Source: Desulforhabdus amnigena (GTDB lineage Bacteria; Desulfobacterota; Syntrophobacteria; Syntrophobacterales; Syntrophobacteraceae). Taken from it: 64,000 nt of DNA. The DNA lies in the NCBI RefSeq assembly GCF_027925305.1, contig NZ_BSDR01000001.1, forward strand, positions 1,019,001 through 1,083,000, read 5' to 3'. Made by a program: the position numbers and the translations under genes. Positions 1 to 64,000 of this stretch are shown in pieces. Position 1 is the stretch's first letter. The number at the start of each line of letters is the position of its first letter. The notes under the pieces were generated by a model. That model saw nothing but the letters and a program-made list of their open reading frames with translations. It was not told where the DNA came from and searched no databases.

Positions 1-366
1 ATCGGTATGATCGAAGGCAGGGAGCCTCTACATCAGACCATACGGGATATGGCCGTTCAGGCTGCGTTTGCCGATCCCCGGTTTTGTGCTCTGCAACCGG
101 AGGAATTGGATCAAATCGACATTGAGATTTCCGTTCTGACACCTCTTGAACGCATTCAGAATCCCTCACAAATCGAGATCGGCAAGCATGGTATCTGGAT
201 CCGCAAGGGAGCCTATTCCGGTTTGCTTCTGCCCCAGGTTGCCATAGAACAGAAATGGGACCGCAATACTTTTTTGGAATGGACGTGCAGAAAGGCGGGA
301 TTACAGCCTGATGCCTGGAAAGAACCGGATACTGAAATCTATATCTTCTCGGCAGACGTTTTCTAA
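1..366 (+). CDS. AMMECR1-domain protein (AmmeMemoRadiSam system protein A), 5' truncated
   Basis: The reading frame is open from base 1, so the gene begins outside the window; only the C-terminal 121 or so residues are here. The first in-frame Met is internal, because the preceding Ile-Gly belongs to the RGCIG-like motif of the AMMECR1 family, followed by MIEGREPL and the AAFADPRF segment typical of the domain. The family partners with a MEMO-like protein and a radical SAM enzyme in bacteria; its reaction is not established. Neither partner is in the window. A start at base 7 would give a protein without the first half of the domain and is rejected. Confidence 0.85.
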   Translation: MGMIEGREPLHQTIRDMAVQAAFADPRFCALQPEELDQIDIEISVLTPLERIQNPSQIEIGKHGIWIRKGAYSGLLLPQVAIEQKWDRNTFLEWTCRKAGLQPDAWKEPDTEIYIFSADVF

Positions 367-392
367 AATTTTTCTCATCTCGAGGAGTTCCA

Positions 393-929
393 GTGGCAGA
401 AATATTGGACCTACAGGAAAGACGCCGTCGACTGACAGCAAAAAGAGGGTTTGAAAACTGGATTCATCGTTTCAACGAATCCTTCGATGAGAACACTTGC
501 CTGCAGGACATCAGCGATTCGACTCTCAATCAGCTGATCCAGGGGGGAGAGGAATATTCCCTACCTTTGTACGAGTTGACAATGGGAGTGAAAGGATTGG
601 GAGCGGGCACGCACTTCCACTCTTTGAAGAATGTCGACAAAATGGCAGTCATGGACATAACCCTTTTCCTTTTGGACCAGTTGCGCTTTGAGGCTCTCAG
701 ACGTTTGGGGTGGATTGAGAATTATCCAACGCAGCGCATTCCCCTGCTGGAGCTCGTTGAAGAATTTTCGGGACGCTTTGCAGCGACCAAGGATCAAACC
801 CCTTCCCTATCCCCCCAGCATCCCCGGTATACTGAATACCAGAAAACTTTCGAGGGAGACCGCGGGCGATTTATCAGAAAGCTCATCCCCGACATGATTC
901 AAGCTTTCAAGCAACGACTGCTCCAGTAA
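393..929 (+). CDS. Conserved hypothetical protein, 178 aa
   Basis: GTG start preceded by a GAGGAG ribosome site at about 383-388, 26 bases after the AMMECR1 gene, so probably co-transcribed with it. No signal peptide, membrane segment or recognised catalytic motif. The protein looks soluble and mostly helical, with an acidic middle and a basic C terminus (KAF.QRLL). It is followed by a strong terminator-like hairpin at 1054-1101, which marks the end of this transcription unit. I do not recognise the family; position next to AmrA is the only hint of function. Confidence 0.7.
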   Translation: MAEILDLQERRRRLTAKRGFENWIHRFNESFDENTCLQDISDSTLNQLIQGGEEYSLPLYELTMGVKGLGAGTHFHSLKNVDKMAVMDITLFLLDQLRFEALRRLGWIENYPTQRIPLLELVEEFSGRFAATKDQTPSLSPQHPRYTEYQKTFEGDRGRFIRKLIPDMIQAFKQRLLQ

Positions 930-1012
930 TGTGAAACGCGATATCCTTATCTTCTGAAAGAGTGAAAGGCGACCATCGGCGTCCCCTTTACGATTCAAAT
1001 ACCGGAAACCAG

Positions 1013-1042
1013 GAGGTTTGCATCGGCTGGTTTGCAAACCTC
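1013..1042 (+). other. Perfect 10-bp stem hairpin
   Basis: GAGGTTTGCA (1013-1022) is the exact reverse complement of TGCAAACCTC (1033-1042) with a 10-base loop. It sits just before a stronger hairpin at 1054-1097 between two convergent genes. No T-run follows, so by itself it is not a classical terminator; it may assist the one behind it. Confidence 0.55.
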
Positions 1043-1053
1043 GCCAGAAACAC

Positions 1054-1101
1054 ATTAAGCTCTTTGCCTTGCATATTGCTCGGGCAAAGAGCTTAATTTT
1101 T
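1054..1101 (+). terminator. Rho-independent terminator, 15-bp perfect stem
   Basis: ATTAAGCTCTTTGCC (1054-1068) pairs perfectly with GGCAAAGAGCTTAAT (1083-1097) around a 14-base loop, followed by five T. It ends the plus-strand unit finishing at 929. The hairpin also lies downstream of the transketolase gene on the other strand, but a T-run is lacking in that direction. Confidence 0.8.
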
Positions 1102-1141
1102 GAAGGTAAGATAATGAAATGGCAAGAAAATCTTCCATCAA

Positions 1142-3103
1142 TCAAATTTTCAGCCATCTCTTTTCTTTAGCATTCAGGACAGCCTTAACGATTCCTTCCG
1201 TATCGATTCCTTCCGAATGATACAGATCGGACGGCTTGCCCGATAGGCCATACTTTTTCACGCCAAGTCGAATCAGCCTGCAGGGCGTCCCCTCGTCTGT
1301 CAGTACGTTGGAGACTCTTGCTCCAAGCCCGGTATCCACATGGTGATCTTCGGCAGTGATGAGGAGTCCGGTCTTGGCCGCTTCAGCAATGGCTGCAGCA
1401 TCGAGAGGCTTGATAGACGCAAAGTTCAGAACAGCCAACTGCAGGCCGTGTTTTTGAGCAAGCTCTTCCCGAGCCTGCACGGCATAATGGAGAACAGAAC
1501 CGTAGCTCAAAATGGCGCCGTGAGTTCCTCGTCTCAGCCAATCCGCCTTTCCGGGAACAAACTTATATGCTCCCCCAAATGCGGGGGCTCCTGCCTCATC
1601 CAAAATGGGAGACATTTTGGAACGTCCCATCCCGACAAAGAAATTTCCTGGATTTTCGGCGATATGGCGAATCACTCGATCCGTCTGGTTGGGGTCGGCA
1701 GGCATAAAGAGAGAAAATCCATACAGGTTTTGCAGGAGGCTCAAATAGTCGATGCACTGATGAGTTTGACCGTCTTCTCCGACGTCCAAACCAACGTGCG
1801 TGCAAACCAGTTTCAGTTGTGTCTCGTTGATATCGTTCAAACGATGCTGATTGTACGTTTCGCAAACGCCAAACACTCCAAAAGTACTGAAAAAAGCTGC
1901 AAAATCTTCTTTGCTGACAGCGCCCGCCAGAGTCGCACAGTGATGTTCCTGTATGCCTGCTTCAAAAAAGGCATTTTCGGAAAGCCTATGAAAACCCTGC
2001 ATTTTCACTGAACCTTCCAGATCACAGCTGAAACCCAGGACTTTTGGAATCTCTCCCATGTTGTTCAAACGTGCGAGGTCTTCCAGTACAGCTCCATATG
2101 CAGACCGGTTGTCCGTCCGTTCATCAGGGCCATACGTTCTGGGTTCCCCCACCTCAATCCTGGGATAAGCCTGGGGGGCGCAGAAATGACTCTGAAAGAT
2201 TTTTCGAGTAGAACGCTTTTCCCGGAGCGAAGGGATGGGATTCTCCACTCCCAGTTCTTCAAGGGCCCTGGCGGCTTCATCGTCTTTCAGGGTGGAGCCG
2301 TGATATTTGGCCTTGTTTTCCATGAAGGATACACCCTTTCCCATCACGGTGCGGGCTACTATGACTGAAGGGACAGTCGGGTCGTCCACTTCATGCCGGT
2401 ATACTTTTTTGAGTGCCTGGAAAACCTGCTCGAAATCGTTGCCGTCTTCGACATAAAGGACATTCCAGCGAGAAGCGATGTAATCGGCACGGATTGCCTG
2501 AGGCATCACCTGATTGGTGCTGCCCCCGATCTGCAGATGGTTTCGATCTACGATGCCAAAGAGATTGCTGAGTTCGTACTTCACGGCAAAGCGTCTGGCC
2601 TCGGCGATCTGCCCCTTTTGTTGTTCTCCATCACCCATGAGAACCGCTACGCGGGCTGGATTTTTCTTCAGCTGGAGGCCCAGGGCCATACCGGCTCCAG
2701 CAGATAGTCCCTGGCCTAGATTTCCCGTATTCCATTCGACACCCGGCACACAGCGTTCCACATGCCCTGTAAAGGAAGAACCCGCCTGTCTGAATTCCAG
2801 ATAGACGTCTTCTTCCTGAACGTAGCCGAATTCGCTCAATACGCTGTAGACGGCAGGGCTGATATGCCCCATGCTTACCAGCAACCGGTCTCTTTCAGCC
2901 CAACAAGGATCGTTTGGACGATGGCGGAGCGTGCTGTAAAGAAGCAAAAGCAGGTGCAGGGAGGACATGGACCCACCTGGATGACCGCTCCCGGCAAGTG
3001 TGGTGCTCACAATGATCCGTTTTGCGCACCGAAGCCACATTTCATGGAGAGTTCTTTGCTGCTCTTCCGTCAAGGAATTCTGTTCCAAAGAGATGTTGAA
3101 CAT
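1142..3103 (-). CDS. tkt: Transketolase
   Basis: Full-length thiamine-diphosphate transketolase of about 653 residues, moving two-carbon ketol units in the non-oxidative pentose phosphate pathway. Seen: SGHPGG near residue 39, the GDGE...N cofactor motif at about 157-190, the central pyrimidine-domain segment with the catalytic-type EAGIQEHH, and a C-terminal transketolase domain. An in-frame TTG lies 12 bases upstream, but it directly abuts the AAGGA ribosome site, so the ATG at 3103 is preferred. It follows the Mrp gene by about 20 bases on the same strand, so the two probably share a transcript. A transaldolase gene lies at 34.8 kb. Confidence 0.95.
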   Translation of the reverse strand: MFNISLEQNSLTEEQQRTLHEMWLRCAKRIIVSTTLAGSGHPGGSMSSLHLLLLLYSTLRHRPNDPCWAERDRLLVSMGHISPAVYSVLSEFGYVQEEDVYLEFRQAGSSFTGHVERCVPGVEWNTGNLGQGLSAGAGMALGLQLKKNPARVAVLMGDGEQQKGQIAEARRFAVKYELSNLFGIVDRNHLQIGGSTNQVMPQAIRADYIASRWNVLYVEDGNDFEQVFQALKKVYRHEVDDPTVPSVIVARTVMGKGVSFMENKAKYHGSTLKDDEAARALEELGVENPIPSLREKRSTRKIFQSHFCAPQAYPRIEVGEPRTYGPDERTDNRSAYGAVLEDLARLNNMGEIPKVLGFSCDLEGSVKMQGFHRLSENAFFEAGIQEHHCATLAGAVSKEDFAAFFSTFGVFGVCETYNQHRLNDINETQLKLVCTHVGLDVGEDGQTHQCIDYLSLLQNLYGFSLFMPADPNQTDRVIRHIAENPGNFFVGMGRSKMSPILDEAGAPAFGGAYKFVPGKADWLRRGTHGAILSYGSVLHYAVQAREELAQKHGLQLAVLNFASIKPLDAAAIAEAAKTGLLITAEDHHVDTGLGARVSNVLTDEGTPCRLIRLGVKKYGLSGKPSDLYHSEGIDTEGIVKAVLNAKEKRWLKI

Positions 3104-3124
3104 GGTCGTGACCAATCCTTATAG

Positions 3125-4009
3125 CTAGTGAACTGTTTTATCTTCTGCAACCGCAACCTTCGGCGCATCTTTCAGCCTTTTGAGAACCGCGTCTGCAAAT
3201 TCGAAAACTGCCTTTTTAAAAGGCGTTTCCACTTCATCCTCTATGACCGGCCGTCCCCGATCGCCACCCTCTACAACGGCAGGATCGAAGGGAATTGACC
3301 CCAGGAAGGGAATATTCATCAACTCCGAAGTCCTCCGCCCCCCTCCAGTGCGGAAAATGGGAATGAACTCGTTGCAATGCGGACAGAAAAGACCGGACAT
3401 GTTTTCCACCAGCCCTGCCATTTCAATGTTGACTTTCCGGCAAAAATTGATGGACTTGCGCACATCGGCCAGGGCCACCTCCTGAGGCGTGGTGACGATG
3501 ATGGCTTGCGCTTCGGGTATCAGCTTGGCTACACTTAGAGGCTCATCACCCGTTCCTGGAGGACAGTCCACCACCAGAAAATCCAGATCATCCCATTTGC
3601 AGTCGGCAATGAATTGTTGAATCACCCCGTGCTTCAACGGCCCACGCCAGATGACCGCTGAATCCGTATCTTCGAGCATCGATTCTATGGATACAACTTT
3701 CAGGTTCGGCCGATATTCATGGGGAATAATTTCATGCTCGGGGGTAATATTGAGCAACCCATGAAGCCCGAACATTTTGGGGATGCTGGGTCCGTGCAAA
3801 TCGACATCCATCAATCCCACTTGATACCCCTTTTGTGCCAAAGCGAGAGAAAGATAGGTAGCCACGCTGCTCTTCCCCACCCCCCCCTTTCCACTCATCA
3901 CAATGAGTTTGTGCTTGATGCGCATCAGTTTGCACTGAATCACTTCGTCCTTGTTTTTTTTATCTTTGCTCGCACAGCTTGCACACGATTTAGAATCGCA
4001 AGATTTCAT
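3125..4009 (-). CDS. Mrp/NBP35-family ATP-binding Fe-S cluster carrier
   Basis: Cytosolic P-loop ATPase that by family carries and transfers Fe-S clusters to apoproteins. Deviant Walker A SGKGGVGKSS at residues 39-48, DCPPGTGDEP switch near 148-156, and the CPHC pair (Cys209, Cys212) that binds the bridging cluster at the dimer interface. An extra Cys-rich N terminus (Cys4, Cys9, Cys12) followed by a lysine-rich stretch resembles the ferredoxin-like N-terminal part of NBP35 types. ATG start has a GAGGAG site seven bases upstream. It precedes transketolase. Such proteins are common in anaerobes with many Fe-S enzymes. Confidence 0.93.
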   Translation of the reverse strand: MKSCDSKSCASCASKDKKNKDEVIQCKLMRIKHKLIVMSGKGGVGKSSVATYLSLALAQKGYQVGLMDVDLHGPSIPKMFGLHGLLNITPEHEIIPHEYRPNLKVVSIESMLEDTDSAVIWRGPLKHGVIQQFIADCKWDDLDFLVVDCPPGTGDEPLSVAKLIPEAQAIIVTTPQEVALADVRKSINFCRKVNIEMAGLVENMSGLFCPHCNEFIPIFRTGGGRRTSELMNIPFLGSIPFDPAVVEGGDRGRPVIEDEVETPFKKAVFEFADAVLKRLKDAPKVAVAEDKTVH

Positions 4010-4360
4010 GTTTTCTCCTCATGCATGCTTACTTTACAAATTTTGTCTGAATTCAAAACTTTGCTACATTAAAGACAATCTTCCTTCTTGTCAACTTTCA
4101 GAAAATCCGACATTCTCGTTGGTCTGATACTAGACACTGCGAACAGTACGTGTAAACCCAATCAATTATAACCTCGATTTTTCTTGGCGGGACTGCCACG
4201 GGTGTAGTGAAAATCAGGCTGAATCGATCCGCAGATTACGCAGATTGCACCGATTAAATTCCACCTGTCCAAGATAAAAGGGTTCTTAATCTCCTAAAAT
4301 CTGCGCAATTTGCGGATAAAATGTAAAAATCGGTAAATTAAGAAGAAAGGTGATTTTTTT
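4010..4360. other. Intergenic stretch with an imperfect inverted repeat
   Basis: No supported ORF between the divergent Mrp and CMD genes. It must hold both promoters, but I cannot place them with confidence. The only clear structure is the 20-bp inverted repeat at 4227-4317. Confidence 0.5.
4227..4317. repeat. Imperfect 20-bp inverted repeat (atccgcagatt type)
   Basis: The arm at 4227-4246 and the arm at 4298-4317 are reverse complements at 18 of 20 positions, separated by 51 bases. The left arm itself contains the direct repeat GCAGATTACGCAGATT. It resembles degenerate dispersed intergenic repeats; no transposase or target duplication was found. Confidence 0.6.
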
Positions 4361-4768
4361 ATGGAAAAAGATCTGGTGAAAAGGACTCAAAAAACGGCAA
4401 AAGCTCTCTTTGATGGCCCAACAACACTCGAAGTTCCCTATCATTTATGGAAAGAATTCGACCGGGATCTGGCCAAGGACCTCTCGCTTTTCATAACCGG
4501 CAATCTTTATTCCAGAGAAGTTTTGCCTCTGCCCGAACGCCAGATGGTTGCGGTTGCAGCCCTGGCAGCACTTCAGAAAACCGAAGAACTCAAAATACAT
4601 TTGCACGGCGCATTGAACGTGGGGGTTCCCCCAAAAAAGCTGAGTGAAACCATTTTTCAGATCGGAGTTTATGCCGGCTTTCCTGCGGTAAACTCAGCAC
4701 TTTCAGCGTTCAAGGAAGTTTTGATCAGCCGTGGACAATGGCCGCTGCCTCATGACGAACAGCCATGA
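4361..4768 (+). CDS. Carboxymuconolactone decarboxylase (CMD) family protein
   Basis: 135-residue, all-helical CMD-fold protein. The LPLPERQMVAVAALAAL and HLHGALNVGVPPKKLSE segments are typical of the family. The CxxC pair of the AhpD-type peroxidase reductases is absent, so it belongs with the PcaC/gamma-CMD-like branch, and redox activity through a disulfide is unlikely. Substrate unknown. AAGAAAGGTG upstream of the ATG serves as ribosome site. It stands alone between repeat-rich spacers. Confidence 0.85.
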   Translation: MEKDLVKRTQKTAKALFDGPTTLEVPYHLWKEFDRDLAKDLSLFITGNLYSREVLPLPERQMVAVAALAALQKTEELKIHLHGALNVGVPPKKLSETIFQIGVYAGFPAVNSALSAFKEVLISRGQWPLPHDEQP

Positions 4769-4918
4769 CATCAATCCCAGGGATCCGCACCTTATTTTTT
4801 TCTTTTTATTAGCGGAGAATATTCTTGCATTTTTACTCCTTGAAAGTTGAACGAGAAGCATTATCATTCCGAGGTATCATTCAATTCGATCAGCAAACAT
4901 ATTGACGCATTTTTAATA

Positions 4919-4961
4919 CGACATTGTCACATTGACCCACGAATGAAATCTGACAATGTCA
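4919..4961. repeat. Short copy of the CGACATTGTCA-ended repeat family
   Basis: CGACATTGTCA at 4919-4929 and TGACAATGTCA at 4951-4961 are reverse complements at 10 of 11 positions. The same ends flank the 110-bp element at 21125-21234, and the right end recurs at about 10924-10934. Here the interior is only 21 bases, like an internally deleted copy. Confidence 0.6.
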
Positions 4962-4965
4962 AGTA

Positions 4966-5077
4966 AGAACCTATCCGGAAACCACCTGTGGACTTTGCGA
5001 CACCCCCCTTGGTCCCCCCTCGAGGGGGGAATTAAAGGGGGGTGTCCGCTGCCGAGGTAGGTTTTCGGATAGGCTCT
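4966..5077. repeat. MITE-like element with AGAACCTATCCG ends and C/G-tract core
   Basis: The left end (4966-4983) and the reverse complement of the right end (5060-5077) match at 16 of 18 positions. The core is a run of C, CTCGAG, then a run of G, continuing GGGGGGAATT. This core motif recurs in the 145-bp elements at 48408 and 57152, although the ends differ. AAGTA before and AAGTC after could be a five-base target duplication with one change. Confidence 0.6.
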
Positions 5078-5099
5078 AAGTCAGGAAAGGTCGACGAAC

Positions 5100-5303
5100 A
5101 TGCCAATTTATGAGTACCGATGCAAGAGTTGTCAGAATGATTTTGAAATATTGATTATTTCTTCCGATGACCAACAAAATGCAACGTGCCCAAAATGCAA
5201 GAGTCGCGAAGTTGAACGGATCCTGTCTTGCTTTTGTAAATCATCGGCCATAACAGACGGAGCTGGATCGAGTTGCAATGCCGGTTCCGGAGGATTCAGC
5301 TGA
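5100..5303 (+). CDS. FmdB-family zinc-ribbon protein
   Basis: 67-residue protein beginning MPIYEYRCKSC, the hallmark of the FmdB putative regulatory protein family, with a second CPKC pair forming one zinc ribbon. The tail is Ser/Gly-rich with extra Cys (SCFCKS, SSCNAGSG). It could bind zinc or a protein or nucleic acid partner; the role is unproven. AGGAAAGG lies eight to ten bases before the ATG. The small membrane ORF at 5410 follows by 106 bases on the same strand, and the two may be co-transcribed. Confidence 0.88.
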   Translation: MPIYEYRCKSCQNDFEILIISSDDQQNATCPKCKSREVERILSCFCKSSAITDGAGSSCNAGSGGFS

Positions 5304-5409
5304 GCATGAGATCACTTCGACTGGCAGTTGAAGCGATTATCTCTCCTGAGTGTCATGAAAATAAGCGGAAGTCGAAGACTGGATGGGGCAGACAGATCTG
5401 GAGGTAAAA

Positions 5410-5553
5410 ATGTCTTGGGATGTACTGATTTTAATTGTAGCAGTAGTCGTTTGGGTTGTCCTCAATCGCTGGATATTTCCCAAAATGGGGATTCCTACCT
5501 GAATGTCTTCTTCCTGTGAGATTGGAAATCCCACAAAAAAGAAAAATTCTTAA
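5410..5553 (+). CDS. Small single-span membrane protein, candidate selenoprotein (in-frame TGA at 5500-5502)
   Basis: An ideal GGAGGT ribosome site (5400-5405) precedes an ATG that opens 30 codons: MSWD, a hydrophobic span at about residues 5-18, then NRWIFPKMGIPT and TGA. Reading TGA as Sec extends the frame by 16 residues (MSSSCEIGNPTKKKNS) to a TAA at 5551-5553, giving a 47-residue protein with a Sec-x4-Cys pair and a lysine-rich tail. The RNA at 5515-5535 folds into UGUG-A-GAUU, apical GGA, AAUC-C-CACA: eight pairs with one A.C mismatch, loop starting 21 bases after UGA, within the range known for bacterial SECIS. If TGA is a stop, the gene ends at 5502 as a 30-residue membrane peptide. 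No sel genes lie in the window. Confidence 0.5.
5515..5535 (+). promoter_or_regulatory. Candidate bacterial SECIS hairpin
   Basis: Pairs 5515-5518 with 5532-5535 and 5520-5523 with 5527-5530, A5519 opposite C5531, apical loop G5524-G5525-A5526. Guanines at the start of a small apical loop 16-37 bases after UGA are what SelB recognises in known bacterial SECIS elements. The match is structural and by eye, and covariation has not been checked. Confidence 0.4.
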
Positions 5554-5580
5554 TGATCAACGCGGTCCATGCCATGAGTA

Positions 5581-5684
5581 GCACGGCCAGCTCGTTGGCC
5601 GTGCCCGCAGGGCGAGAGGACCCCAAGAACGACAATCGGTACCCCACGCCTTTTGGATCCAGGCAACAAGTCGCCTGGGGTACC
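5581..5684. repeat. Two hairpins, GCACGGCCA type and GGTACCCCA type
   Basis: GCACGGCCA (5581-5589) pairs perfectly with TGGCCGTGC (5596-5604). GGTACCCCA (5638-5646) pairs with TGGGGTACC (5676-5684), and a smaller CCAGGC/GCCTGG hairpin nests inside the second arm. No T-run follows either. The arrangement looks like a dispersed palindromic repeat rather than a terminator. Nothing else is seen between 5554 and 5788. Confidence 0.6.
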
Positions 5685-5788
5685 CTTCCTGCAGCTCAAT
5701 TTATTTGCGTAATTCCCTCATGAAAAGCGATGCTATCACGGGCTATGAGGCTTTTTTCATATAAAAGGTCATGAGCCTCCATACTCCC

Positions 5789-7141
5789 TCACCTGCCAAA
5801 AGAACGAGAGCGCCGGGAGGAAGACCTCCGACTCGAGACAAAGAGAAACACGATCACTAAGAAGGCAAATCCTCCCAGGATTCCCGTCAGCCAGCGCCAG
5901 TCGATTTTGTGCACAGATATGAGAGTCTGCCATGTTCTTTTGAACCAGTTGGCCAGAGGCAAATCTTCATGGCTAATCAGGGGGATAGTTTTTTGGGGAT
6001 CATCTGAAACGTAGAAAACGACTTTGCCGATCTGTTGCTGAGCAGTGACGGGAGCCGTGATTTCCTCGGGAGCCTGAACTTCCCAGCGTAAGAGATTTTT
6101 TTGCGCCAAGCGGATCAGGAAACTGGGATTTTCTGCAGGATAAAGATCCAGAACATTCTTTTTCCCCTTCCATACATTGACCTGTTTCAAAGGTTGGCCC
6201 TGAGGAAAGGGCTGGACCAATGTGTAGTACCGGAACCCGTAGTTGAGCAGTTTCAATGCTTCACGTTCGCGAACCGATGGACTGGCGGTGCCCATGACCA
6301 CCGCCAATAAGCGCATGCCATTGCGTTCAGCGGTGGCGGAAAGATGATAGCCGGCAGCACCGACATAACCCGTTTTCAGTCCATCGACGCTAGAATCCTT
6401 CAAAAGCAAACGGTTGCGATTGTATTGGTTGATCCCGTTATATGTAAATTCCTTCATGGAGTGAAAGCGCAGCGATTCGGGGAAGTGTTGAAGATACGAT
6501 AAATCCAGAATGGCCATGTCCCGGGCGCTTGTCACCTGGCCCTGGTCCGGCAAACCATGAGGGTTCATGAAATGGGTCTGAGTCATACCCAATTCTTTTG
6601 CCTTTTGATTCATGGCGTCTACAAAAGCATCTACACTGCCGGCCAGATGTTCAGCAAGAGCCACACAGGCGTCATTGCCGGAAACTACGGCAACTCCTTT
6701 CAACAACTCTTCCAATGGGACTTTATTTCCCACCCCCACAAACATTTTGGAGCCACCGGTGCGCCAGGCCGTTTCACTGACCCACACTTCGTCATCCATG
6801 TGAATGACCCCCTGTTTCAGTGCCTGAAATACCAAATAGAGGGTCATGATCTTGGTGAACGAGGCCGGTTCGATGACTTCATCCGCATTGTGTTCGAACA
6901 AAATGGTGCCCGTCGACACTTCCATCAAAACCGCTCCTCTGGCATCGATCTGCCCCGGAGAAGTTTCAATGCCCGCACCATTCGTCTGACCAGGTTCGGA
7001 GTTGATGCTTTTCGTGGGCACGGGTACAGCTTTTATCCTTTTTCGAGAACCACGTTCTGCACCCATTCCAACAGAAGGGGTTAAAAGAGATAGACACAAA
7101 ACAAACACTGCGGATAAGACCGCAAAACGTTTCATCTGCAT
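5789..7141 (-). CDS. dacA: D-alanyl-D-alanine carboxypeptidase (PBP5/DacA type)
   Basis: Periplasmic peptidoglycan enzyme that removes the terminal D-Ala from pentapeptide stems. All three serine-transferase motifs are visible in a 450-residue protein: SFTK (Ser94-Lys97), SGN (154-156) and KTG (256-258). An N-terminal signal peptide ends near GMGA, a beta-rich PBP5 C-terminal domain follows, and a membrane helix at about 415-433 with an Arg/Ser-rich tail replaces the usual amphipathic anchor. The start at 7141 is chosen because GGGGGA lies just upstream; an ATG 39 bases earlier would add a non-signal leader. Confidence 0.94.
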   Translation of the reverse strand: MQMKRFAVLSAVFVLCLSLLTPSVGMGAERGSRKRIKAVPVPTKSINSEPGQTNGAGIETSPGQIDARGAVLMEVSTGTILFEHNADEVIEPASFTKIMTLYLVFQALKQGVIHMDDEVWVSETAWRTGGSKMFVGVGNKVPLEELLKGVAVVSGNDACVALAEHLAGSVDAFVDAMNQKAKELGMTQTHFMNPHGLPDQGQVTSARDMAILDLSYLQHFPESLRFHSMKEFTYNGINQYNRNRLLLKDSSVDGLKTGYVGAAGYHLSATAERNGMRLLAVVMGTASPSVREREALKLLNYGFRYYTLVQPFPQGQPLKQVNVWKGKKNVLDLYPAENPSFLIRLAQKNLLRWEVQAPEEITAPVTAQQQIGKVVFYVSDDPQKTIPLISHEDLPLANWFKRTWQTLISVHKIDWRWLTGILGGFAFLVIVFLFVSSRRSSSRRSRSFGR

Positions 7142-7573
7142 AGGATTCCCCCGCGAGATATTGTTCTTCCACTTCCCCAAAGGGATATTTTTTTAACCCG
7201 TTGCCTCAAGCGACTCCCTCTTTGGCGTGAAAAAAAAATTAAGGATTGAACTCCTGCAAACCTTGAAACCTTCCAAGACTGCTGCTCTATGGGAACAAAT
7301 GTTTTCCAATGCACCACAGCCGAAGAGTAAACTTCTATACCTCTAATTTCATACGATTACAAGGAGTGCACAAAAGAGAAGACTCCCCGTGCTTTTTCCG
7401 CAAGCTTCAGGCAAGGCAAAAAATCGAAAGAACATTCAAGGAACATTACCCACAATTTTATCCGCTTTTGCGGATTCCATACCGGCACTAGCTCTCCAAA
7501 AAGCCGATCCAACATCGAGAAACTGGACGGAACCGGTACCCGGGCTGTAGCCACCTGCAATCTATCCGTAAGT
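7142..7573. other. Gene-free spacer between dacA and the tRNA-Cys terminator
   Basis: Several overlapping short frames exist on both strands, but none has a ribosome site, sensible composition or recognisable product. The dacA promoter should lie at the left side. I see no repeat or RNA gene here. Confidence 0.4.
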
Positions 7574-7615
7574 CAAAAATAAAAAAAGGGGTTAAGTCTA
7601 AAGACCTAACCCCTT
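7574..7615 (-). terminator. Terminator of the tRNA-Cys transcript
   Basis: On the minus strand AAGGGGTTAGGTC (from 7615) pairs with GACTTAACCCCTT at 12 of 13 positions around a four-base loop and is followed by a T-rich run (complement of 7574-7587). It lies 10 bases past the 3' end of the tRNA. Confidence 0.85.
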
Positions 7616-7624
7616 GAATTGCCC

Positions 7625-7699
7625 TGGAGGCGGCAATCGGATTCGAACCGATGAATAACGGTTTTGCAGACCGCTCCCTTACCACTTGGGCATGCCGCC
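7625..7699 (-). tRNA. tRNA-Cys (anticodon GCA)
   Basis: The minus strand folds as a cloverleaf: acceptor GGCGGCA/TGCCGCC, a short CCC/GGG D-stem, anticodon arm GCGGT-CTGCAAA-ACCGT with anticodon GCA, T-arm ATCGG-TTCGAAT-CCGAT, discriminator T and an encoded CCA (7625-7627). It lies about 110 bases downstream of enolase on the same strand, so it may also be reached by read-through from eno. A strong terminator follows. Confidence 0.95.
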
Positions 7700-7806
7700 G
7701 TTCTTGATGATGGGGATTATCTACTGGAAAAGAGGGGCGCTGTCAAGGGGAAGTTCCAAGATGTGCGCCCATTCCCACGGAAAGATTTTCCGCTGCGGCC
7801 TCCACT

Positions 7807-9123
<1,317 letters not shown>

Positions 9124-9203
9124 TCAAAAACGAATGGGAGTATGCTCCATTTGCCAAAACAATACCACTGAATGATCTTTTAGGTTAGGATTGATGAAGA
9201 ATC

Positions 9204-9233
9204 TTGACCGTTGTGCGAATATCCAATTAAAAT
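9204..9233 (+). promoter_or_regulatory. Probable sigma-70 promoter of efp-epmA
   Basis: TTGACC (9204-9209) and TAAAAT (9228-9233) are separated by 18 bases, each one base off consensus, 45 bases before the efp start codon. Confidence 0.55.
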
Positions 9234-9278
9234 AAGAAATTTGATTAAAGTTATCAATCCGAAAGAGAGGACAAGATT

Positions 9279-9848
9279 ATGGCTACATTGACGACAAGCG
9301 ATTTGCGTAAGGGACTGAAGTTGGAGATTGATGGTGAACCATACATCATAGTGGATTTCGAATTTTCCAAACCGGGAAAAGGACAGGCATTGTATCGCTG
9401 TCGCCTCAAAAACATGATTACCGGTTCCCAATTTGATCGTACTTACCGCTCTGTGGACAAGTTTGAATCTGCAGACCTTGAAGAGCAGGATATGCAGTTT
9501 CTCTACAGTCAAGGCGACAGTTATCACTTTATGAACACGGCAAATTATGAGCAAATTGAGATGAACGCCGACCAGGTGGGGGATGCGAAAAATTATCTCA
9601 CCGAAAATCTGGTGGTAAGCATGCTTTTCTTTCAGGGCCGTCCCATCGGCATCAACCTGCCAAACTTCGTTGAGCTCAAAGTCATTCAGTCCGACCCCGG
9701 CATAAAAGGTGACACAGCGGCTGGTGCAACCAAACCGGCCAAATTGGAAACCGGTTTTGTCATTCAAGTTCCCCTTTTCATTGAAGAGGGCGAAACATTG
9801 AAGATCGACACACGAACAGGATCTTACGTAGAACGAGTAAAATCCTGA
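9279..9848 (+). CDS. efp: Translation elongation factor P
   Basis: 189 residues, three-domain EF-P that relieves ribosome stalling at polyproline stretches. The modification loop reads SKPGKGQA with Lys34 at the position beta-lysylated in enterobacteria. The next gene, five bases downstream, is the EpmA ligase, so Lys34 is probably its substrate. AGAGAGGAC precedes the ATG, and a good sigma-70 promoter lies at 9204-9233. EpmB, the lysine 2,3-aminomutase that makes beta-lysine, is not in this window. Confidence 0.97.
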   Translation: MATLTTSDLRKGLKLEIDGEPYIIVDFEFSKPGKGQALYRCRLKNMITGSQFDRTYRSVDKFESADLEEQDMQFLYSQGDSYHFMNTANYEQIEMNADQVGDAKNYLTENLVVSMLFFQGRPIGINLPNFVELKVIQSDPGIKGDTAAGATKPAKLETGFVIQVPLFIEEGETLKIDTRTGSYVERVKS

Positions 9849-9853
9849 GAACT

Positions 9854-10780
9854 ATGTCCGAACGAGAAATCCTAGCTGCCAAACGCCCTCGGATGGAACT
9901 TCGCTGCCGCATTCTGCAGGCCATTCGAAGTTTTTTCCTGGATGCAGGCTTCCTGGAAGTTCAAACGCCGCTCCGGACACGTGAGCCGGCCCCGGAACTT
10001 TATATCGAAGCCATCCCGGCAGGCGACGATCATTTTCTCATAACCAGCCCAGAGCTTTACATGAAGCGACTGTTGGCAGCGGGCTATGAAAAAATTTTTC
10101 AGATCTCTCCTGTTTTTCGGTATGGCGAATACGGTCGCTATCACCATACCGAGTTCCTGATGCTGGAGTGGTACCGATTGGACGCCGATTATATCGATTT
10201 GCAGAATGACTGTCAGAACTTACTCCTGTCTATCTGCGAATTGGAAGGCGTTGCTACCGGTTGGAATTATCAGGGGCATTGGTTAGAAGTAAATGGAAAA
10301 TGGCAGCGTTACACAGTCGGGGAAGCATTTCGCCTGTATGCCGGTTGGGAACCCGGCTCAGTTGTGGATCAGGATCGTTTTGATCTGGACCTGGTGGAAA
10401 AGATTGAAACTCAGCTGGGCTTTCCAACCCCATGCATCCTCATGGACTACCCGGCAAGTCAGGCAGCCTTGGCGCGTCTAAAAAGGGAGGATCCTTCCGT
10501 CGCCGAACGTTTTGAACTTTACTGGGCTGGTTTGGAACTGGCCAATGGCTTCAGTGAACTTACCAATGCAGATGAACAGCGCATGCGCTTTGAGAGCGCT
10601 TTAGAGATGCGCCGGGATCAAGGCTACTCCCCTTACCCTCTACCCGAACGTTTTCTCGAAAGTCTAGAACATCTTCCGCCTTGCGCCGGTATTGCCCTGG
10701 GAGTCGACCGTCTCATCATGCTCCTGGCAAATGCCCGCCATATAGACGAGATAGTAGCCTTTCCTCCCGGGTTTGAATGA
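9854..10780 (+). CDS. epmA: EF-P lysine ligase EpmA (PoxA/GenX)
   Basis: 308-residue class II lysyl-tRNA-synthetase-like catalytic domain without the anticodon-binding domain, the hallmark of EpmA. Motif 2 region ISPVFRYGEYGRYHHTEFLMLEWYR and motif 3 GIALGVDRLIMLL are intact. By family it activates (R)-beta-lysine and attaches it to EF-P Lys34. Start five bases after efp stop. The pairing supports an EpmA-type EF-P pathway rather than rhamnosylation or the YmfI route. Confidence 0.95.
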   Translation: MSEREILAAKRPRMELRCRILQAIRSFFLDAGFLEVQTPLRTREPAPELYIEAIPAGDDHFLITSPELYMKRLLAAGYEKIFQISPVFRYGEYGRYHHTEFLMLEWYRLDADYIDLQNDCQNLLLSICELEGVATGWNYQGHWLEVNGKWQRYTVGEAFRLYAGWEPGSVVDQDRFDLDLVEKIETQLGFPTPCILMDYPASQAALARLKREDPSVAERFELYWAGLELANGFSELTNADEQRMRFESALEMRRDQGYSPYPLPERFLESLEHLPPCAGIALGVDRLIMLLANARHIDEIVAFPPGFE

Positions 10781-11107
10781 ATTTTTCTTCTTGTTCTTTT
10801 TATTAACCCCCATGACCGGATACCAGCCGTGAGCTTTTTTTTCATATAAACTACGGAAACACAGAGGGCACAGAGAAAGACTTACGAATGAAATCTCTGT
10901 GTCTCCGTGGTTCAGATAAGATCTAACAATGTCGAGGTAGTTCTCTACTCGAAATTGGTTTAATCTTATGGGCGTAATTTCCTTTTCTTCCCTCGTTGAG
11001 TCTGAAGCTAAATCATTGACTCCACAGGTATAGTGTGCTACGGGAACACAATCCTATTTTGTTGTTTTCAATAATATTTTTTTACCGCCAGTGCTGCAAG
11101 GATAATC
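10781..11107. other. Spacer between epmA and the TPR gene
   Basis: No gene. It contains a partial copy of the CGACATTGTCA-ended repeat (10848-10935). The TPR gene promoter is presumably in the right half, but no convincing -35/-10 pair with proper spacing was found. Confidence 0.4.
10848..10935. repeat. Partial copy of the CGACATTGTCA-ended repeat family
   Basis: AAACTACGGAAACACAGAG and TCTCTGTGTCTCCGTGGTT form an imperfect inverted repeat, as in the element at 21125-21234. The right end TAACAATGTCG (10924-10934) matches the family terminus with one change. The left terminus is missing, so this copy looks decayed. Confidence 0.6.
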
Positions 11108-12820
11108 ATGAGTTCTCTAAGAATCCCCGTCTTTCTTCTCCTGGCCATTTTCTCTTTTTATGGCTGCACTCATTTGGAAACCCGGTCAAACTTTATGGCA
11201 GGGCAAGCCCATTTAACCCTACCAAGTGAATCCCTCACACGAGCCGGAATATATTATGATTATCTTGCAGCGCAACGTTACTTGAAAGACAAACAAGTGG
11301 ATGAAGCCACTCAAGCTTACAGTGATGCAGTAGAAAAGGATCCCCGTTCTCCCGTTTTGCTGACCGAACTGGCTTCTCTTTATGTTCGCCAGGGAAACAT
11401 CGAACTGGCCCTCCAATTAATAGAAGAAGCCACGACCTACGACCTCAAGTATGAGCCCGCCTATATGCTTCAGGGCCAGCTCTATGCCGGTATTGGAAAC
11501 AATGCAAAAGCAATAGCGGCTTATAAGCGTGTCATCGAACTCAACCCGTCCAACGAGGATGCCTATCTTTTATTGGGAGCCCTTTATGCGCAGGAAGGAC
11601 GTTTTTCCGAAGCAGTCGAAACATTTGACCATCTGAGAACGCTTCTCCCCGACAATCCTGCCGCAATTTATTACAAGGCGCGTGTTTTCCTGGACATGAA
11701 GTTCTACAAGCAAGCGGAAAGTGTATACAAGGAAATTCTCTCGATGGATCCGGCTTTTGAGAGTGCCCTTCTGGATCTTGCTTATATCTACGAAGTGACC
11801 GACCGGCCCGGTGCTGCCGAAAAAACATACAAAAAAGCTCTCGCATTTGATGCGACAAGTGTGCAAGCTCGAACACGGCTTGGGAACCTCTACATGCGAC
11901 AAAACAAGCTCGACAAGGCTTTGGAAGAATTTGAACAGATACTGTCTCTTAATTCTAAAGACTTGGAGACGCGCCTCAAGGTCGGTCTGATTCAGCTCCA
12001 ACAAAAAAGGTATGACGAAGCGATTCGATCCTTCAGCTATCTCCTGGCCGAAGAACCGCAGTATGACCAGGCTCTTTACTATCTCGCTTCTACTTACCAG
12101 GAAAAAGTGGATTTTGTGCAGGCGATCCAATATTTTAAAACGATACCTCCGGACAGCCCGCTCTGGGCGACCGCTCAAATCCGGATAGCCCTGCTTTATG
12201 CCAAACAGAACGACTATGCCAAGAGTATAGAGATCATTCAAAGCGCCATCGAAAAACAGCCGGACTCGTCTGAACTTTATCTGTACCTGGCGGTTATTTA
12301 CGAAGAGCAAAATAAGTATGAGAACGCCATCAAGGTACTGGACAAAGGGCTTGAGAAAACGGGTCAGGATGTTGACTTGCTTTTTCGCAAAGGTGTGCTC
12401 TTGGACAAGATTGGAAGGAAGGAAGAGGCCGTTAAAGTGATGCAGACGATACTCTCGATCGAACCCCAAAACCCCAATGCGCTCAACTATGTCGGCTACA
12501 CCTACGCAGAGATGGGCATTCGGCTTTTGGAAGCCAAACAAATGATCAAAACCGCGCTGGAACTGCAGCCTGATGACGGTTATATTATGGACAGTATGGC
12601 ATGGGTTTATCATAAACTGGGACAAAATAAGAAAGCACTGGAAATCATACTGCAGGCCGTGAAACGGGTTCCAACGGACCCTGTGATCCATGAACACCTT
12701 GGAGATATTTACATGAGCCTGGGCAGAAAGCAGAAGGCTCTTCAGGCTTATTTGAAAGCTCTTGAGCTGGGCCATACCGAACCCGACAAGATCAAAGAAA
12801 AGATGAAGCACATCCAATGA
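11108..12820 (+). CDS. TPR-repeat lipoprotein
   Basis: 570 residues: signal peptide with a lipobox-like FYGC (Cys20), then about 14 tetratricopeptide repeats covering residues 50-565, with clear repeats such as AYLLLGALYAQEGRFSEAVETF. It should be a periplasm-facing lipidated scaffold. The stop overlaps the start of the LolB-like lipoprotein gene (ATGA), so the two are translationally coupled and may act together at the outer membrane. Partner proteins are not identifiable from sequence alone. Confidence 0.88.
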   Translation: MSSLRIPVFLLLAIFSFYGCTHLETRSNFMAGQAHLTLPSESLTRAGIYYDYLAAQRYLKDKQVDEATQAYSDAVEKDPRSPVLLTELASLYVRQGNIELALQLIEEATTYDLKYEPAYMLQGQLYAGIGNNAKAIAAYKRVIELNPSNEDAYLLLGALYAQEGRFSEAVETFDHLRTLLPDNPAAIYYKARVFLDMKFYKQAESVYKEILSMDPAFESALLDLAYIYEVTDRPGAAEKTYKKALAFDATSVQARTRLGNLYMRQNKLDKALEEFEQILSLNSKDLETRLKVGLIQLQQKRYDEAIRSFSYLLAEEPQYDQALYYLASTYQEKVDFVQAIQYFKTIPPDSPLWATAQIRIALLYAKQNDYAKSIEIIQSAIEKQPDSSELYLYLAVIYEEQNKYENAIKVLDKGLEKTGQDVDLLFRKGVLLDKIGRKEEAVKVMQTILSIEPQNPNALNYVGYTYAEMGIRLLEAKQMIKTALELQPDDGYIMDSMAWVYHKLGQNKKALEIILQAVKRVPTDPVIHEHLGDIYMSLGRKQKALQAYLKALELGHTEPDKIKEKMKHIQ

Positions 12821-13608
12821 TAAGACCGGTGAAAAAATTTTTTCTGTGGGCAGTGGTTGCCGTGCTGCTTTCTATTTGGGGGTGTGCCCGTTATCCCGGA
12901 GTGGTCGAACGGCCAAAGCCTCTTTCGAATGAAGAATGGGTCGCCAGACTGAAAGATCGTGCCGAATACTGGCAGACCTATCAGGCAACACTCCATCTCA
13001 GGGCGGACAGCGCCAAGGGAAAGTACCCCCTTCGCGCCGTCATTCTTGCCAATCTTCCCGGTCAGTTTCGCCTGGAAGCATTCAACCTCTGGGGACAGAC
13101 TCTCGGGGTACTCATACTAAACAATGATCAATCCACTCTCTGGGTTCCCAATGAAAGAACCATTTATACAGCTCAGAAACCCGGTGTTCTCACAGATCAT
13201 TTCCTGGGTGTTTCCCTGCCCCTGGATATTTTGGGGTACAGTCTTGCGGCCTGTCTTCCTCCCGCAGAGTTGAAGACTTTCAAAATGGTTGCAGGTAGTT
13301 CCAAATGGATCGGCATGTCCAGAGGAATAGAAAACGGCTGGTCTTATCAATGGGAATTTCTATCCCAGCCCATGGCCTTGAAAGCCTTCGAGGCACGAGA
13401 AGGGCTTTGGCATTATTCTGTCACCTATGAACCTTCGGTTCCGCTGGATGTGAAAGGAAGTCCTCAGAGAGTCAAGTTCCTTTCGTCTGAATGGCAAATG
13501 GACATCACTCTGGATCAGATTCAAGTCACAAGCAATTTACAGAGCGATCTCTTCCTTCCTGTTTTTCCCGGGGAGACGCGCAAAGTGAACCTGGATGCAT
13601 CCAAATGA
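12817..13608 (+). CDS. LolB-like outer-membrane lipoprotein
   Basis: 263 residues with a basic N terminus, hydrophobic span and lipobox SIWGC (Cys23). The rest is beta-rich with the pattern of LolB/DUF4292-type folds (LRAVILANLPGQFRLEAFNLWGQTLGVLILNN), which cup lipoprotein acyl chains during insertion into the outer membrane. Identity as true LolB is uncertain because the family is weakly conserved. It overlaps the TPR gene by four bases and the Mut7-C gene by four bases, forming a tight operon. Confidence 0.75.
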   Translation: MIRPVKKFFLWAVVAVLLSIWGCARYPGVVERPKPLSNEEWVARLKDRAEYWQTYQATLHLRADSAKGKYPLRAVILANLPGQFRLEAFNLWGQTLGVLILNNDQSTLWVPNERTIYTAQKPGVLTDHFLGVSLPLDILGYSLAACLPPAELKTFKMVAGSSKWIGMSRGIENGWSYQWEFLSQPMALKAFEAREGLWHYSVTYEPSVPLDVKGSPQRVKFLSSEWQMDITLDQIQVTSNLQSDLFLPVFPGETRKVNLDASK

Positions 13609-14090
13609 CAAAATACGAGTCACACGAAAAACGATTTGTTGTCGACGCCATGCTGGGAAAGCTCGCCAAATGGCTTCGCATTCTGGGGTTTGATACAAGA
13701 TATGAGCGTTTAGACCGACCACAACAGCTGGAACATTACCGCAAGGAAGGCTTCTATATCATTACGCGTAAACAACGTTGGATGCATCAGGATCATGTTT
13801 ATTTTCTGTCATCAAACGATTCCATGGATCAACTCAAAGAGGTCATTGCCCAAATTCCCATAGCTTTCCAGGAGGTTCGTCTTCTGCACAGGTGTATCGT
13901 TTGTAATCATGAATTGGAAAGACTCCCTCGCGACCTCGCTTTTGGTCAGGTTCCGGACTATATCTTTGAAACAAATATATTGTTTTTCCAATGTACAAAG
14001 TGTAGCAAGGTATATTGGCCTGGAAGCCACCCGAAGCGCATGATGGAGCGCCTTCAGGAAAGGCTGGGATGGAAAAGTTTCGAGAGATGA
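13605..14090 (+). CDS. Mut7-C RNase-domain protein with zinc ribbon
   Basis: 161 residues from the ATG that overlaps the previous stop (ATGA). The N-terminal half has the PIN-like Mut7-C signature FVVDAMLGKLAKWLRILGFDT, and the C-terminal half a zinc ribbon with CIVCNHEL and CTKCSKVYWPGSHP. The family is predicted to be a ribonuclease. An in-frame start 114 bases upstream exists but would lie inside the LolB-like gene and adds a low-complexity leader, so it is rejected. Confidence 0.88.
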   Translation: MTKYESHEKRFVVDAMLGKLAKWLRILGFDTRYERLDRPQQLEHYRKEGFYIITRKQRWMHQDHVYFLSSNDSMDQLKEVIAQIPIAFQEVRLLHRCIVCNHELERLPRDLAFGQVPDYIFETNILFFQCTKCSKVYWPGSHPKRMMERLQERLGWKSFER

Positions 14091-14117
14091 AAAAAACAGG
14101 AGCAGGAGGATGAGGAG

Positions 14118-14516
14118 ATGAGCAGCATTCTTAAGACCATTTTGGATATAGCGCAAAAAATGAGTTACTTTTTTCTTGAATATTTGCAGATTCTTTTTTC
14201 ATTTGTCATGAAGTTCTACAAGTTGCAGATGTTGAAATGGAAAAAATGCTCCGGCCATAAGGAACTCGCCAAGGCTCAATCGCTGCTGGGGTCTGCCGTA
14301 TACTCTCTCCACAAGCAGGGTCAGGAGGATTTGATGGCTCATCCCTCCATCATCGATCAACTGAGGCTCGTGGAAGATGCGGAATCGAAATTGTTGCAGG
14401 CCGATGACGAGTTGGAGAACATAGAAAAAGCGCACGAAAGCAAAAAAGAAGCGATCAAGGGAAAATATGCAGCAAAACGGACCGAGGTGGGTAGGGGGGA
14501 ATCGGAAGGTCAATAA
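14118..14516 (+). CDS. Hypothetical coiled-coil protein, 132 aa
   Basis: AGGAGGATGAGGAG gives a strong ribosome site. The first 37 residues form a hydrophobic or amphipathic helix (SYFFLEYLQILFSFVMKFYKL) without a cleavage site. Residues 85-125 are highly charged with heptad-like spacing (ESKLLQADDELENIEKAHESKKEAIKGKYAAK), predicting a coiled coil. It may be membrane-associated. Family not recognised. A good terminator follows at 14536, so it ends the operon begun by the TPR gene. Confidence 0.65.
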   Translation: MSSILKTILDIAQKMSYFFLEYLQILFSFVMKFYKLQMLKWKKCSGHKELAKAQSLLGSAVYSLHKQGQEDLMAHPSIIDQLRLVEDAESKLLQADDELENIEKAHESKKEAIKGKYAAKRTEVGRGESEGQ

Positions 14517-14535
14517 CAAAAGCCGAAAATTATAT

Positions 14536-14564
14536 GAGGGGATGCCCTCCCCTCTTTTTCCCTT
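14536..14564 (+). terminator. Rho-independent terminator
   Basis: GAGGGGA (14536-14542) and TCCCCTC (14548-14554) form a perfect 7-bp stem with a five-base loop, followed by TTTTTCCCTTTT. It lies 20 bases after the coiled-coil gene and before the convergent mogA gene. Confidence 0.8.
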
Positions 14565-14590
14565 TTCCAGGATTTCGTTCTCCGCCCTCA

Positions 14591-15100
14591 TCACCTGGTG
14601 GCACATTCGGAAGTATCTCCCTGAATTTTCTCCAATGCATGGGGCAAGGCGGGCAAGAGCACTTCCAGGTTTTCGAGGGCGCCTTTGGGACTACCGGGTA
14701 GGTTTGCAATGAGTGTTTTACCGCGAATGCCAACCACTGCCCGCGAAATCATGGCATGGGGTGTCTTTTGAAGGCTGGCGGCACGCATGGCTTCCGCCAT
14801 GCCGGGGATGGTTCTTTCCACCACCGCCAGCGAAGCATCGGGAGTAACATCCCTTGGCGACACGCCCGTCCCACCTGTGGTAATGATCAATGCAACCTTT
14901 TTGTCATCCGCGTACGAACGCAGGACTCTGGAAATCTCAGATATTTCGTCTGGAACGATCTCCTGATAGAGCACTTCAAATCCTTCAGCGTTCAACCGTT
15001 CCAGAAGTTTGCGGCCTGAAATGTCGTCCCTTTCCCCTCGCGATCCTCGATCACTCACCGTAACAATTGCAGTCGTACGGCAAAACTTTTTCTCACCCAT
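14591..15100 (-). CDS. mogA: Molybdopterin adenylyltransferase MogA/MoaB family
   Basis: 169 residues of the MoaB/MogA fold: TVSDRGSRGERDDISG near the N terminus, the TTGGTGVSPRDVTPDA substrate loop and the LPGSPKGALENLE C-terminal motif. The enzyme adenylylates molybdopterin before metal insertion. Such cofactor synthesis serves Mo/W enzymes such as formate dehydrogenases in anaerobes. It follows the EF-G-like gene by about 170 bases on the same strand, so it may have its own promoter. Confidence 0.92.
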   Translation of the reverse strand: MGEKKFCRTTAIVTVSDRGSRGERDDISGRKLLERLNAEGFEVLYQEIVPDEISEISRVLRSYADDKKVALIITTGGTGVSPRDVTPDASLAVVERTIPGMAEAMRAASLQKTPHAMISRAVVGIRGKTLIANLPGSPKGALENLEVLLPALPHALEKIQGDTSECATR

Positions 15101-15269
15101 GACATCCTCCCGGCCGATCTCACCATCCCGGTCATTTTTTTTCGTAGCCGATTACTGCGGAGGAGACTCGGGACTCTCCACAAACAGCCCGACGGGCGGA
15201 AATGAATACCGCCCACCGAGCCAAACGCAAAAAGGGACAAAATCTATAAGGCAAAAAACTGAAAGGAAA

Positions 15270-17348
15270 TTATTTTTCCTCTTGCTTGGACGCCTCTATG
15301 ATCTTTTCCTGAAGTTGACCGGGAACTTCTTCATAATGGGAAAACTTCATGGTGAACATACCGCGTCCTGCAGTCATAGAACGAAGGTCCGGAGCGTATT
15401 TAAGAACTTCCGCCAGAGGAACATTCGCTTTTACGATCTGTTTCTTGCCTTTGCTCTCCATACCGAGCACTCTACCACGTCTGGAATTCAAATCTCCGAT
15501 CACGTCGCCCATGCAGTCGTCCGGAACCGTGATTTCCATCAGCATGATGGGTTCGAGAAGAGTGGGTTTTGCCTCCATAACGGCTTTCTTGAAAGCCATC
15601 GAACCCGCAATTTTGAAGGCCATTTCTGAAGAATCGACAGGGTGAAAAGACCCATCGACGAGATCCACCTTGAAATCGACCACGGGATATCCCGCCAAAG
15701 GCCCTTCAGGCAAAGCCTCGGCGATCCCTTTTTCCACCGCGGGAATATATTGCTTGGGGATAACTCCGCCGACAATCTTGTCATAGAACTGAAAACCTTC
15801 GCCTCGAGGCAGCGGTTCCATTTCGATCCAACAGTCACCGTACTGTCCACGTCCGCCGGACTGCTTTTTGTACTTGCCCTGAACCCTGGTTTTGCCTTTG
15901 ATCGTCTCCTTGTAGGTGACCTTGGGAAGCGTCAGGTTGACTTCCACGCCGAACTTTCTTTTCAACTTGTCAATAGTTGCTTCGATATGAATTTCACCCA
16001 TTCCGGAGAGGATCATCTCTTTTGTATCTTCTTTTCTCTCCAGTTTCAAAGTGAGGTCTTCTTCCATAAGGCGGGAAAGAGAGGAGAATATCTTTTCTTC
16101 ATCACCCTTGCTTTTGGGTTCCACGGCCAGAGAGTAAATCGCCGGAGGCAGTTCAACAGGAGGAAACACGATGATATCTTTTTCGGAACACAGGGTGTCT
16201 TGTGTCGTAGTTTCTTTCAACTTCGCTACGGCGACGATATCGCCTGGACCAGCAATCTGCAAAGGTTCCTGGTTTTTCCCCTTGAGCCTGAGCAGTTGCC
16301 CGAAACGTTCCTTGCAGCCCTTGGTGGAATTATAGACGGTGGAGTCGGGAGCCAACGTCCCAGAAAAGATCCGCATAACGGAAAGGCGGCCGGCGTAGGG
16401 ATCGCTGATCGTCTTTATGACCAAGGCACTGAAAGGAGCATCAGCAGCGGGCTGCCGGATGACCTCGGCATCGCCTTGAGCATTCATTCCGGACTTTTCT
16501 CCCCGATCAAGAGGGGAAGGAAAGCAGTCCACAATCAGATCCATGAGCGGCTGAATGGCAAGGTTTCCGGTACCCGAACCGCAGGTTATGGGAACCAGTT
16601 TCTGGGAAACCACGGCTCCGCGCAGTCCGTTCTTGACTTCTTCGGGACTCAGTTCTCCCTCTTCAAGATATTTTTCCAGAAGAGCATCGTTGGATTCAGC
16701 GACACGTTCAACGAGTTCTTCCTTATACTGCGCTACCTGATCTGCCAATTCGGAAGGCATATCCTGAATTTCAAATTCTCCGCTTTCGCCCTTGTTGAAG
16801 TAATAGGCTTTGCCGGTCAGAATATCTACAATCCCTTTGAAGTTTTCCGCAACCCCGATGGGGACTTGAAGGGGCACACAGGATTTTCCAAAATTGCCTT
16901 GAATGTCTTCAACTGTTTTGAAAAAATCCGCCCTTTCCCGATCGATCTTGCTCACGAAGATGATTCTAGGTTGATTCATTTCATTGGCAAATTCCCACAC
17001 CTTCTCCGTTTGCACGCGCACACCGTCGATGGCGTCGGTCAAAACGAGAACCGCGTCGGCGCCCTGCATGGAAGTTTTCGTCTCGGCAATGAAATTGAAA
17101 TCGCCCGGCGTATCGATGACTGTAAGCTGATGCTTCTTCCAGGTAAAAGTATTGAAGGCTGTGCTGATGGTGATCTTTCGCTTTATCTCTTCGGGTTCGT
17201 AATCCATGATGGATGTGTTTTCATCCACCTTTCCGAGGCGGGTCGTCACTCCAGCATTGAACAGCATAGCCTCGGCCAAAGAGGTTTTACCTGCACCACC
17301 ATGGGAAATGATAGCGAAAGTTCGAACACTTTTTATTTCATCTTTCAT
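15270..17348 (-). CDS. Elongation factor G-like GTPase (EF-G paralog)
   Basis: 692 residues with the full five-domain EF-G layout. G1 is SHGGAGKTS at about 14-22, G3 DTPGD near 79-83, and G4 is SKID instead of the canonical NKxD, a feature of the divergent FusA2/EF-G-like group. Domain IV carries GRGQYGDCW. It probably is not the main translocase, which usually sits in the str operon with rpsL, rpsG and tuf; none of those are here. A role in ribosome recycling or stress is known for some EF-G paralogs but is not shown here. Confidence 0.88.
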   Translation of the reverse strand: MKDEIKSVRTFAIISHGGAGKTSLAEAMLFNAGVTTRLGKVDENTSIMDYEPEEIKRKITISTAFNTFTWKKHQLTVIDTPGDFNFIAETKTSMQGADAVLVLTDAIDGVRVQTEKVWEFANEMNQPRIIFVSKIDRERADFFKTVEDIQGNFGKSCVPLQVPIGVAENFKGIVDILTGKAYYFNKGESGEFEIQDMPSELADQVAQYKEELVERVAESNDALLEKYLEEGELSPEEVKNGLRGAVVSQKLVPITCGSGTGNLAIQPLMDLIVDCFPSPLDRGEKSGMNAQGDAEVIRQPAADAPFSALVIKTISDPYAGRLSVMRIFSGTLAPDSTVYNSTKGCKERFGQLLRLKGKNQEPLQIAGPGDIVAVAKLKETTTQDTLCSEKDIIVFPPVELPPAIYSLAVEPKSKGDEEKIFSSLSRLMEEDLTLKLERKEDTKEMILSGMGEIHIEATIDKLKRKFGVEVNLTLPKVTYKETIKGKTRVQGKYKKQSGGRGQYGDCWIEMEPLPRGEGFQFYDKIVGGVIPKQYIPAVEKGIAEALPEGPLAGYPVVDFKVDLVDGSFHPVDSSEMAFKIAGSMAFKKAVMEAKPTLLEPIMLMEITVPDDCMGDVIGDLNSRRGRVLGMESKGKKQIVKANVPLAEVLKYAPDLRSMTAGRGMFTMKFSHYEEVPGQLQEKIIEASKQEEK

Positions 17349-18048
17349 GTCTCTTCCTTTCTCCGATCAATACGGCCTCAAGGGCCGGGCTCATTACCGT
17401 TGGCGAAACATTTTCCCGCATAAGCGTTTAAAATCATCAACGAGGGTACCGGAAACCTTACAGATAAATGGATGAAATGAATCCGCTTCGTGGAACGGTT
17501 AAGTACCCTCTGTGTTCTTCATCCACATCATTTTCCCTTCCCGCGGATCACTCCCTCAATATTTGGAAATTCCGGGGAAAAACAGAATGAGAAAAATAGG
17601 TCAAATTTCAAGCTAAAGTCAAGAGAATTCCTGATCCATCTGCACTGCGCAAGCGCACCCGGTCCTCCATTCAACCAAGAAACCGACTGAAACATGCCAA
17701 ATATTCGGCGTCCCGGGTGAAACTCACCGATTGCCAAAGCAGTGAGAGTCCATTTTTCATTGCAGATGGCGGGAGTTTTTTCCATTGATTTTTTTCCCTT
17801 GTATGTTACTTAGCTGATTTTTCTATAAGAACGTTTTACTATCGCAATTCGGCAAATTCGGTTCAAAGAGAAACGAAGGTTTGCTGGCGATTGGAGAAAT
17901 AATATTATGTTGTTTGCCATCGATTCAAAGAGGATGCTTGCCGTTTTCATTTGAATGATTAGGAGAGCAGAGTAGAGGAAGCGGTGGACTGCGCATGCGG
18001 AAGGAAAACGTTCAGAGCGAGCCATGGAACATTCTGGACATATAATTC
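17349..18048. other. 700-base gene-free spacer
   Basis: It lies between the divergent EF-G-like and xerC genes. Short frames on both strands lack ribosome sites and family resemblance. A GGGACGC motif on the minus strand near 17708-17714 recalls c-di-GMP-I riboswitches, but the rest does not fit. TATAAT at 18039-18044 is only four bases before the xerC ATG. A ncRNA here cannot be excluded. Confidence 0.4.
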
Positions 18049-18993
18049 ATGAATAAGCCAGGTACTTGGGAAGAATACAGCAACAGATTTATCAACCATT
18101 TGCGTTTCGAACGCGGATTGAGCGATGAGACAATCCGCGCCTATGCCAGTGACCTGAGACAGTTGCAGGAATATTACTTTTCCAGGACGGGAAATGAGGA
18201 CTTGACGCTTTCCGATATATCCGCTGATTTTATCAGGGGATTTCTGGCCTCGATGCATAAACGCCTTGAAAAGACCAGTCAAGCCAGGAAGCTTTCCACA
18301 CTCCGCACTTTTTTCCGCTATCTCGACGATTATGATTTATTTGATGAAAATCCGGCGGATCGGGTAGCCTCACCAAAAACCAAGGCCAAAATTCCATCTT
18401 TTTTGGATGTGGACGATGTGTTTCATTTTCTGGATGCTCTTCAAAAGGCTGCCACAGTCGCGGGCTGTTCGTGGAGACGGGTTCGGAACTGGGCTCTTTT
18501 CGAATGTCTGTACTCCACGGGAATTCGTGTCGGAGAACTGGTGAATCTCGATGAACCCCACGTCGCCTTCGACGGCGGTATGGTGAAAGTAACGGGAAAA
18601 GGATCTAAAGAGCGTGTAGTGCCCATTGGTAAAAAGGCCTTGGTTTCCATAAGGGAATACCTGAACGCTCTGAACCTGCAGTTTCCTGAAGGCTGTGCAC
18701 AGAATCCTGCACTTTTCAAAAATGCCAGGGGGGGCAGACTCACTGCCCGCTCGGTACAGAGGATCCTGCAGATGGAGTTGAAAAAATGCGGGCTATGGCA
18801 GCATCTCAGCCCACATGCGTTGCGCCACACATTCGCAACCCATCTTTTGAATGCCGGCGCGGACTTGCGTGCGATCCAGGAAATGCTTGGGCATTCCAAT
18901 CTTTCCACCACACAGCGCTATACACATGTTCACATGAATCAACTGATGAAAACGTATGACAAGGCACATCCTCGCAGTCGAAAACGTGAGTGA
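18049..18993 (+). CDS. xerC: Tyrosine recombinase XerC
   Basis: 314 residues. N-terminal SAM-like core-binding domain (about 8-95) and C-terminal catalytic domain with Arg ([10 protein letters not shown]), Lys (TGKGSKER), [26 protein letters not shown] including the nucleophilic Tyr. By family it resolves chromosome dimers at dif with XerD. Position directly before hslV-hslU is the conserved housekeeping context, arguing against a mobile-element integrase. No Shine-Dalgarno is obvious, and a TATAAT box ends four bases before the ATG, so the true start or initiation mode is uncertain. Confidence 0.93.
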
Positions 18994-19027
18994 TGCGACA
19001 GAGGCGCCCACAACGCCCTGAAACATT

Positions 19028-19059
19028 ATACTGAACAATCATAATACTGAACAATCATA
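19028..19059 (+). repeat. Perfect tandem duplication of 16 bp
   Basis: ATACTGAACAATCATA occurs twice head to tail (19028-19043, 19044-19059) in the xerC-hslV gap, just before an AAGGGAG ribosome-like site. It looks like a recent slippage event. Confidence 0.8.
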
Positions 19060-19136
19060 AGGGAGTCCGGTTGTGTGACATCAAAGCGACCGCACCTTAT
19101 TTCAATTTCACACCGGAGAAGGGAGCTATTCATATC

Positions 19137-19676
19137 ATGGCTGAAACCATCATGCATGGTACAACGGTTCTTGCCATTCGGAAGGATGGACGCGTGGTTA
19201 TTGCCGGAGACGGTCAGGTGACTTTGGGGGATACCGTAATGAAACATCGAGCTAAAAAAGTCCGAAAGATGTATAATGATCGGATTTTAACGGGATTTGC
19301 CGGAGCTACTGCAGATGCGTTCACTCTTTTCGAAAGATTGGAGGGAAAACTGGAGCAATACAATGGGAATTTGAAACGCGCCGCAGTGGAGCTGGCTAAA
19401 GACTGGCGTATGGATCGAGCCCTTCGACGCCTCGAGGCTCTCCTCATCGCCGCGGATCGCACGGATTGCTTCATATTGAGTGGAACCGGCGACGTAATCG
19501 AACCCGATGATGGTCTGGCTGCAGTGGGTTCCGGTGCTCCATATGCACTGGCAGCAGCAAGGGCATTGAACTTGCATTCACAGCTTTCGGCACGGGAAAT
19601 CGCTGAGGAAGCCATGAAGATTGCAGCATCGATCTGCATATATACCAATACAGAATTTACATTCGAGGAGCTTTAG
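19137..19676 (+). CDS. hslV: ATP-dependent protease subunit HslV
   Basis: Peptidase subunit of the HslUV (ClpQY) protease. The proteolytic N-terminal threonine is in [15 protein letters not shown], followed by AGDGQVTLG and the [10 protein letters not shown] segment typical of the family. I chose the ATG giving [10 protein letters not shown] (GGAGAAGGGAG upstream). An upstream TTG at 19071 also has a well-placed GGGAG but would add a 22-residue unusual propeptide. MHGTT at 19152 is a third option. The stop is four bases before hslU. Confidence 0.93.
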
Positions 19677-19680
19677 TCTT

Positions 19681-21057
19681 ATGCAACAGCCTCTGACACC
19701 TGCGGAAATCGTCCGCGAACTGGACAAATATATCATCGGCCAGCGCGACGCCAAGCGCATGGTTGCCATCGCATTGCGGAACAGGTGGCGACGCCAGCAA
19801 GTACCGGAACATCTTCGAGACGAAATCGCTCCCAAAAACATTATCATGATCGGACCGACAGGTGTTGGCAAAACGGAAATCGCCCGCCGTCTCGCACGCC
19901 TGGCCCAATCCCCCTTTCTGAAGATCGAAGCGAGCAAATTCACCGAGGTGGGATATGTGGGGCGCGATGTGGAATCCATGATTCGCGACCTCATGGAACT
20001 CGCCGTCAGCATGGTGCGCACGGAAGAGATGGATGCGGTCAAGGTCCGGGCCGAGGAGATTACAGAAGAAAAGCTTCTGGACATCCTGCTTCCACCCAAG
20101 AGGCAACCTGAACCCAGAGAGCAGCTTCCCGAACAAAGCGAAGCTCTCAAGGCGGCACAGGAAGAGTCCGAACAAGCGGATTCTACAAGGGAAAAACTGC
20201 GTAAGCTCCTGAGAAAAGGGGCTCTCGACGACCGCTATGTGGACCTGGAGGTCCCGGACCGCAACATGCCCATGGTGGAAATTTTCGCAGGAGCCGGCAT
20301 GGAAGACATGGATTACAACCTTCGTGAAATGTTGGGTTCCATGCTTCCCCGCCGTACCAAGAGGCGAAAAGTAAAAATTCCTGAGGCGAGGGAAATTCTC
20401 ATTCAGGATGAATCACAGCGTTTGATCGACATGGACAAGGTCATCAAGTCCGCCATTGAACGGGTGGAACACTCCGGAATCATCTTTCTGGATGAAATCG
20501 ACAAAATCGCAGGGCGTGAATCCACCAAGGGCCCCGACGTATCCAGGGAAGGCGTACAAAGAGACCTCCTGCCCATCGTGGAAGGTTCCACCGTAACCAC
20601 CAAATATGGAATGGTGCGCACGGATCACATCCTTTTCATTGCTTCCGGCGCCTTTCATATTTCCAAGCCTTCGGATCTCATACCGGAACTTCAGGGACGA
20701 TTCCCTATCAGAGTGGAACTTCAATCCCTCACCAAGGACGACTTCCTCCGTATCCTGAAAGAACCGGAAAATGCTCTCATCGTTCAATACAAATCTCTGC
20801 TGGAGACAGAAGAAGTGAAGCTCATCTTCCAGGACGATGCCATAGAAGAAATTGCTTCCATTGCTTATGAGGTCAACTCGAGGACGGAAAATATCGGTGC
20901 GCGAAGGCTCCACACCATCATGGAAAGACTGCTTTCGGATATTTCATTCAATGCGCCGGATCTCAAGGGACAGGAAATTCCCGTCACTAAAGAGTACGTA
21001 CGGGAAACCCTTCAGGAAATCGTCAAAGACGAAGATTTGAGCCGCTATATTCTTTGA
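19681..21057 (+). CDS. hslU: HslU ATPase/unfoldase subunit
   Basis: 459-residue AAA+ unfoldase that feeds substrates to HslV. Walker [10 protein letters not shown], the GYVGRDVES pore-loop motif, a charged intermediate domain (about residues 110-230), Walker [10 protein letters not shown], and the C-terminal end DLSRYIL that inserts into HslV. Upstream in-frame extension into hslV is rejected; GAGGAG lies 10 bases before the ATG at 19681. It completes the xerC-hslV-hslU cluster. Confidence 0.96.
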
Positions 21058-21124
21058 GCAGCAAATACGAGGGGGAGTCGGCACGTTCCTTTTACCCCCT
21101 TCCCCTTTCGACTGGTTTATAACT

Positions 21125-21234
21125 CGACATTGTCAAATTTCATTTGAACCACGGAGACACGGAGAACACGGAGATTTTATTTGAAAGTCTTTCTCTGTAC
21201 CCTCTGCGCCTCCGTGGTTAATGTGACAATGTCG
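21125..21234. repeat. 110-bp palindromic element with perfect 11-bp ends, upstream of argB
   Basis: CGACATTGTCA (21125-21135) and TGACAATGTCG (21224-21234) are exact reverse complements. Inside, AACCACGGAGACACGGAG and CTCTGCGCCTCCGTGGTT form a second inverted repeat. The element ends 16 bases before the argB ATG, so it makes up the argB leader. Related sequences lie at 4919-4961 and 10848-10935. No clear target duplication is visible. Confidence 0.75.
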
Positions 21235-21250
21235 CAATAAGAGGTGCAGT

Positions 21251-22147
21251 ATGATAGAAAAAGCCAACATCCTGATAGAAGCTCTTCCCTACATCCGCCG
21301 CTTTTATCAGCAGACGGTCGTCATCAAATACGGCGGTCATGCCATGGTGGCCGAAGAGCTCAAAGAGAGCTTCGCGCAGGATATCGTCCTCATGAAATAT
21401 ATCGGCATCCATCCCGTGGTGGTTCACGGCGGGGGGCCTCAAATCGGCCGCATGCTTGAAAGAATAGGCATACAGAGCGACTTTTGTGCGGGAATGCGAG
21501 TCACGGACGCCGATACGATGGATATCGTGGAGATGGTCCTGGCAGGCAAAATCAACAAGGAAATCGTCTCCCTGGTAAATCGCCACGGGGGACAGGCCAT
21601 CGGGCTCAGCGGAAAGGATGGGAAACTCATCGAAGCTCGCAAACATCACGTGTTCCGCTATCAAGGGGACGATCGCCCTCCGGAAATCATAGATATAGGA
21701 CTCGTGGGAGAAGTGCAGCGCATAAACGTCGAAATCCTCGAGGTTCTCGAGAAAAGCAACATCATCCCCATTATCGCCCCAGTGGGAATGGGTGAAAACG
21801 GAGAGACCTACAATATCAACGCAGACCTGGTGGCCGGTCACATTGCCGGCGCATTGAAAGCAAAAAAGCTGATCCTTATGACCGATGTGGCCGGAGTCCT
21901 CAATAAAGAGGGAGAGCTCATCTCCAGCATGACCGTGGCCGAAGCTGCCGATGCACTCCAGGACGAGACCCTGCGTGGGGGCATGATCCCCAAGGTTCAG
22001 TGTTCCATCGACGCCGTGCAGGCGGGAACGAAAAAAGTCCATATCGTGGATGGGCGTATTCCCCATGCGGTTCTTCTCGAAATGTTCACGGACGCCGGCA
22101 TCGGAACTGAAATTTTCAAGAAACGCCCGAAATCCAAAAAAGAGTGA
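21251..22147 (+). CDS. argB: Acetylglutamate kinase
   Basis: Phosphorylates N-acetylglutamate, the second step of arginine synthesis. 298 residues with [10 protein letters not shown] near the N terminus, VHGGGPQIG, the substrate-binding NINAD-type segment ([32 protein letters not shown]) and GGMIPKVQ. An AAGAGGTG ribosome site follows the palindromic element. It is first of argB-D-F-G-H; argA/argJ and argC are not in the window. The N-terminal helix typical of arginine-inhibited hexameric enzymes is suggested by [18 protein letters not shown]. Confidence 0.96.
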
Positions 22148-22271
22148 ACCCGACGGGCAAAGGCATCCCCTGCCGTTCCTCTCCTATTCGAAAGAACAAG
22201 AGAGATAGAAACGGTTTTTCACAAGGGGCGGCGGACTTCTGCCGGGATATGCAAGGTATTTTAGAAAAAAG

Positions 22272-22303
22272 AAGGCAATCTCGACGATCGAGATGATTTG
22301 CCT
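22272..22303 (+). other. Strong hairpin in the argB-argD spacer
   Basis: ATCTCGA/TCGAGAT form a perfect 7-bp stem around CGA, extended outward by AGGCAA/TTGCCT across a short bulge. It ends 24 bases before the argD start, just upstream of AAGGAG. It could protect or fold the leader; no T-run follows, so it is not a terminator. Confidence 0.5.
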
Positions 22304-22326
22304 GAAAGCTGACAAGGAGCGTTCGA

Positions 22327-23517
22327 ATGGAAAATGTGCAGTTGGCCTGTCAGGAGCACATTTGTGGCACATATGCGAGGCTCCCCGTGGTTTTCGTTCG
22401 CGGAGAGGGATGTAAACTGTGGGACGATCAGGGCAAGGAATATCTGGATTTCCTGGCGGGAATCGCCGTGTGCAATCTTGGTCACGCCCACTCCGAACTG
22501 GCGGATGTACTGTGTGAACAGGCCAGGACCTTGATTCATGTTTCCAATCTTTTTTACACGACTCCGCAGGTGCACCTGGCGGCGGAATTGACACGCCTTT
22601 CTTTTGCGGATAAGGTGTTTTTTTCCAACAGTGGAGCCGAAGCCAACGAAGCGGCCATAAAACTTGCCCGAAAGTACAGCAAAGACAAATACGGATTGGG
22701 CCGTTTCCATATCATTACCATGAAGAATTCCTTTCATGGCAGGACCTTGGCCACGCTTTCCGCAACGGGACAGGAAAAAGTGCACAAGGGGTTTGAACCC
22801 CTTGTAGAAGGTTTTTCGTTTGTGGATTTCAATTCCATTTCCGCTGTGGAAGCCGCCATAACGAAACAGACGTGTGCCGTCATGGTGGAACCCATACAGG
22901 GCGAGGGAGGCGTCAACATACCCGATCACGGGTATTTGAAAGAACTCAAAACCCTTTGCCGCCGTCACGATCTCTTGCTCCTGTTCGATGAAGTACAGGT
23001 GGGAATGGGTAGAACCGGCACCCTGTTTGCCTATGAGCAGGAAGACGTGACACCGGATATTATGACCCTGGCCAAAGCGTTGGGAAACGGGCTTCCCATT
23101 GGAGCGATGCTGACCACCAATGAGGTGGCCGCAGCTTTTGTGCCCGGCAGCCATGCGACCACTTTCGGCGGTACCCCGCTGGTAACATCCGTGGCATTGA
23201 AAGCGCTGCAGTTGATTGCCCGTCCAGCCTTTCTCGAACACGTAAGGCAAACGGGAAAATACTTTGCAGATCGCCTGGAAGAGCTGCAAAAACGACACTC
23301 CCTCATTCGCGCAGTTCGCGCCAGAGGACTCATGGTTGGATTGGAACTGACCATGCCGGGTCAAAAGGTCGTGGAGAAGCTCCTGAATAAGGGATTCATC
23401 ATCAACTGTACACATGACACGGTGCTTCGATTTGTTCCGCCATTGATCGTAACGCATTCGGAAATTGATCGTCTCATCCAGGTGCTGGATGAAGTTCTCA
23501 AAGAGGAGACTGAATGA
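22327..23517 (+). CDS. argD: Acetylornithine aminotransferase
   Basis: PLP class III transaminase making N-acetylornithine from the semialdehyde and glutamate. 396 residues. Seen: FSNSGAEANEAAIKLARKY, KNSFHGRTLATLSATGQ, LLLFDEVQVGMGRTG and the PLP-lysine segment TLAKALGNGLPIGAM. AAGGAG precedes the ATG. The stop overlaps the argF start (ATGA). As in many bacteria it could also act on succinyl-diaminopimelate, but the LL-DAP aminotransferase at 32.6 kb makes that unnecessary here. Confidence 0.95.
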   Translation: MENVQLACQEHICGTYARLPVVFVRGEGCKLWDDQGKEYLDFLAGIAVCNLGHAHSELADVLCEQARTLIHVSNLFYTTPQVHLAAELTRLSFADKVFFSNSGAEANEAAIKLARKYSKDKYGLGRFHIITMKNSFHGRTLATLSATGQEKVHKGFEPLVEGFSFVDFNSISAVEAAITKQTCAVMVEPIQGEGGVNIPDHGYLKELKTLCRRHDLLLLFDEVQVGMGRTGTLFAYEQEDVTPDIMTLAKALGNGLPIGAMLTTNEVAAAFVPGSHATTFGGTPLVTSVALKALQLIARPAFLEHVRQTGKYFADRLEELQKRHSLIRAVRARGLMVGLELTMPGQKVVEKLLNKGFIINCTHDTVLRFVPPLIVTHSEIDRLIQVLDEVLKEETE

Positions 23518-24434
23518 AGCGTGACTTGCTAACTATCCGGGATCTTTCTCCCGAAGAGATCCTCTATCTGATTTCCCGTGCTGCAGAACTGAAAGCAAAA
23601 TGGGCTCAAGGGACCTTTCAGCCAACTCTGACAGGAAAAATTCTCGGGCTTATTTTTGTCAAGCCTTCCACGCGTACTCGCGTCTCTTTCGAGGCTGCCA
23701 TGTACCGTTTGGGGGGACAATGCATTTTCATGACGGCCAAGGACAGTCAGATTTCCCGTCAGGAACCCCTGGCGGATACCGCTCGAGTGATGTCGCGCTA
23801 TGTCGATGCTCTTGCAATACGCACCTACGCTCATTCGGACGTGGAAGAACTGGCCCGTTTTTCTTCTATTCCCGTCATCAATGCCCTCACGGATCTTTTC
23901 CATCCCTGCCAGATATTGAGCGATCTCCTGACCATCAAGGAAAAACGTGGGAACCTTAACAACTTATGCGTTGCATGGGTGGGAGACGGAAACAATGTCG
24001 CCCATTCGTGGATCAACGCGGCTGCGTTGCTTGGTTTTACTCTCTACCTGGCCTGTCCCAAGGGTTATGAACCGGACAGCAAAATTTTGGAATGGGGACG
24101 TCGAGAAGGCAAAGGGAAAATTCATCTGGTGGATGATCCCCGAAAGGCGGTGGCAACGGCCGATGTGCTCTACACGGATGTCTGGGCCAGCATGGGGCAG
24201 GAAGGCGAAGCGGAGACTCGCAAAGAAGTGTTCCGCCCCTTCCAGATCAATGAAAGCCTTCTGGCAGCGGCTCCATCTCATGCTTTGGTCTTGCACTGTC
24301 TGCCCGCTCACCGGGGCGAAGAAATTACGGATGAGGTGATGGAAGGTCCACAGTCCGTCGTTTTTGATCAGGCGGAAAATCGCCTCCATCTGCAAATGGC
24401 TTTACTGGATTGGTTGGTATCGGGGAATAAATAG
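23514..24434 (+). CDS. argF: Ornithine carbamoyltransferase
   Basis: Joins ornithine and carbamoyl phosphate to form citrulline. 306 residues with the carbamoyl-phosphate loop KPSTRTRVSFE, HPCQILSDLLT, and the ornithine-side motifs VWASMGQ and HCLPAHRGEEITDE. It overlaps argD by four bases, indicating translational coupling. The biosynthetic context favours the anabolic enzyme, although a carbamate kinase gene lies elsewhere in the window at 47.4 kb. Confidence 0.96.
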   Translation: MKRDLLTIRDLSPEEILYLISRAAELKAKWAQGTFQPTLTGKILGLIFVKPSTRTRVSFEAAMYRLGGQCIFMTAKDSQISRQEPLADTARVMSRYVDALAIRTYAHSDVEELARFSSIPVINALTDLFHPCQILSDLLTIKEKRGNLNNLCVAWVGDGNNVAHSWINAAALLGFTLYLACPKGYEPDSKILEWGRREGKGKIHLVDDPRKAVATADVLYTDVWASMGQEGEAETRKEVFRPFQINESLLAAAPSHALVLHCLPAHRGEEITDEVMEGPQSVVFDQAENRLHLQMALLDWLVSGNK

Positions 24435-24568
24435 CTGCATATCGTTCGGAATCAAAAAGGATTGCATTTCGCGCCGGCATCGCGCCATTCGACAGCATCG
24501 CAAGATCAATCGAGCTGTAAATCGCCTCTGGCGGCGGATGGTGGGTATCAAAGGAGAGATCTGGGATT

Positions 24569-25783
24569 ATGAAGGTTCAAAAGGTTGTTTTGGCATATTC
24601 CGGTGGTTTGGACACCTCAATCATTCTGAAGTGGCTGATCGAAACTTATGATTGTGAAGTGATCGCTTTTGCTGCAGACCTCGGACAAGCCGAAGAACTG
24701 TCGGGACTTGAAGCCAAGGCCATTGCTACAGGGGCGGTCAAAGCCCGCATCGAGGACTTGCGCGAAGAATTCGTCCGAGACTTCGTCTTTCCCGCTTTTC
24801 GGGCCAATGCCATTTATGAAGGTCAGTATTTGCTGGGAACGTCTATTGCCCGACCGCTCATTGCCAAAAAGCAAATTCAAATCGCAGAAGAGGAAGGCGC
24901 CGATGCCGTGAGTCACGGGGCAACAGGTAAGGGCAACGACCAGGTCCGTTTTGAACTGGCCTACATGGCATTGAACCCGGGCATCAAGGTGATCGCCCCA
25001 TGGCGCGAGTGGGATTTAAGGTCCCGCAACGCCCTCATTGCATTTGCAAAAAAGCGCGGAATTCCCGTGCCCGTTACTCAGGAAAAGCCTTACAGTTCGG
25101 ACCGGAATCTTCTGCACATCAGCTATGAAGGAGGAATTCTGGAAGATCCCTGGCTGGAGCCCGACCCAAAGATGTTCACCCTTACGACGAGTCCCGAAGA
25201 TGCCCCTGACACTCCGGAGGTCATTGAAATCGAGTTCGAAAGGGGAAATCCGGTGGCCATTGACGGGGAACGTTTGAGTCCGGCCGACCTCCTGGCACGG
25301 TTGAACACTCTGGGTGGAAAACACGGAATAGGCAGGGTCGATCTCGTGGAAAGTCGGTTTGTGGGGATGAAGTCGCGAGGAGTTTACGAGACGCCCGGCG
25401 GCACCATCATGCGCACGGCTCATCAGGCCGTTGAATCCATCACCATGGACCGCGAAGTCATGTACATTCGGGATTCTCTCATTCCTCAATATTCGCGGCT
25501 CATTTACAATGGGTTCTGGTATTCGCCCGAAATGCGGGTTCTTCAGAACACCATCGACCTGACCCAGGAAAACGTCTCCGGCACGGCGAGAGTAAGACTG
25601 TACAAGGGCACCTGCCGGGTAACCGGGCGCAAGTCGGACTACTCCCTTTATCAGCCGAGTTTTGCAACTTTCGAAGAGGATGACGTATATCAACAAAACG
25701 ACGCCACGGGGTTTATCCGACTGAATGGTCTGCGGCTCCGCATCGAGTCTCTCGTAAGAAAACAGATGAATAGTGCTCAATAA
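24569..25783 (+). CDS. argG: Argininosuccinate synthase
   Basis: ATP-dependent ligation of citrulline and aspartate. 404 residues. P-loop-like AYSGGLDTS at the N terminus, [15 protein letters not shown], the [12 protein letters not shown] stretch and the C-terminal helix are all intact. The 134-base gap after argF contains no gene. AAAGGAGAG lies about 12 bases before the ATG. Confidence 0.97.
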
Positions 25784-25892
25784 GGAATTTAAAAGAACTT
25801 ACATGAAATTTGCTTCCGAAGGTTCACGCCTTTGTCTTCACCTGTGTGGATCTTCAACCCCACCGGCACTATTGTGACAGGGAGAATCCTAT

Positions 25893-27293
25893 ATGGCTGA
25901 AAAGCTCTGGCAGGGCCGTTTCGAACAACCCACAGACAAGCAGGTGGAAGAATATACGGCTTCCATACACTTCGACAGCAGACTGTATCGATACGACATC
26001 GAAGGAAGCATCGCCCATTGCAGAATGCTTGGGGAGTGCAACATCATCCCCCATGAGGATGCATCCCTCATTGTGGAAGCCCTAGGGCAGATTCTTCGAG
26101 AAATAGAACGGGGTCAGCTCGATCTTTCGTCGTCTCAGGAAGATATCCACATGGCGATCGAGCAGAAATTGACTCAGAAAATCGGAGATGTCGGCGGCAA
26201 ACTGCATACAGCGAGAAGCAGGAACGACCAGATTTGTCTGGACATGCGTCTTTACATGCGGGACGTGATTCTTCAGTGCCGGAGTTTGCTGCTGGATGTG
26301 CAAAAGTCCTTTGTCGATGTCGCCGAACAAAACCTCGGTGTCACCATGCCGGGATATACTCACATGCAGCACGCGCAGCCCGTTTTGCTCTCTCATCATA
26401 TGATGGCATATTACGAAATGTTCCATCGAGATGATGAAAGGCTGCAGGACTGCTACAAACGGACCAATGTGCTTCCCCTGGGCAGTGCGGCCCTGGCTGG
26501 AACAACTTTTCCCATAGACATGGAATGGACGGCCAGATACCTCAAGTTTCCGCGTGTGGTTTCCAACAGCATGGATGCGGTCAGCGACCGGGACTATCTC
26601 ATCGAATTCAATGCAGCGGCAGCCATTCTCATGATGCACATCAGTCGTCTTGCGGAAGAGCTCATTTTGTGGTCCACCACGGAATTTGCCTTCATCGAGA
26701 TCAGCGACGCTTTCTGTACCGGCTCCAGTATCATGCCGCAGAAGAAGAATCCCGATGTTCCCGAACTGATGCGCGGAAAAACCGCTCGAGTTTACGGCAA
26801 CCTCATGGCCTTATTGACCCTCACCAAGGCGCTGCCCCTCGCCTACAACCGGGACCTTCAGGAAGACAAGGAACCCGTGTTCGACACCGTGGACACGGTC
26901 ATGAGCACTCTGCGCCTCCTTGCAAAACTCCTCCCGGAAATTCGTTTCAATGCAGAACGTATGGCAAAAATGGCCAAAGAGGGTTTTACACTTGCGACAG
27001 ACCTGGCCGATTATCTGGTCCGCAAAGGTATCCCTTTCCGCAAGGCGCACCACATTGTGGGGCAAATCGTTCAACACTGCATTCATGATGGAAAAGAACT
27101 CGAAGAATGCAGCCTGGAAGAATTGAAAGGTTTCCATAAGGTCTTTGATTCAGACGTATACCCGTTTCTCGAAATGGCCGCCGTTGTGGACCGTAGAACA
27201 TCTCTTGGCGGAACCGCATCCTCTCGGGTCCGAGAGGCCATAACCCGGGCCCGTGCGGAAATTGAAACCAAAGAAAGAACATTGAAATCTTGA
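25893..27293 (+). CDS. argH: Argininosuccinate lyase
   Basis: Splits argininosuccinate into arginine and fumarate. 466 residues with TARSRNDQ, the catalytic His region [10 protein letters not shown] and the superfamily signature [12 protein letters not shown] with the catalytic serine. AGGGAGAATCC serves as ribosome site. The 13-base gap to the next lipoprotein gene suggests the transcript continues into the lysine genes. Confidence 0.97.
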
Positions 27294-27306
27294 TTTCATT
27301 CTGGAT

Positions 27307-28407
27307 ATGAGACGCATGAATATACGGATTTGCTTCATTGCCCGCTCTCCATATTTTACAGGCCTGCTGCCGTTCCTTTTGCTGGGAACCCTGCTTTCGG
27401 GTTGTGGGAAAAAATCATTTCCAAAACCGGTCACACAGGAACTTCCACCCCAAATTCAAGATCTCCGGGTACAGGTTCAACCCAAAGGGGTCGAACTCAG
27501 TTGGTCTCTCCCGGATCAGATAAAATCGAATCCGCAAGGCTCCGGCTATCGCTTCGCCATTTTGAGATCCGAACTCGCGTGGGAAAATCGCAGTTGTGTG
27601 GACTGTCCCCCTTCCAACCAGCAGGAGATCCAACGCATCGATCCTGCCTTTCCCCAATCCGCATCCATAGACTCAAACAGGATAGTATGGGTGGATACGG
27701 CTGTATCCCCCCACCATGCCTATCGTTATCAAGTGATTGTTCAGAATGAGAAAGGACGTCCAGTAACATTTTCCAATATACTGACAGCCAAAGTCATCAC
27801 GCCTCCGGAGGGCATCAAAAAACTTGGAGCATCACGGGATCCTCAGGGAATTCTTCTTGGATGGAAAGCATCCAATAAAGATCAAAAGGGCAAAAAACTC
27901 TCTGGCGACCTGCAATACACAATCGAGCGGCATGCACCCAATGGGAGCTGGGAAGTGATTTCTCAGGTCCCCATCAAAGCGCAAAATTTCTTGGATTCGG
28001 CTGTAGCCTCGAATCAAAGTTATGACTACCGCGTCACACCCTTCGTAGTTTTCGAGGAAACAAGAGTTCTTGGGGAGCCGGCTGTCATCCAGAATGTTCT
28101 GGCACCTGAAGCTCTTCCGCCGCCACCGCCCGGTACCGTTTGGGTGATTCCCGCCAAGGGAGCGCTGGAAGTTCAATGGACACCGAGTGATGGGAAAGTC
28201 GGCGGTTATTATGTTTACAGAAAAGAAGGCAAAGAAATCATCCGTTTGACGGAAACTCCCGTCAAGAATCCTCCATACGTGGATCGCTCGGTGAAACCCA
28301 ACGCTGTCTATTTTTACGCGGTATCCTCCGTCAGCGCTCCGCCCGAACAGCGTGAAGGGCTTTTGTCCAAGTGGGCGGAAATTAGAAATCTTATCTTCCA
28401 GCAATAA
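27307..28407 (+). CDS. FN3-domain lipoprotein
   Basis: 366 residues with a signal peptide and lipobox LLSGC, so probably an outer-membrane or periplasmic lipoprotein. Three fibronectin type III-like beta domains follow: segments such as VELSWSLPDQ, GILLGWKASNKD and LEVQWTPSDGKVGGYYVYRKEG repeat the W...Y.Y pattern. Function unknown. It sits between argH and lysA, a position where a lipoprotein is often seen (compare the small LptM/YifL lipoprotein near lysA in enterobacteria, which is not homologous in size). Confidence 0.78.
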   Translation: MRRMNIRICFIARSPYFTGLLPFLLLGTLLSGCGKKSFPKPVTQELPPQIQDLRVQVQPKGVELSWSLPDQIKSNPQGSGYRFAILRSELAWENRSCVDCPPSNQQEIQRIDPAFPQSASIDSNRIVWVDTAVSPHHAYRYQVIVQNEKGRPVTFSNILTAKVITPPEGIKKLGASRDPQGILLGWKASNKDQKGKKLSGDLQYTIERHAPNGSWEVISQVPIKAQNFLDSAVASNQSYDYRVTPFVVFEETRVLGEPAVIQNVLAPEALPPPPPGTVWVIPAKGALEVQWTPSDGKVGGYYVYRKEGKEIIRLTETPVKNPPYVDRSVKPNAVYFYAVSSVSAPPEQREGLLSKWAEIRNLIFQQ

Positions 28408-28516
28408 GCAGGAATAGCCGTTATAGGTCTGGGAACAAAGGGGATTCATCCCTGCAGGGCGTGGTTGTTTTCCTATCGAACCAATGCTCAGCCGAACCGA
28501 AAGAAAGTAGACTGTC

Positions 28517-29776
28517 ATGCACCATTTTTTTTATAAAAACGAAGAGTTGTACTGTGAAAACATTCCTCTCAAGAAGCTTGCCGCCGAAGTGGGAACTCCA
28601 TGCTATGTATACAGCCATTCTACCCTACAACATCATTTCAATGTATTCGATGGCGCGTTCGCTAATGTTTCCCATCTGACATGTTATTCCGTAAAGGCAA
28701 ATTCCAACCTAAGCATCCTCAGGCTCTTCGGATCCATGGGCGGAGGGGTAGACATCGTTTCCGGAGGGGAACTCTTTCGAGCTCGAAAAGCCGGGATCCC
28801 TCCCGAACGTATTGTGTATTCCGGTGTTGGAAAAACCGTTGAAGAAATCGACTTTGCTCTTAAAGAGGGCATCTTGATGTTCAACATCGAATCCACCGAG
28901 GAACTGGATGCCATCAATTCCCGGGCTGGGATTTTAGGGTGTAGGGCACGCATTGCCCTTCGAGTCAACCCGGATGTCGATCCCAAGACTCACCCTTACA
29001 TTTCCACCGGAATGAAGAAAAGCAAGTTTGGCATAGATGTTGAGAGTGCTCTTCAAGCATATGAGCAGGCCAAAAATCTCGATAACATCGAGATCCTGGG
29101 GGTAGATTGTCACATCGGGAGTCAACTGACCGAGATTTCACCCTTTGTGGACGCATTGAAACGGTTGCGCTTACTCCTAGACCGCCTTGACGCGATGGGC
29201 GTTTCGATCCGTTATCTCGACCTGGGAGGCGGACTCGGAATCCCCTATGATCAGGAAGCACCTCCCCATCCCACAGACTACGCTCAGGCCATTTTGCAGG
29301 AACTCAAGGGGCTTTCTTGTACCTTGATTTTCGAACCGGGCCGCGTTATCGTTGGCAACGCTGGAATTTTGCTCACGCGAGTCCTCTACACTAAGAAAAC
29401 CGAGAGCAAAAATTTCGTCATTGTGGATGCGGGAATGAACGATTTGATCCGCCCCAGCCTCTACGGATCGTATCACCAGATTCAACCCCTCCAAAGAAAA
29501 AGCACCGAGACGCAAATTGTGGATGTAGTGGGGCCCATTTGCGAATCGGGGGATTTTTTGGCTCGTGACCGCACCTTGCCCGTCGTGGCATCGGGAGATC
29601 ACCTCGCTGTGATGAGTGCTGGAGCTTACGGGTTCACCATGTCATCCAACTATAACTCCCGTCCGCGCGCTGCGGAGGTCCTGGTGAAGGGAGATCGCTA
29701 TTACATCATCCGTCAGCGTGAGACCTGGGAGGATATGGTTCGTCTGGAAGAAGTGGCTGAATTTTCCCAAGACTGA
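28517..29776 (+). CDS. lysA: Diaminopimelate decarboxylase
   Basis: Final step of lysine synthesis, PLP fold-III enzyme. 419 residues. PLP lysine in YSVKANSNLS, glycine-rich LDLGGGLGIPY, EPGRVIVGNAG and the substrate motif GPICESGDFL with the catalytic Cys, plus YNSRPR near the end. The start ATG lacks a strong ribosome site, but homology of the first residues (HFFYKNEELYCENIPL) supports it. It begins the block lysA-dapF-dapA-dapB-dapL. Confidence 0.96.
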   Translation: MHHFFYKNEELYCENIPLKKLAAEVGTPCYVYSHSTLQHHFNVFDGAFANVSHLTCYSVKANSNLSILRLFGSMGGGVDIVSGGELFRARKAGIPPERIVYSGVGKTVEEIDFALKEGILMFNIESTEELDAINSRAGILGCRARIALRVNPDVDPKTHPYISTGMKKSKFGIDVESALQAYEQAKNLDNIEILGVDCHIGSQLTEISPFVDALKRLRLLLDRLDAMGVSIRYLDLGGGLGIPYDQEAPPHPTDYAQAILQELKGLSCTLIFEPGRVIVGNAGILLTRVLYTKKTESKNFVIVDAGMNDLIRPSLYGSYHQIQPLQRKSTETQIVDVVGPICESGDFLARDRTLPVVASGDHLAVMSAGAYGFTMSSNYNSRPRAAEVLVKGDRYYIIRQRETWEDMVRLEEVAEFSQD

Positions 29777-29857
29777 CATTTTATTTAGGCGTTCGGGTAT
29801 ATATTTTTTAACATTTTCACGGAATGAATCGAGCAATTCGACTGGAGCTCTGCGTTG

Positions 29858-30727
29858 ATGGAAATACAATTCGAGCGACGTATCCACTTTACAAAGATGA
29901 CTGGCAGCGGCAATGATTTCATCATTATTGACAACCGGGACCAGTTGATCGACGCTGACAACTGCCGCGGTCTAGTAAGTTCTGTATGTCGCAGAAAGCT
30001 TTCCGTTGGAGCTGATGGCCTGATTCTCATAGAAAATGATCCGGAAGTGGACTTCAAGTGGCGCTTTTTCAATGCGGACGGAGGGGAAGCCGAAATGTGC
30101 GGCAACGGTGCCCGTTGTGCTGCACGCTTCGCATATCTCAAAGGAATCGCTTCCAAGCCGAGCATGGCATTCCGAACGATCGCGGGAATCATAGAAGCGG
30201 AAATCAAGAACGAGCGGGTCAAGATCCGCATGACTCCACCTCACAGCCTGAAGCTCGATTTCTTCCTGGAGGCTGGTGGTACAAAGCCCTTCTGCCTGCA
30301 ATTCATCAACACGGGCGTCCCACATGTCGTGCATTTTGTGGAAGACGATGCAGCCTTGGATTCAGCTGACGTATTCAACTTGGGGCGAACATTGCGCTAC
30401 CATTCTCACTTTCAGCCGGCAGGTACCAATGTGAATTTCGCTCGTGTGCATGCCCCGCACAGTATTTCAGTGCGCACTTATGAACGCGGGGTGGAGGACG
30501 AAACGCTCGCTTGCGGAACCGGCTCCATTGCGGTGGCGCTGGTCGCTTCAGCAAAAGGATTGGCGGCCTCTCCCGTGGACGTCAAGACTCGAAGTGGCGA
30601 GACCCTGACGATTTATTTTGAAAAATCCTCAAACCACGACCCGGTTGACTTCAGGGAGGTTTACCTGGAAGGCGATGCCAAGGTGGTTTATGAAGCAGAA
30701 CTTTGGGATGAAACTTTAATACAGTAG
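29858..30727 (+). CDS. dapF: Diaminopimelate epimerase
   Basis: Interconverts LL- and meso-diaminopimelate. 289 residues. Both catalytic cysteine motifs are present: MCGNGARC and ACGTGSIAVAL; FTKMTGSGNDF opens the fold. A TTG three bases upstream is an alternative start; ATG is preferred, with GGAG 10 bases before it. The gene is followed 10 bases later by dapA. Confidence 0.96.
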   Translation: MEIQFERRIHFTKMTGSGNDFIIIDNRDQLIDADNCRGLVSSVCRRKLSVGADGLILIENDPEVDFKWRFFNADGGEAEMCGNGARCAARFAYLKGIASKPSMAFRTIAGIIEAEIKNERVKIRMTPPHSLKLDFFLEAGGTKPFCLQFINTGVPHVVHFVEDDAALDSADVFNLGRTLRYHSHFQPAGTNVNFARVHAPHSISVRTYERGVEDETLACGTGSIAVALVASAKGLAASPVDVKTRSGETLTIYFEKSSNHDPVDFREVYLEGDAKVVYEAELWDETLIQ

Positions 30728-30737
30728 GGAGAAAGAC

Positions 30738-31613
30738 ATGTTTCAAGGCGCTATGGTGGCGATTGTGACGCCATTCAAAAACGGCCTGGTGGATGAAACG
30801 GCGCTTCGGGAATTGATCGAATTCCAAATCGCCAACGGTACCCATGGTATCGTCCCTTGTGGAACAACCGGTGAATCGGCAACCTTATCCTTCCAGGAAC
30901 ATGAACGGGTGATTGAAATAACTGTGGAGCAAGTCAACAAACGCGTTCCCGTTATTGCGGGTACGGGCTCCAACAATACGGAAGAGGCCATCCGGCTGAC
31001 AAAGCATGCAAAAAAAGCAGGAGCCGATGGCGCACTCATGATCTGCCCTTATTACAACAAGCCCACGCAGGAAGGCCTTTTCCGACATTTTGAAAAGGTC
31101 GCATCCTCTGTGGATATCCCCATTGTTCTCTATAACATCCCAGGTAGAACAGCGGTCAATATGGCTCCCGAGACCCTGGCGCGCCTTTCTAAAATCGACA
31201 ATATCGTGGCGGTCAAAGAGGCATCGGGTACCATGAAGCAGATCACGGACATCATCGCTCTCTGTGGTGACGGTCTGGTAGTCCTTTCCGGAGAGGATTA
31301 CCTCACTTTTCCTCTCTTGTGTGTTGGCGGCAAAGGCGTCATATCTGTTTCTTCCAACATTGTTCCACGCGATATGGCCGATTTGTGCAACCTTTTCTTT
31401 GATGGAAAGATTAACGAAGCCCGCGAGCTCTACTATCGGCTCCTGCCGCTGTGCCACGGTCTTTTCTATGAAACCAACCCGGCTCCCGTCAAAGCGGCGT
31501 TGGCCATGATGAAAAAGATTGACAGCGAAGAGGTTCGGTTGCCGTTGGTTCCCATGCAGGAGAGCAACCGTGAGCGGCTGAAAAAGGATCTCCTGGCCTA
31601 CGGTCTTATCTGA
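30738..31613 (+). CDS. dapA: 4-hydroxy-tetrahydrodipicolinate synthase
   Basis: Condenses pyruvate with aspartate semialdehyde. 291-residue TIM-barrel. GTTGESATL, the catalytic Tyr in LYNIPGRTAVN, the Schiff-base Lys in AVKEASG and the GGKGVISVSSN loop are all seen. GGGAGAAAG precedes the ATG. Confidence 0.97.
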   Translation: MFQGAMVAIVTPFKNGLVDETALRELIEFQIANGTHGIVPCGTTGESATLSFQEHERVIEITVEQVNKRVPVIAGTGSNNTEEAIRLTKHAKKAGADGALMICPYYNKPTQEGLFRHFEKVASSVDIPIVLYNIPGRTAVNMAPETLARLSKIDNIVAVKEASGTMKQITDIIALCGDGLVVLSGEDYLTFPLLCVGGKGVISVSSNIVPRDMADLCNLFFDGKINEARELYYRLLPLCHGLFYETNPAPVKAALAMMKKIDSEEVRLPLVPMQESNRERLKKDLLAYGLI

Positions 31614-31624
31614 TGCGGGTAAGA

Positions 31625-31660
31625 GAAGGGATACGGAACGTGGCAGCCGTTCATCCCTTC
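31625..31660 (+). other. Hairpin in the dapA-dapB spacer
   Basis: GAAGGGAT (31625-31632) pairs with ATCCCTTC (31653-31660), and inside it GAACG pairs with CGTTC across a three-base bulge. No T-run directly follows. It could be an mRNA processing or partial termination site within the lysine operon. Confidence 0.4.
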
Positions 31661-31727
31661 GTGCCATGACGGTTTTTGCCCAATTCTTTGGAGCATCAAT
31701 GTCTAGAATCTTGTTCAGGAGGAAACA

Positions 31728-32531
31728 ATGGTCCGTGCAGCAGTAGCCGGCATAGGGGGCAGAATGGGTTCGCGCATTGCGCAACTCATTCGGGAAACGG
31801 ATGGCATCCAACTCGTTGGGGGCTTTGAGCACCCCCAGCATCCTCAAAGGGGAAAAGATATCGCACAGATCATTGGAGGCGACGCTACCGGCATGACTGT
31901 TTCCGGCAGCATTGAAGATGTTCTCCCTCTTGCAGATGTCGTTATTGATTTTACCACTGCCGCCGTTTCGTTGGCACACTTGAAGTCGGCCGTATCTGCA
32001 AAGAAGGCCATGGTCATCGGCTCCACAGGTTTTTCGGCAGATCAATTGGAACAGGCGAAAGAGCTCGCTCGCACGACTCCTTGCGTTCTTACACCGAACA
32101 TGAGCATGGGAGTGAACATCCTCTTCAAACTGGTCTCGGATGCAGCCCGGCTTCTGGGAAAAGATTTCGATGTTGAAATCATTGAGGCACATCACCGTTT
32201 CAAGAAGGATGCTCCCAGCGGTACGGCAGTAAAACTCGCTCAGATTGTTGCTCAATCTCTCAACAGAAACTTGGATGAAGTGGGTGTTTACGCCCGTCAT
32301 GGTATCATCGGAGAAAGAACGGAACAGGAAATTGGAATTCAGACCTTGCGTGGCGGAGACATTGTGGGAGAGCATACCGTCCTCTTTGCCGGGCTGGGGG
32401 AACGCATTGAGCTCACCCACCGGGCTCACAGTCGTGATAATTTTGCGCGCGGAGCCATACATGCAGCGCAGTGGGTAATCAACCAGCCCCCTGGCCTTTA
32501 TGACATGCAACAGGTCTTAGGAATCTCATAA
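31728..32531 (+). CDS. dapB: 4-hydroxy-tetrahydrodipicolinate reductase
   Basis: NAD(P)H-dependent reductase, 267 residues. Rossmann motif GIGGRMGSRI, DFTTAAVSLAH, the catalytic EAHHRFKKDAPSGTA and FARGAIHAAQW near the C terminus. CAGGAGGAAACA is an excellent ribosome site. It produces tetrahydrodipicolinate for DapL encoded about 100 bases downstream. Confidence 0.96.
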   Translation: MVRAAVAGIGGRMGSRIAQLIRETDGIQLVGGFEHPQHPQRGKDIAQIIGGDATGMTVSGSIEDVLPLADVVIDFTTAAVSLAHLKSAVSAKKAMVIGSTGFSADQLEQAKELARTTPCVLTPNMSMGVNILFKLVSDAARLLGKDFDVEIIEAHHRFKKDAPSGTAVKLAQIVAQSLNRNLDEVGVYARHGIIGERTEQEIGIQTLRGGDIVGEHTVLFAGLGERIELTHRAHSRDNFARGAIHAAQWVINQPPGLYDMQQVLGIS

Positions 32532-32629
32532 AAAGAAACGGCTGTGCAATTAAAAGTGAAACAAAGGGAAGCCAACGATTTCCCCTATGGTCTATAGCTT
32601 GGAGCTGTGAACTCAATTGGAGGTACTAA

Positions 32630-33796
32630 ATGGTGTTTGAGAAGGCAGAGCGTTTACGACGACTCCCTCCCTACCTTTTTAAAGAAATCGATCGATTGAA
32701 AGCGGAAATAACCGCCAAAGGCGTGGATGTCATCAACCTGGGTGTAGGCGACCCGGATCTTCCGACTCCCAGGCATATCATTGAAAAGCTGGACGAGGCC
32801 GCCCAAAAGCCAGCTAATCATCAATATCCGTCTTATTCCGGAATGAATGACTTCAAAGTCAGTGTAGCGGGTTGGTACAAGCGGCGTTTCGGAGTAGAAC
32901 TGGATCCTCTGAAAGAGGTGATAACGCTGATCGGATCAAAGGAAGGTATCGCGCACCTTCCGCTGGCTTTCATCAACCCTGGCGACCTGGCTCTCGTCCC
33001 GACACCTGCTTACCCTGTATACCATGTTGCAACGATGTTTGCCGGCGGAGAGTCCTACTTCATGCCTTTGGTCAAAGAGAACCGTTTCCTCCCCGATCTG
33101 GATGCGATTCCCCCTGAAGTGGCCCGCAAGGCAAAGCTCATGTTCATCAATTATCCCAACAACCCGACGGGCGCCACCGCAGAGAGAGATTTCTACGAAA
33201 GAGTGATCGATTTCGCCAGACAGTATGACGTCATCATCTGTCATGATGCGGCCTACACGGAAATGGGTTTTGGCGGGTATCGTCCCATGAGTTTCCTTGA
33301 AGTCCCAGGCGCGAAAGAGATAGGAATTGAGTTTCATTCCCTGTCGAAAACCTACAATATGACGGGATGGCGATTGGGATTTGCTGTGGGGAATGCCGAA
33401 GTCCTCGATGGACTCGGCCAGGTCAAGAGCAACATTGACTCGGGTGCTTTCAACGCCATACAGTATGCCGGCATCGCCGCCTTGGAAGGCGACCAAAGCT
33501 GTGTTACCGAAATGCAGAAAATTTATCAGGAACGCCTTGAAACCCTGATCAATGGACTCCAGAAAGTAGGTCTTGAACCCGAAATCCCCAAGGCCACCTT
33601 CTATGTTTGGTGCCCGACTCCAAAGGGCTATTCCTCCAAGGATTTTTCGTCTCTGTTGTTGGGAAAAGCCGGAATAGTGACCACACCAGGCAGTGGTTTC
33701 GGCGATCCCGGCGAAGGATATATCCGAATGGCTCTGACCGTCTCGAAAGAGCGCATTCAAGAGGCTGTGGAACGCATCCAGAAGCTCTCTTTTTAA
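32630..33796 (+). CDS. dapL: LL-diaminopimelate aminotransferase
   Basis: PLP class I/II aminotransferase converting tetrahydrodipicolinate directly to LL-diaminopimelate, bypassing the acylated dapD/C/E route. 388 residues. [22 protein letters not shown] and the PLP-lysine segment [15 protein letters not shown] are present. Sequence alone leaves generic aspartate aminotransferase possible, but its position right after dapB with dapF and lysA in the same block strongly favours DapL. TTGGAGG lies eight bases before the ATG. Confidence 0.9.
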
Positions 33797-33902
33797 TCGA
33801 TCCGTTTGTGAGAGACCATCAAAATTCTCACGGGTGACATCGGAGGTCGACAAAAAACTTGCCTGTCGGCCTTCCGAAATGTGGGGGGATTGAATCGTCG
33901 TA

Positions 33903-34397
33903 ATGGAAGAAGTCCTCATCGGTTTCGGCAGCAATCAGGGGGACTCTATACGAATCTGCCTCGAAGCGATCGACCAATTCCGCCGGCATAGGGAAATCGA
34001 GGTCGTACAGGTTTCTTCTCTCTATCGCACGGAACCTGTGGGAAAGACCGACCAGGGCTGGTTTGTCAATGGTGTTTTTCTGTGTCGAACCAGGCTCACT
34101 TCCCTGGAACTTCTCAGCTTCTGCCAGAAAATCGAAAGACAGTTTGGACGAGTCCGCCTCGAACATTGGGGCCCAAGAACGCTTGACCTCGATATTCTTT
34201 TTTTTGGCCAGCTGGTGATCGATCTTCCAGAACTGGAAATCCCTCATCCGCGACTTCATGAGCGCCGTTTTGTTCTCGTGCCGCTGGCGGAAATTGCGCC
34301 ACACTGGATACACCCCAAATTTGGAAAGACTGCTTCTGAACTTCTGTCTCAGATCTCGGAGGGAGTAAAAGAACAGGAAGTAATACGGGTAAATTAA
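33903..34397 (+). CDS. folK: 2-amino-4-hydroxy-6-hydroxymethyldihydropteridine diphosphokinase
   Basis: Folate-pathway HPPK, 164 residues. IGFGSNQGD at the N terminus, VSSLYRTEPVG, WFVNGV and the signature RTLDLDILFFG with metal-binding Asp are intact; PHPRLHERRFVLVPLAEI closes the fold. It is not fused to folB or folP. It stands after dapL and three bases before the small YHS-like gene. Confidence 0.95.
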   Translation: MEEVLIGFGSNQGDSIRICLEAIDQFRRHREIEVVQVSSLYRTEPVGKTDQGWFVNGVFLCRTRLTSLELLSFCQKIERQFGRVRLEHWGPRTLDLDILFFGQLVIDLPELEIPHPRLHERRFVLVPLAEIAPHWIHPKFGKTASELLSQISEGVKEQEVIRVN

Positions 34398-34400
34398 AAA

Positions 34401-34661
34401 ATGTTTCGTATCCTCATTTACGGTTTACTGATATATGCGATTTACCGCTTCTTGAAGTCCAAAGGGTCACCCCTTGTTACACGGAAAGAACAAACTTTCC
34501 ATGATTCTACCTCGGTAAAAGAGGCGGAACTCATTCAAGATCCCCAATGTGGAGCTTACTTTCTGAAGCAAAATGGGGTGAAAGCGAGAGTTCAGGGACG
34601 CACCCTGTATTTTTGCAGTGAAACTTGCCGAGACGAATATCTCAAATCCCATCAATCATGA
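34401..34661 (+). CDS. Small membrane protein with TRASH/YHS-like metal motif
   Basis: 86 residues. A hydrophobic N terminus (FRILIYGLLIYAIYRFL) anchors it in the membrane; the C-terminal part reads DPQCGAYF...YFCSETCRDEYL, a Cys/CxxxC pattern like YHS/TRASH metal-binding domains and PP0621-type proteins. It may bind a metal ion at the membrane surface. It starts three bases after folK. Partner unknown. Confidence 0.78.
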   Translation: MFRILIYGLLIYAIYRFLKSKGSPLVTRKEQTFHDSTSVKEAELIQDPQCGAYFLKQNGVKARVQGRTLYFCSETCRDEYLKSHQS

Positions 34662-34775
34662 AAAAAGAAGGAAAATCAGCGCACTGTCCCTCACTCGTCT
34701 TTTTCTTTGAACCTTTGATTGAGCGGTTTCTTGTGCTGCAGGTGTTCTGAATTAACAAAGAGGAAAAAGGAACGC

Positions 34776-35432
34776 ATGAAATTTTTTATCGATACTGCAA
34801 ATCTTGCCGAAATAAAGGAAGCTCACAGTTTGGGAATCCTGGATGGGGTTACCACCAACCCGTCTCTCATCGCCAAAGAAGGCATCTCGAACCGTGAAGC
34901 TTTTGAAAAGCATATAAAAACCATCTGCGAGATCATCGAGGCCCCTGTCAATGCGGAGGTGGTGAGCACGAGTGCGGATGAAATGATTGCCGAAGGAAAG
35001 AAGCTCGCTGCAATTGATCCCCACGTGGTCGTGAAGATTCCCATGATCACAGAAGGGCTCAAAGCCGTTAAACAACTCTCCGAGGAGGGAATCCGCACGA
35101 ATGTCACTCTTGTCTTTTCGCCCCTGCAGGCATTGATGGCAGCCAAAGCCGGCGCATCTTACATCAGTCCCTTTGTGGGGCGGCTCGACGATATAGCTCA
35201 TGACGGGATGGCAATCGTTGAGCAGATCATCGATATTTTTTCCAACTATCTTTTTGAAACTGAAGTCATTGTGGCAAGCGTTCGTAATCCTTTACATGTT
35301 CTCCTGGCAGCGAAATTCGGTGCCGACATTGCCACTATTCCCTTTAAAGTGATTGATCAACTGGCAAAACACCCACTCACGGACATCGGGCTAACCAACT
35401 TTTTGAAGGATTGGCAAAAAGTTGAAAAGTGA
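34776..35432 (+). CDS. Transaldolase (short TalC/FSA-type)
   Basis: 218-residue class I aldolase of the small transaldolase family ([36 protein letters not shown]). Schiff-base Lys in [20 protein letters not shown] is typical. Length fits the transaldolase/fructose-6-phosphate aldolase group and not the 300-residue TalB type. GAGGAAAAAGGA precedes the ATG at 34776; an upstream frame extension is rejected. With transketolase at 1.1 kb it completes non-oxidative pentose phosphate interconversion. Confidence 0.93.
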
Positions 35433-35479
35433 GATTGCTGACGGCCTTTCAGATAGCCCCCAAAGAAGGAGGAGATACT

Positions 35480-36136
35480 GTGAGACTTTTGGCGTACACA
35501 CTTGGTAGGATTCTTCTGACGGTATTTATAGTTTCAAGTGTCTGTCTCCCCTGTCCAAAAGGAGTCCGGGCGGAGATCTACAGGTATGTGGACCGGGATG
35601 GGGTGATTCATTTCACCAACATGCCCACACAGTCGGATTTCAAGAGACTTCCCTCTTTGCCGTTGTATACGTACCTGCCCAAAGGTCGTCAACAAAACTA
35701 TGTGAGACAGCAACCATCACGGTTACTTCCTTCCTCTAGCATTTCGAAGAATTCCAACTATGACCGTCACATCTTCGTAGCCTGCAACCGATATGGAGTA
35801 GACCATAACTTGGTCAAGGCGGTCATAAAAGCGGAATCGGCTTTTGATCCCCAAGCCATTTCTCCTAAGGGTGCCATGGGGTTGATGCAGCTCATGCCCG
35901 AAACATCCAGAGATTTGGGAGTTGACGATCCGCTGGACCCATATCAAAATATTGAAGGTGGGGTGCGTTACCTTCGGTTCTTGCTCAACCGCTTCAATAA
36001 TGACGTTACACTCGCCTTAGCCGCTTACAATGCAGGCCCTGAAAATGTACAGAAGCATGGAGGCATTCCTCCGTTCGATGAAACTCAAAACTACGTTCAG
36101 AAGGTGATGGATCTATACTCCCGCTACAGCCAATAG
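35480..36136 (+). CDS. Lytic transglycosylase with DUF4124-like N-terminal segment
   Basis: 218 residues from a GTG with a near-perfect AAGGAGGAG site. Signal peptide (about 1-30), then YRYVDRDGVIHFTNMP, a DUF4124-like beta motif, then an SLT domain: catalytic Glu in IKAESAFDPQAISPKGAMGLMQLMPETS and ALAAYNAGPENV. It cleaves peptidoglycan glycan strands in the periplasm. An upstream GTG at 35429 would overlap the transaldolase stop and is less likely. Confidence 0.9.
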   Translation: MRLLAYTLGRILLTVFIVSSVCLPCPKGVRAEIYRYVDRDGVIHFTNMPTQSDFKRLPSLPLYTYLPKGRQQNYVRQQPSRLLPSSSISKNSNYDRHIFVACNRYGVDHNLVKAVIKAESAFDPQAISPKGAMGLMQLMPETSRDLGVDDPLDPYQNIEGGVRYLRFLLNRFNNDVTLALAAYNAGPENVQKHGGIPPFDETQNYVQKVMDLYSRYSQ

Positions 36137-36196
36137 ATCTCAAAGGACCTTAAAAATTTTTGAAATTTTTCTCACCCCGAAGGTAAAATTGTTCCG

Positions 36197-36787
36197 ATGA
36201 CTCGAAGTGACTTTTCCAGACAAAGTCTCACCACATTACCAAACGTCCTGACGTACCTCAGGATGGCTACTATTCCCATTATTATCGTTCTTCTCTCTCC
36301 ACCTGCATCGGTCAAAAGTCTGAACGTCGCATTCGTGCTTTTCATCCTCGCATCAATTACGGACTATCTCGACGGGATATTGGCCCGACGACACAACCTG
36401 GTCACTTCCTTCGGCAAACTCATCGATCCCCTGGCGGACAAGCTCCTCACGTCTGCCGTGCTAATCATGTTGATAGCTTTGAACAAAGTGCAGCCATGGC
36501 TTGTCTTTCTGATCATAGGCCGCGAGATTACCATTACGGGTCTCCGATCCGTCGCTGCCGGCCATGGACTTATTTTGAATGCCAGTCGTATGGGAAAAAA
36601 TAAAATGATCTCCCAAACGGTGGCACTGAGTCTGCTGCTACTCGCTATCCCCGATCTTCAACCCTTCCTGGATGGACTGGGTTTGTTCGTCCTCTGGGTA
36701 TCCGTCCTTCTCAGCTACTGGTCTGCCATGGGTTATTTCGTAAGCTTTTACCATGAAGCGAAGAAACAGGAACAACAGCGGGATTGA
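36197..36787 (+). CDS. pgsA: CDP-diacylglycerol-glycerol-3-phosphate 3-phosphatidyltransferase
   Basis: Inner-membrane CDP-alcohol phosphatidyltransferase, first step to phosphatidylglycerol. 196 residues with the family signature DYLDGILARRHNLVTSFGKLIDPLADK (Asp-Gly...Ala-Arg...Gly...Asp...Asp) and about five membrane helices. It ends the long plus-strand housekeeping block; the next 190 bases contain no gene. Confidence 0.95.
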   Translation: MTRSDFSRQSLTTLPNVLTYLRMATIPIIIVLLSPPASVKSLNVAFVLFILASITDYLDGILARRHNLVTSFGKLIDPLADKLLTSAVLIMLIALNKVQPWLVFLIIGREITITGLRSVAAGHGLILNASRMGKNKMISQTVALSLLLLAIPDLQPFLDGLGLFVLWVSVLLSYWSAMGYFVSFYHEAKKQEQQRD

Positions 36788-36976
36788 GAAGAAATAGGCT
36801 TTCAGACGATTTCAATCCAGTGGACAGCTTTCCGTTTTTGCCCATACTACAGTATAAATCTCTTTGCAGCATCAATTGCTCTATCTCATTCATGCGCGAG
36901 CGGCGATCCTCTCAGCGATATCTGGAGCCTCCAGTAAAGAAATAAACAAACGGCCATCCAACAATTAGGAGGGGGT

Positions 36977-38167
36977 GTGCAACACACGGTCTGTTTCGAA
37001 TGTGCATCATTCCTTCGCCGGCGCTGTTCTTGGCAGATCTTTTTTTTTATCTCCCTGTTGCCTGTTATTTTCCTGTCGGCTTTCGGCTGTGAAAAGCGTG
37101 AGGCCGCTCGTTCCCAACAGGAACAGCGGCCAGTGGATGTTGCCGCAATCACTGTGAATCCGAAGGATGTTCCCGTTACATATGAATATATCGCTCAGGT
37201 GCAGAGTTCGCGGCAGGTGAGTATTCAGGCGCGGGTCAATGGCTTTCTGGAAAGGCGGGTCTACACCGAAGGCGCCATTGTCAAGGAGGGGCAAATCCTC
37301 TTTTTGATGGATCAAAAGCCATTCAAGGTGCAGCTGGAACAGGCCAAGGCAGCTCTTGCCAGGCAGCAAGCGGCTTTCGATGTGGCGCGTCAAAATTTAG
37401 CCCGCGTAAAACCGCTGGCAGCAGCAAACGCTCTTTCCCAGAAAGATCTGGACGACGCGACAGGTCAATTCCAATCCGCCGCCGCCGCTGTCGAACAGGC
37501 CAAAGCTACAGTCGAACAGGCGAAGCTCAACCTCTCCTACACCGTTATCACCTCGCCGGTGACCGGCATCACCAGTTCCGCAGAGCAGGCGGACGGAACC
37601 TATTTGAATCCCTCCAACAGCCAACTGACTACTGTTACAGTGATCTCGCCAGCCTATGTCAATTTCAGCATTTCCGAAAATGATCGCCTACGATACCGCG
37701 ACCAGGTCGCCAAGGGGCTTCTTATCGAGCCCAAGGACAGAAAGTACATTGCCGAGGTCGTTCTTGCCGACGGATCGATCTATCCACACATGGGGAAGGT
37801 CACTTTCGCCGATCCTTCGTTTAACGCCCGGACGGGAACGTTCCTCATCCGTTCCACCGTTGAAAATCCGGATGGCTTGCTGCGCCCGAACCAATATGTG
37901 CGTATCCGCCTCAAAGGGGCGCTTCGGCCCAACGCGATTCTTGTTCCTCAGCGCGCGGTCCAACAGGGATCCAAAGGTCATTTCGTGTGGGTGGTGGACA
38001 AAGACGACAAAGCCGAACTGCGCCCCGTGGTGGTGGGCGAATGGCATGAGAACGACTGGTTCATTTACGAGGGTCTGCACACAGGCGATCGGGTGGTAGT
38101 TGACGGCGTTCTTCCCCTTCGACCCGGCACTCCAGTGAAGGTCAACACACTCGCCGAGAAGGGCTGA
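36977..38167 (+). CDS. RND efflux periplasmic adaptor (membrane fusion protein)
   Basis: 396 residues. N-terminal hydrophobic segment ending LSAFGC (possible lipobox), lipoyl-like halves (VSIQARVNGFLERRVYTEGAIVKEGQILF), an alpha-hairpin rich in Ala/Gln (about 115-190) and the beta-barrel C terminus. It would link an inner-membrane RND pump to an outer-membrane channel. GTG start directly after AGGAGG. The pump gene downstream is broken, so this adaptor lacks an intact partner in the cluster. Base composition is richer in G+C than the blocks on either side. Confidence 0.92.
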   Translation: MQHTVCFECASFLRRRCSWQIFFFISLLPVIFLSAFGCEKREAARSQQEQRPVDVAAITVNPKDVPVTYEYIAQVQSSRQVSIQARVNGFLERRVYTEGAIVKEGQILFLMDQKPFKVQLEQAKAALARQQAAFDVARQNLARVKPLAAANALSQKDLDDATGQFQSAAAAVEQAKATVEQAKLNLSYTVITSPVTGITSSAEQADGTYLNPSNSQLTTVTVISPAYVNFSISENDRLRYRDQVAKGLLIEPKDRKYIAEVVLADGSIYPHMGKVTFADPSFNARTGTFLIRSTVENPDGLLRPNQYVRIRLKGALRPNAILVPQRAVQQGSKGHFVWVVDKDDKAELRPVVVGEWHENDWFIYEGLHTGDRVVVDGVLPLRPGTPVKVNTLAEKG

Positions 38168-38242
38168 GCTGCGGGCGTACCCGCTGTTGTGAACAATTCA
38201 GTAAAAAACGGTCAATAGACACAGGAGGCATCCACCCCACCC

Positions 38243-39764
38243 ATGTTCTCCAGATTCTTTATCGAACGGCCGATTTTTGCAACCGTCATCTCGCTGATCA
38301 TCGTGATTGCCGGCCTGGTGGCCATGAACGCCCTCCCCATCGCTCAGTATCCAACCATCACGCCCGTGCAGATCCAGGTGACGACCACCTATCCAGGAGC
38401 CGACTCGAAGACGGTGGGCGACTCGGTGGCAGCGCCCATCGAGGCCCAAATCAACGGGGTCGACAACATGCTTTACATGACGTCGACGAGTTCCAACACC
38501 GGCCAGATGACCATAACGGTCTACTTTACTCTGGACACGGACCCCGATATGGCCCAGGTACAGGTGCAGAACCGGGTGAACCTCGCCACACCGCAGCTTC
38601 CCGATGCGGTGGTGCAGTACGGTGTCTCGGTGCAGAAAAAGTCGTCCAGCATGTTGATGATCATTGCAATAACCGACAAGGATGGGCGTTACAGCCCTGA
38701 ATATGTCACCAACTACACCAACGTCTACATCCTCGATGCCATCAAGCGGGTCAACGGTGCCGGTCAGGCCCAGATTTTCGGTGTACCGGATCAGGCGATG
38801 CGCATCTGGATGAACCCGGATCTCATGGCTTCCCTGGGGATCACGACCACCGATATCCAGAACGCCGTAGCTAAACAGAATGCCCTCTTCGGAGCCGGCC
38901 AGATCGGTCAGCAGCCCAATGACGACCAGGTGCAGTTGACATTCCCTGTCGTAACACAGGCTCCCTTCGTGACTCCTTCACAGTACGAGGACATCATCCT
39001 GCGTGCCGGCGAGGACGGCAGCGCCATTGTTCGGCTCAGAGATATCGCCCGCGCTGAAGTCGGCCGCAGGCTGTATATCGATGACAACAGGCTGAACGGA
39101 ACGCCCGCTACTTTCATTGCCATCTACCAGCAACCGGGTGCCAATGGGCTCGATGTTTCCAAGGCTGTCCGCAAAACCCTCCAGGATATGAAGCGCACAA
39201 TTCCGGATGGCATCGACTATCTGATTGCGCTTGACACCACCGATTTCGTGCGTCTTTCCATTGAGGAGGTCATCCACACGCTCTTCGAAGCGATCCTGTC
39301 GGAGCGCTCGTGCACCTGTTCCGGTCGACCCCGACGAGCTTCGTGCCCAACGAAGACCAGGGCTATTTGATGGGGTTGGTCGTGATGCCCGACGCAGCCA
39401 GCCTCAAGCGCACAGTTCTAACTTCCTCTCTGGTGGACGCACTGTTCGCAAGGAACCCGGCGGTGGCCAATCGCACCGCGATCAACGGCTACAGCTTGAT
39501 CGACGGCCAGTACAAACCCAATGTGGCCACCTTCTTCGTGACGCTCAAGGACTTCAAGGAGCGCTATTCTTCCATCGAACGCGCCCGCAAAGAGAATGCT
39601 CGAGCGGCATGATTGGCGAAGCTACGCTGGCCATGCTCTACGTTCCCCTCTTCTTCTATCTCTTCGATAAGCTGAACGAGCGCTCCGAATCAAAGAAAAA
39701 GCCTCCGACGCATGTCGAAAATCTGCTCACTGCGGCGTCCTCCATACACTTGGAGGGGGAATGA
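38243..39764 (+). pseudogene. RND (AcrB-type) efflux permease, two internal deletions
   Basis: Three collinear pieces of one permease lie in three frames. 38243 to about 39297 encodes the first 350 or so residues (MFSRFFIERPIFATVISL...DTTDFVRLSIEEVIHTLFEAI). At about 39295-39304 it jumps to ALVHLFRSTPTSFVPNEDQG, normally some 200 residues later, read in another frame to a stop at 39612. At about 39600 it jumps again to GMIGEATLAMLYVPLFFYLFDKL, the C-terminal helix, ending at 39764. A normal gene is about 3.1 kb; this is 1.5 kb and lacks most membrane helices. The adaptor and outer-membrane genes are intact. Confidence 0.88.
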
Positions 39765-39765
39765 T

Positions 39766-41184
39766 ATGTGGCGGTTCATTCTCCTTGTGTCCGTTGTCTT
39801 AGCTGCAGGCTGCATGTTCGGTCCCGATTATCGGCGGCCAAACCTCGATATTCCACAGTCTTTTCGCTATGAAGAAAAAGACGCCCGCGATACCACGAAT
39901 ACCGACTGGTGGAAAGCGCTTCAGGACCCGGTGCTGGACTCCCTCATCGACGAAGCACTGGCAAATAATCTGACGGTCAAGATTGCCGCCGCCAATATTG
40001 AACAGGCAGAGGGGATCCTCGAGCAGATCCGCGCGCCGCTTTTCCCGCAGGTCAACTACAGCGGAAGCGCCTTACGCGAACGAGTGAGCGAACTCGGTGC
40101 GACTCCGTTATCGTCCCTTGTGCCGAACCCACAAAATTCTTTCCAACTATTTGCCGGCGCTACCTGGGAAGTTGATCTGTGGGGTCGCATCCGGCGGCTC
40201 TCCGAGGCTGCACGGGCAGATCTCCTGGCCACCCGTGAGGCCCGCCAGGGAGTGATCCTTTCCCTCGTCGCCTCAGTGGCCAACAGCTATATCCAGCTTC
40301 GCGGCCTCGATGCGCAGCTCGAGATCGCCAAACGCACTCTCGCCGCTTACGGAGAGTCGGTCAGGCTCTTCGAGCTGCAGTTCAACCATGGTCAGGTCTC
40401 CCAGATGACCGTCGAGCAGGCCCGATCCCAGTACCAGACTGCCGCGACAGCCATACCCCAGATCGAATCACAGATCGCTCAGACGGAAAACGCTCTGAGC
40501 ATCCTCCTCGGCCGCAACCCCAGTTCCATAGCACGGGGTGAATCCATTCTGCACCTTACACTGCCCACGGTTCCAACCGGCCTGCCGTCACAATTGCTCG
40601 AACGCCGCCCCGACCTGGCTCAGGCGGAACAGAACCTGATTGCTGCCAATGCCCAGATCGGTGCAGCCAAGGCACTGTATTTCCCGAGCATCTCCCTTAC
40701 AGGAGCCTTGGGCACGCAGAGTTCTGAATTGTCCAATCTCTTCAAGGGACCGGCACGAACGTGGAATTACACCGGGTCCTTTATAGGACCGATTTTCACG
40801 GCTGGAGCCATTTCAGGACAGGTCAAACAGGCCGAAGCGGGGCAGCAGGCGGCACTCTTGGGCTATAAGAATGCCATCCTGAACGCCTTCAGCGACGTGG
40901 AAAATACCTTGGTGATCCGTCAGAAACTCTCCGAGCAACTCCAAGCCCAGCAGGAACTGGTTACCTCTCTCAAGGAATACTCCCGTTTGGCATGGATGCA
41001 GTACAAAGGCGGCTACACACCCTATCTCACCGTCCTCGACGCCGAGTCGCAGCTCTTTCCCGCCGAGCTCAATTATGCACAGACAAGGACATCCCTTTTA
41101 ACGGCCTATGTTAACATTTACAAAGCCTTGGGGGGTGGTTGGGTGGACAGAGCGGAAATGCGGACAGAGGTTCCGACGCCATGA
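39766..41184 (+). CDS. Outer-membrane efflux lipoprotein (OprM/NodT family)
   Basis: 472 residues with lipobox VLAAGC and the typical MFGPDYRRP that follows the cysteine in NodT-family factors. Two repeated coiled-coil/beta-barrel halves (ANLTVKIAAANIEQAEG... and LIAANAQIGAAKALYFPSISLTGALG) form the trimeric channel. ATG at 39766 follows GGAGGGGG and abuts the stop of the broken permease. It may serve another pump in the cell, since its own is defective. Confidence 0.93.
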   Translation: MWRFILLVSVVLAAGCMFGPDYRRPNLDIPQSFRYEEKDARDTTNTDWWKALQDPVLDSLIDEALANNLTVKIAAANIEQAEGILEQIRAPLFPQVNYSGSALRERVSELGATPLSSLVPNPQNSFQLFAGATWEVDLWGRIRRLSEAARADLLATREARQGVILSLVASVANSYIQLRGLDAQLEIAKRTLAAYGESVRLFELQFNHGQVSQMTVEQARSQYQTAATAIPQIESQIAQTENALSILLGRNPSSIARGESILHLTLPTVPTGLPSQLLERRPDLAQAEQNLIAANAQIGAAKALYFPSISLTGALGTQSSELSNLFKGPARTWNYTGSFIGPIFTAGAISGQVKQAEAGQQAALLGYKNAILNAFSDVENTLVIRQKLSEQLQAQQELVTSLKEYSRLAWMQYKGGYTPYLTVLDAESQLFPAELNYAQTRTSLLTAYVNIYKALGGGWVDRAEMRTEVPTP

Positions 41185-41401
41185 ATACAGAGAGCCCGAT
41201 GCTTTTTGGCCGGTTCACAAAGAGAAAGGCAGCATCCAGACAAAGTGATTGAAGAACTCTATGGAACACGGTAGAAGTTCAAAGATTTCTCTTTCCTGTG
41301 AGATGATGCATTCTGGAGCGCATTGACAACTTTCGTTCTGCAGGTCCCCTGTTTCGTGCATAAGTCAATTCCTCAAACTCGGCAAAGAAGGAGGATGTGT
41401 G

Positions 41402-42610
41402 ATGAATGTAAGGACTATTTGCAGGTTTGTAGTGATGGGGTTCCTGGCTGCGCTCGTGACGGGTCACCCCGAAGCTTTCGGGCAGGGCCGGGATAACGCT
41501 CCGACATTCAGCCAGGAAGAACTCGACCAGATGTTGGCACCGATCGCCCTCTATCCTGATTCGCTGCTTGCTCAGGTTCTGGTGGCGGCGACTTATCCCA
41601 TTGAGGTAGTGCAGGCGGACCGGTGGGTAAAGCAAAACAAGAACCTCAAAGGGGAGCGGCTTAATGATGCTCTGGACAAGATGAATTGGGACCTCAGCGT
41701 GAAAGCATTGGTACCGTTTCCTCAGGTTCTCTCTATGATGAGTGAAAAATTGGAATGGACTCAGAAGGTAGGTGACGCTTTCCTGGCTCAGCAGGCAGAT
41801 GTCATGGACACGATCCAAAAACTGCGCACCAAGGCTCAAGCTCAGGGAAACCTTAAGACCAATAAAGAACAGAAGGTTGTTGTTCAAGATAATGCGATCG
41901 TGATTGAGCCCGCCAACCCAACCATTGTGTACGTACCCATTTACGATCCGGCCATTGTCTACGGTTCATGGTGGTATCCGGCATATCCGCCCTATCCATA
42001 TTATCCTGCAGGAGCGGTCGTTGCGGCTGGAGCATTCGGCTTTGCCGCGGGTGTCGCTGTCGGAGCAGCATGGAATGACGGCTGGGGCAGATGGAACTGG
42101 GGACATCATGATATCGACGTCAATATCAATCGAAACATCAACATCAACCGGGATACGATTGCAAATTATCAGACCGCAAGCTGGAAGCACGATGCTGTTC
42201 ACCGGGGCGGCGTTCCGTATCACGATGCAGCCACTCGTGAGAGGTACGGTCAGCAAGGCCCGGGCACAGCGGAGGGTCGGCAAGATTTCAGAGGCTTTTC
42301 TCGGGAGGAGAGAGAAGGAATGCAGCATTTTAGGGGAGAGGAGCCTGCGACTGGGACAAGACCCTCTGCAGAGTCGACACTTCAAGGCTTGCGGCAGCGT
42401 GAAGGCGTAATGCAGCGTCAGGCACCAGAAGCTTTTGAAGGAATGGGGAACGGCAGGGAAGCAAGAATGAATTCGGACCGTGGCCGTATGAGCCGAGAGA
42501 TGTCTTCCGGAGCCTTCGGTCATGAGGGCTTGGGCGGCGGTCGCGGTGCAGGCGGGTTCGAAGGCTTTGGAGGCCGAAGAGGAGGTGGCGGACCAGGTCT
42601 GCGCAGGTAA
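41402..42610 (+). CDS. DUF3300-family exported protein
   Basis: 402 residues with an AAGGAGG site. Signal peptide (about 1-30), then FSQEELDQMLAPIALYPDSLLAQVLVAATYPIEVVQADRW, the hallmark of DUF3300. A Tyr/Pro-rich patch and hydrophobic Ala/Gly stretch follow, then VDVNINRNININRD and a long low-complexity Gly/Arg-rich tail. Function unknown; the tail suggests disordered, surface- or nucleic-acid-binding behaviour. It is followed by a DUF2950 gene, a pairing I have seen described as common. Confidence 0.85.
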   Translation: MNVRTICRFVVMGFLAALVTGHPEAFGQGRDNAPTFSQEELDQMLAPIALYPDSLLAQVLVAATYPIEVVQADRWVKQNKNLKGERLNDALDKMNWDLSVKALVPFPQVLSMMSEKLEWTQKVGDAFLAQQADVMDTIQKLRTKAQAQGNLKTNKEQKVVVQDNAIVIEPANPTIVYVPIYDPAIVYGSWWYPAYPPYPYYPAGAVVAAGAFGFAAGVAVGAAWNDGWGRWNWGHHDIDVNINRNININRDTIANYQTASWKHDAVHRGGVPYHDAATRERYGQQGPGTAEGRQDFRGFSREEREGMQHFRGEEPATGTRPSAESTLQGLRQREGVMQRQAPEAFEGMGNGREARMNSDRGRMSREMSSGAFGHEGLGGGRGAGGFEGFGGRRGGGGPGLRR

Positions 42611-42702
42611 CGCTCGAGCTGGCTTGGGAGAACACCGTTTGCCGTTGCCGGCTATCAAAGTGAATCATCTTTGATATATCCTGTTTTGTGGAGGATTGAA
42701 CA

Positions 42703-43743
42703 ATGCTTCTATTCACAAAAAATCGTATAAAAGCTCGTCTGAATCGCTCAGGGTTAGCCGTTCTTATAGTGGTTTCCCTGACAACCGTTGCATTGCAAAA
42801 CAATGCCATAGCGGCAGACGTAAAGCATAAAATCTCGCAAAAGTCCTTCTCCTCTCCGGAAGGGGCTGCTGCAGCGCTGGTGGCCGCTGCAAAAGGCGAT
42901 GATACGAATGCACTCTCAGCCATTTTGGGTCCCGATGGAAAACAGCTCATCTTCTCGGGCGATAAGGTTGCTGATAAAAACGGACGGTTGCGTTTTGTTC
43001 AGCTGTACGAGGAGAAGAACCGGATAATCAAGGAGAGTGATGTCAGGGCGATCCTCGAAGTGGGAAATGATGCCTGGCCTTTCCCCATTCCCATTGTGGA
43101 AGCAGGCAAGGGTTGGCGCTTTGATACTAAAGAAGGAAAGATAGAAGTTCTGAACCGTCGCATGGGGAGAAACGAGCGGGGCGCCATTCAGACCTGTCTG
43201 GCATATGTCGATGCGCAACGGGAATATGCATCCAAGGACCGGAATGGAGATAAGGTGTTGGAATACGCTCAGAAATTTAGGAGTGAACCAGGCAAGAGGG
43301 ATGGTCTTTACTGGGAGCCCAAAGAAGGCGAAGAGCAAAGTCCCATGGGAATTTTCGTTGCCAATGCAAAGCGGGAAGGGTACGGAAATAAGAAATCCGG
43401 CGATAATCCTTCACCCTACCATGGATATTATTACAAGATTCTGAAGGCTCAGGGGAAGAACGCACCCGGCGGTGCATATGACTACGTGCTTAAGGGTAGG
43501 ATGATCGGGGGGTTCGCTCTGATTGCCTATCCAGCTCAATATGGATCATCGGGAATTATGACCTTTATCGTAAGCCATAGCGGTGAGGTATATGAGAAGG
43601 ATTTGGGCAAAAGGACGTCCTCTGTTGCACAGGCGATAAAAATCTTCGATCCTGATAAAACATGGCACAAGGTGGACTCCAAGTACCTGGAACCCCCCGT
43701 CCAAGACGAAGGCGGTGAGGTTCTTTTGCAGAAAACGAAATGA
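42703..43743 (+). CDS. DUF2950-family exported protein
   Basis: 346 residues, GGAGG before the ATG. Signal peptide ending near NAIAAD, then the DUF2950 pattern: FSSPEGAAAALVAAAKGDD, GWRFDTKEGKIEVLNRRMGRNE, ACLAYVDAQREYA-like, HGYYYKILKAQGKNAPGGAYDY and GGFALIAYPAQYGSSGIMTF. Periplasmic protein of unknown role. Part of the DUF3300-DUF2950-DUF4410 trio after the efflux genes. Confidence 0.86.
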   Translation: MLLFTKNRIKARLNRSGLAVLIVVSLTTVALQNNAIAADVKHKISQKSFSSPEGAAAALVAAAKGDDTNALSAILGPDGKQLIFSGDKVADKNGRLRFVQLYEEKNRIIKESDVRAILEVGNDAWPFPIPIVEAGKGWRFDTKEGKIEVLNRRMGRNERGAIQTCLAYVDAQREYASKDRNGDKVLEYAQKFRSEPGKRDGLYWEPKEGEEQSPMGIFVANAKREGYGNKKSGDNPSPYHGYYYKILKAQGKNAPGGAYDYVLKGRMIGGFALIAYPAQYGSSGIMTFIVSHSGEVYEKDLGKRTSSVAQAIKIFDPDKTWHKVDSKYLEPPVQDEGGEVLLQKTK

Positions 43744-43763
43744 ATCTGATTGGGGAGTGTTTT

Positions 43764-44480
43764 ATGAGTCGGCGATTCGTCCTTGGCGGGATCTTCGGTT
43801 GTATTATGTTTCTCGGGTGGGGGATCGGGCCCGGTGCGTATGCGACTACCGGAACCAGCGACAATCAAGAAACGTCTATTCAGCCAACGGTCATGCCCGA
43901 CGTGATCTGGGTGGAGAACTTCGAGATCGATTCAGCCGACGTGACCGACCGGCAGGGGGTACTTGGAGGCGAAAGCCGGGAAAGGAGGCCGCTTCTGAGG
44001 GGAGAAGGGCTTCTGCATCGTCAGCAGGACCCGGCATCCAAAGGCCGTGAACTCGTCGATCTCCTCTCATCGTCCCTGACCAGGGAACTCAACGACCGAT
44101 CTCTTCCTGCGCGACGTCTTTTACCCGGTCAACCTTTGCCCGACAAAGGATGGCTGATTCGAGGACAGTTCCTGGAAGTCGACGAGGGAAACCGGGCCCG
44201 TCGCGCAATCATCGGTTTTGGCTCCGGGGAGACGCATATGGAGGTCCAGGTGACCGTTACTGACCAGGGTACTCATCCCGATTCACCCTTCCTCTTGTTC
44301 GGCACGACGGCGGAGAGCGGGAAAATGCCGGGAGCGATCATCCTCATGAATCCATATGTGGCCGCAGCCAAATTTGTCCTGTCCAAAAATGCATCGGAAA
44401 AGGACGTGAAGCATACTGCGGGTCAGATCGCCGCCGAGATCGTGAGCTACATGAAAAGACGCGGCCTTCTACCCCAGTAG
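43764..44480 (+). CDS. DUF4410-family exported protein
   Basis: 238 residues from the ATG with TTGGGGAG six bases upstream; an earlier ATG at 43740 overlaps the DUF2950 stop and is possible. Signal peptide to about GAYA, then VIWVENFEID, GRELVDLLSSSLTRELNDR and GWLIRGQFLEVDEGNRARRAIIGFGSGET, typical of DUF4410 proteins, which resemble curli-type/GNA1162-like assembly lipoproteins. No lipobox seen. Convergent with the response-regulator gene. Confidence 0.78.
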   Translation: MSRRFVLGGIFGCIMFLGWGIGPGAYATTGTSDNQETSIQPTVMPDVIWVENFEIDSADVTDRQGVLGGESRERRPLLRGEGLLHRQQDPASKGRELVDLLSSSLTRELNDRSLPARRLLPGQPLPDKGWLIRGQFLEVDEGNRARRAIIGFGSGETHMEVQVTVTDQGTHPDSPFLLFGTTAESGKMPGAIILMNPYVAAAKFVLSKNASEKDVKHTAGQIAAEIVSYMKRRGLLPQ

Positions 44481-44525
44481 TGGAGACACAAAGCGCACAG
44501 TACCCCACCATGAATTTATCCTTAT

Positions 44526-45641
44526 TCAATACTTTGGAAATAAAGGGGAATTGTTATCGTATCCATCACTGCTCCCTTTAATCTCCAGAATTTCGTCCTT
44601 GATCGCCGTAAAAGCATCCACTACTGCCGGATCGAAATGTGATCCCCGTGATTCTTCAATGATGCGAAAGGCCTTTTCCACCGGAAAAGGTTCCTTGTAA
44701 GGTCTCTTGGATGTCATGGCATCGAAAACATCGGCAATCGCCACAACCCGGCCCACCAAAGGAATTTGCGTTCCCGACAGCCCTCTTGGATATCCTTTCC
44801 CATTCCATTTTTCATGATGCGTGAGAGCGATCACCGCAGCCAGACTGATGAAACCTCCCGAAGCCCCTTCCAAAATTCTGGCGCCCATGAGGGTGTGTTG
44901 TTTCATTATTTCCCATTCCTCGGCATCCAGTTTGCCCGGTTTCAGTAGAATCCGGTCGGGTATCCCTATCTTTCCCACATCATGCATTGGAGCGGCATAA
45001 AGAATTCCTTCGACGGTCTTCTCATTCAAGCCCATCTTGCGCCCTACGGCAGCGGCATACTCGCTCATGCGCTTGATGTGCCCTCCGGTATCTTCGTCCC
45101 GGAATTCAGCAGCGCGCGAAAGCCTGTAGATGGTATCGAGTGAGGCTTCCTTCAGTTTGTTATGAGCTTCATGCAACTTCTCCGTGGCTCGGCGCAACTC
45201 CAGAGTTCGTCGATTCACTTCTTCTTCGAGTTTCCGCTGATGATTCATCATATGATCGTGATAGGCTTTGACCTTGACCAGCGAACGGACCCTCGCCTTG
45301 AGCTCCATCCAATCCACCGGCTTTGTCAAAAAATCATCCGCTCCAAGTTCCAGAGCCCGCACTCGATGTTCCACCTCTCCCTGCCCTGTAACCATAACAA
45401 CGGGGACAAACTTTGTTTCCTCTCCGCTTCTCAAACGTGCAAGGACTTCGAATCCATCCATTTCCGGCATATTGATATCCAGCAGGATAACGTCGAAAGC
45501 ACCTTTCCTCGCAAATTCAATCGCCTCTTCCCCGTCACTCGATATACTGACTTCGTAGCCGAGAGGCACTAAAAAACCATGCATCAAAAACAGGTTATGG
45601 TACTCATCATCAACCACGAGGATTTTGGGCATTTTTTCCAT
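44526..45641 (-). CDS. Response regulator with HD-GYP domain (RpfG type)
   Basis: 371 residues. Receiver domain (about 4-120: ILVVDDEYHNLF, phospho-Asp in VILLDINMPEMDGFE, Lys in FLTKPVDW), a coiled-coil linker and an HD-GYP domain (HDVGKIGIPDRILLKPGKL, HHEKWNGKGYPRGLSG) with all metal and GYP residues. Likely a c-di-GMP phosphodiesterase controlled by phosphorylation. The ATG at 45641 has GGGAG upstream; the longer frame is rejected. It follows the degenerate kinase by 29 bases, so the two form a signalling pair. Confidence 0.92.
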   Translation of the reverse strand: MEKMPKILVVDDEYHNLFLMHGFLVPLGYEVSISSDGEEAIEFARKGAFDVILLDINMPEMDGFEVLARLRSGEETKFVPVVMVTGQGEVEHRVRALELGADDFLTKPVDWMELKARVRSLVKVKAYHDHMMNHQRKLEEEVNRRTLELRRATEKLHEAHNKLKEASLDTIYRLSRAAEFRDEDTGGHIKRMSEYAAAVGRKMGLNEKTVEGILYAAPMHDVGKIGIPDRILLKPGKLDAEEWEIMKQHTLMGARILEGASGGFISLAAVIALTHHEKWNGKGYPRGLSGTQIPLVGRVVAIADVFDAMTSKRPYKEPFPVEKAFRIIEESRGSHFDPAVVDAFTAIKDEILEIKGSSDGYDNNSPLFPKY

Positions 45642-45670
45642 CGATAAGCTTCTCCCGGAACAATATATTT

Positions 45671-47254
45671 TCAACCGGCCGGCTGATCGTCCAGAGCATT
45701 CCGAACAGTGTCAGCCAATAAGCGAAAAATAAATGGTTTCCTGAGAAATTCACGGACACCCACCTCCCTCGCCTTTTCAAACACTGTCGCATCAGACATT
45801 CCGGTACACAATATGACCGGAATATCGGGCCTTACTTTCAGGCACTCTTTGGTTAAATCCAGCCCGGATATTTCCGGCATGGTCACATCGGCAATGATCA
45901 AGTCAAAATCGTCAGAGCGGCTTTTAAAAACTTTCAGAGCTTCAGTGCTGCTGACCATCCCCTCCACCTGATATCCCAGATGACTCAGCATCTTTTTTCC
46001 TATATCCACCAATGATTTCTCATCATCCACCAGAAGAATTCGCTCCGTTCCGGCGGGAAGCGGCCCTGTTGTTCTCTCTCTTATCGTGTCAGCAGGGAAT
46101 ATTCTCGGCAGGACAATATGAAAGGTGACTCTATCTCCCGGCTCCATTTGAATGCGTAAGGCTCCACCCAGGGCTTTGACAATCTCATACACGACGGCAA
46201 GCCCCTTTCCTTTTCTAATAGAGTCTTCTATACCCGCGATGGCCGGGTCAAAAAAGCCGTCCGTAATATCAGTGGACGTATCGGGCGCCGTCTGACTCAC
46301 AGCCAGAATCAAGTAGGAACCAGGCTTCAAATCGGGATATAAAGTTGAAAAGCTCTCGTCGCAGGAAATATCTCTGAGCTCCACCTCGAGTGTTCCACCC
46401 TTTTCCCTTATCGTCTGAAGAGCAAAGGTGCACAGGTTCATCAGTATCTGATGTATTTGAGAGGGATTTGCAAGGACGGTATCCCAACCGCTCGGTTTGG
46501 TCTGGATATCCTGCTGGATACGGATGGTGGATGGAAAAGATGATCTGAGGAACTTGAGAACCTCCTTGGTGATGAGACTTATTTGAAGTGGAGCAGGATT
46601 CTCTTCATTCATGCGACTGAACGTCAGGATCTGTTTCACCAGATCCTTCGCACGATTGCCTGCCTTAAGGACCTCCTCCAGATTCTGACGCAGGGGAGAT
46701 TCCGCCGGAATGCTCAGGAGGGCCATTTGCGTATACCCAAAAACAGCCGAGAGAATATTGTTGAAATCATGAGCAATCCCCCCCGTCAAAGTAGCGATCG
46801 CCTGCACCTTCTGAGCTTCTTGAAGCTGCCTTTGAAGACGCTTACATTCTGTCAAATCCCTGACGATTCCTTCATAGAAGAGCACTTCGCCGGAATCATC
46901 CCATACCGCTACGGCATTGTCCTGAACCCAGACATCATGACCATCGCAGTGGCGCCAGACAGATTCAAAGTTTGAAACGACGCCGTCCTCTTCAATCTTC
47001 GCCAGCCACTCTCTGCGGGACTCACTATCCACATCCAGTTCGAAAAGATTTTGCCTCAGCAGAGACTCCCGGTTCGGATATCCGAACATCTTCGCAAAGG
47101 CTTCGTTGACGTCGGTGAGATCGCCCTGCGAGTTCATGCGATAAATTCCCATGCACACACGCTCGAAAAGGCTTCGATAACTGGAATCACTCTCCCGCTT
47201 TCCAAGAGGCTCTCTATGCAAAGGTTCGAGGTGCGGACTCCTATTTTGTGGCAT
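45671..47254 (-). CDS. PAS hybrid histidine kinase with degenerate ATP-binding domain
   Basis: 527 residues: one PAS domain (about 25-145), a HisKA region with intact H-box GGIAHDFNNIL, a HATPase-like domain and a C-terminal receiver (phospho-Asp in LIIADVTMPEISG). The catalytic part is eroded: the N-box reads NLCTFALQ where NLCTNAxxA is expected, the G1 DTGxGM is replaced by SQTAPDTST, and FFDPAIAG and RKGKGLAVV replace FDPFFTTK and GTGMGL. It probably cannot bind ATP normally. Start chosen at the Met after AGGAGAAAA. It sits upstream of the HD-GYP regulator. Confidence 0.88.
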   Translation of the reverse strand: MPQNRSPHLEPLHREPLGKRESDSSYRSLFERVCMGIYRMNSQGDLTDVNEAFAKMFGYPNRESLLRQNLFELDVDSESRREWLAKIEEDGVVSNFESVWRHCDGHDVWVQDNAVAVWDDSGEVLFYEGIVRDLTECKRLQRQLQEAQKVQAIATLTGGIAHDFNNILSAVFGYTQMALLSIPAESPLRQNLEEVLKAGNRAKDLVKQILTFSRMNEENPAPLQISLITKEVLKFLRSSFPSTIRIQQDIQTKPSGWDTVLANPSQIHQILMNLCTFALQTIREKGGTLEVELRDISCDESFSTLYPDLKPGSYLILAVSQTAPDTSTDITDGFFDPAIAGIEDSIRKGKGLAVVYEIVKALGGALRIQMEPGDRVTFHIVLPRIFPADTIRERTTGPLPAGTERILLVDDEKSLVDIGKKMLSHLGYQVEGMVSSTEALKVFKSRSDDFDLIIADVTMPEISGLDLTKECLKVRPDIPVILCTGMSDATVFEKAREVGVREFLRKPFIFRLLADTVRNALDDQPAG

Positions 47255-47391
47255 TTTTCTCCTCATGAGTAGAGGGTTTAGTTCCTACTTCAACTTGGTT
47301 CGGCAATTGATCTAAATTTATTAAATTTTATTTCGTGAAAACGAGTCAATATAGAGCGTGGTTCGGTACCTATCGATTCTCAACACGTTAC

Positions 47392-48345
47392 TCATGAAAG
47401 GATCAACTCGGTTCCCGCCTTCCCATCCACTGCGCTCATAATGTCTTCAATGGAGCAAATGACCGCTCTTTTGCCTCCTCCCTGCAGAAACTGAATTGCA
47501 GCTTCCACTTTGGGTCCCATGGAACCTGCCGGGAATTCGCCCTTTTTCAGATGGTGATATGCATCCTTGATTCCGAGTGTTCTGAGAAACCGTTCGTCGG
47601 GTTTACCGTAGGACAGAGCCACACCCTCCACGTCTGTGGCGATGACAAACACGTCGGCACCAATTTCATAGGCAAGCTTCGCACTTGCCAAATCCTTGTC
47701 TATGACCGCATCGATCCCTTGAAAAGCACGCCGTTCCTTTATGACAGGAATCCCCCCTCCTCCACAGGAAATGACGATGAAATCCATATCGATCAACGCT
47801 TTGATCTCCCTCTTCTCGACAATGGTAATCGGCTGCGGTGAAGCCACAACCCGTCGATAGCCCTTGGCTGTCTTTACAGTGGGATACGGAAGTTTGGCCG
47901 CCATTTCCTCAGTGAAGGCCGGACCAATTGGTTTCGAGGGATGTTGAAAAGCTTGATCGTGCTCATCGACAAGAACATAACTGAGTACCGTCAAGAAACG
48001 CTGCTTGGCATCCAGGCCAAGCCTCATGAATTCATTGTCGAGCGTGGATTCAATCATGTAACCGATCTGTCCCTGCGTCTGCGCCACGAGAATTTCAAGA
48101 GGCAGTCGGGGCACGGCATCACAACATTCTTGCTGAAGCAGCAGGTTCCCTACCTGAGGACCATTTCCGTGCGTAATGACAATCCGATACCTTCGAGAAA
48201 GGCGCGCTATCTGTCTCAGAGGCAACTTCAGATTTTCAAACTGCTCTTCTACGGTGCCCACTTCCCCTTTACGGATAAGTGCGTTGCCACCGAGCGCTAC
48301 CAACAAGATTTCTTTTGTGTCTTTGCCTTTGGTCGGCTTTTGCAT
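47392..48345 (-). CDS. arcC: Carbamate kinase
   Basis: 317 residues of the amino-acid kinase fold: LLVALGGNALIRKGE, THGNGPQVGNLLLQ, ISCGGGGIPVI, IDKDLASAKLA and GSMGPKVEAA are the family motifs. It interconverts carbamoyl phosphate plus ADP and carbamate plus ATP. The frame is open to an ATG at 48420, but that extension runs to the edge of the 145-bp repeat; GGTGGA seven bases before the internal ATG at 48345 makes that the likely start. No arcA or catabolic argF is adjacent. Confidence 0.94.
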   Translation of the reverse strand: MQKPTKGKDTKEILLVALGGNALIRKGEVGTVEEQFENLKLPLRQIARLSRRYRIVITHGNGPQVGNLLLQQECCDAVPRLPLEILVAQTQGQIGYMIESTLDNEFMRLGLDAKQRFLTVLSYVLVDEHDQAFQHPSKPIGPAFTEEMAAKLPYPTVKTAKGYRRVVASPQPITIVEKREIKALIDMDFIVISCGGGGIPVIKERRAFQGIDAVIDKDLASAKLAYEIGADVFVIATDVEGVALSYGKPDERFLRTLGIKDAYHHLKKGEFPAGSMGPKVEAAIQFLQGGGKRAVICSIEDIMSAVDGKAGTELILS

Positions 48346-48407
48346 TTGCCATCCACCGGATGAAAGAGTGGTAAAAATCAGCCTGTCAAGGTTCAGCCCA
48401 TGATCCC

Positions 48408-48552
48408 CAGCAATTCTCATTTTGAAAAACCTACACCCCCCTGCCCCCCCTCAAGGGGGGAATTTTTAGGATAAAATCCCCCTTTGAAGGGGGATCAAGG
48501 GGGATGTCGGAAACACCCATATCATGAGACGCATCCAAAATGAGAATTGTTG
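48408..48552 (+). mobile_element. 145-bp MITE-like element, copy 1
   Basis: Ends CAGCAATTCTCATTTTG (48408-48424) and CAAAATGAGAATTGTTG (48536-48552) are inverted repeats at 16 of 17 positions. CATGATCCC directly precedes (48399-48407) and follows (48553-48561), a perfect 9-bp target duplication. The interior has runs of C and G able to fold into two hairpins (CCCCCCC...GGGGGG and CCCCCTTTGAAGGGGG). No coding capacity. A near-identical copy in the opposite orientation lies at 57152-57295. Confidence 0.88.
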
Positions 48553-48595
48553 CATGATCCCTGATGAGGCATGAACCCGCAGGACCCTGATTCTT

Positions 48596-49498
48596 CTACC
48601 GCTTCATCCCACTCAACTGTTCCAGGGCCAAAATCAATGCCTGAGTACCGCTCCTGCCATGCCCCTGGGCTTTGACCGCAAGGTACAACTGATGAACCAG
48701 GGCCAAGCCTGGAAGCACGATTCCTGAAGCTGCGGCTTCCTTCAAGGCAATTCCCATGTCTTTGATGAAGTGTTCCACAAAGAAGCCGGGATTGAAGTCC
48801 CTTTTCAGTATGCGGGGAGCGAGATTGTCAAGACTCCAGCAACCGGCAGCGCCACCCGAGATGGACCGGAGCATTGTCTCCAGGTCCAAACCCGCCTTGT
48901 ATCCGTAGACAAGACTCTCACAAACACCGATCATCGTCCCCGCAATGACGATCTGATTGCACATCTTTGTATGTTGTCCCATCCCCGCAGGCCCCTGATG
49001 AACGATGTTTTTCCCCATGACTTCAAGAAGGGGAAGGACATGGTTCAGGGCGTCCAAATCTCCCCCCACCATGATCGACAGTGTTGCATTTCGTGCCCCA
49101 ACATCGCCCCCGGATACGGGCGCATCCAGCATCTGAACGCCTTTTTTCATCGCGGCATGAGAGATCTCACGACTCAATGCAGGTTCCGTCGTGGTCATAT
49201 CCACAAGGATATCTCCCGTTTTAGCTCCCTCCAGGATCCCCTCCGCGCCCAAATATACTTTGCGTACATCTTCCGGATAACCTACCATGGTGAACACCAC
49301 CGAAGAGCGTGCGGCCACCTCTTTTGGGGATTCCGCCCATATGCCGCCACTGTTCAAGAGTGGCTCAGCCTTTTTGCGGGTCCTGCTGTAAACCGTTAAC
49401 CGGTATCCCTTTTCTATGAGATGTCCACACATGGAAAGTCCCATGACTCCGGTTCCAATCCAACCGATTGGAGTGTCGGACGATAGTACTTCCTTCAT
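48596..49498 (-). CDS. 3-hydroxyisobutyrate dehydrogenase-family oxidoreductase
   Basis: 300 residues. Rossmann motif [36 protein letters not shown] substrate motif and catalytic Lys in [14 protein letters not shown]. The family reduces or oxidises beta-hydroxyacids (3-hydroxyisobutyrate, tartronate semialdehyde, gamma-hydroxybutyrate); substrate cannot be told from sequence. AAGGAG eight bases before the ATG. It lies between the cPGS-like and arcC genes, all on the minus strand. Confidence 0.9.
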
Positions 49499-49603
49499 TT
49501 GGTTCTCCTTGAACATGCTGTTGTTGATCGTTCTCTCATTCGAGTGGAGTGATCGTCAAGCAGGTAGATCGTGCGATTTTCATAAATATGGAAATGAGCA
49601 GGG

Positions 49604-50938
49604 TTATAGTACTCCGAGCGACTTCATCCGTTTGAGAAGGATAGCCTCAAGAAAAGGTGGACCGTGATCCTTGTATTCATAACGCACTCGAACAGCCGGC
49701 TTCCTGATGCTGAGAAGATTTGCCAGATGGATGGGAGTGGCGAAAAGGACAAGATCACAGGGCACGGCATTGATCGTCGCCTCAAGATCTTGCATCTGGG
49801 CTGCACCATATCCCATAGCTGGAAGCTGATTATGAATATGAGGGTATTGAGCAAGAATTTCCCGAATGCTGCCCTGTGCAAACGGGTGTGGGTCGACAAG
49901 CCGTGCGGCCCCGAATTTTCGAGCTGCGATGGTTGCAGCTCCAAACGACATCCCACCATGAGTGAGGGTAGGCCCGTCTTCCACCACCAAAACATTTTTT
50001 CCTTCGATTTGCTCGGGTTGTTCTACAAGCACGGGGGATTCAGCCATTACAATCTGAGCTTTAGGCGCGAATCTTTCTATATTTTTGCGTACTTTTTCCA
50101 CATCACCGGCAGATGCCGTATCCACCTTGTTGATGATCGCCACATCCGCCATGAGCATGTTGGTTTCCCCGGGGTAATAGAGCAACTCATGGCCCGCTCG
50201 ATGAGGATCAAACACGACAATATGGACATCCGGATAATAGAAAGGTGTATCGTTGTTTCCGCCATCCCAGACAACGACATCGCAATCGCTTTCCTCTTCC
50301 GCTTTCCTTAGAATCTGTTCATAGTCCACACCTGCGTAGACAACGACCCCCATGTCAATGAGAGGCTCATACTCTTCCCTCTCTTCAATGGTGCAATCAT
50401 TGAGCTCGAAATCATCATAGGAAGAAAACCGCTGAGCAACCTGTTTTCTCAGATCCCCATAAGGCATGGGATGGCGCACCGCCACAATCCGTTTTCCATG
50501 AGCTTGAAGTATCCGGCACACTTTACGAGTGGTCTGGGATTTACCGCACCCGGTTCTCACAGCGCAAACGGCGACCACGGGTTTCTTCGCCTTGAGCATT
50601 GTATAGGTGGCTCCCAGTAGAATAAAGTCTGCGCCTTCGGCCATGGCGATGGAAGCCTTGTGCATCACCTCCACGTGCGGCACATCGCTATAGGAAAACG
50701 CAACCAGATCCACCCGGTTTTCTCTTATGAGCTTCGCCATCTCTTTTTCCGGATGGATGGGAATTCCCCTGGGATAAAGATCACCTGCCAGTTCCGGAGG
50801 ATAGAGGCGTCCTTCGATGTTGGGAATCTGAGCCGCGGTAAAGGCAATGACGTTGTAGCGCGGGTTTCCTCTAAAGTAGACATTGAAATTGTGAAAGTCC
50901 CGTCCGGCCGCTCCGACGATAATGACTTTTTCAACCAT
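49604..50938 (-). CDS. Cyclic 2,3-diphosphoglycerate synthetase-like P-loop protein
   Basis: 444 residues. N-terminal VIIVGAAGRDFHNFNVYFRGN and a P-loop in AVRTGCGKSQTTRKV, followed by VVVWDGGNNDTPFYYPD, NMLMADVAIINKVD (NKxD nucleotide specificity) and VVEDGPTLTHGGMSFGAATIAA. These match the archaeal cPGS-like family, widely found in bacteria where the reaction is unproven. The 42-residue upstream extension has no ribosome site; ATG at 50938 follows AAAAGG. It is the first of a three-gene group ending with carbamate kinase. Confidence 0.86.
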   Translation of the reverse strand: MVEKVIIVGAAGRDFHNFNVYFRGNPRYNVIAFTAAQIPNIEGRLYPPELAGDLYPRGIPIHPEKEMAKLIRENRVDLVAFSYSDVPHVEVMHKASIAMAEGADFILLGATYTMLKAKKPVVAVCAVRTGCGKSQTTRKVCRILQAHGKRIVAVRHPMPYGDLRKQVAQRFSSYDDFELNDCTIEEREEYEPLIDMGVVVYAGVDYEQILRKAEEESDCDVVVWDGGNNDTPFYYPDVHIVVFDPHRAGHELLYYPGETNMLMADVAIINKVDTASAGDVEKVRKNIERFAPKAQIVMAESPVLVEQPEQIEGKNVLVVEDGPTLTHGGMSFGAATIAARKFGAARLVDPHPFAQGSIREILAQYPHIHNQLPAMGYGAAQMQDLEATINAVPCDLVLFATPIHLANLLSIRKPAVRVRYEYKDHGPPFLEAILLKRMKSLGVL

Positions 50939-51127
50939 GGTGAATGCCTTTTTCTGAAGTTGAAAATCTGCAGCGATGCACGCTCTCACGATTCTATGAA
51001 AAAATGAGAAGATTACAGAGAGGAAGGAATGGCTCTTGATGGAGGAATCCCATAAGAATTCCAAAATCTTCTCCGTGTCTCCATGGTGAATAACGGGATA
51101 TTAGAATCCGCCAACTCCCTTATAAGG

Positions 51128-51820
51128 TCACGAGAAATCGACTGTGGACCAGTCTATATGAAACATTGGCTTTCCCAGGGCTCTGGACAAACGGATCATG
51201 AATTCTCTCCTGGGAATCTCCCGCGCGCCAAAACTCTGAAGATGTGCTGTCGTAACCTGGCAATCAATCAATTCAAATTTCCAGGCTTGCAGCAGCTGCA
51301 CCAGGTGTACAAACGCCACCTTGGAAGCATCCGTCATTTCGGTAAACATGGATTCCCCGAAAAAGACCCTCCCGATTACGACACCATACAACCCTCCCAC
51401 CAGTCTTCCATCATGCCAGGTTTCCACAGAATGGGCATACCCGCGCTTATGAAGCTGAAAGTAGGCCTGGATCATTTCAGGCAAAATCCAGGTCTCCTCT
51501 CCTTTGCACTCACGCACGTAAGCACAACGCGTAATGACATCGAGGAAGGCTCTGTCGATGGTCACTTGAAAAGAACCTTTCTTGATCACACGCTTCAGGC
51601 TTTTGGCAATTCTCAATTCATGGGGAAAGAGGACGAGACGAGGATCGGGAGCCCACCACAAGATGGGAGTATCCTGGGAATACCAGGGAAAAATTCCCAA
51701 CCGGTAGGCAAGGAGGAGACGCTCTTCAGAAAGATCCCCCCCGATGGCCAAAAGGCCATCGGGTTCCGCGTACTGACATGGGGGGAAAATAAGCTCTTTA
51801 CTCAAACGAAAAACCGGCAT
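51128..51820 (-). CDS. aat: Leucyl/phenylalanyl-tRNA-protein transferase
   Basis: About 230 residues. Transfers Leu or Phe from charged tRNA to proteins with N-terminal Lys or Arg, making destabilising N termini. FPPCQYAEPDGLLAIGGDLSEERLLLAYRLGIFPWY, WWAPDPRLVLFP, SVETWHDGRLVGGLYGVVIGRVFFGESMF and the DCQ motif are intact. A GTG six bases upstream is an alternative start. It begins 17 bases after clpA, so clpS-clpA-aat form one operon. Confidence 0.96.
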   Translation of the reverse strand: MPVFRLSKELIFPPCQYAEPDGLLAIGGDLSEERLLLAYRLGIFPWYSQDTPILWWAPDPRLVLFPHELRIAKSLKRVIKKGSFQVTIDRAFLDVITRCAYVRECKGEETWILPEMIQAYFQLHKRGYAHSVETWHDGRLVGGLYGVVIGRVFFGESMFTEMTDASKVAFVHLVQLLQAWKFELIDCQVTTAHLQSFGAREIPRREFMIRLSRALGKPMFHIDWSTVDFS

Positions 51821-51837
51821 GTTCACTCACACGATTT

Positions 51838-54180
<2,343 letters not shown>

Positions 54181-54495
54181 TTATGCCTCTTCCATGCTGC
54201 ATTGTAATGGGAATCCGTTTTTCCTGGCCAGATGGTGAACCAATTCCACTTTTGTCTCGGCGATTTCCGCCGTAAAAACACCACACACTCCGGTGCCGTT
54301 CTTATGAACCAGCAACATAATCCGGGTTGCCTCCGCAGGAGACTTGTGAAAAACCTTTTCAAGAATTTCCACTACGAATTCCATCGTAGTATAGTCATCG
54401 TTATGAAGTAAAACCTTGTACATGGGAGGTTCGTCGAGTTCCTCTTCAATGCCGCTCTCTAATTCTTCCCCAAAATCCGGATGATGCTCACTCAT
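54181..54495 (-). CDS. clpS: ClpS adaptor protein
   Basis: 104 residues from the ATG preceded by GGGAGGAAAC. Acidic flexible N terminus ([15 protein letters not shown]) then the ClpS core: [46 protein letters not shown]. It binds N-degrons (Leu, Phe, Tyr, Trp) and delivers them to ClpA. A longer in-frame start at 54561 is disfavoured. Followed immediately by clpA. Confidence 0.95.
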
Positions 54496-54663
54496 CCCGT
54501 TTCCTCCCTCATCCTGAAGCTTTCGCGTAATCTTTCGATCTGCGTCTTGACCTTTTCTCAATAATAAAGAATAACTTTTTCCACTGAAGTGTCAAGCAAG
54601 GCGCCTTTTACGATTATCGACAAAACACATTCATCCCGCCCTTTTGGGACAGAGGAGATATTC

Positions 54664-55716
54664 ATGGCAGGCAACAGTTTCGGTCATCTCTTCCGCATCA
54701 CCACCTGGGGAGAATCCCACGGGCCGGCTTTGGGAGTCACCATCGATGGGTGCCCCCCCGGCATTCCCCTATCCCCCGAGGATATTCAGAAGGACCTTGA
54801 ACGGAGGAGACCCGGAAAGCAATTGACCTCTCCACGCCGGGAACCCGATAAAGTGGAGATTCTCTCCGGAATTTTCGAGGGAACCACTACAGGTACCCCT
54901 CTCAGCCTTGTTATTTTCAACCGGGACATTCGAAGCAAAGACTACAGCGATTTGGCGCGTCTTTACCGTCCGGGGCATGCAGACCGGACCTATGAACAAA
55001 AATTCGGCATCAGGGACTGGCGAGGCGGGGGCCGCAGTTCAGCCAGGGAAACGGCTGCACGCGTGGCTGCTGGAGCCGTGGCCAGAAAATTCCTGCAACG
55101 ATACGGGATTTGGGTAAAAGCCTACACTCTTGCTCTTGCCGGCATCCATTGCCGGAATTTTCGCTGGGAAGATATTGACGAAAATCCCCTCTACTGCCCC
55201 GATGCCCAATGCGCCATTGCCATGGAGGAGCGGCTCAAGGAAATTCGGACTGCGGGGGATTCCGCCGGTGGGATCGTGGAAGTCTGCGCCAAAGGCTGCC
55301 CTCCAGGACTGGGCGAACCCGTCTTTGATAAATTGGACGCGCGCCTGGCAATGGCGCTCATGTCCATCGGCGCCGTTAAGGGAGTCGAAATCGGGGAGGG
55401 TTTTGCGGCTGCCGACCTGCTAGGAAGCCAGAACAACGATCCGGTCACTCCCAAAGGCTACGCCAGCAATCATGCAGGAGGCATTCTGGGCGGAATTTCA
55501 ACGGGTTTGGACATTGTTTTGAGAGTAGCGGTGAAACCCATACCTTCCATTTCGAAAACACAACAAACCGTGGATAAGGACGGCAACCCTGCCACCATTC
55601 AAATCAAAGGAAGACACGACGTTTCGGCCATACCCCGCATCATTCCAGTCTGCGAGGCAATGGTACTCCTCACGTTGGCGGACTTCATGATGCACCCGTT
55701 TCCACGAAATTTCTGA
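54664..55716 (+). CDS. aroC: Chorismate synthase
   Basis: Converts EPSP to chorismate using reduced FMN. 350 residues. GNSFGHLFRITTWGESHGPALGVTIDGCPPG, GHADRTYEQKFGIRDWRGGGRSSARETAARVAAGA, YASNHAGGILGGISTG and RHDVSAIPRI are the family motifs. GAGGAG precedes the ATG at 54664. It stands alone, divergent from clpS. Confidence 0.97.
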   Translation: MAGNSFGHLFRITTWGESHGPALGVTIDGCPPGIPLSPEDIQKDLERRRPGKQLTSPRREPDKVEILSGIFEGTTTGTPLSLVIFNRDIRSKDYSDLARLYRPGHADRTYEQKFGIRDWRGGGRSSARETAARVAAGAVARKFLQRYGIWVKAYTLALAGIHCRNFRWEDIDENPLYCPDAQCAIAMEERLKEIRTAGDSAGGIVEVCAKGCPPGLGEPVFDKLDARLAMALMSIGAVKGVEIGEGFAAADLLGSQNNDPVTPKGYASNHAGGILGGISTGLDIVLRVAVKPIPSISKTQQTVDKDGNPATIQIKGRHDVSAIPRIIPVCEAMVLLTLADFMMHPFPRNF

Positions 55717-55723
55717 CAAACCC

Positions 55724-55762
55724 CGGCAGACCTTTTGCAAGTAAAGAGCGAAAGGTCTGCCG
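55724..55762. terminator. Perfect 12-bp hairpin between convergent genes
   Basis: CGGCAGACCTTT (55724-55735) pairs exactly with AAAGGTCTGCCG (55751-55762) around a 15-base loop, eight bases after the aroC stop and 33 before the end of the convergent hypothetical gene. No clear T-run on either side; a bidirectional termination role is inferred from position. Confidence 0.5.
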
Positions 55763-55794
55763 ATTCGCTTACTGTGGAATCATCATCCACTCGT

Positions 55795-56127
55795 CTAAAG
55801 TTTGATTTTCAGATCCTCCAGCATCCTATCGCCAAATTCCATTATGTAATCCCGCTGCGCCGGGGTGGCGTAAGCAATGCAATTGCAACGCAGAATCTGG
55901 CGGCTGCGGATGAGAAACTCAAACGCAACACTGTTTTTCGACAGGTTGACTGCAAAATAGAATGGATGACACTTCGAGTGTTCCTTCTGAACAGGAGTGT
56001 AAAGATCTTCAGGGAGGTTCACCCAAAAGATTTCACTCATCATGGTTTTATCCGCATTCTTGTACAGAAACTCATTTATAAGATCATGATCGGATTCACG
56101 CAGTTGATCGAATACATACTGTTTCAT
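55795..56127 (-). CDS. Conserved hypothetical protein, 110 aa
   Basis: Soluble protein without signal or membrane segment: MKQYVFDQLRESDHDLINEFL...FWVNLPEDLYTPVQKEHSKCHPFYFAVNLSKNSVAFEFLIRSRQILRCNCIAYATPAQRDYIMEFGDRML. Conserved-looking Cys residues (CHPF, RCNC) might bind a metal. AGAAAGGAAA precedes the start. It lies 25 bases after the zinc-binding-protein gene on the same strand, so it may be co-expressed with metal uptake. Family not recognised. Confidence 0.65.
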   Translation of the reverse strand: MKQYVFDQLRESDHDLINEFLYKNADKTMMSEIFWVNLPEDLYTPVQKEHSKCHPFYFAVNLSKNSVAFEFLIRSRQILRCNCIAYATPAQRDYIMEFGDRMLEDLKIKL

Positions 56128-56152
56128 GACCGGCGATTTCCTTTCTCTGGTA

Positions 56153-57067
56153 TCACTTCAATGCCGCCTTGAATTTCTCCCCCATCTGGAGAAGATTTGC
56201 AGCCCAATCGGGTGCGAGGGGATCTGCAGGAACGACAGTGGCACCTATGGATGCGGCGATGGTGCGGGCGATCGCATCTGAATATTGGGGCTGAACAAAT
56301 ATCGTTTTGACTTTTTGAGCCTGCGCGTATTCGATCAACCGCTTCAAATCTGCAGCTTTCGGTTCTTTTCCTTCCACCTCGATGGGGATCTGCTTGAGGC
56401 CGTATGCATTGGCAAAGTATCCCCAGGCAGGGTGAAAGACCATGAACTCGGGCGATGCCTCCTTGCCATAAAATACCTGCATCAACGCGAGGTCGAGGTC
56501 CACCAGTTCGTTGATAAACTTTTTGTAATTGGCTTCGAAATAGGACCGCCCCTCGGGATCCGCCTTTACTAATGCGTCGAGAATATGACGCGCCTGCAGT
56601 GAAACCAACGGGGGCGAGAGCCAAATATGGGGGTCCAGTCCGTCATGTGCATGTTCATGAAGGGCCTCTCCCCCATGAGGATTCTCACCTGCCGGGCCAT
56701 GAAAAGATTCATGGGCCATGGGGATTTTTTGAATACCGGCCTCGGTATGCACAACAACCATGCGTGGATTCGCCGCAATGAATTTCTGCAACCAGACATT
56801 TTCGAAAGGCACACCGATGGCAAAGTAGATGTCGGATCCAGTCAGAGCCACCATTTGCTGAGGCTTGGGCTCGTAATTGTGAGGGTCCGCTCCCGGAAGG
56901 ACCATGGCAGAGACATTTACTCTTTCCCCGCCTATTTTTTCCACAAAATATTTCTGTGGAATAATACTGACCGCAACCTGGATGATCTTATCCGCATAAG
57001 CCGGACCGGCGAACGCCAACCCCGAAAAAATAAAGGCTACACAAATCCTCTTCAATACTTTTCTCAT
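56153..57067 (-). CDS. Metal ABC transporter substrate-binding protein (ZnuA/TroA type)
   Basis: 304 residues, signal peptide to about AYADK. Cluster A-I metal-binding fold: AVSIIPQKYFVEKIGGERV, PGADPHNYEPKPQQM (His ligand), a short His-rich loop HEHAHDGLDPHIWLSP, FHPAWGYFANAYGL and IFVQPQYSDA. Likely zinc or manganese. GGGAG eight bases before the ATG. No permease or ATPase gene is adjacent; instead a 110-residue unknown follows, so the transporter partners are elsewhere. Confidence 0.9.
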   Translation of the reverse strand: MRKVLKRICVAFIFSGLAFAGPAYADKIIQVAVSIIPQKYFVEKIGGERVNVSAMVLPGADPHNYEPKPQQMVALTGSDIYFAIGVPFENVWLQKFIAANPRMVVVHTEAGIQKIPMAHESFHGPAGENPHGGEALHEHAHDGLDPHIWLSPPLVSLQARHILDALVKADPEGRSYFEANYKKFINELVDLDLALMQVFYGKEASPEFMVFHPAWGYFANAYGLKQIPIEVEGKEPKAADLKRLIEYAQAQKVKTIFVQPQYSDAIARTIAASIGATVVPADPLAPDWAANLLQMGEKFKAALK

Positions 57068-57151
57068 TTTCTCACTCCCAACTTGCCGCATTGAAAGTGC
57101 AACCGAAAATGCAACAGTTTTTTTGTTCCGTCAAGTGCATCAAAATCGAGA

Positions 57152-57295
57152 CAGCAATTCTCATTTTGGATGCCTCTCATGATATGAACGTTTCCGACAT
57201 CCCCCTTGATCCCCCTTCAAAGGGGGATTTTATCCTAAAAATTCCCCCCTCGAGGAGGGCAGAGGAGTGTAGGTTTTTCAAAATGAGAATTGCTG
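57152..57295 (-). mobile_element. 144-bp MITE-like element, copy 2 (inverted relative to copy 1)
   Basis: Ends CAGCAATTCTCATTTTG (57152-57168) and CAAAATGAGAATTGCTG (57279-57295) are perfect 17-bp inverted repeats. AAATCGAGA (57143-57151) and AAATCAAGA (57296-57304) are a 9-bp target duplication with one change. The reverse complement matches copy 1 at 48408 at about nine of ten positions, including the TTTTTAGGATAAAATCCCCC core. The right duplication includes the stop codon (57299-57301) of the hybrid-kinase gene. Confidence 0.88.
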
Positions 57296-57298
57296 AAA

Positions 57299-59608
57299 TC
57301 AAGAAAGATCCCCTGTGGGCGACTTCCCGCTCTGCAGGGCCCTGCGAACGGCTGTGGCGAGATCCCCCATGAACATGGGTTTTGTCAGGAATTCACGAAT
57401 CCCCGATTTCACAATATTTTCGGAAAAAATAGCTTCTCCGAGACCACTGCAAAGTATGATGGGAAAACCGGGACGAATGCGAACCACTTCCTTCGCCAAT
57501 TCGATGCCCGTCAGGCGAGACATCGTATGATCGGTAATCAGAAGATCAAAGGAGTCTGGGTTCGCCCGGAAAATTTCCAAAGCCTTTTGGCTACTCGTGG
57601 AAGCCAGCACATTATAACCGAGATGTTCTAGCATCTGCCGCACCGTGTCCGCCAGTGCGGCTTCATCGTCTACCAGAAGAATGCGTTCGTTTCCGCGCGG
57701 AAGAACATTGAAGCCCGGGCCCATTTCATTGGAAACTTTATTCTTGAACTTGGGCAGAAACACATGAAAGGTCGTACCCCTACCTTCTTCACTATCTACG
57801 TGAATCGATCCCCTGTGGCTTTGCACGATTCCATGCACCACCGCAAGTCCCATTCCCGTCCCCTCCCCTAGGCACTTTGTGGTAAAAAACGGATCGAAAG
57901 CCCTGGCCAAAATCGCAGGGCTCATTCCATGGCCGGTGTCTTGAACGGTGAGCCTCACATAGGAACCGGGATTCATTCCGGCATATCGAATCACAGCCTC
58001 TGAATCGAGCTCCACATCCCGAAGGCTCACATGGAGTACGCCTCTCTTCTCACGCATGGCGTGCGCGGCATTGGTGCAAAGGTTCATCAAAACCTGATGG
58101 ATTTGAGTGGGGTCAGCCCAGATGAGACTGGAAGTATTGGGAATATCCTGGCAAATTTCTATGGTCGTCGGCAGGGAGGCACGCATCAGTTTGAGAACTT
58201 CCTTGACGATGAGGCTGACCTGCAGGGGTTTGAATCCCTCGTCTTTCTGGCGGCTGAATGTCAGGATTTGCTTTACCAGTTCCTTGGCCCTGTCTCCTGC
58301 CTTGAGCACCTGTTCGAGGTTTCTCATGACGTTATTTTCCGAAGGGGTCTTCAGGAGGGCCATTTCGGTATAGCCGATGATCGCACCCAAAATATTGTTG
58401 AAGTCGTGAGCGATACCACCCGCCAGAGTCCCAATGGCCTCCATCTTTTGTGCCTGGCGCAGCTGCCTTTCCATTTGGCGTTCGTGGGTCACATCCCGTT
58501 CTATGGCCACGTAATGAGTAACCACGTTCATTTCATTACGAATGGGAGAAATGGTGGTTTCCACTTCACTCAGCGTACCATTCTTATGCCGCTGCATGGT
58601 CCGCCCTGTCCAGACTTCACTTCGAGCAAGGAGTTTCCAAACTCTTTCATAGGAAAAATCATCCTGATGGGCGCTTTTGAGGTCCCGAAAATCCTTTCCT
58701 AGAACCTCTTCCCGCTTATACCCGTTGATCCGCTCAAAGGCCGGGTTGACGTACTCGATTTTCCCATTCGTCTGAATGATGGCGATGCTTTCAACGGTCT
58801 GTTCCAAAGCTGCAGCCAGAAGAGCCAGTTTCTGCTCCGCTTCCTTGCGCTGCGTGATGTCTTCCACTTGAGTGATGAAGTAAAGCGGTTTTCCTTGGCT
58901 ATCCGCAAGAAGGGATGCAGCAAGCTGAACCCAGACCAGATGTCCCGATTTGTGGATGTAGCGTTTTTCGAACTGGACGGAGTACACTTCTCCTTCCAAC
59001 ATTTGCCGCATGCATTCTTCACTGAGCTGCAGGTCATCCGGGTGACTGATAGACTGAAAATCGGTTTCAAGGAGTTCCTGCATGGAATAACCAAGCATAC
59101 GGCAAAGAGAGAGGTTCACCTGCAAAAAACGGCCTTCCACGCCCACAAGCGCCATTCCGATAGCTGCATATTCAAAGGCCGTACGGAACCGCTCTTCACT
59201 CTCCCGCAACTGTTCCTCACTCCTCCTCTGTTCGGTCGTATCGTACATAATACAGTGCGTTTGCAGGAACCGGCCTTTCTCGTCCCGCCCAATACACCCA
59301 TCGAAGGTCGCATACAAACGCGACCCATCCCTGCGAAGCATCTCGAATCTTTCATTCTTGATGTCTCCGATCACGTGGAAAAGAGGAAATCTGTCTTGAA
59401 AACGCTTCCGCTCCGATTCCGGAAGAAAATCCCCGAACCAGCGGCCGATAACTTCTTCTTTTCTATATCCCAGAATCTTCAGCCAGGTTTTGTTCACCTC
59501 CAGCAGGCGGCCATCCGCCCCCAGGGACTGATAGCCCAGGGGAATATCGTCAAAAAGCGATCGAAATTCGCTTTCCCTGTTTCTGATCGTTTTTTCCTTA
59601 TCTACCAT
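57299..59608 (-). CDS. Hybrid sensor histidine kinase with three PAS domains
   Basis: 769 residues from the Met of MVDKEKTIRNRESEF. Three PAS/PAC units (about 10-130, 135-260, 262-385), HisKA with GGIAHDFNNILGAIIGY, an intact ATPase domain (NLCTNAAHAM, DTGHGMS, FDPFFTTK, GTGMGLAVV) and a C-terminal receiver (DLLITDHTMSRLTG). No membrane segment, so a cytosolic sensor. A longer frame to 59698 is possible, but it overlaps the HDOD gene and lacks support. The stop codon lies in the target duplication of the 144-bp element. Confidence 0.92.
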   Translation of the reverse strand: MVDKEKTIRNRESEFRSLFDDIPLGYQSLGADGRLLEVNKTWLKILGYRKEEVIGRWFGDFLPESERKRFQDRFPLFHVIGDIKNERFEMLRRDGSRLYATFDGCIGRDEKGRFLQTHCIMYDTTEQRRSEEQLRESEERFRTAFEYAAIGMALVGVEGRFLQVNLSLCRMLGYSMQELLETDFQSISHPDDLQLSEECMRQMLEGEVYSVQFEKRYIHKSGHLVWVQLAASLLADSQGKPLYFITQVEDITQRKEAEQKLALLAAALEQTVESIAIIQTNGKIEYVNPAFERINGYKREEVLGKDFRDLKSAHQDDFSYERVWKLLARSEVWTGRTMQRHKNGTLSEVETTISPIRNEMNVVTHYVAIERDVTHERQMERQLRQAQKMEAIGTLAGGIAHDFNNILGAIIGYTEMALLKTPSENNVMRNLEQVLKAGDRAKELVKQILTFSRQKDEGFKPLQVSLIVKEVLKLMRASLPTTIEICQDIPNTSSLIWADPTQIHQVLMNLCTNAAHAMREKRGVLHVSLRDVELDSEAVIRYAGMNPGSYVRLTVQDTGHGMSPAILARAFDPFFTTKCLGEGTGMGLAVVHGIVQSHRGSIHVDSEEGRGTTFHVFLPKFKNKVSNEMGPGFNVLPRGNERILLVDDEAALADTVRQMLEHLGYNVLASTSSQKALEIFRANPDSFDLLITDHTMSRLTGIELAKEVVRIRPGFPIILCSGLGEAIFSENIVKSGIREFLTKPMFMGDLATAVRRALQSGKSPTGDLS

Positions 59609-59639
59609 GTCTTTTCTTCCAACGGAAACCGACACATCG

Positions 59640-60479
59640 TCACAAAAACATTTCTTTTTCAGAATTGTAAGCGGCCTGAACCCTTTCAAGCAGTTCATCC
59701 AAATCTTCTTTATGGAGTTTCAAAGCCTTCGCACTTTTCAATTCGTGAAGTTCAAGATCGGGATTTTTTATAAAGCCTATCTCCATCTTGTGGCAAAAGG
59801 CATTGCCCAAGTTGACTATATAAGACAATGCGGGCAGAACACAGGCCTTTTCCGGTCTGTGATGCTTTCCGATCGCTTCTACAATCTCTTCGGCAAAATT
59901 CCACTTCCTGGCGACCAACTGTCCCAACTGCGCATGGTTGAACCCCAGAAGCCGCTGTTCCATTTCCAGGAAAGTAAGACCGGGATTATGATAGACCTCT
60001 TGCACGATCAAGAGCATTTTTTTTGGGATCTTCATATAGAAGACAACTTTTCCGACATCGTGCAACAAGCCCGCCAGGAAGGCTTCTTCGGTTTTCGAGA
60101 ATTTCAACATCTGAGCAATCATCCTGGATGTAAGAGCACAACCCAGGGAATGTTCCCACATGAGCTTTTCGGCCAGACCGAAGGTCTTGAAAAAATCGTA
60201 CAGAGCCGAGGAGATCACGATAGACTTGATGGTGTTGAACCCAACGGTCACCACGGCATCAGTGATGGTCAAAATAGCCCTTCTCCTCGCATAGCAAGCC
60301 GAATTGGCAATGCGCAGCACTCTGGCCGCTATGGCTTGATCTTTGGATATGATTTTGTGGAGATCCCTGGCGGAGGCATCAGGGTCGGAAAGTCTTTGCA
60401 TCGCCTGCTGGGCTATATGCGGCATTGCGGGAAGGTCCTGTGCAGTCAGGACAATGCTTTGGGCTCCTGAGGGATTCAT
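59640..60479 (-). CDS. HDOD-domain signalling protein
   Basis: 279 residues with an HDOD domain (LPAMPHIAQQAMQRLSDPDASARDLHKIISKDQAIAARVLRIANSACY...GLLHDVGKVVFY...HAQLGQLVARKWNF). The HD pair is kept, but catalysis in this group is generally not shown; members act in signalling. It lies 31 bases upstream of the three-PAS kinase on the same strand and is likely co-transcribed and part of its pathway. Confidence 0.9.
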   Translation of the reverse strand: MNPSGAQSIVLTAQDLPAMPHIAQQAMQRLSDPDASARDLHKIISKDQAIAARVLRIANSACYARRRAILTITDAVVTVGFNTIKSIVISSALYDFFKTFGLAEKLMWEHSLGCALTSRMIAQMLKFSKTEEAFLAGLLHDVGKVVFYMKIPKKMLLIVQEVYHNPGLTFLEMEQRLLGFNHAQLGQLVARKWNFAEEIVEAIGKHHRPEKACVLPALSYIVNLGNAFCHKMEIGFIKNPDLELHELKSAKALKLHKEDLDELLERVQAAYNSEKEMFL

Positions 60480-60639
60480 ACGCTTTCTCTTTCAGCTCCT
60501 TTCTTTGTAAAAAAATCCACGCAAAAGTATGTCCATCCGGGTGATGAAAACAAGCGAAATTTTCCCTTTCCGGAGTATTCGCGCAATCCGCCGCGATATA
60601 CAAAGGGTGATGAAAGATCACGAATACCCACGAACCGGC

Positions 60640-61896
60640 TCATTCACTCGATGCCCCTTCAGGTGCAACAAAACGCAGATTCCCCTCCGCGTCGAAAACC
60701 GATTGGACCTTTTCATCCCGGAACTGGATATGAGAAGATCGGTAAAACCAGATGCTCCCTTGAATGCTCGTCGGTGTGCCTTGTACGGCAAGTACTTCGT
60801 CCCTGGTGGAACCGACAGTGAAAAACTGCTTCTGGACGGCAGGACCATGTGAACCCGAAGGATTCAAACGAATAGAAACGTGTTCAAAAAAATTATCGAA
60901 CCCTATCAGACGATCTTCTTTGAAGCGGATTTCACTGAACCCATAGTACCATCGGTTGCCCATGACACGGGTGGGAGTCCCCAGAGCACGGATGACATCG
61001 TCTTTCGTGGAACCCAGCGTGATGACCAAAGGGCTGTTTTCCAGAGGACCGGATGGAACCAGCCGAACCCTGAGAGAACCGTCAAAATTATTGTAGCGCG
61101 CCACCCTTCCGTCTCTGAACTGAATCTCGGAAAGTCCATAGCTCCAGGTATTCCCTTTCACTTTATGTGGGATTCCCTGAACCTGCCGCACCTCTTCCCT
61201 GGAAGAACCCAAGGTAAAGAAGGAGGGATTGGGATCCATCGGCGGGGCAGGCGGAGGGGTGGAGGATTCCAGAAGAGCGGGAGGAACTCCCTTCGCTTTA
61301 TCCTGCAGCAAAGAAACAGACTCTTCGGAGCGAAAGGGTTCCGGCCGGCGATCTGCGACCCTTTCCGGCTTCGCCATTCCCTTATCGTGAAAAAGAGCGC
61401 GCTTTTCGGCACTCCACCAGAGGACATTGAACAAGAAAAAGAGGGCAAGAATTGCCCCCCCCACCAGAAGAATATGCCATCGAAAAGGATATCTTTCGAA
61501 TTCGCCAAGGAGGCTTTTGAGTCTTCCAAAGAAGACCGAGAAATGGCCGAAAGCAAAAGGGCGTGTACGTGGCCGTTCAGGTGGGACGGCAAAAGGCCTG
61601 TCATTATGAACCGGCCGCTTCCCGGTTTTTGTTTCAGTTCGTTTTTTTTCCCGTTCCGCAGCTTCAAGATCGGGATCTTTCCATCCCGCCAAAATACGGT
61701 GATATGCCGAGGTGATTTCCTTGAATCTCTCTTCCGCGGCCCGTTGTTCCCAGGACGAAAGATGTTGAAAGCGATCCGGATGCCACTGTTTGGCAAGATT
61801 GCGGTAAGCTCTTTTCAACTCCGTGAGAGTCGCACCCGGTCCCAGCTGCAACATATCGTAATCGGAGGAAGGAGAGTGTTTGGGATTTGACGGCAT
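60640..61896 (-). CDS. Membrane-anchored J-domain protein with three tandem C-terminal repeats
   Basis: 418 residues. J domain at about 11-75 with HPD at 39-41; basic linker; one membrane span at about 140-161; Pro-rich spacer; then three repeats of about 55 residues (226-278, 290-345, 357-410) sharing F-[FI]-T-[LV]-G-S-[ST]-[RK]-[DE]-[DE]-V...G-[TI]-P...W-x-Y-[GR]-x-S-x-I-x-F. These resemble SmpA/OmlA (BamE)-like units. The J domain would face the cytoplasm and recruit a DnaK; the repeats would be periplasmic. Not a canonical DnaJ: no Gly/Phe or zinc region. Confidence 0.85.
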   Translation of the reverse strand: MPSNPKHSPSSDYDMLQLGPGATLTELKRAYRNLAKQWHPDRFQHLSSWEQRAAEERFKEITSAYHRILAGWKDPDLEAAEREKKRTETKTGKRPVHNDRPFAVPPERPRTRPFAFGHFSVFFGRLKSLLGEFERYPFRWHILLVGGAILALFFLFNVLWWSAEKRALFHDKGMAKPERVADRRPEPFRSEESVSLLQDKAKGVPPALLESSTPPPAPPMDPNPSFFTLGSSREEVRQVQGIPHKVKGNTWSYGLSEIQFRDGRVARYNNFDGSLRVRLVPSGPLENSPLVITLGSTKDDVIRALGTPTRVMGNRWYYGFSEIRFKEDRLIGFDNFFEHVSIRLNPSGSHGPAVQKQFFTVGSTRDEVLAVQGTPTSIQGSIWFYRSSHIQFRDEKVQSVFDAEGNLRFVAPEGASSE

Positions 61897-62148
61897 GGCT
61901 TTATTTCGTGGGTTTATGATTTGATTTTACCTTTGAATCTCAAACCGGTTGCATACAATATACCAGGCGCCGGGAAATTCCAAGGTTTGAGATGACCGCA
62001 ATGGGCGGTATCCGAAGGACCAATTCTTGCATTCCAAACAACTGACGGGGAGCATCATATTCCTTTCATGCTGAAAAGCATCAACGCAAAAGCAATCTCT
62101 CTCCCCCAACCGCAACCAGAAGTATCAGGAAGGGTTTGACTGAAAATC

Positions 62149-62412
62149 ATGCTGGTTCTTACAAGAAAAAGCGGAGAATCCATAAGAATAGGCGATGACA
62201 TCGAGATCGTTATCACTGAAATCGATCGAAAAAAGGTAAAGATCGCGATTCGAAGTCCAAAGCACATTCCCATTTATCGGTCTGAATTGTATGAAAAAAT
62301 GCAGCAGGAAAATCGTGAGGCGGCTCATATGGACGCCAATGATTTGAACGATGCACTCAGCTTGTTTCATCCATGTAAACAACCTGGACCTCCGGAAAAT
62401 CAAGAATCTTGA
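62149..62412 (+). CDS. csrA: Carbon storage regulator CsrA
   Basis: 87 residues. [49 protein letters not shown] is the complete RNA-binding CsrA fold with Arg/Lys contacts, followed by an extra 27-residue acidic tail. It represses translation by binding GGA motifs in mRNA leaders, commonly flagellin mRNA. AGGAAGGG lies upstream. FliW, its protein antagonist, is encoded 32 bases downstream, so free CsrA is probably tuned by flagellin export. Confidence 0.96.
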
Positions 62413-62444
62413 AAAAACACTAAAAAGATGTCGGAAAGGAACTT

Positions 62445-62957
62445 ATGCTGATCGAGACCTCACGTTTCGGCACGCTGGATGTGGAGGAGAGCAAATTCAT
62501 CCGTTTTCCCTGGGGCATTCCGGCTTTTGAAGACCTCAAGCGATTCATTCTCATGGAACATGGTTCGGGACCCATCCACTGGCTTCAGGCGGTCGACGAT
62601 CCCTCTGTCGCCTTCGTCGTTTGTCCTCCTGAAATTCCCGGAGTGAGCTATCGTATCCCTCCACATAAAAAGGAGCCTATTCAGCTCGAAGATGATCAGG
62701 ACCTTGTGATATTGAACCTGGTCTCATCCATGCCCGACCAAAACCTCCTGCGGTTTCATGTGCGAAATCCCCTGCTTTTCAATACGGCCATGCGTCTTGC
62801 CTATCAGTGGAGTATAGACCCCGAGGACCTTCCAAAATACCTGGAGACCCGCAACGGGGTCGCCCTGAGTCCGGACCCGGAAGACCCGACGGGAACCGCC
62901 GCTTTTATCTACTGGAAACGGGAAAAAACAGAAAAGGCCCGACCGGTGTCTAAATAA
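62445..62957 (+). CDS. fliW: Flagellar assembly factor FliW
   Basis: 170 residues: TSRFGTLDVEESKFIRFPWGIPAFEDLKRFILMEH, WLQAVDDPSVAFVVC and the C-terminal LLFNTAMRLAYQW. It binds CsrA and flagellin in alternation, coupling flagellin level to translation. The last bases overlap the 3' end of the convergent HD-GYP gene by eight bases. Together with csrA it suggests a motile organism, with the rest of the flagellar genes beyond the window. Confidence 0.94.
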   Translation: MLIETSRFGTLDVEESKFIRFPWGIPAFEDLKRFILMEHGSGPIHWLQAVDDPSVAFVVCPPEIPGVSYRIPPHKKEPIQLEDDQDLVILNLVSSMPDQNLLRFHVRNPLLFNTAMRLAYQWSIDPEDLPKYLETRNGVALSPDPEDPTGTAAFIYWKREKTEKARPVSK

Positions 62958-64000
62958 AGTAATCCATGGGGGTTCGAGGGTTCAAATAATAATAGACCTC
63001 GGCCTGAACCTGCGAGGGGCGGAGGCTCCTTTTGATCGTCACATCCGGGTCATCTTCCAGCTCGAAAATCACCGCCTCCCGCTTGGGAACAGCCGGATCG
63101 TAAATCAGGATGTTCGGCCGCAGGCGGTCCTTTGGATTGATGGATATCACCATTCCGATCAAGCCATTGGAAAGCTCCACCAGGCTCCCCGGCGGATAGA
63201 TACCCATAACACGGATGAAACGAGACAAAAGACTTTCGTCGAACCGGTCCCGTATGCGGCAAAACATGTGACTCAACGCTTCGTGCGGCGTCATGGCCTC
63301 TTCCGGGTCCAGTGGATTGCAGAGGCTGTCATAAGTATTCGCAATCGATATCACCTTTGCAAGAAGGGATATCTCATCGGCTTTCAGCCGATCGGGATAC
63401 CCCTGACCATCATTGGTTTCATGATGCTGGCGAATGACTTTCAGGGATTCTTCCGGAAAGTCTTCTATTTGTTTCGCAATCTCTTCGCCATAAATGGGGT
63501 GAAGTTGCAGCAACTTGCGTTCTACAGGGGTGAGCGGCCCACGTTTGATAAGGTACTTCCTGGGAATACGCTGTTTGCCGACGTCATGAAAGAGGGCCCC
63601 GAGCCCAAGCCACCGCAGTTCCTCCTCCGTCAGTCCCACCTCCCTTCCCAGCAAAAGAGCCAGCAGGGCCACATTCAATGTGTGATAGAAAACGTCTTCA
63701 TTCAAGGATTTCACATGCATCAGGTTGATAACGACATCTCTTTGCGTCAGAAGGGATTCCACCATGGTTTGAAGCAAACTGTCGGCCTCGCCCTTTGCTT
63801 CGAGCGACCCCGTCGAGAGGCTTTTGATGACCCGTTTTGCCTGCCTGAAGGTTTTTTGGAATTCTCTTTCACACTTCTGGAATCTTCTTTGTTGTTCCTT
63901 CAGGCGGCGAATACGTTCCTGCTTACGTTTCTGCAGTATGGGATCCGCATCCGCAGGTTTTTTGAAAACGGAAGCAACATCAAGTGCTTCGGGCACACCG
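62950..64000 (-). CDS. HD-GYP domain protein (c-di-GMP phosphodiesterase), 5' end probably beyond the window
   Basis: The frame is open to the window edge; a GTG at 63996 has no room for a ribosome site to be judged, so the gene is treated as partial. Present: a basic coiled-coil segment (QKRKQERIRRLKEQQRRFQ), an HD-GYP domain with LFHDVGKQRIPRKYLIKRGPLT and HHETNDGQGYPDRL, and a C-terminal beta extension (PPGSLVELSNGLIGMVISINPKDRLRPNILIYD) seen in DUF3391-type HD-GYP proteins. All catalytic residues are kept. No receiver or PAS domain is seen. Confidence 0.9.
   Translation of the reverse strand, partial: GVPEALDVASVFKKPADADPILQKRKQERIRRLKEQQRRFQKCEREFQKTFRQAKRVIKSLSTGSLEAKGEADSLLQTMVESLLTQRDVVINLMHVKSLNEDVFYHTLNVALLALLLGREVGLTEEELRWLGLGALFHDVGKQRIPRKYLIKRGPLTPVERKLLQLHPIYGEEIAKQIEDFPEESLKVIRQHHETNDGQGYPDRLKADEISLLAKVISIANTYDSLCNPLDPEEAMTPHEALSHMFCRIRDRFDESLLSRFIRVMGIYPPGSLVELSNGLIGMVISINPKDRLRPNILIYDPAVPKREAVIFELEDDPDVTIKRSLRPSQVQAEVYYYLNPRTPMDYFI

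Follow-up and report, generated by a model that had tools for sequence, protein, structure and literature searches.

A predicted 47-residue membrane selenoprotein with a Sec-x4-Cys motif in Desulforhabdus amnigena and its homologues in other bacteria

Positions 5410-5553 on the + strand of the window, that is, the whole stretch of 64,000 nucleotides of Desulforhabdus amnigena DNA that was analysed, appear to encode a small selenoprotein. A probability of about 0.93 is assigned to this reading, which is drawn from sequence comparison and is not accompanied by direct evidence of selenium; the presence of selenium in the protein and the insertion of selenocysteine (Sec) are inferred. Read directly, the gene consists of an ATG, 30 codons up to a TGA, 16 further sense codons and a TAA, and its translation with TGA as Sec (U) is MSWDVLILIVAVVVWVVLNRWIFPKMGIPTUMSSSCEIGNPTKKKNS (47 residues). 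The original prediction, made from the DNA letters alone, had described a ribosome binding site, a 30-codon reading frame with one membrane span, the TGA and 16 more codons before TAA, all of which were found again on re-reading, as was the Cys that it placed after the TGA, five codons on. Its proposal that UGA is read as Sec is supported by the conservation of the TGA, by Sec/Cys exchange among homologues, by a covarying hairpin and by the presence of the Sec machinery. The features concerned, in window coordinates, are as follows.

4361..4768, + strand: carboxymuconolactone decarboxylase (CMD) family gene, farther upstream (PF02627, 56.4 bits)
5100..5303, + strand: FmdB-family zinc-ribbon gene, upstream (TIGR02605, 58.9 bits; PF09723, 60.9 bits)
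5400..5404, + strand: Shine-Dalgarno sequence GGAGG, 5 nt ahead of the ATG (read directly)
5410..5553, + strand: putative selenoprotein gene, 47 residues, Sec at 31, TAA included (reading of the frame, and homologues)
5413..5484, + strand: single hydrophobic helix, residues 2-25, predicted membrane span (AlphaFold2; family hydropathy and charge bias)
5500..5502, + strand: UGA, assigned to selenocysteine 31 (TGA, TGT or TGC in 109/109 located homologues)
5515..5517, + strand: TGT, Cys36 of the Sec-x4-Cys pair (x4 spacing in 81/97 members)
5515..5535, + strand: bSECIS-like hairpin, apical loop GGA at 5524-5526, 21 nt past the UGA (folding and family covariation)

The genome of the window (G000) is one contig of 4.54 Mb. 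The FmdB gene has no internal TGA, and the gap before it (4966-5078) holds an imperfect inverted repeat, cctatccggaaacc ... ggttttcggatagg, with a GC-rich palindrome within; a second copy of one arm was not found in the window at up to 3 mismatches. A tRNA-Cys gene (GCA) lies at 7625-7699, about 2 kb from the selenoprotein gene.

A search of 40 genomes, including the window's own, with the 47-residue query (Sec at the TGA) gave matches at E <= 3.5e-4 in 36 of them, with an in-frame TGA in 36/36. The other four (G003, G005, G019 and G021) gave no match either with this query or with a mixed profile, A4. In an alignment of 28 sequences built from Sec forms (A1), the invariant residues besides M1 are W21, P24, G27, Sec31, Cys36 and G39. 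The window's phylum, Desulfobacterota, was sampled with 395 genomes; the A1 profile detected a homologue at E <= 0.001 in 168, and all of these carry the TGA form. This last count rests on 149 genomes among the matches listed (E <= 1.1e-8), with the TGA inside each row, and on the best match in each of the other 19, which were re-searched with A4 and translated to give a TGA at the Sec column in 19/19; one of these (L219) has a TAG two codons beyond the TGA and another (L220) is a very weak match. The Sec column was verified by translation for the fetched loci only, not for each row of the 168-genome table. No replacement of the TGA by a Cys codon was seen in this phylum sample (168/168 TGA), within the reach of a profile made from Sec forms. 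Five genomes of one genus, g39 (G056, G093, G128, G156 and G183), have two matches each, possibly paralogues of the small protein.

A further 39 loci, 34 of them with TGA, came from scanning genome contigs and lie in records titled Deltaproteobacteria and relatives, Planctomycetes, Acidobacteria, Spirochaetes, Myxococcales, Aminicenantes, KSB1, Cyanobacteriota and Chloroflexi. These records are mostly metagenome-assembled genomes (MAGs) with unverified titles, and one of the two scan patterns contained a Cys codon, which biases the scan toward Cys forms. A set of 109 located homologues from several phyla was assembled by adding to the window 72 neighbourhoods that had been fetched and 36 of the 39 scan loci. 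In this set L079, L084 and L101 are counted once, via L130, L135 and L134, and 108 distinct genes are represented, since L095 and L097 are the same over the gene. The aligned codon is TGA in 101, TGT in 5 and TGC in 3, and in none of the 109 is it TAA or TAG; the script that located the column sought U or C, and the one locus that it failed to place (L180) was read by eye as TGA. Homologues with TGC or TGT in place of TGA, which the original prediction had suggested looking for, thus exist (8/109) outside the phylum sample, in records titled Deltaproteobacteria, Planctomycetes, Chloroflexi and Cyanobacteriota, and all eight read on through C-x4-C. Homologues that end at the TGA with nothing conserved beyond, which would have refuted the prediction, are not the case here, and the sequence after the TGA is conserved. 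Relatives were absent among 43 pattern hits in viral contigs, and a plasmid search with one Cys form gave no match.

Conservation is weaker at the second Cys than at the Sec: of 97 members, 81 keep the exact Sec/Cys-x4-Cys spacing and 94 have a Cys within 3-8 residues. The 97 members are the 109 loci less 12, namely L180 and 11 loci that lack an ATG at 24-36 codons ahead of the column. Among divergent homologues, L207, L208, L210 and L218 are weak and have a TGA (KTUL...) without any Cys afterwards, and L096, L180, L211, L213, L214 and L220 have altered residues or spacing around the Sec (e.g. RGUGVG, LGUG).

The hairpin described in the original prediction, eight pairs with an A.C mismatch and a GGA loop 21 nt past the UGA, is present as drawn, but its energy alone is weak. 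In the RNAfold structure the A.C is open and separates two blocks of four pairs (4+4), and the energy is -5.1 kcal/mol over 25 nt (z -1.38, 20/200 shuffles folding equally well) and -7.4 kcal/mol over 48 nt (z -1.17, 25/200 shuffles folding equally well), so that the folding energy was rejected as stand-alone evidence. The window hairpin by itself is no better than chance, and it is the family that carries the case, since 36 of 40 genomes match with TGA and the stem covaries in 30 relatives. According to the accessible part of one paper (PMC13188914), the bSECIS model requires a 3-9 nt loop that has G in the first two positions, an upper stem of 4-16 bp, a distance of 16-37 nt from the UGA and a minimum free energy of -7.5 kcal/mol or lower; the window hairpin meets the rules for loop, stem and spacing (GGA, 4+4 pairs, 21 nt) and narrowly misses the energy limit with its -7.4 kcal/mol over 48 nt.

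In 30 relatives compared in a fixed register, 73.7% of the cells are paired, against 33-52% when the 3' side is slid by 1-3 positions and a maximum of 65.6% in 2000 shuffles, which do not remove relatedness. Changes on both sides occur at 7 of 9 stem pairs, the two outermost pairs are poorly kept (19/30 and 13/30), and the loop is GGN in 30/30. The covariation that the original prediction had proposed as a check was thereby found, and, judged from these aligned sequences, the stem covaries with compensatory changes. Over all phyla the fixed register gave only 52% paired cells because the position of the loop differs among sequences, and this count was replaced by fitting the published bSECIS constraints (G in the loop, spacing window) to each sequence. 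The mean score of 99 TGA forms (the 101 TGA loci less L180, unplaced by the script, and L078, with 41 nt left on its contig) is 17.2 versus 7.4 in codon-shuffled controls scored alike, 76% of them rank in the top 5% of their own codon shuffles, and in those scoring at least 12 the loop mostly starts 15-24 nt from the UGA. Seven hairpin regions were also aligned as DNA by MAFFT, and this alignment forms no part of the later evidence. A SECIS-like hairpin is kept in two of the eight Cys forms (ranks 0.0 and 0.03 among their own shuffles) versus ranks of 0.24-1.0 in the other six; the two are those in genomes with SelB, and the six are in genomes without SelB over the cut-off. The hairpins in the Cys forms of SelB genomes are as expected of recent Sec-to-Cys changes.

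The genome of the window contains a single SelB over the cut-off (383.2 bits, G000:C1:1501871-1503769), a tRNA-Sec (72.9 bits, 1344835-1344929) and a SelD (403.9 bits, G000:C1:1265998-1266918) that has its own in-frame TGA and is therefore probably a selenoprotein itself. The RNA model for tRNA-Sec is permissive, because 5 of 14 control genomes also pass its cut-off. Of the sel genes that the original prediction proposed to look for, selB, selC and selD are present, and the absence of selB and selC, which would have contradicted it, does not apply. SelB is over the cut-off in 353 of the 395 phylum genomes, 160/168 with the small gene versus 193/227 without (p 7e-4, ignoring relatedness); since SelB is so common there, this co-occurrence has little power, and it was rejected as strong proof. 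Eight genomes have the family but no SelB that passes the cut-off, and they are drafts with a completeness of 76-98%; in one (G204) pieces of SelB lie on two contigs, and in the other seven no SelB was recognised among matches at E <= 1e-10.

The division is sharper in a sample of 246 genomes of the phylum of G418, inferred to be Planctomycetota from a Pirellulales record, in which 22 have the gene, 18 as TGA and 4 as Cys forms: SelB passes the NCBIfam cut-off in 17/18 of the former versus 0/4 of the latter (Fisher p 7e-4). It is less clean in six further genomes reached through chosen loci, where SelB occurs with the Cys form in G419 and G421 (in G421 only when pieces are joined) and not in G420 and G422, and with the TGA form in G424 and not in G423. 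Neither G423 nor another TGA-form genome, G432, has a SelB over the cut-off. Missing SelB in TGA-form genomes is weak evidence because these are mostly drafts or MAGs, and the absence remains unexplained. A second, diverged SelB (about 215-308 bits) was observed in several relatives (G026:C26, G028:C2, G034:C12, G008:C43 and G003:C208), with a shorter second tRNA-Sec-like gene within about 1.5 kb, and these pairs possibly constitute a second recoding system.

The median length in the family is 52 residues (97 members). AlphaFold2 predicts for the window protein one long helix (residues 2-25) followed by a low-confidence tail, with a mean pLDDT of 69 and block values of 86 and 88 over residues 1-20, and this model does not meet the description of a thioredoxin fold. 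In 93 of the 97 members the 12 residues past the span are more positive than the N-terminus, and by the positive-inside tendency of the charges the Sec end should be cytosolic. The original prediction had left the Sec-x4-Cys pair at either the cytosolic or the periplasmic face; the charge bias supports the former and not the latter, and the pair most likely faces the cytosol.

Gene neighbours were counted in the near flanks of the 109 loci (the first 2.5 kb on each side, 508,730 bases) and in the far flanks (the rest of the fetched sequence, 625,592 bases). FmdB is near 14 loci versus 0 in the far flanks, adjacent and on the same strand in 11 including the window, and is the commonest neighbour of Sec forms (14/101 within 2.5 kb). 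ArsR-type genes are near 12 loci versus 1 far; rhodanese domains, alone or in MBL-rhodanese genes, near 9 versus 0; DsbD/CcdA near 7 versus 0, with five of the seven lying on the opposite strand and sharing a gene order; and thioredoxin near 7 of 109 loci versus 2 far (p 0.05), with the query trimmed of its small-protein part. The CMD gene is near 4/109 loci, the window included. The p-values for neighbours, 1e-5 to 0.05, are optimistic because the query families were picked post hoc and many loci are related. All-against-all clustering of open reading frames in the near flanks only, the far flanks being excluded, placed FmdB (13 loci) and ArsR (12 loci) first, and a third cluster of 12 loci contained thioredoxins mixed with Cys forms of the small protein.

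Individual gene orders place several of these families next to one another. In L155 a thioredoxin gene ends 20 nt ahead of the Sec form, counted to its first aligned codon, and in L162 this distance is 8 nt. The row in L166 is ArsR, Sec form, FmdB and thioredoxin; that in L093 is thioredoxin, Cys form and DsbD-thioredoxin; and in L204 an FmdB-like start follows the small protein immediately. In a Pirellulales record (L079:7965-8465, the same as L130), a thioredoxin-like gene is followed by a Cys form in frame with a TrxA-like domain (WCGPC), although a second start codon ahead of this domain is possible.

A thioredoxin-linked role, in which the protein is a membrane-anchored selenol/thiol relay facing the cytosol, is inferred only tentatively from these neighbours. 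SelB and tRNA-Sec would read the UGA as Sec, guided by the hairpin just past it, to give a single-span inner-membrane protein with its N-terminus outside and a G-x-x-T-Sec-M-S-x-x-Cys motif at the cytosolic face, followed by a charged, disordered tail. The Sec and Cys might form a redox couple (selenenylsulfide/selenol) reduced by cytosolic thioredoxin, and electrons or a sulfane sulfur atom might be passed between thioredoxin and membrane partners such as DsbD/CcdA-like proteins; for some Cys forms the partners may be sulfide-oxidising enzymes. The redox chemistry and the partners are inferred. The selenol is taken as the essential group because Sec is more conserved than the second Cys. Against a thioredoxin role, thioredoxin is near only 7/109 loci, and the four weak homologues mentioned above lack a Cys past the Sec.

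The alternative that survives best, although still rather unlikely, keeps the selenoprotein and makes sulfane-sulfur (persulfide) transfer its main job, between sulfide:quinone reductase (SQR), rhodanese/persulfide dioxygenase and acceptors. It draws on the nine loci with rhodanese within 2.5 kb and none in the far flanks, and on the surroundings of certain Cys forms: in L131 and L132, both from the Planctomycetota sample, the row is a TauE/SafE exporter, MBL-rhodanese, the Cys form and an SQR-like flavoprotein, which in L131 is closest to the NCBIfam model 'type III sulfide quinone reductase, selenoprotein subtype' (259 bits, cut-off 525), and in L101/L134 the Cys form is preceded by a rhodanese-YgaP gene and an MBL-rhodanese gene. 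Such support hardly extends to the Sec forms, only 5/101 of which have rhodanese within 2.5 kb, and SQR was found only beside these two Cys forms.

A role of the selenoprotein in binding or detoxifying a metal or metalloid such as arsenic or mercury, with control by an ArsR-type regulator, is improbable, even though ArsR-family genes are concentrated near the gene (12 loci versus 1) and the contig of one Cys form (L099) has ArsA-, ArsD-, ACR3- and ArsC-like genes, as judged from translations. The regulators are untyped: the one in L166 clears the cut-off of the general ArsR/SmtB model alone (74.6 bits against 55), its next-best model being BigR with 56.5 of the 155 bits needed. Among the neighbourhoods read, ars efflux genes occur only at L099, and relatives without the second Cys exist.

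If the UGA were an ordinary stop, the product would be a 30-residue membrane peptide, a kind of peptide that is common, and conservation beyond the stop would belong to an RNA element such as a regulatory hairpin. The weakness of the window hairpin on its own and the few TGA forms in genomes without detected SelB could be cited for this. Codon use past the TGA argues otherwise: in 122 distinct sequences (129 TGA sequences less duplicates), the Ser at +2 is encoded by 60 TCN and 19 AGY codons, the Ser at +4 by 36 TCN and 29 AGY, and the Cys at +5 by 37 TGT and 67 TGC. Between the window and L002 of the same genus, 11/16 codons past the TGA are identical or synonymous, versus 7/60 past the stop. 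Because Ser uses both TCN and AGY and Cys both TGT and TGC, the residues past the UGA are, on the evidence of the codons, under protein-level selection. A stop with a regulatory hairpin was rejected on these synonymous codons and on the Cys forms, all eight of which continue through C-x4-C and six of which lack a hairpin above their own shuffles; the column, moreover, is never TAA or TAG. Just as little can be said for reading the UGA as another amino acid, e.g. Cys or Trp: tRNA-Sec-like variants with other charging have been described and several relatives have the diverged SelB beside a tRNA-Sec-like gene, but the window's genome has a single SelB that passes the cut-off, together with the 72.9-bit tRNA-Sec and the TGA-bearing SelD, and the hairpin fits the bSECIS rules for loop and spacing, as far as these are given in the accessible part of PMC13188914.

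The family as a selenoprotein family was found in no catalogue searched. The window protein matches 0 NCBIfam families at E <= 1 and no Pfam family over the gathering score; 21 members of A4 gave two stray NCBIfam matches only at E <= 0.1 (E 0.029 and 0.086) and only weak Pfam matches (best E 0.012). In the PDB no relative was found, the single sequence match being a ribosomal protein (E 0.41). Membership of Tso or of any NCBIfam, Pfam or PDB family was rejected, as no match passes a cut-off. DUF5337 (PF17272) shares weak similarity over the membrane span in 3/21 members (best E 0.012), but the match of the window protein is confined to residues 6-30 with 15.8 bits against a gathering score of 27, and membership was rejected on this score. 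The three selenoprotein operon (Tso; TsoA, TsoB, TsoC, TsoX and TsoY in NCBIfam) likewise involves selenoproteins and rhodanese/DsbD themes, and the DsbD-like neighbour of the Cys form L093 scores 82 bits for TsoB (cut-off 805) and the ArsR of L166 scores 41 bits for TsoR (cut-off 115); however, no family member tested matches the Tso models, and the TsoA motif is LULAxC whereas that of the present family is TUMSxxC.

The accessible part of PMC13188914 (2026) lists 119 bacterial selenoprotein families and subfamilies in its Table 1, no row of which, to the extent available, resembles the present family by name, domain or motif, UxxxxC not being among the motifs. The known bSECIS selenoproteins of that paper, as far as the accessible part describes them, share with it the in-frame UGA, followed at 16-37 nt by a hairpin with G in its loop, as well as the occurrence of both Sec and Cys homologues and the Sec machinery. 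The same source gives, in that part, an FmdB family zinc-ribbon protein with UxxU as a predicted selenoprotein; FmdB (TIGR02605) is a frequent neighbour of the small selenoprotein but a separate protein. No description of the protein was found in the literature as far as it was accessible, including the available parts of PMC12013277 and PMC9312934, preprints and most subscription journals being outside the search; a 'hypothetical protein GOS_A', listed without an accession in the table passage of PMC9312934 that was available, remained outside the comparison. The gene is expected to be missed by annotation, although no published annotation was compared, because a standard gene finder stops at the UGA and leaves a 30-codon reading frame.

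Taken as a whole, the small protein would represent a family of about 50 residues with a single span, normally with Sec and only exceptionally with Cys, whose selenol accepts sulfane sulfur or electrons on the cytosolic side and is recycled by thioredoxin in an unknown anaerobic sulfur or redox step; this complete picture has somewhat less than an even chance of being correct. About four tenths of the phylum genomes sampled have the family, and the titles of other records place it in several further phyla. Natural comparisons are offered by the occurrence of one small protein as a Sec form, as a Cys form, in frame with thioredoxin and with a relic hairpin. If the reading is true, the catalogues searched lack a selenoprotein that 168/395 genomes of one phylum possess, and the selenoproteome counts for these bacteria would be too low.
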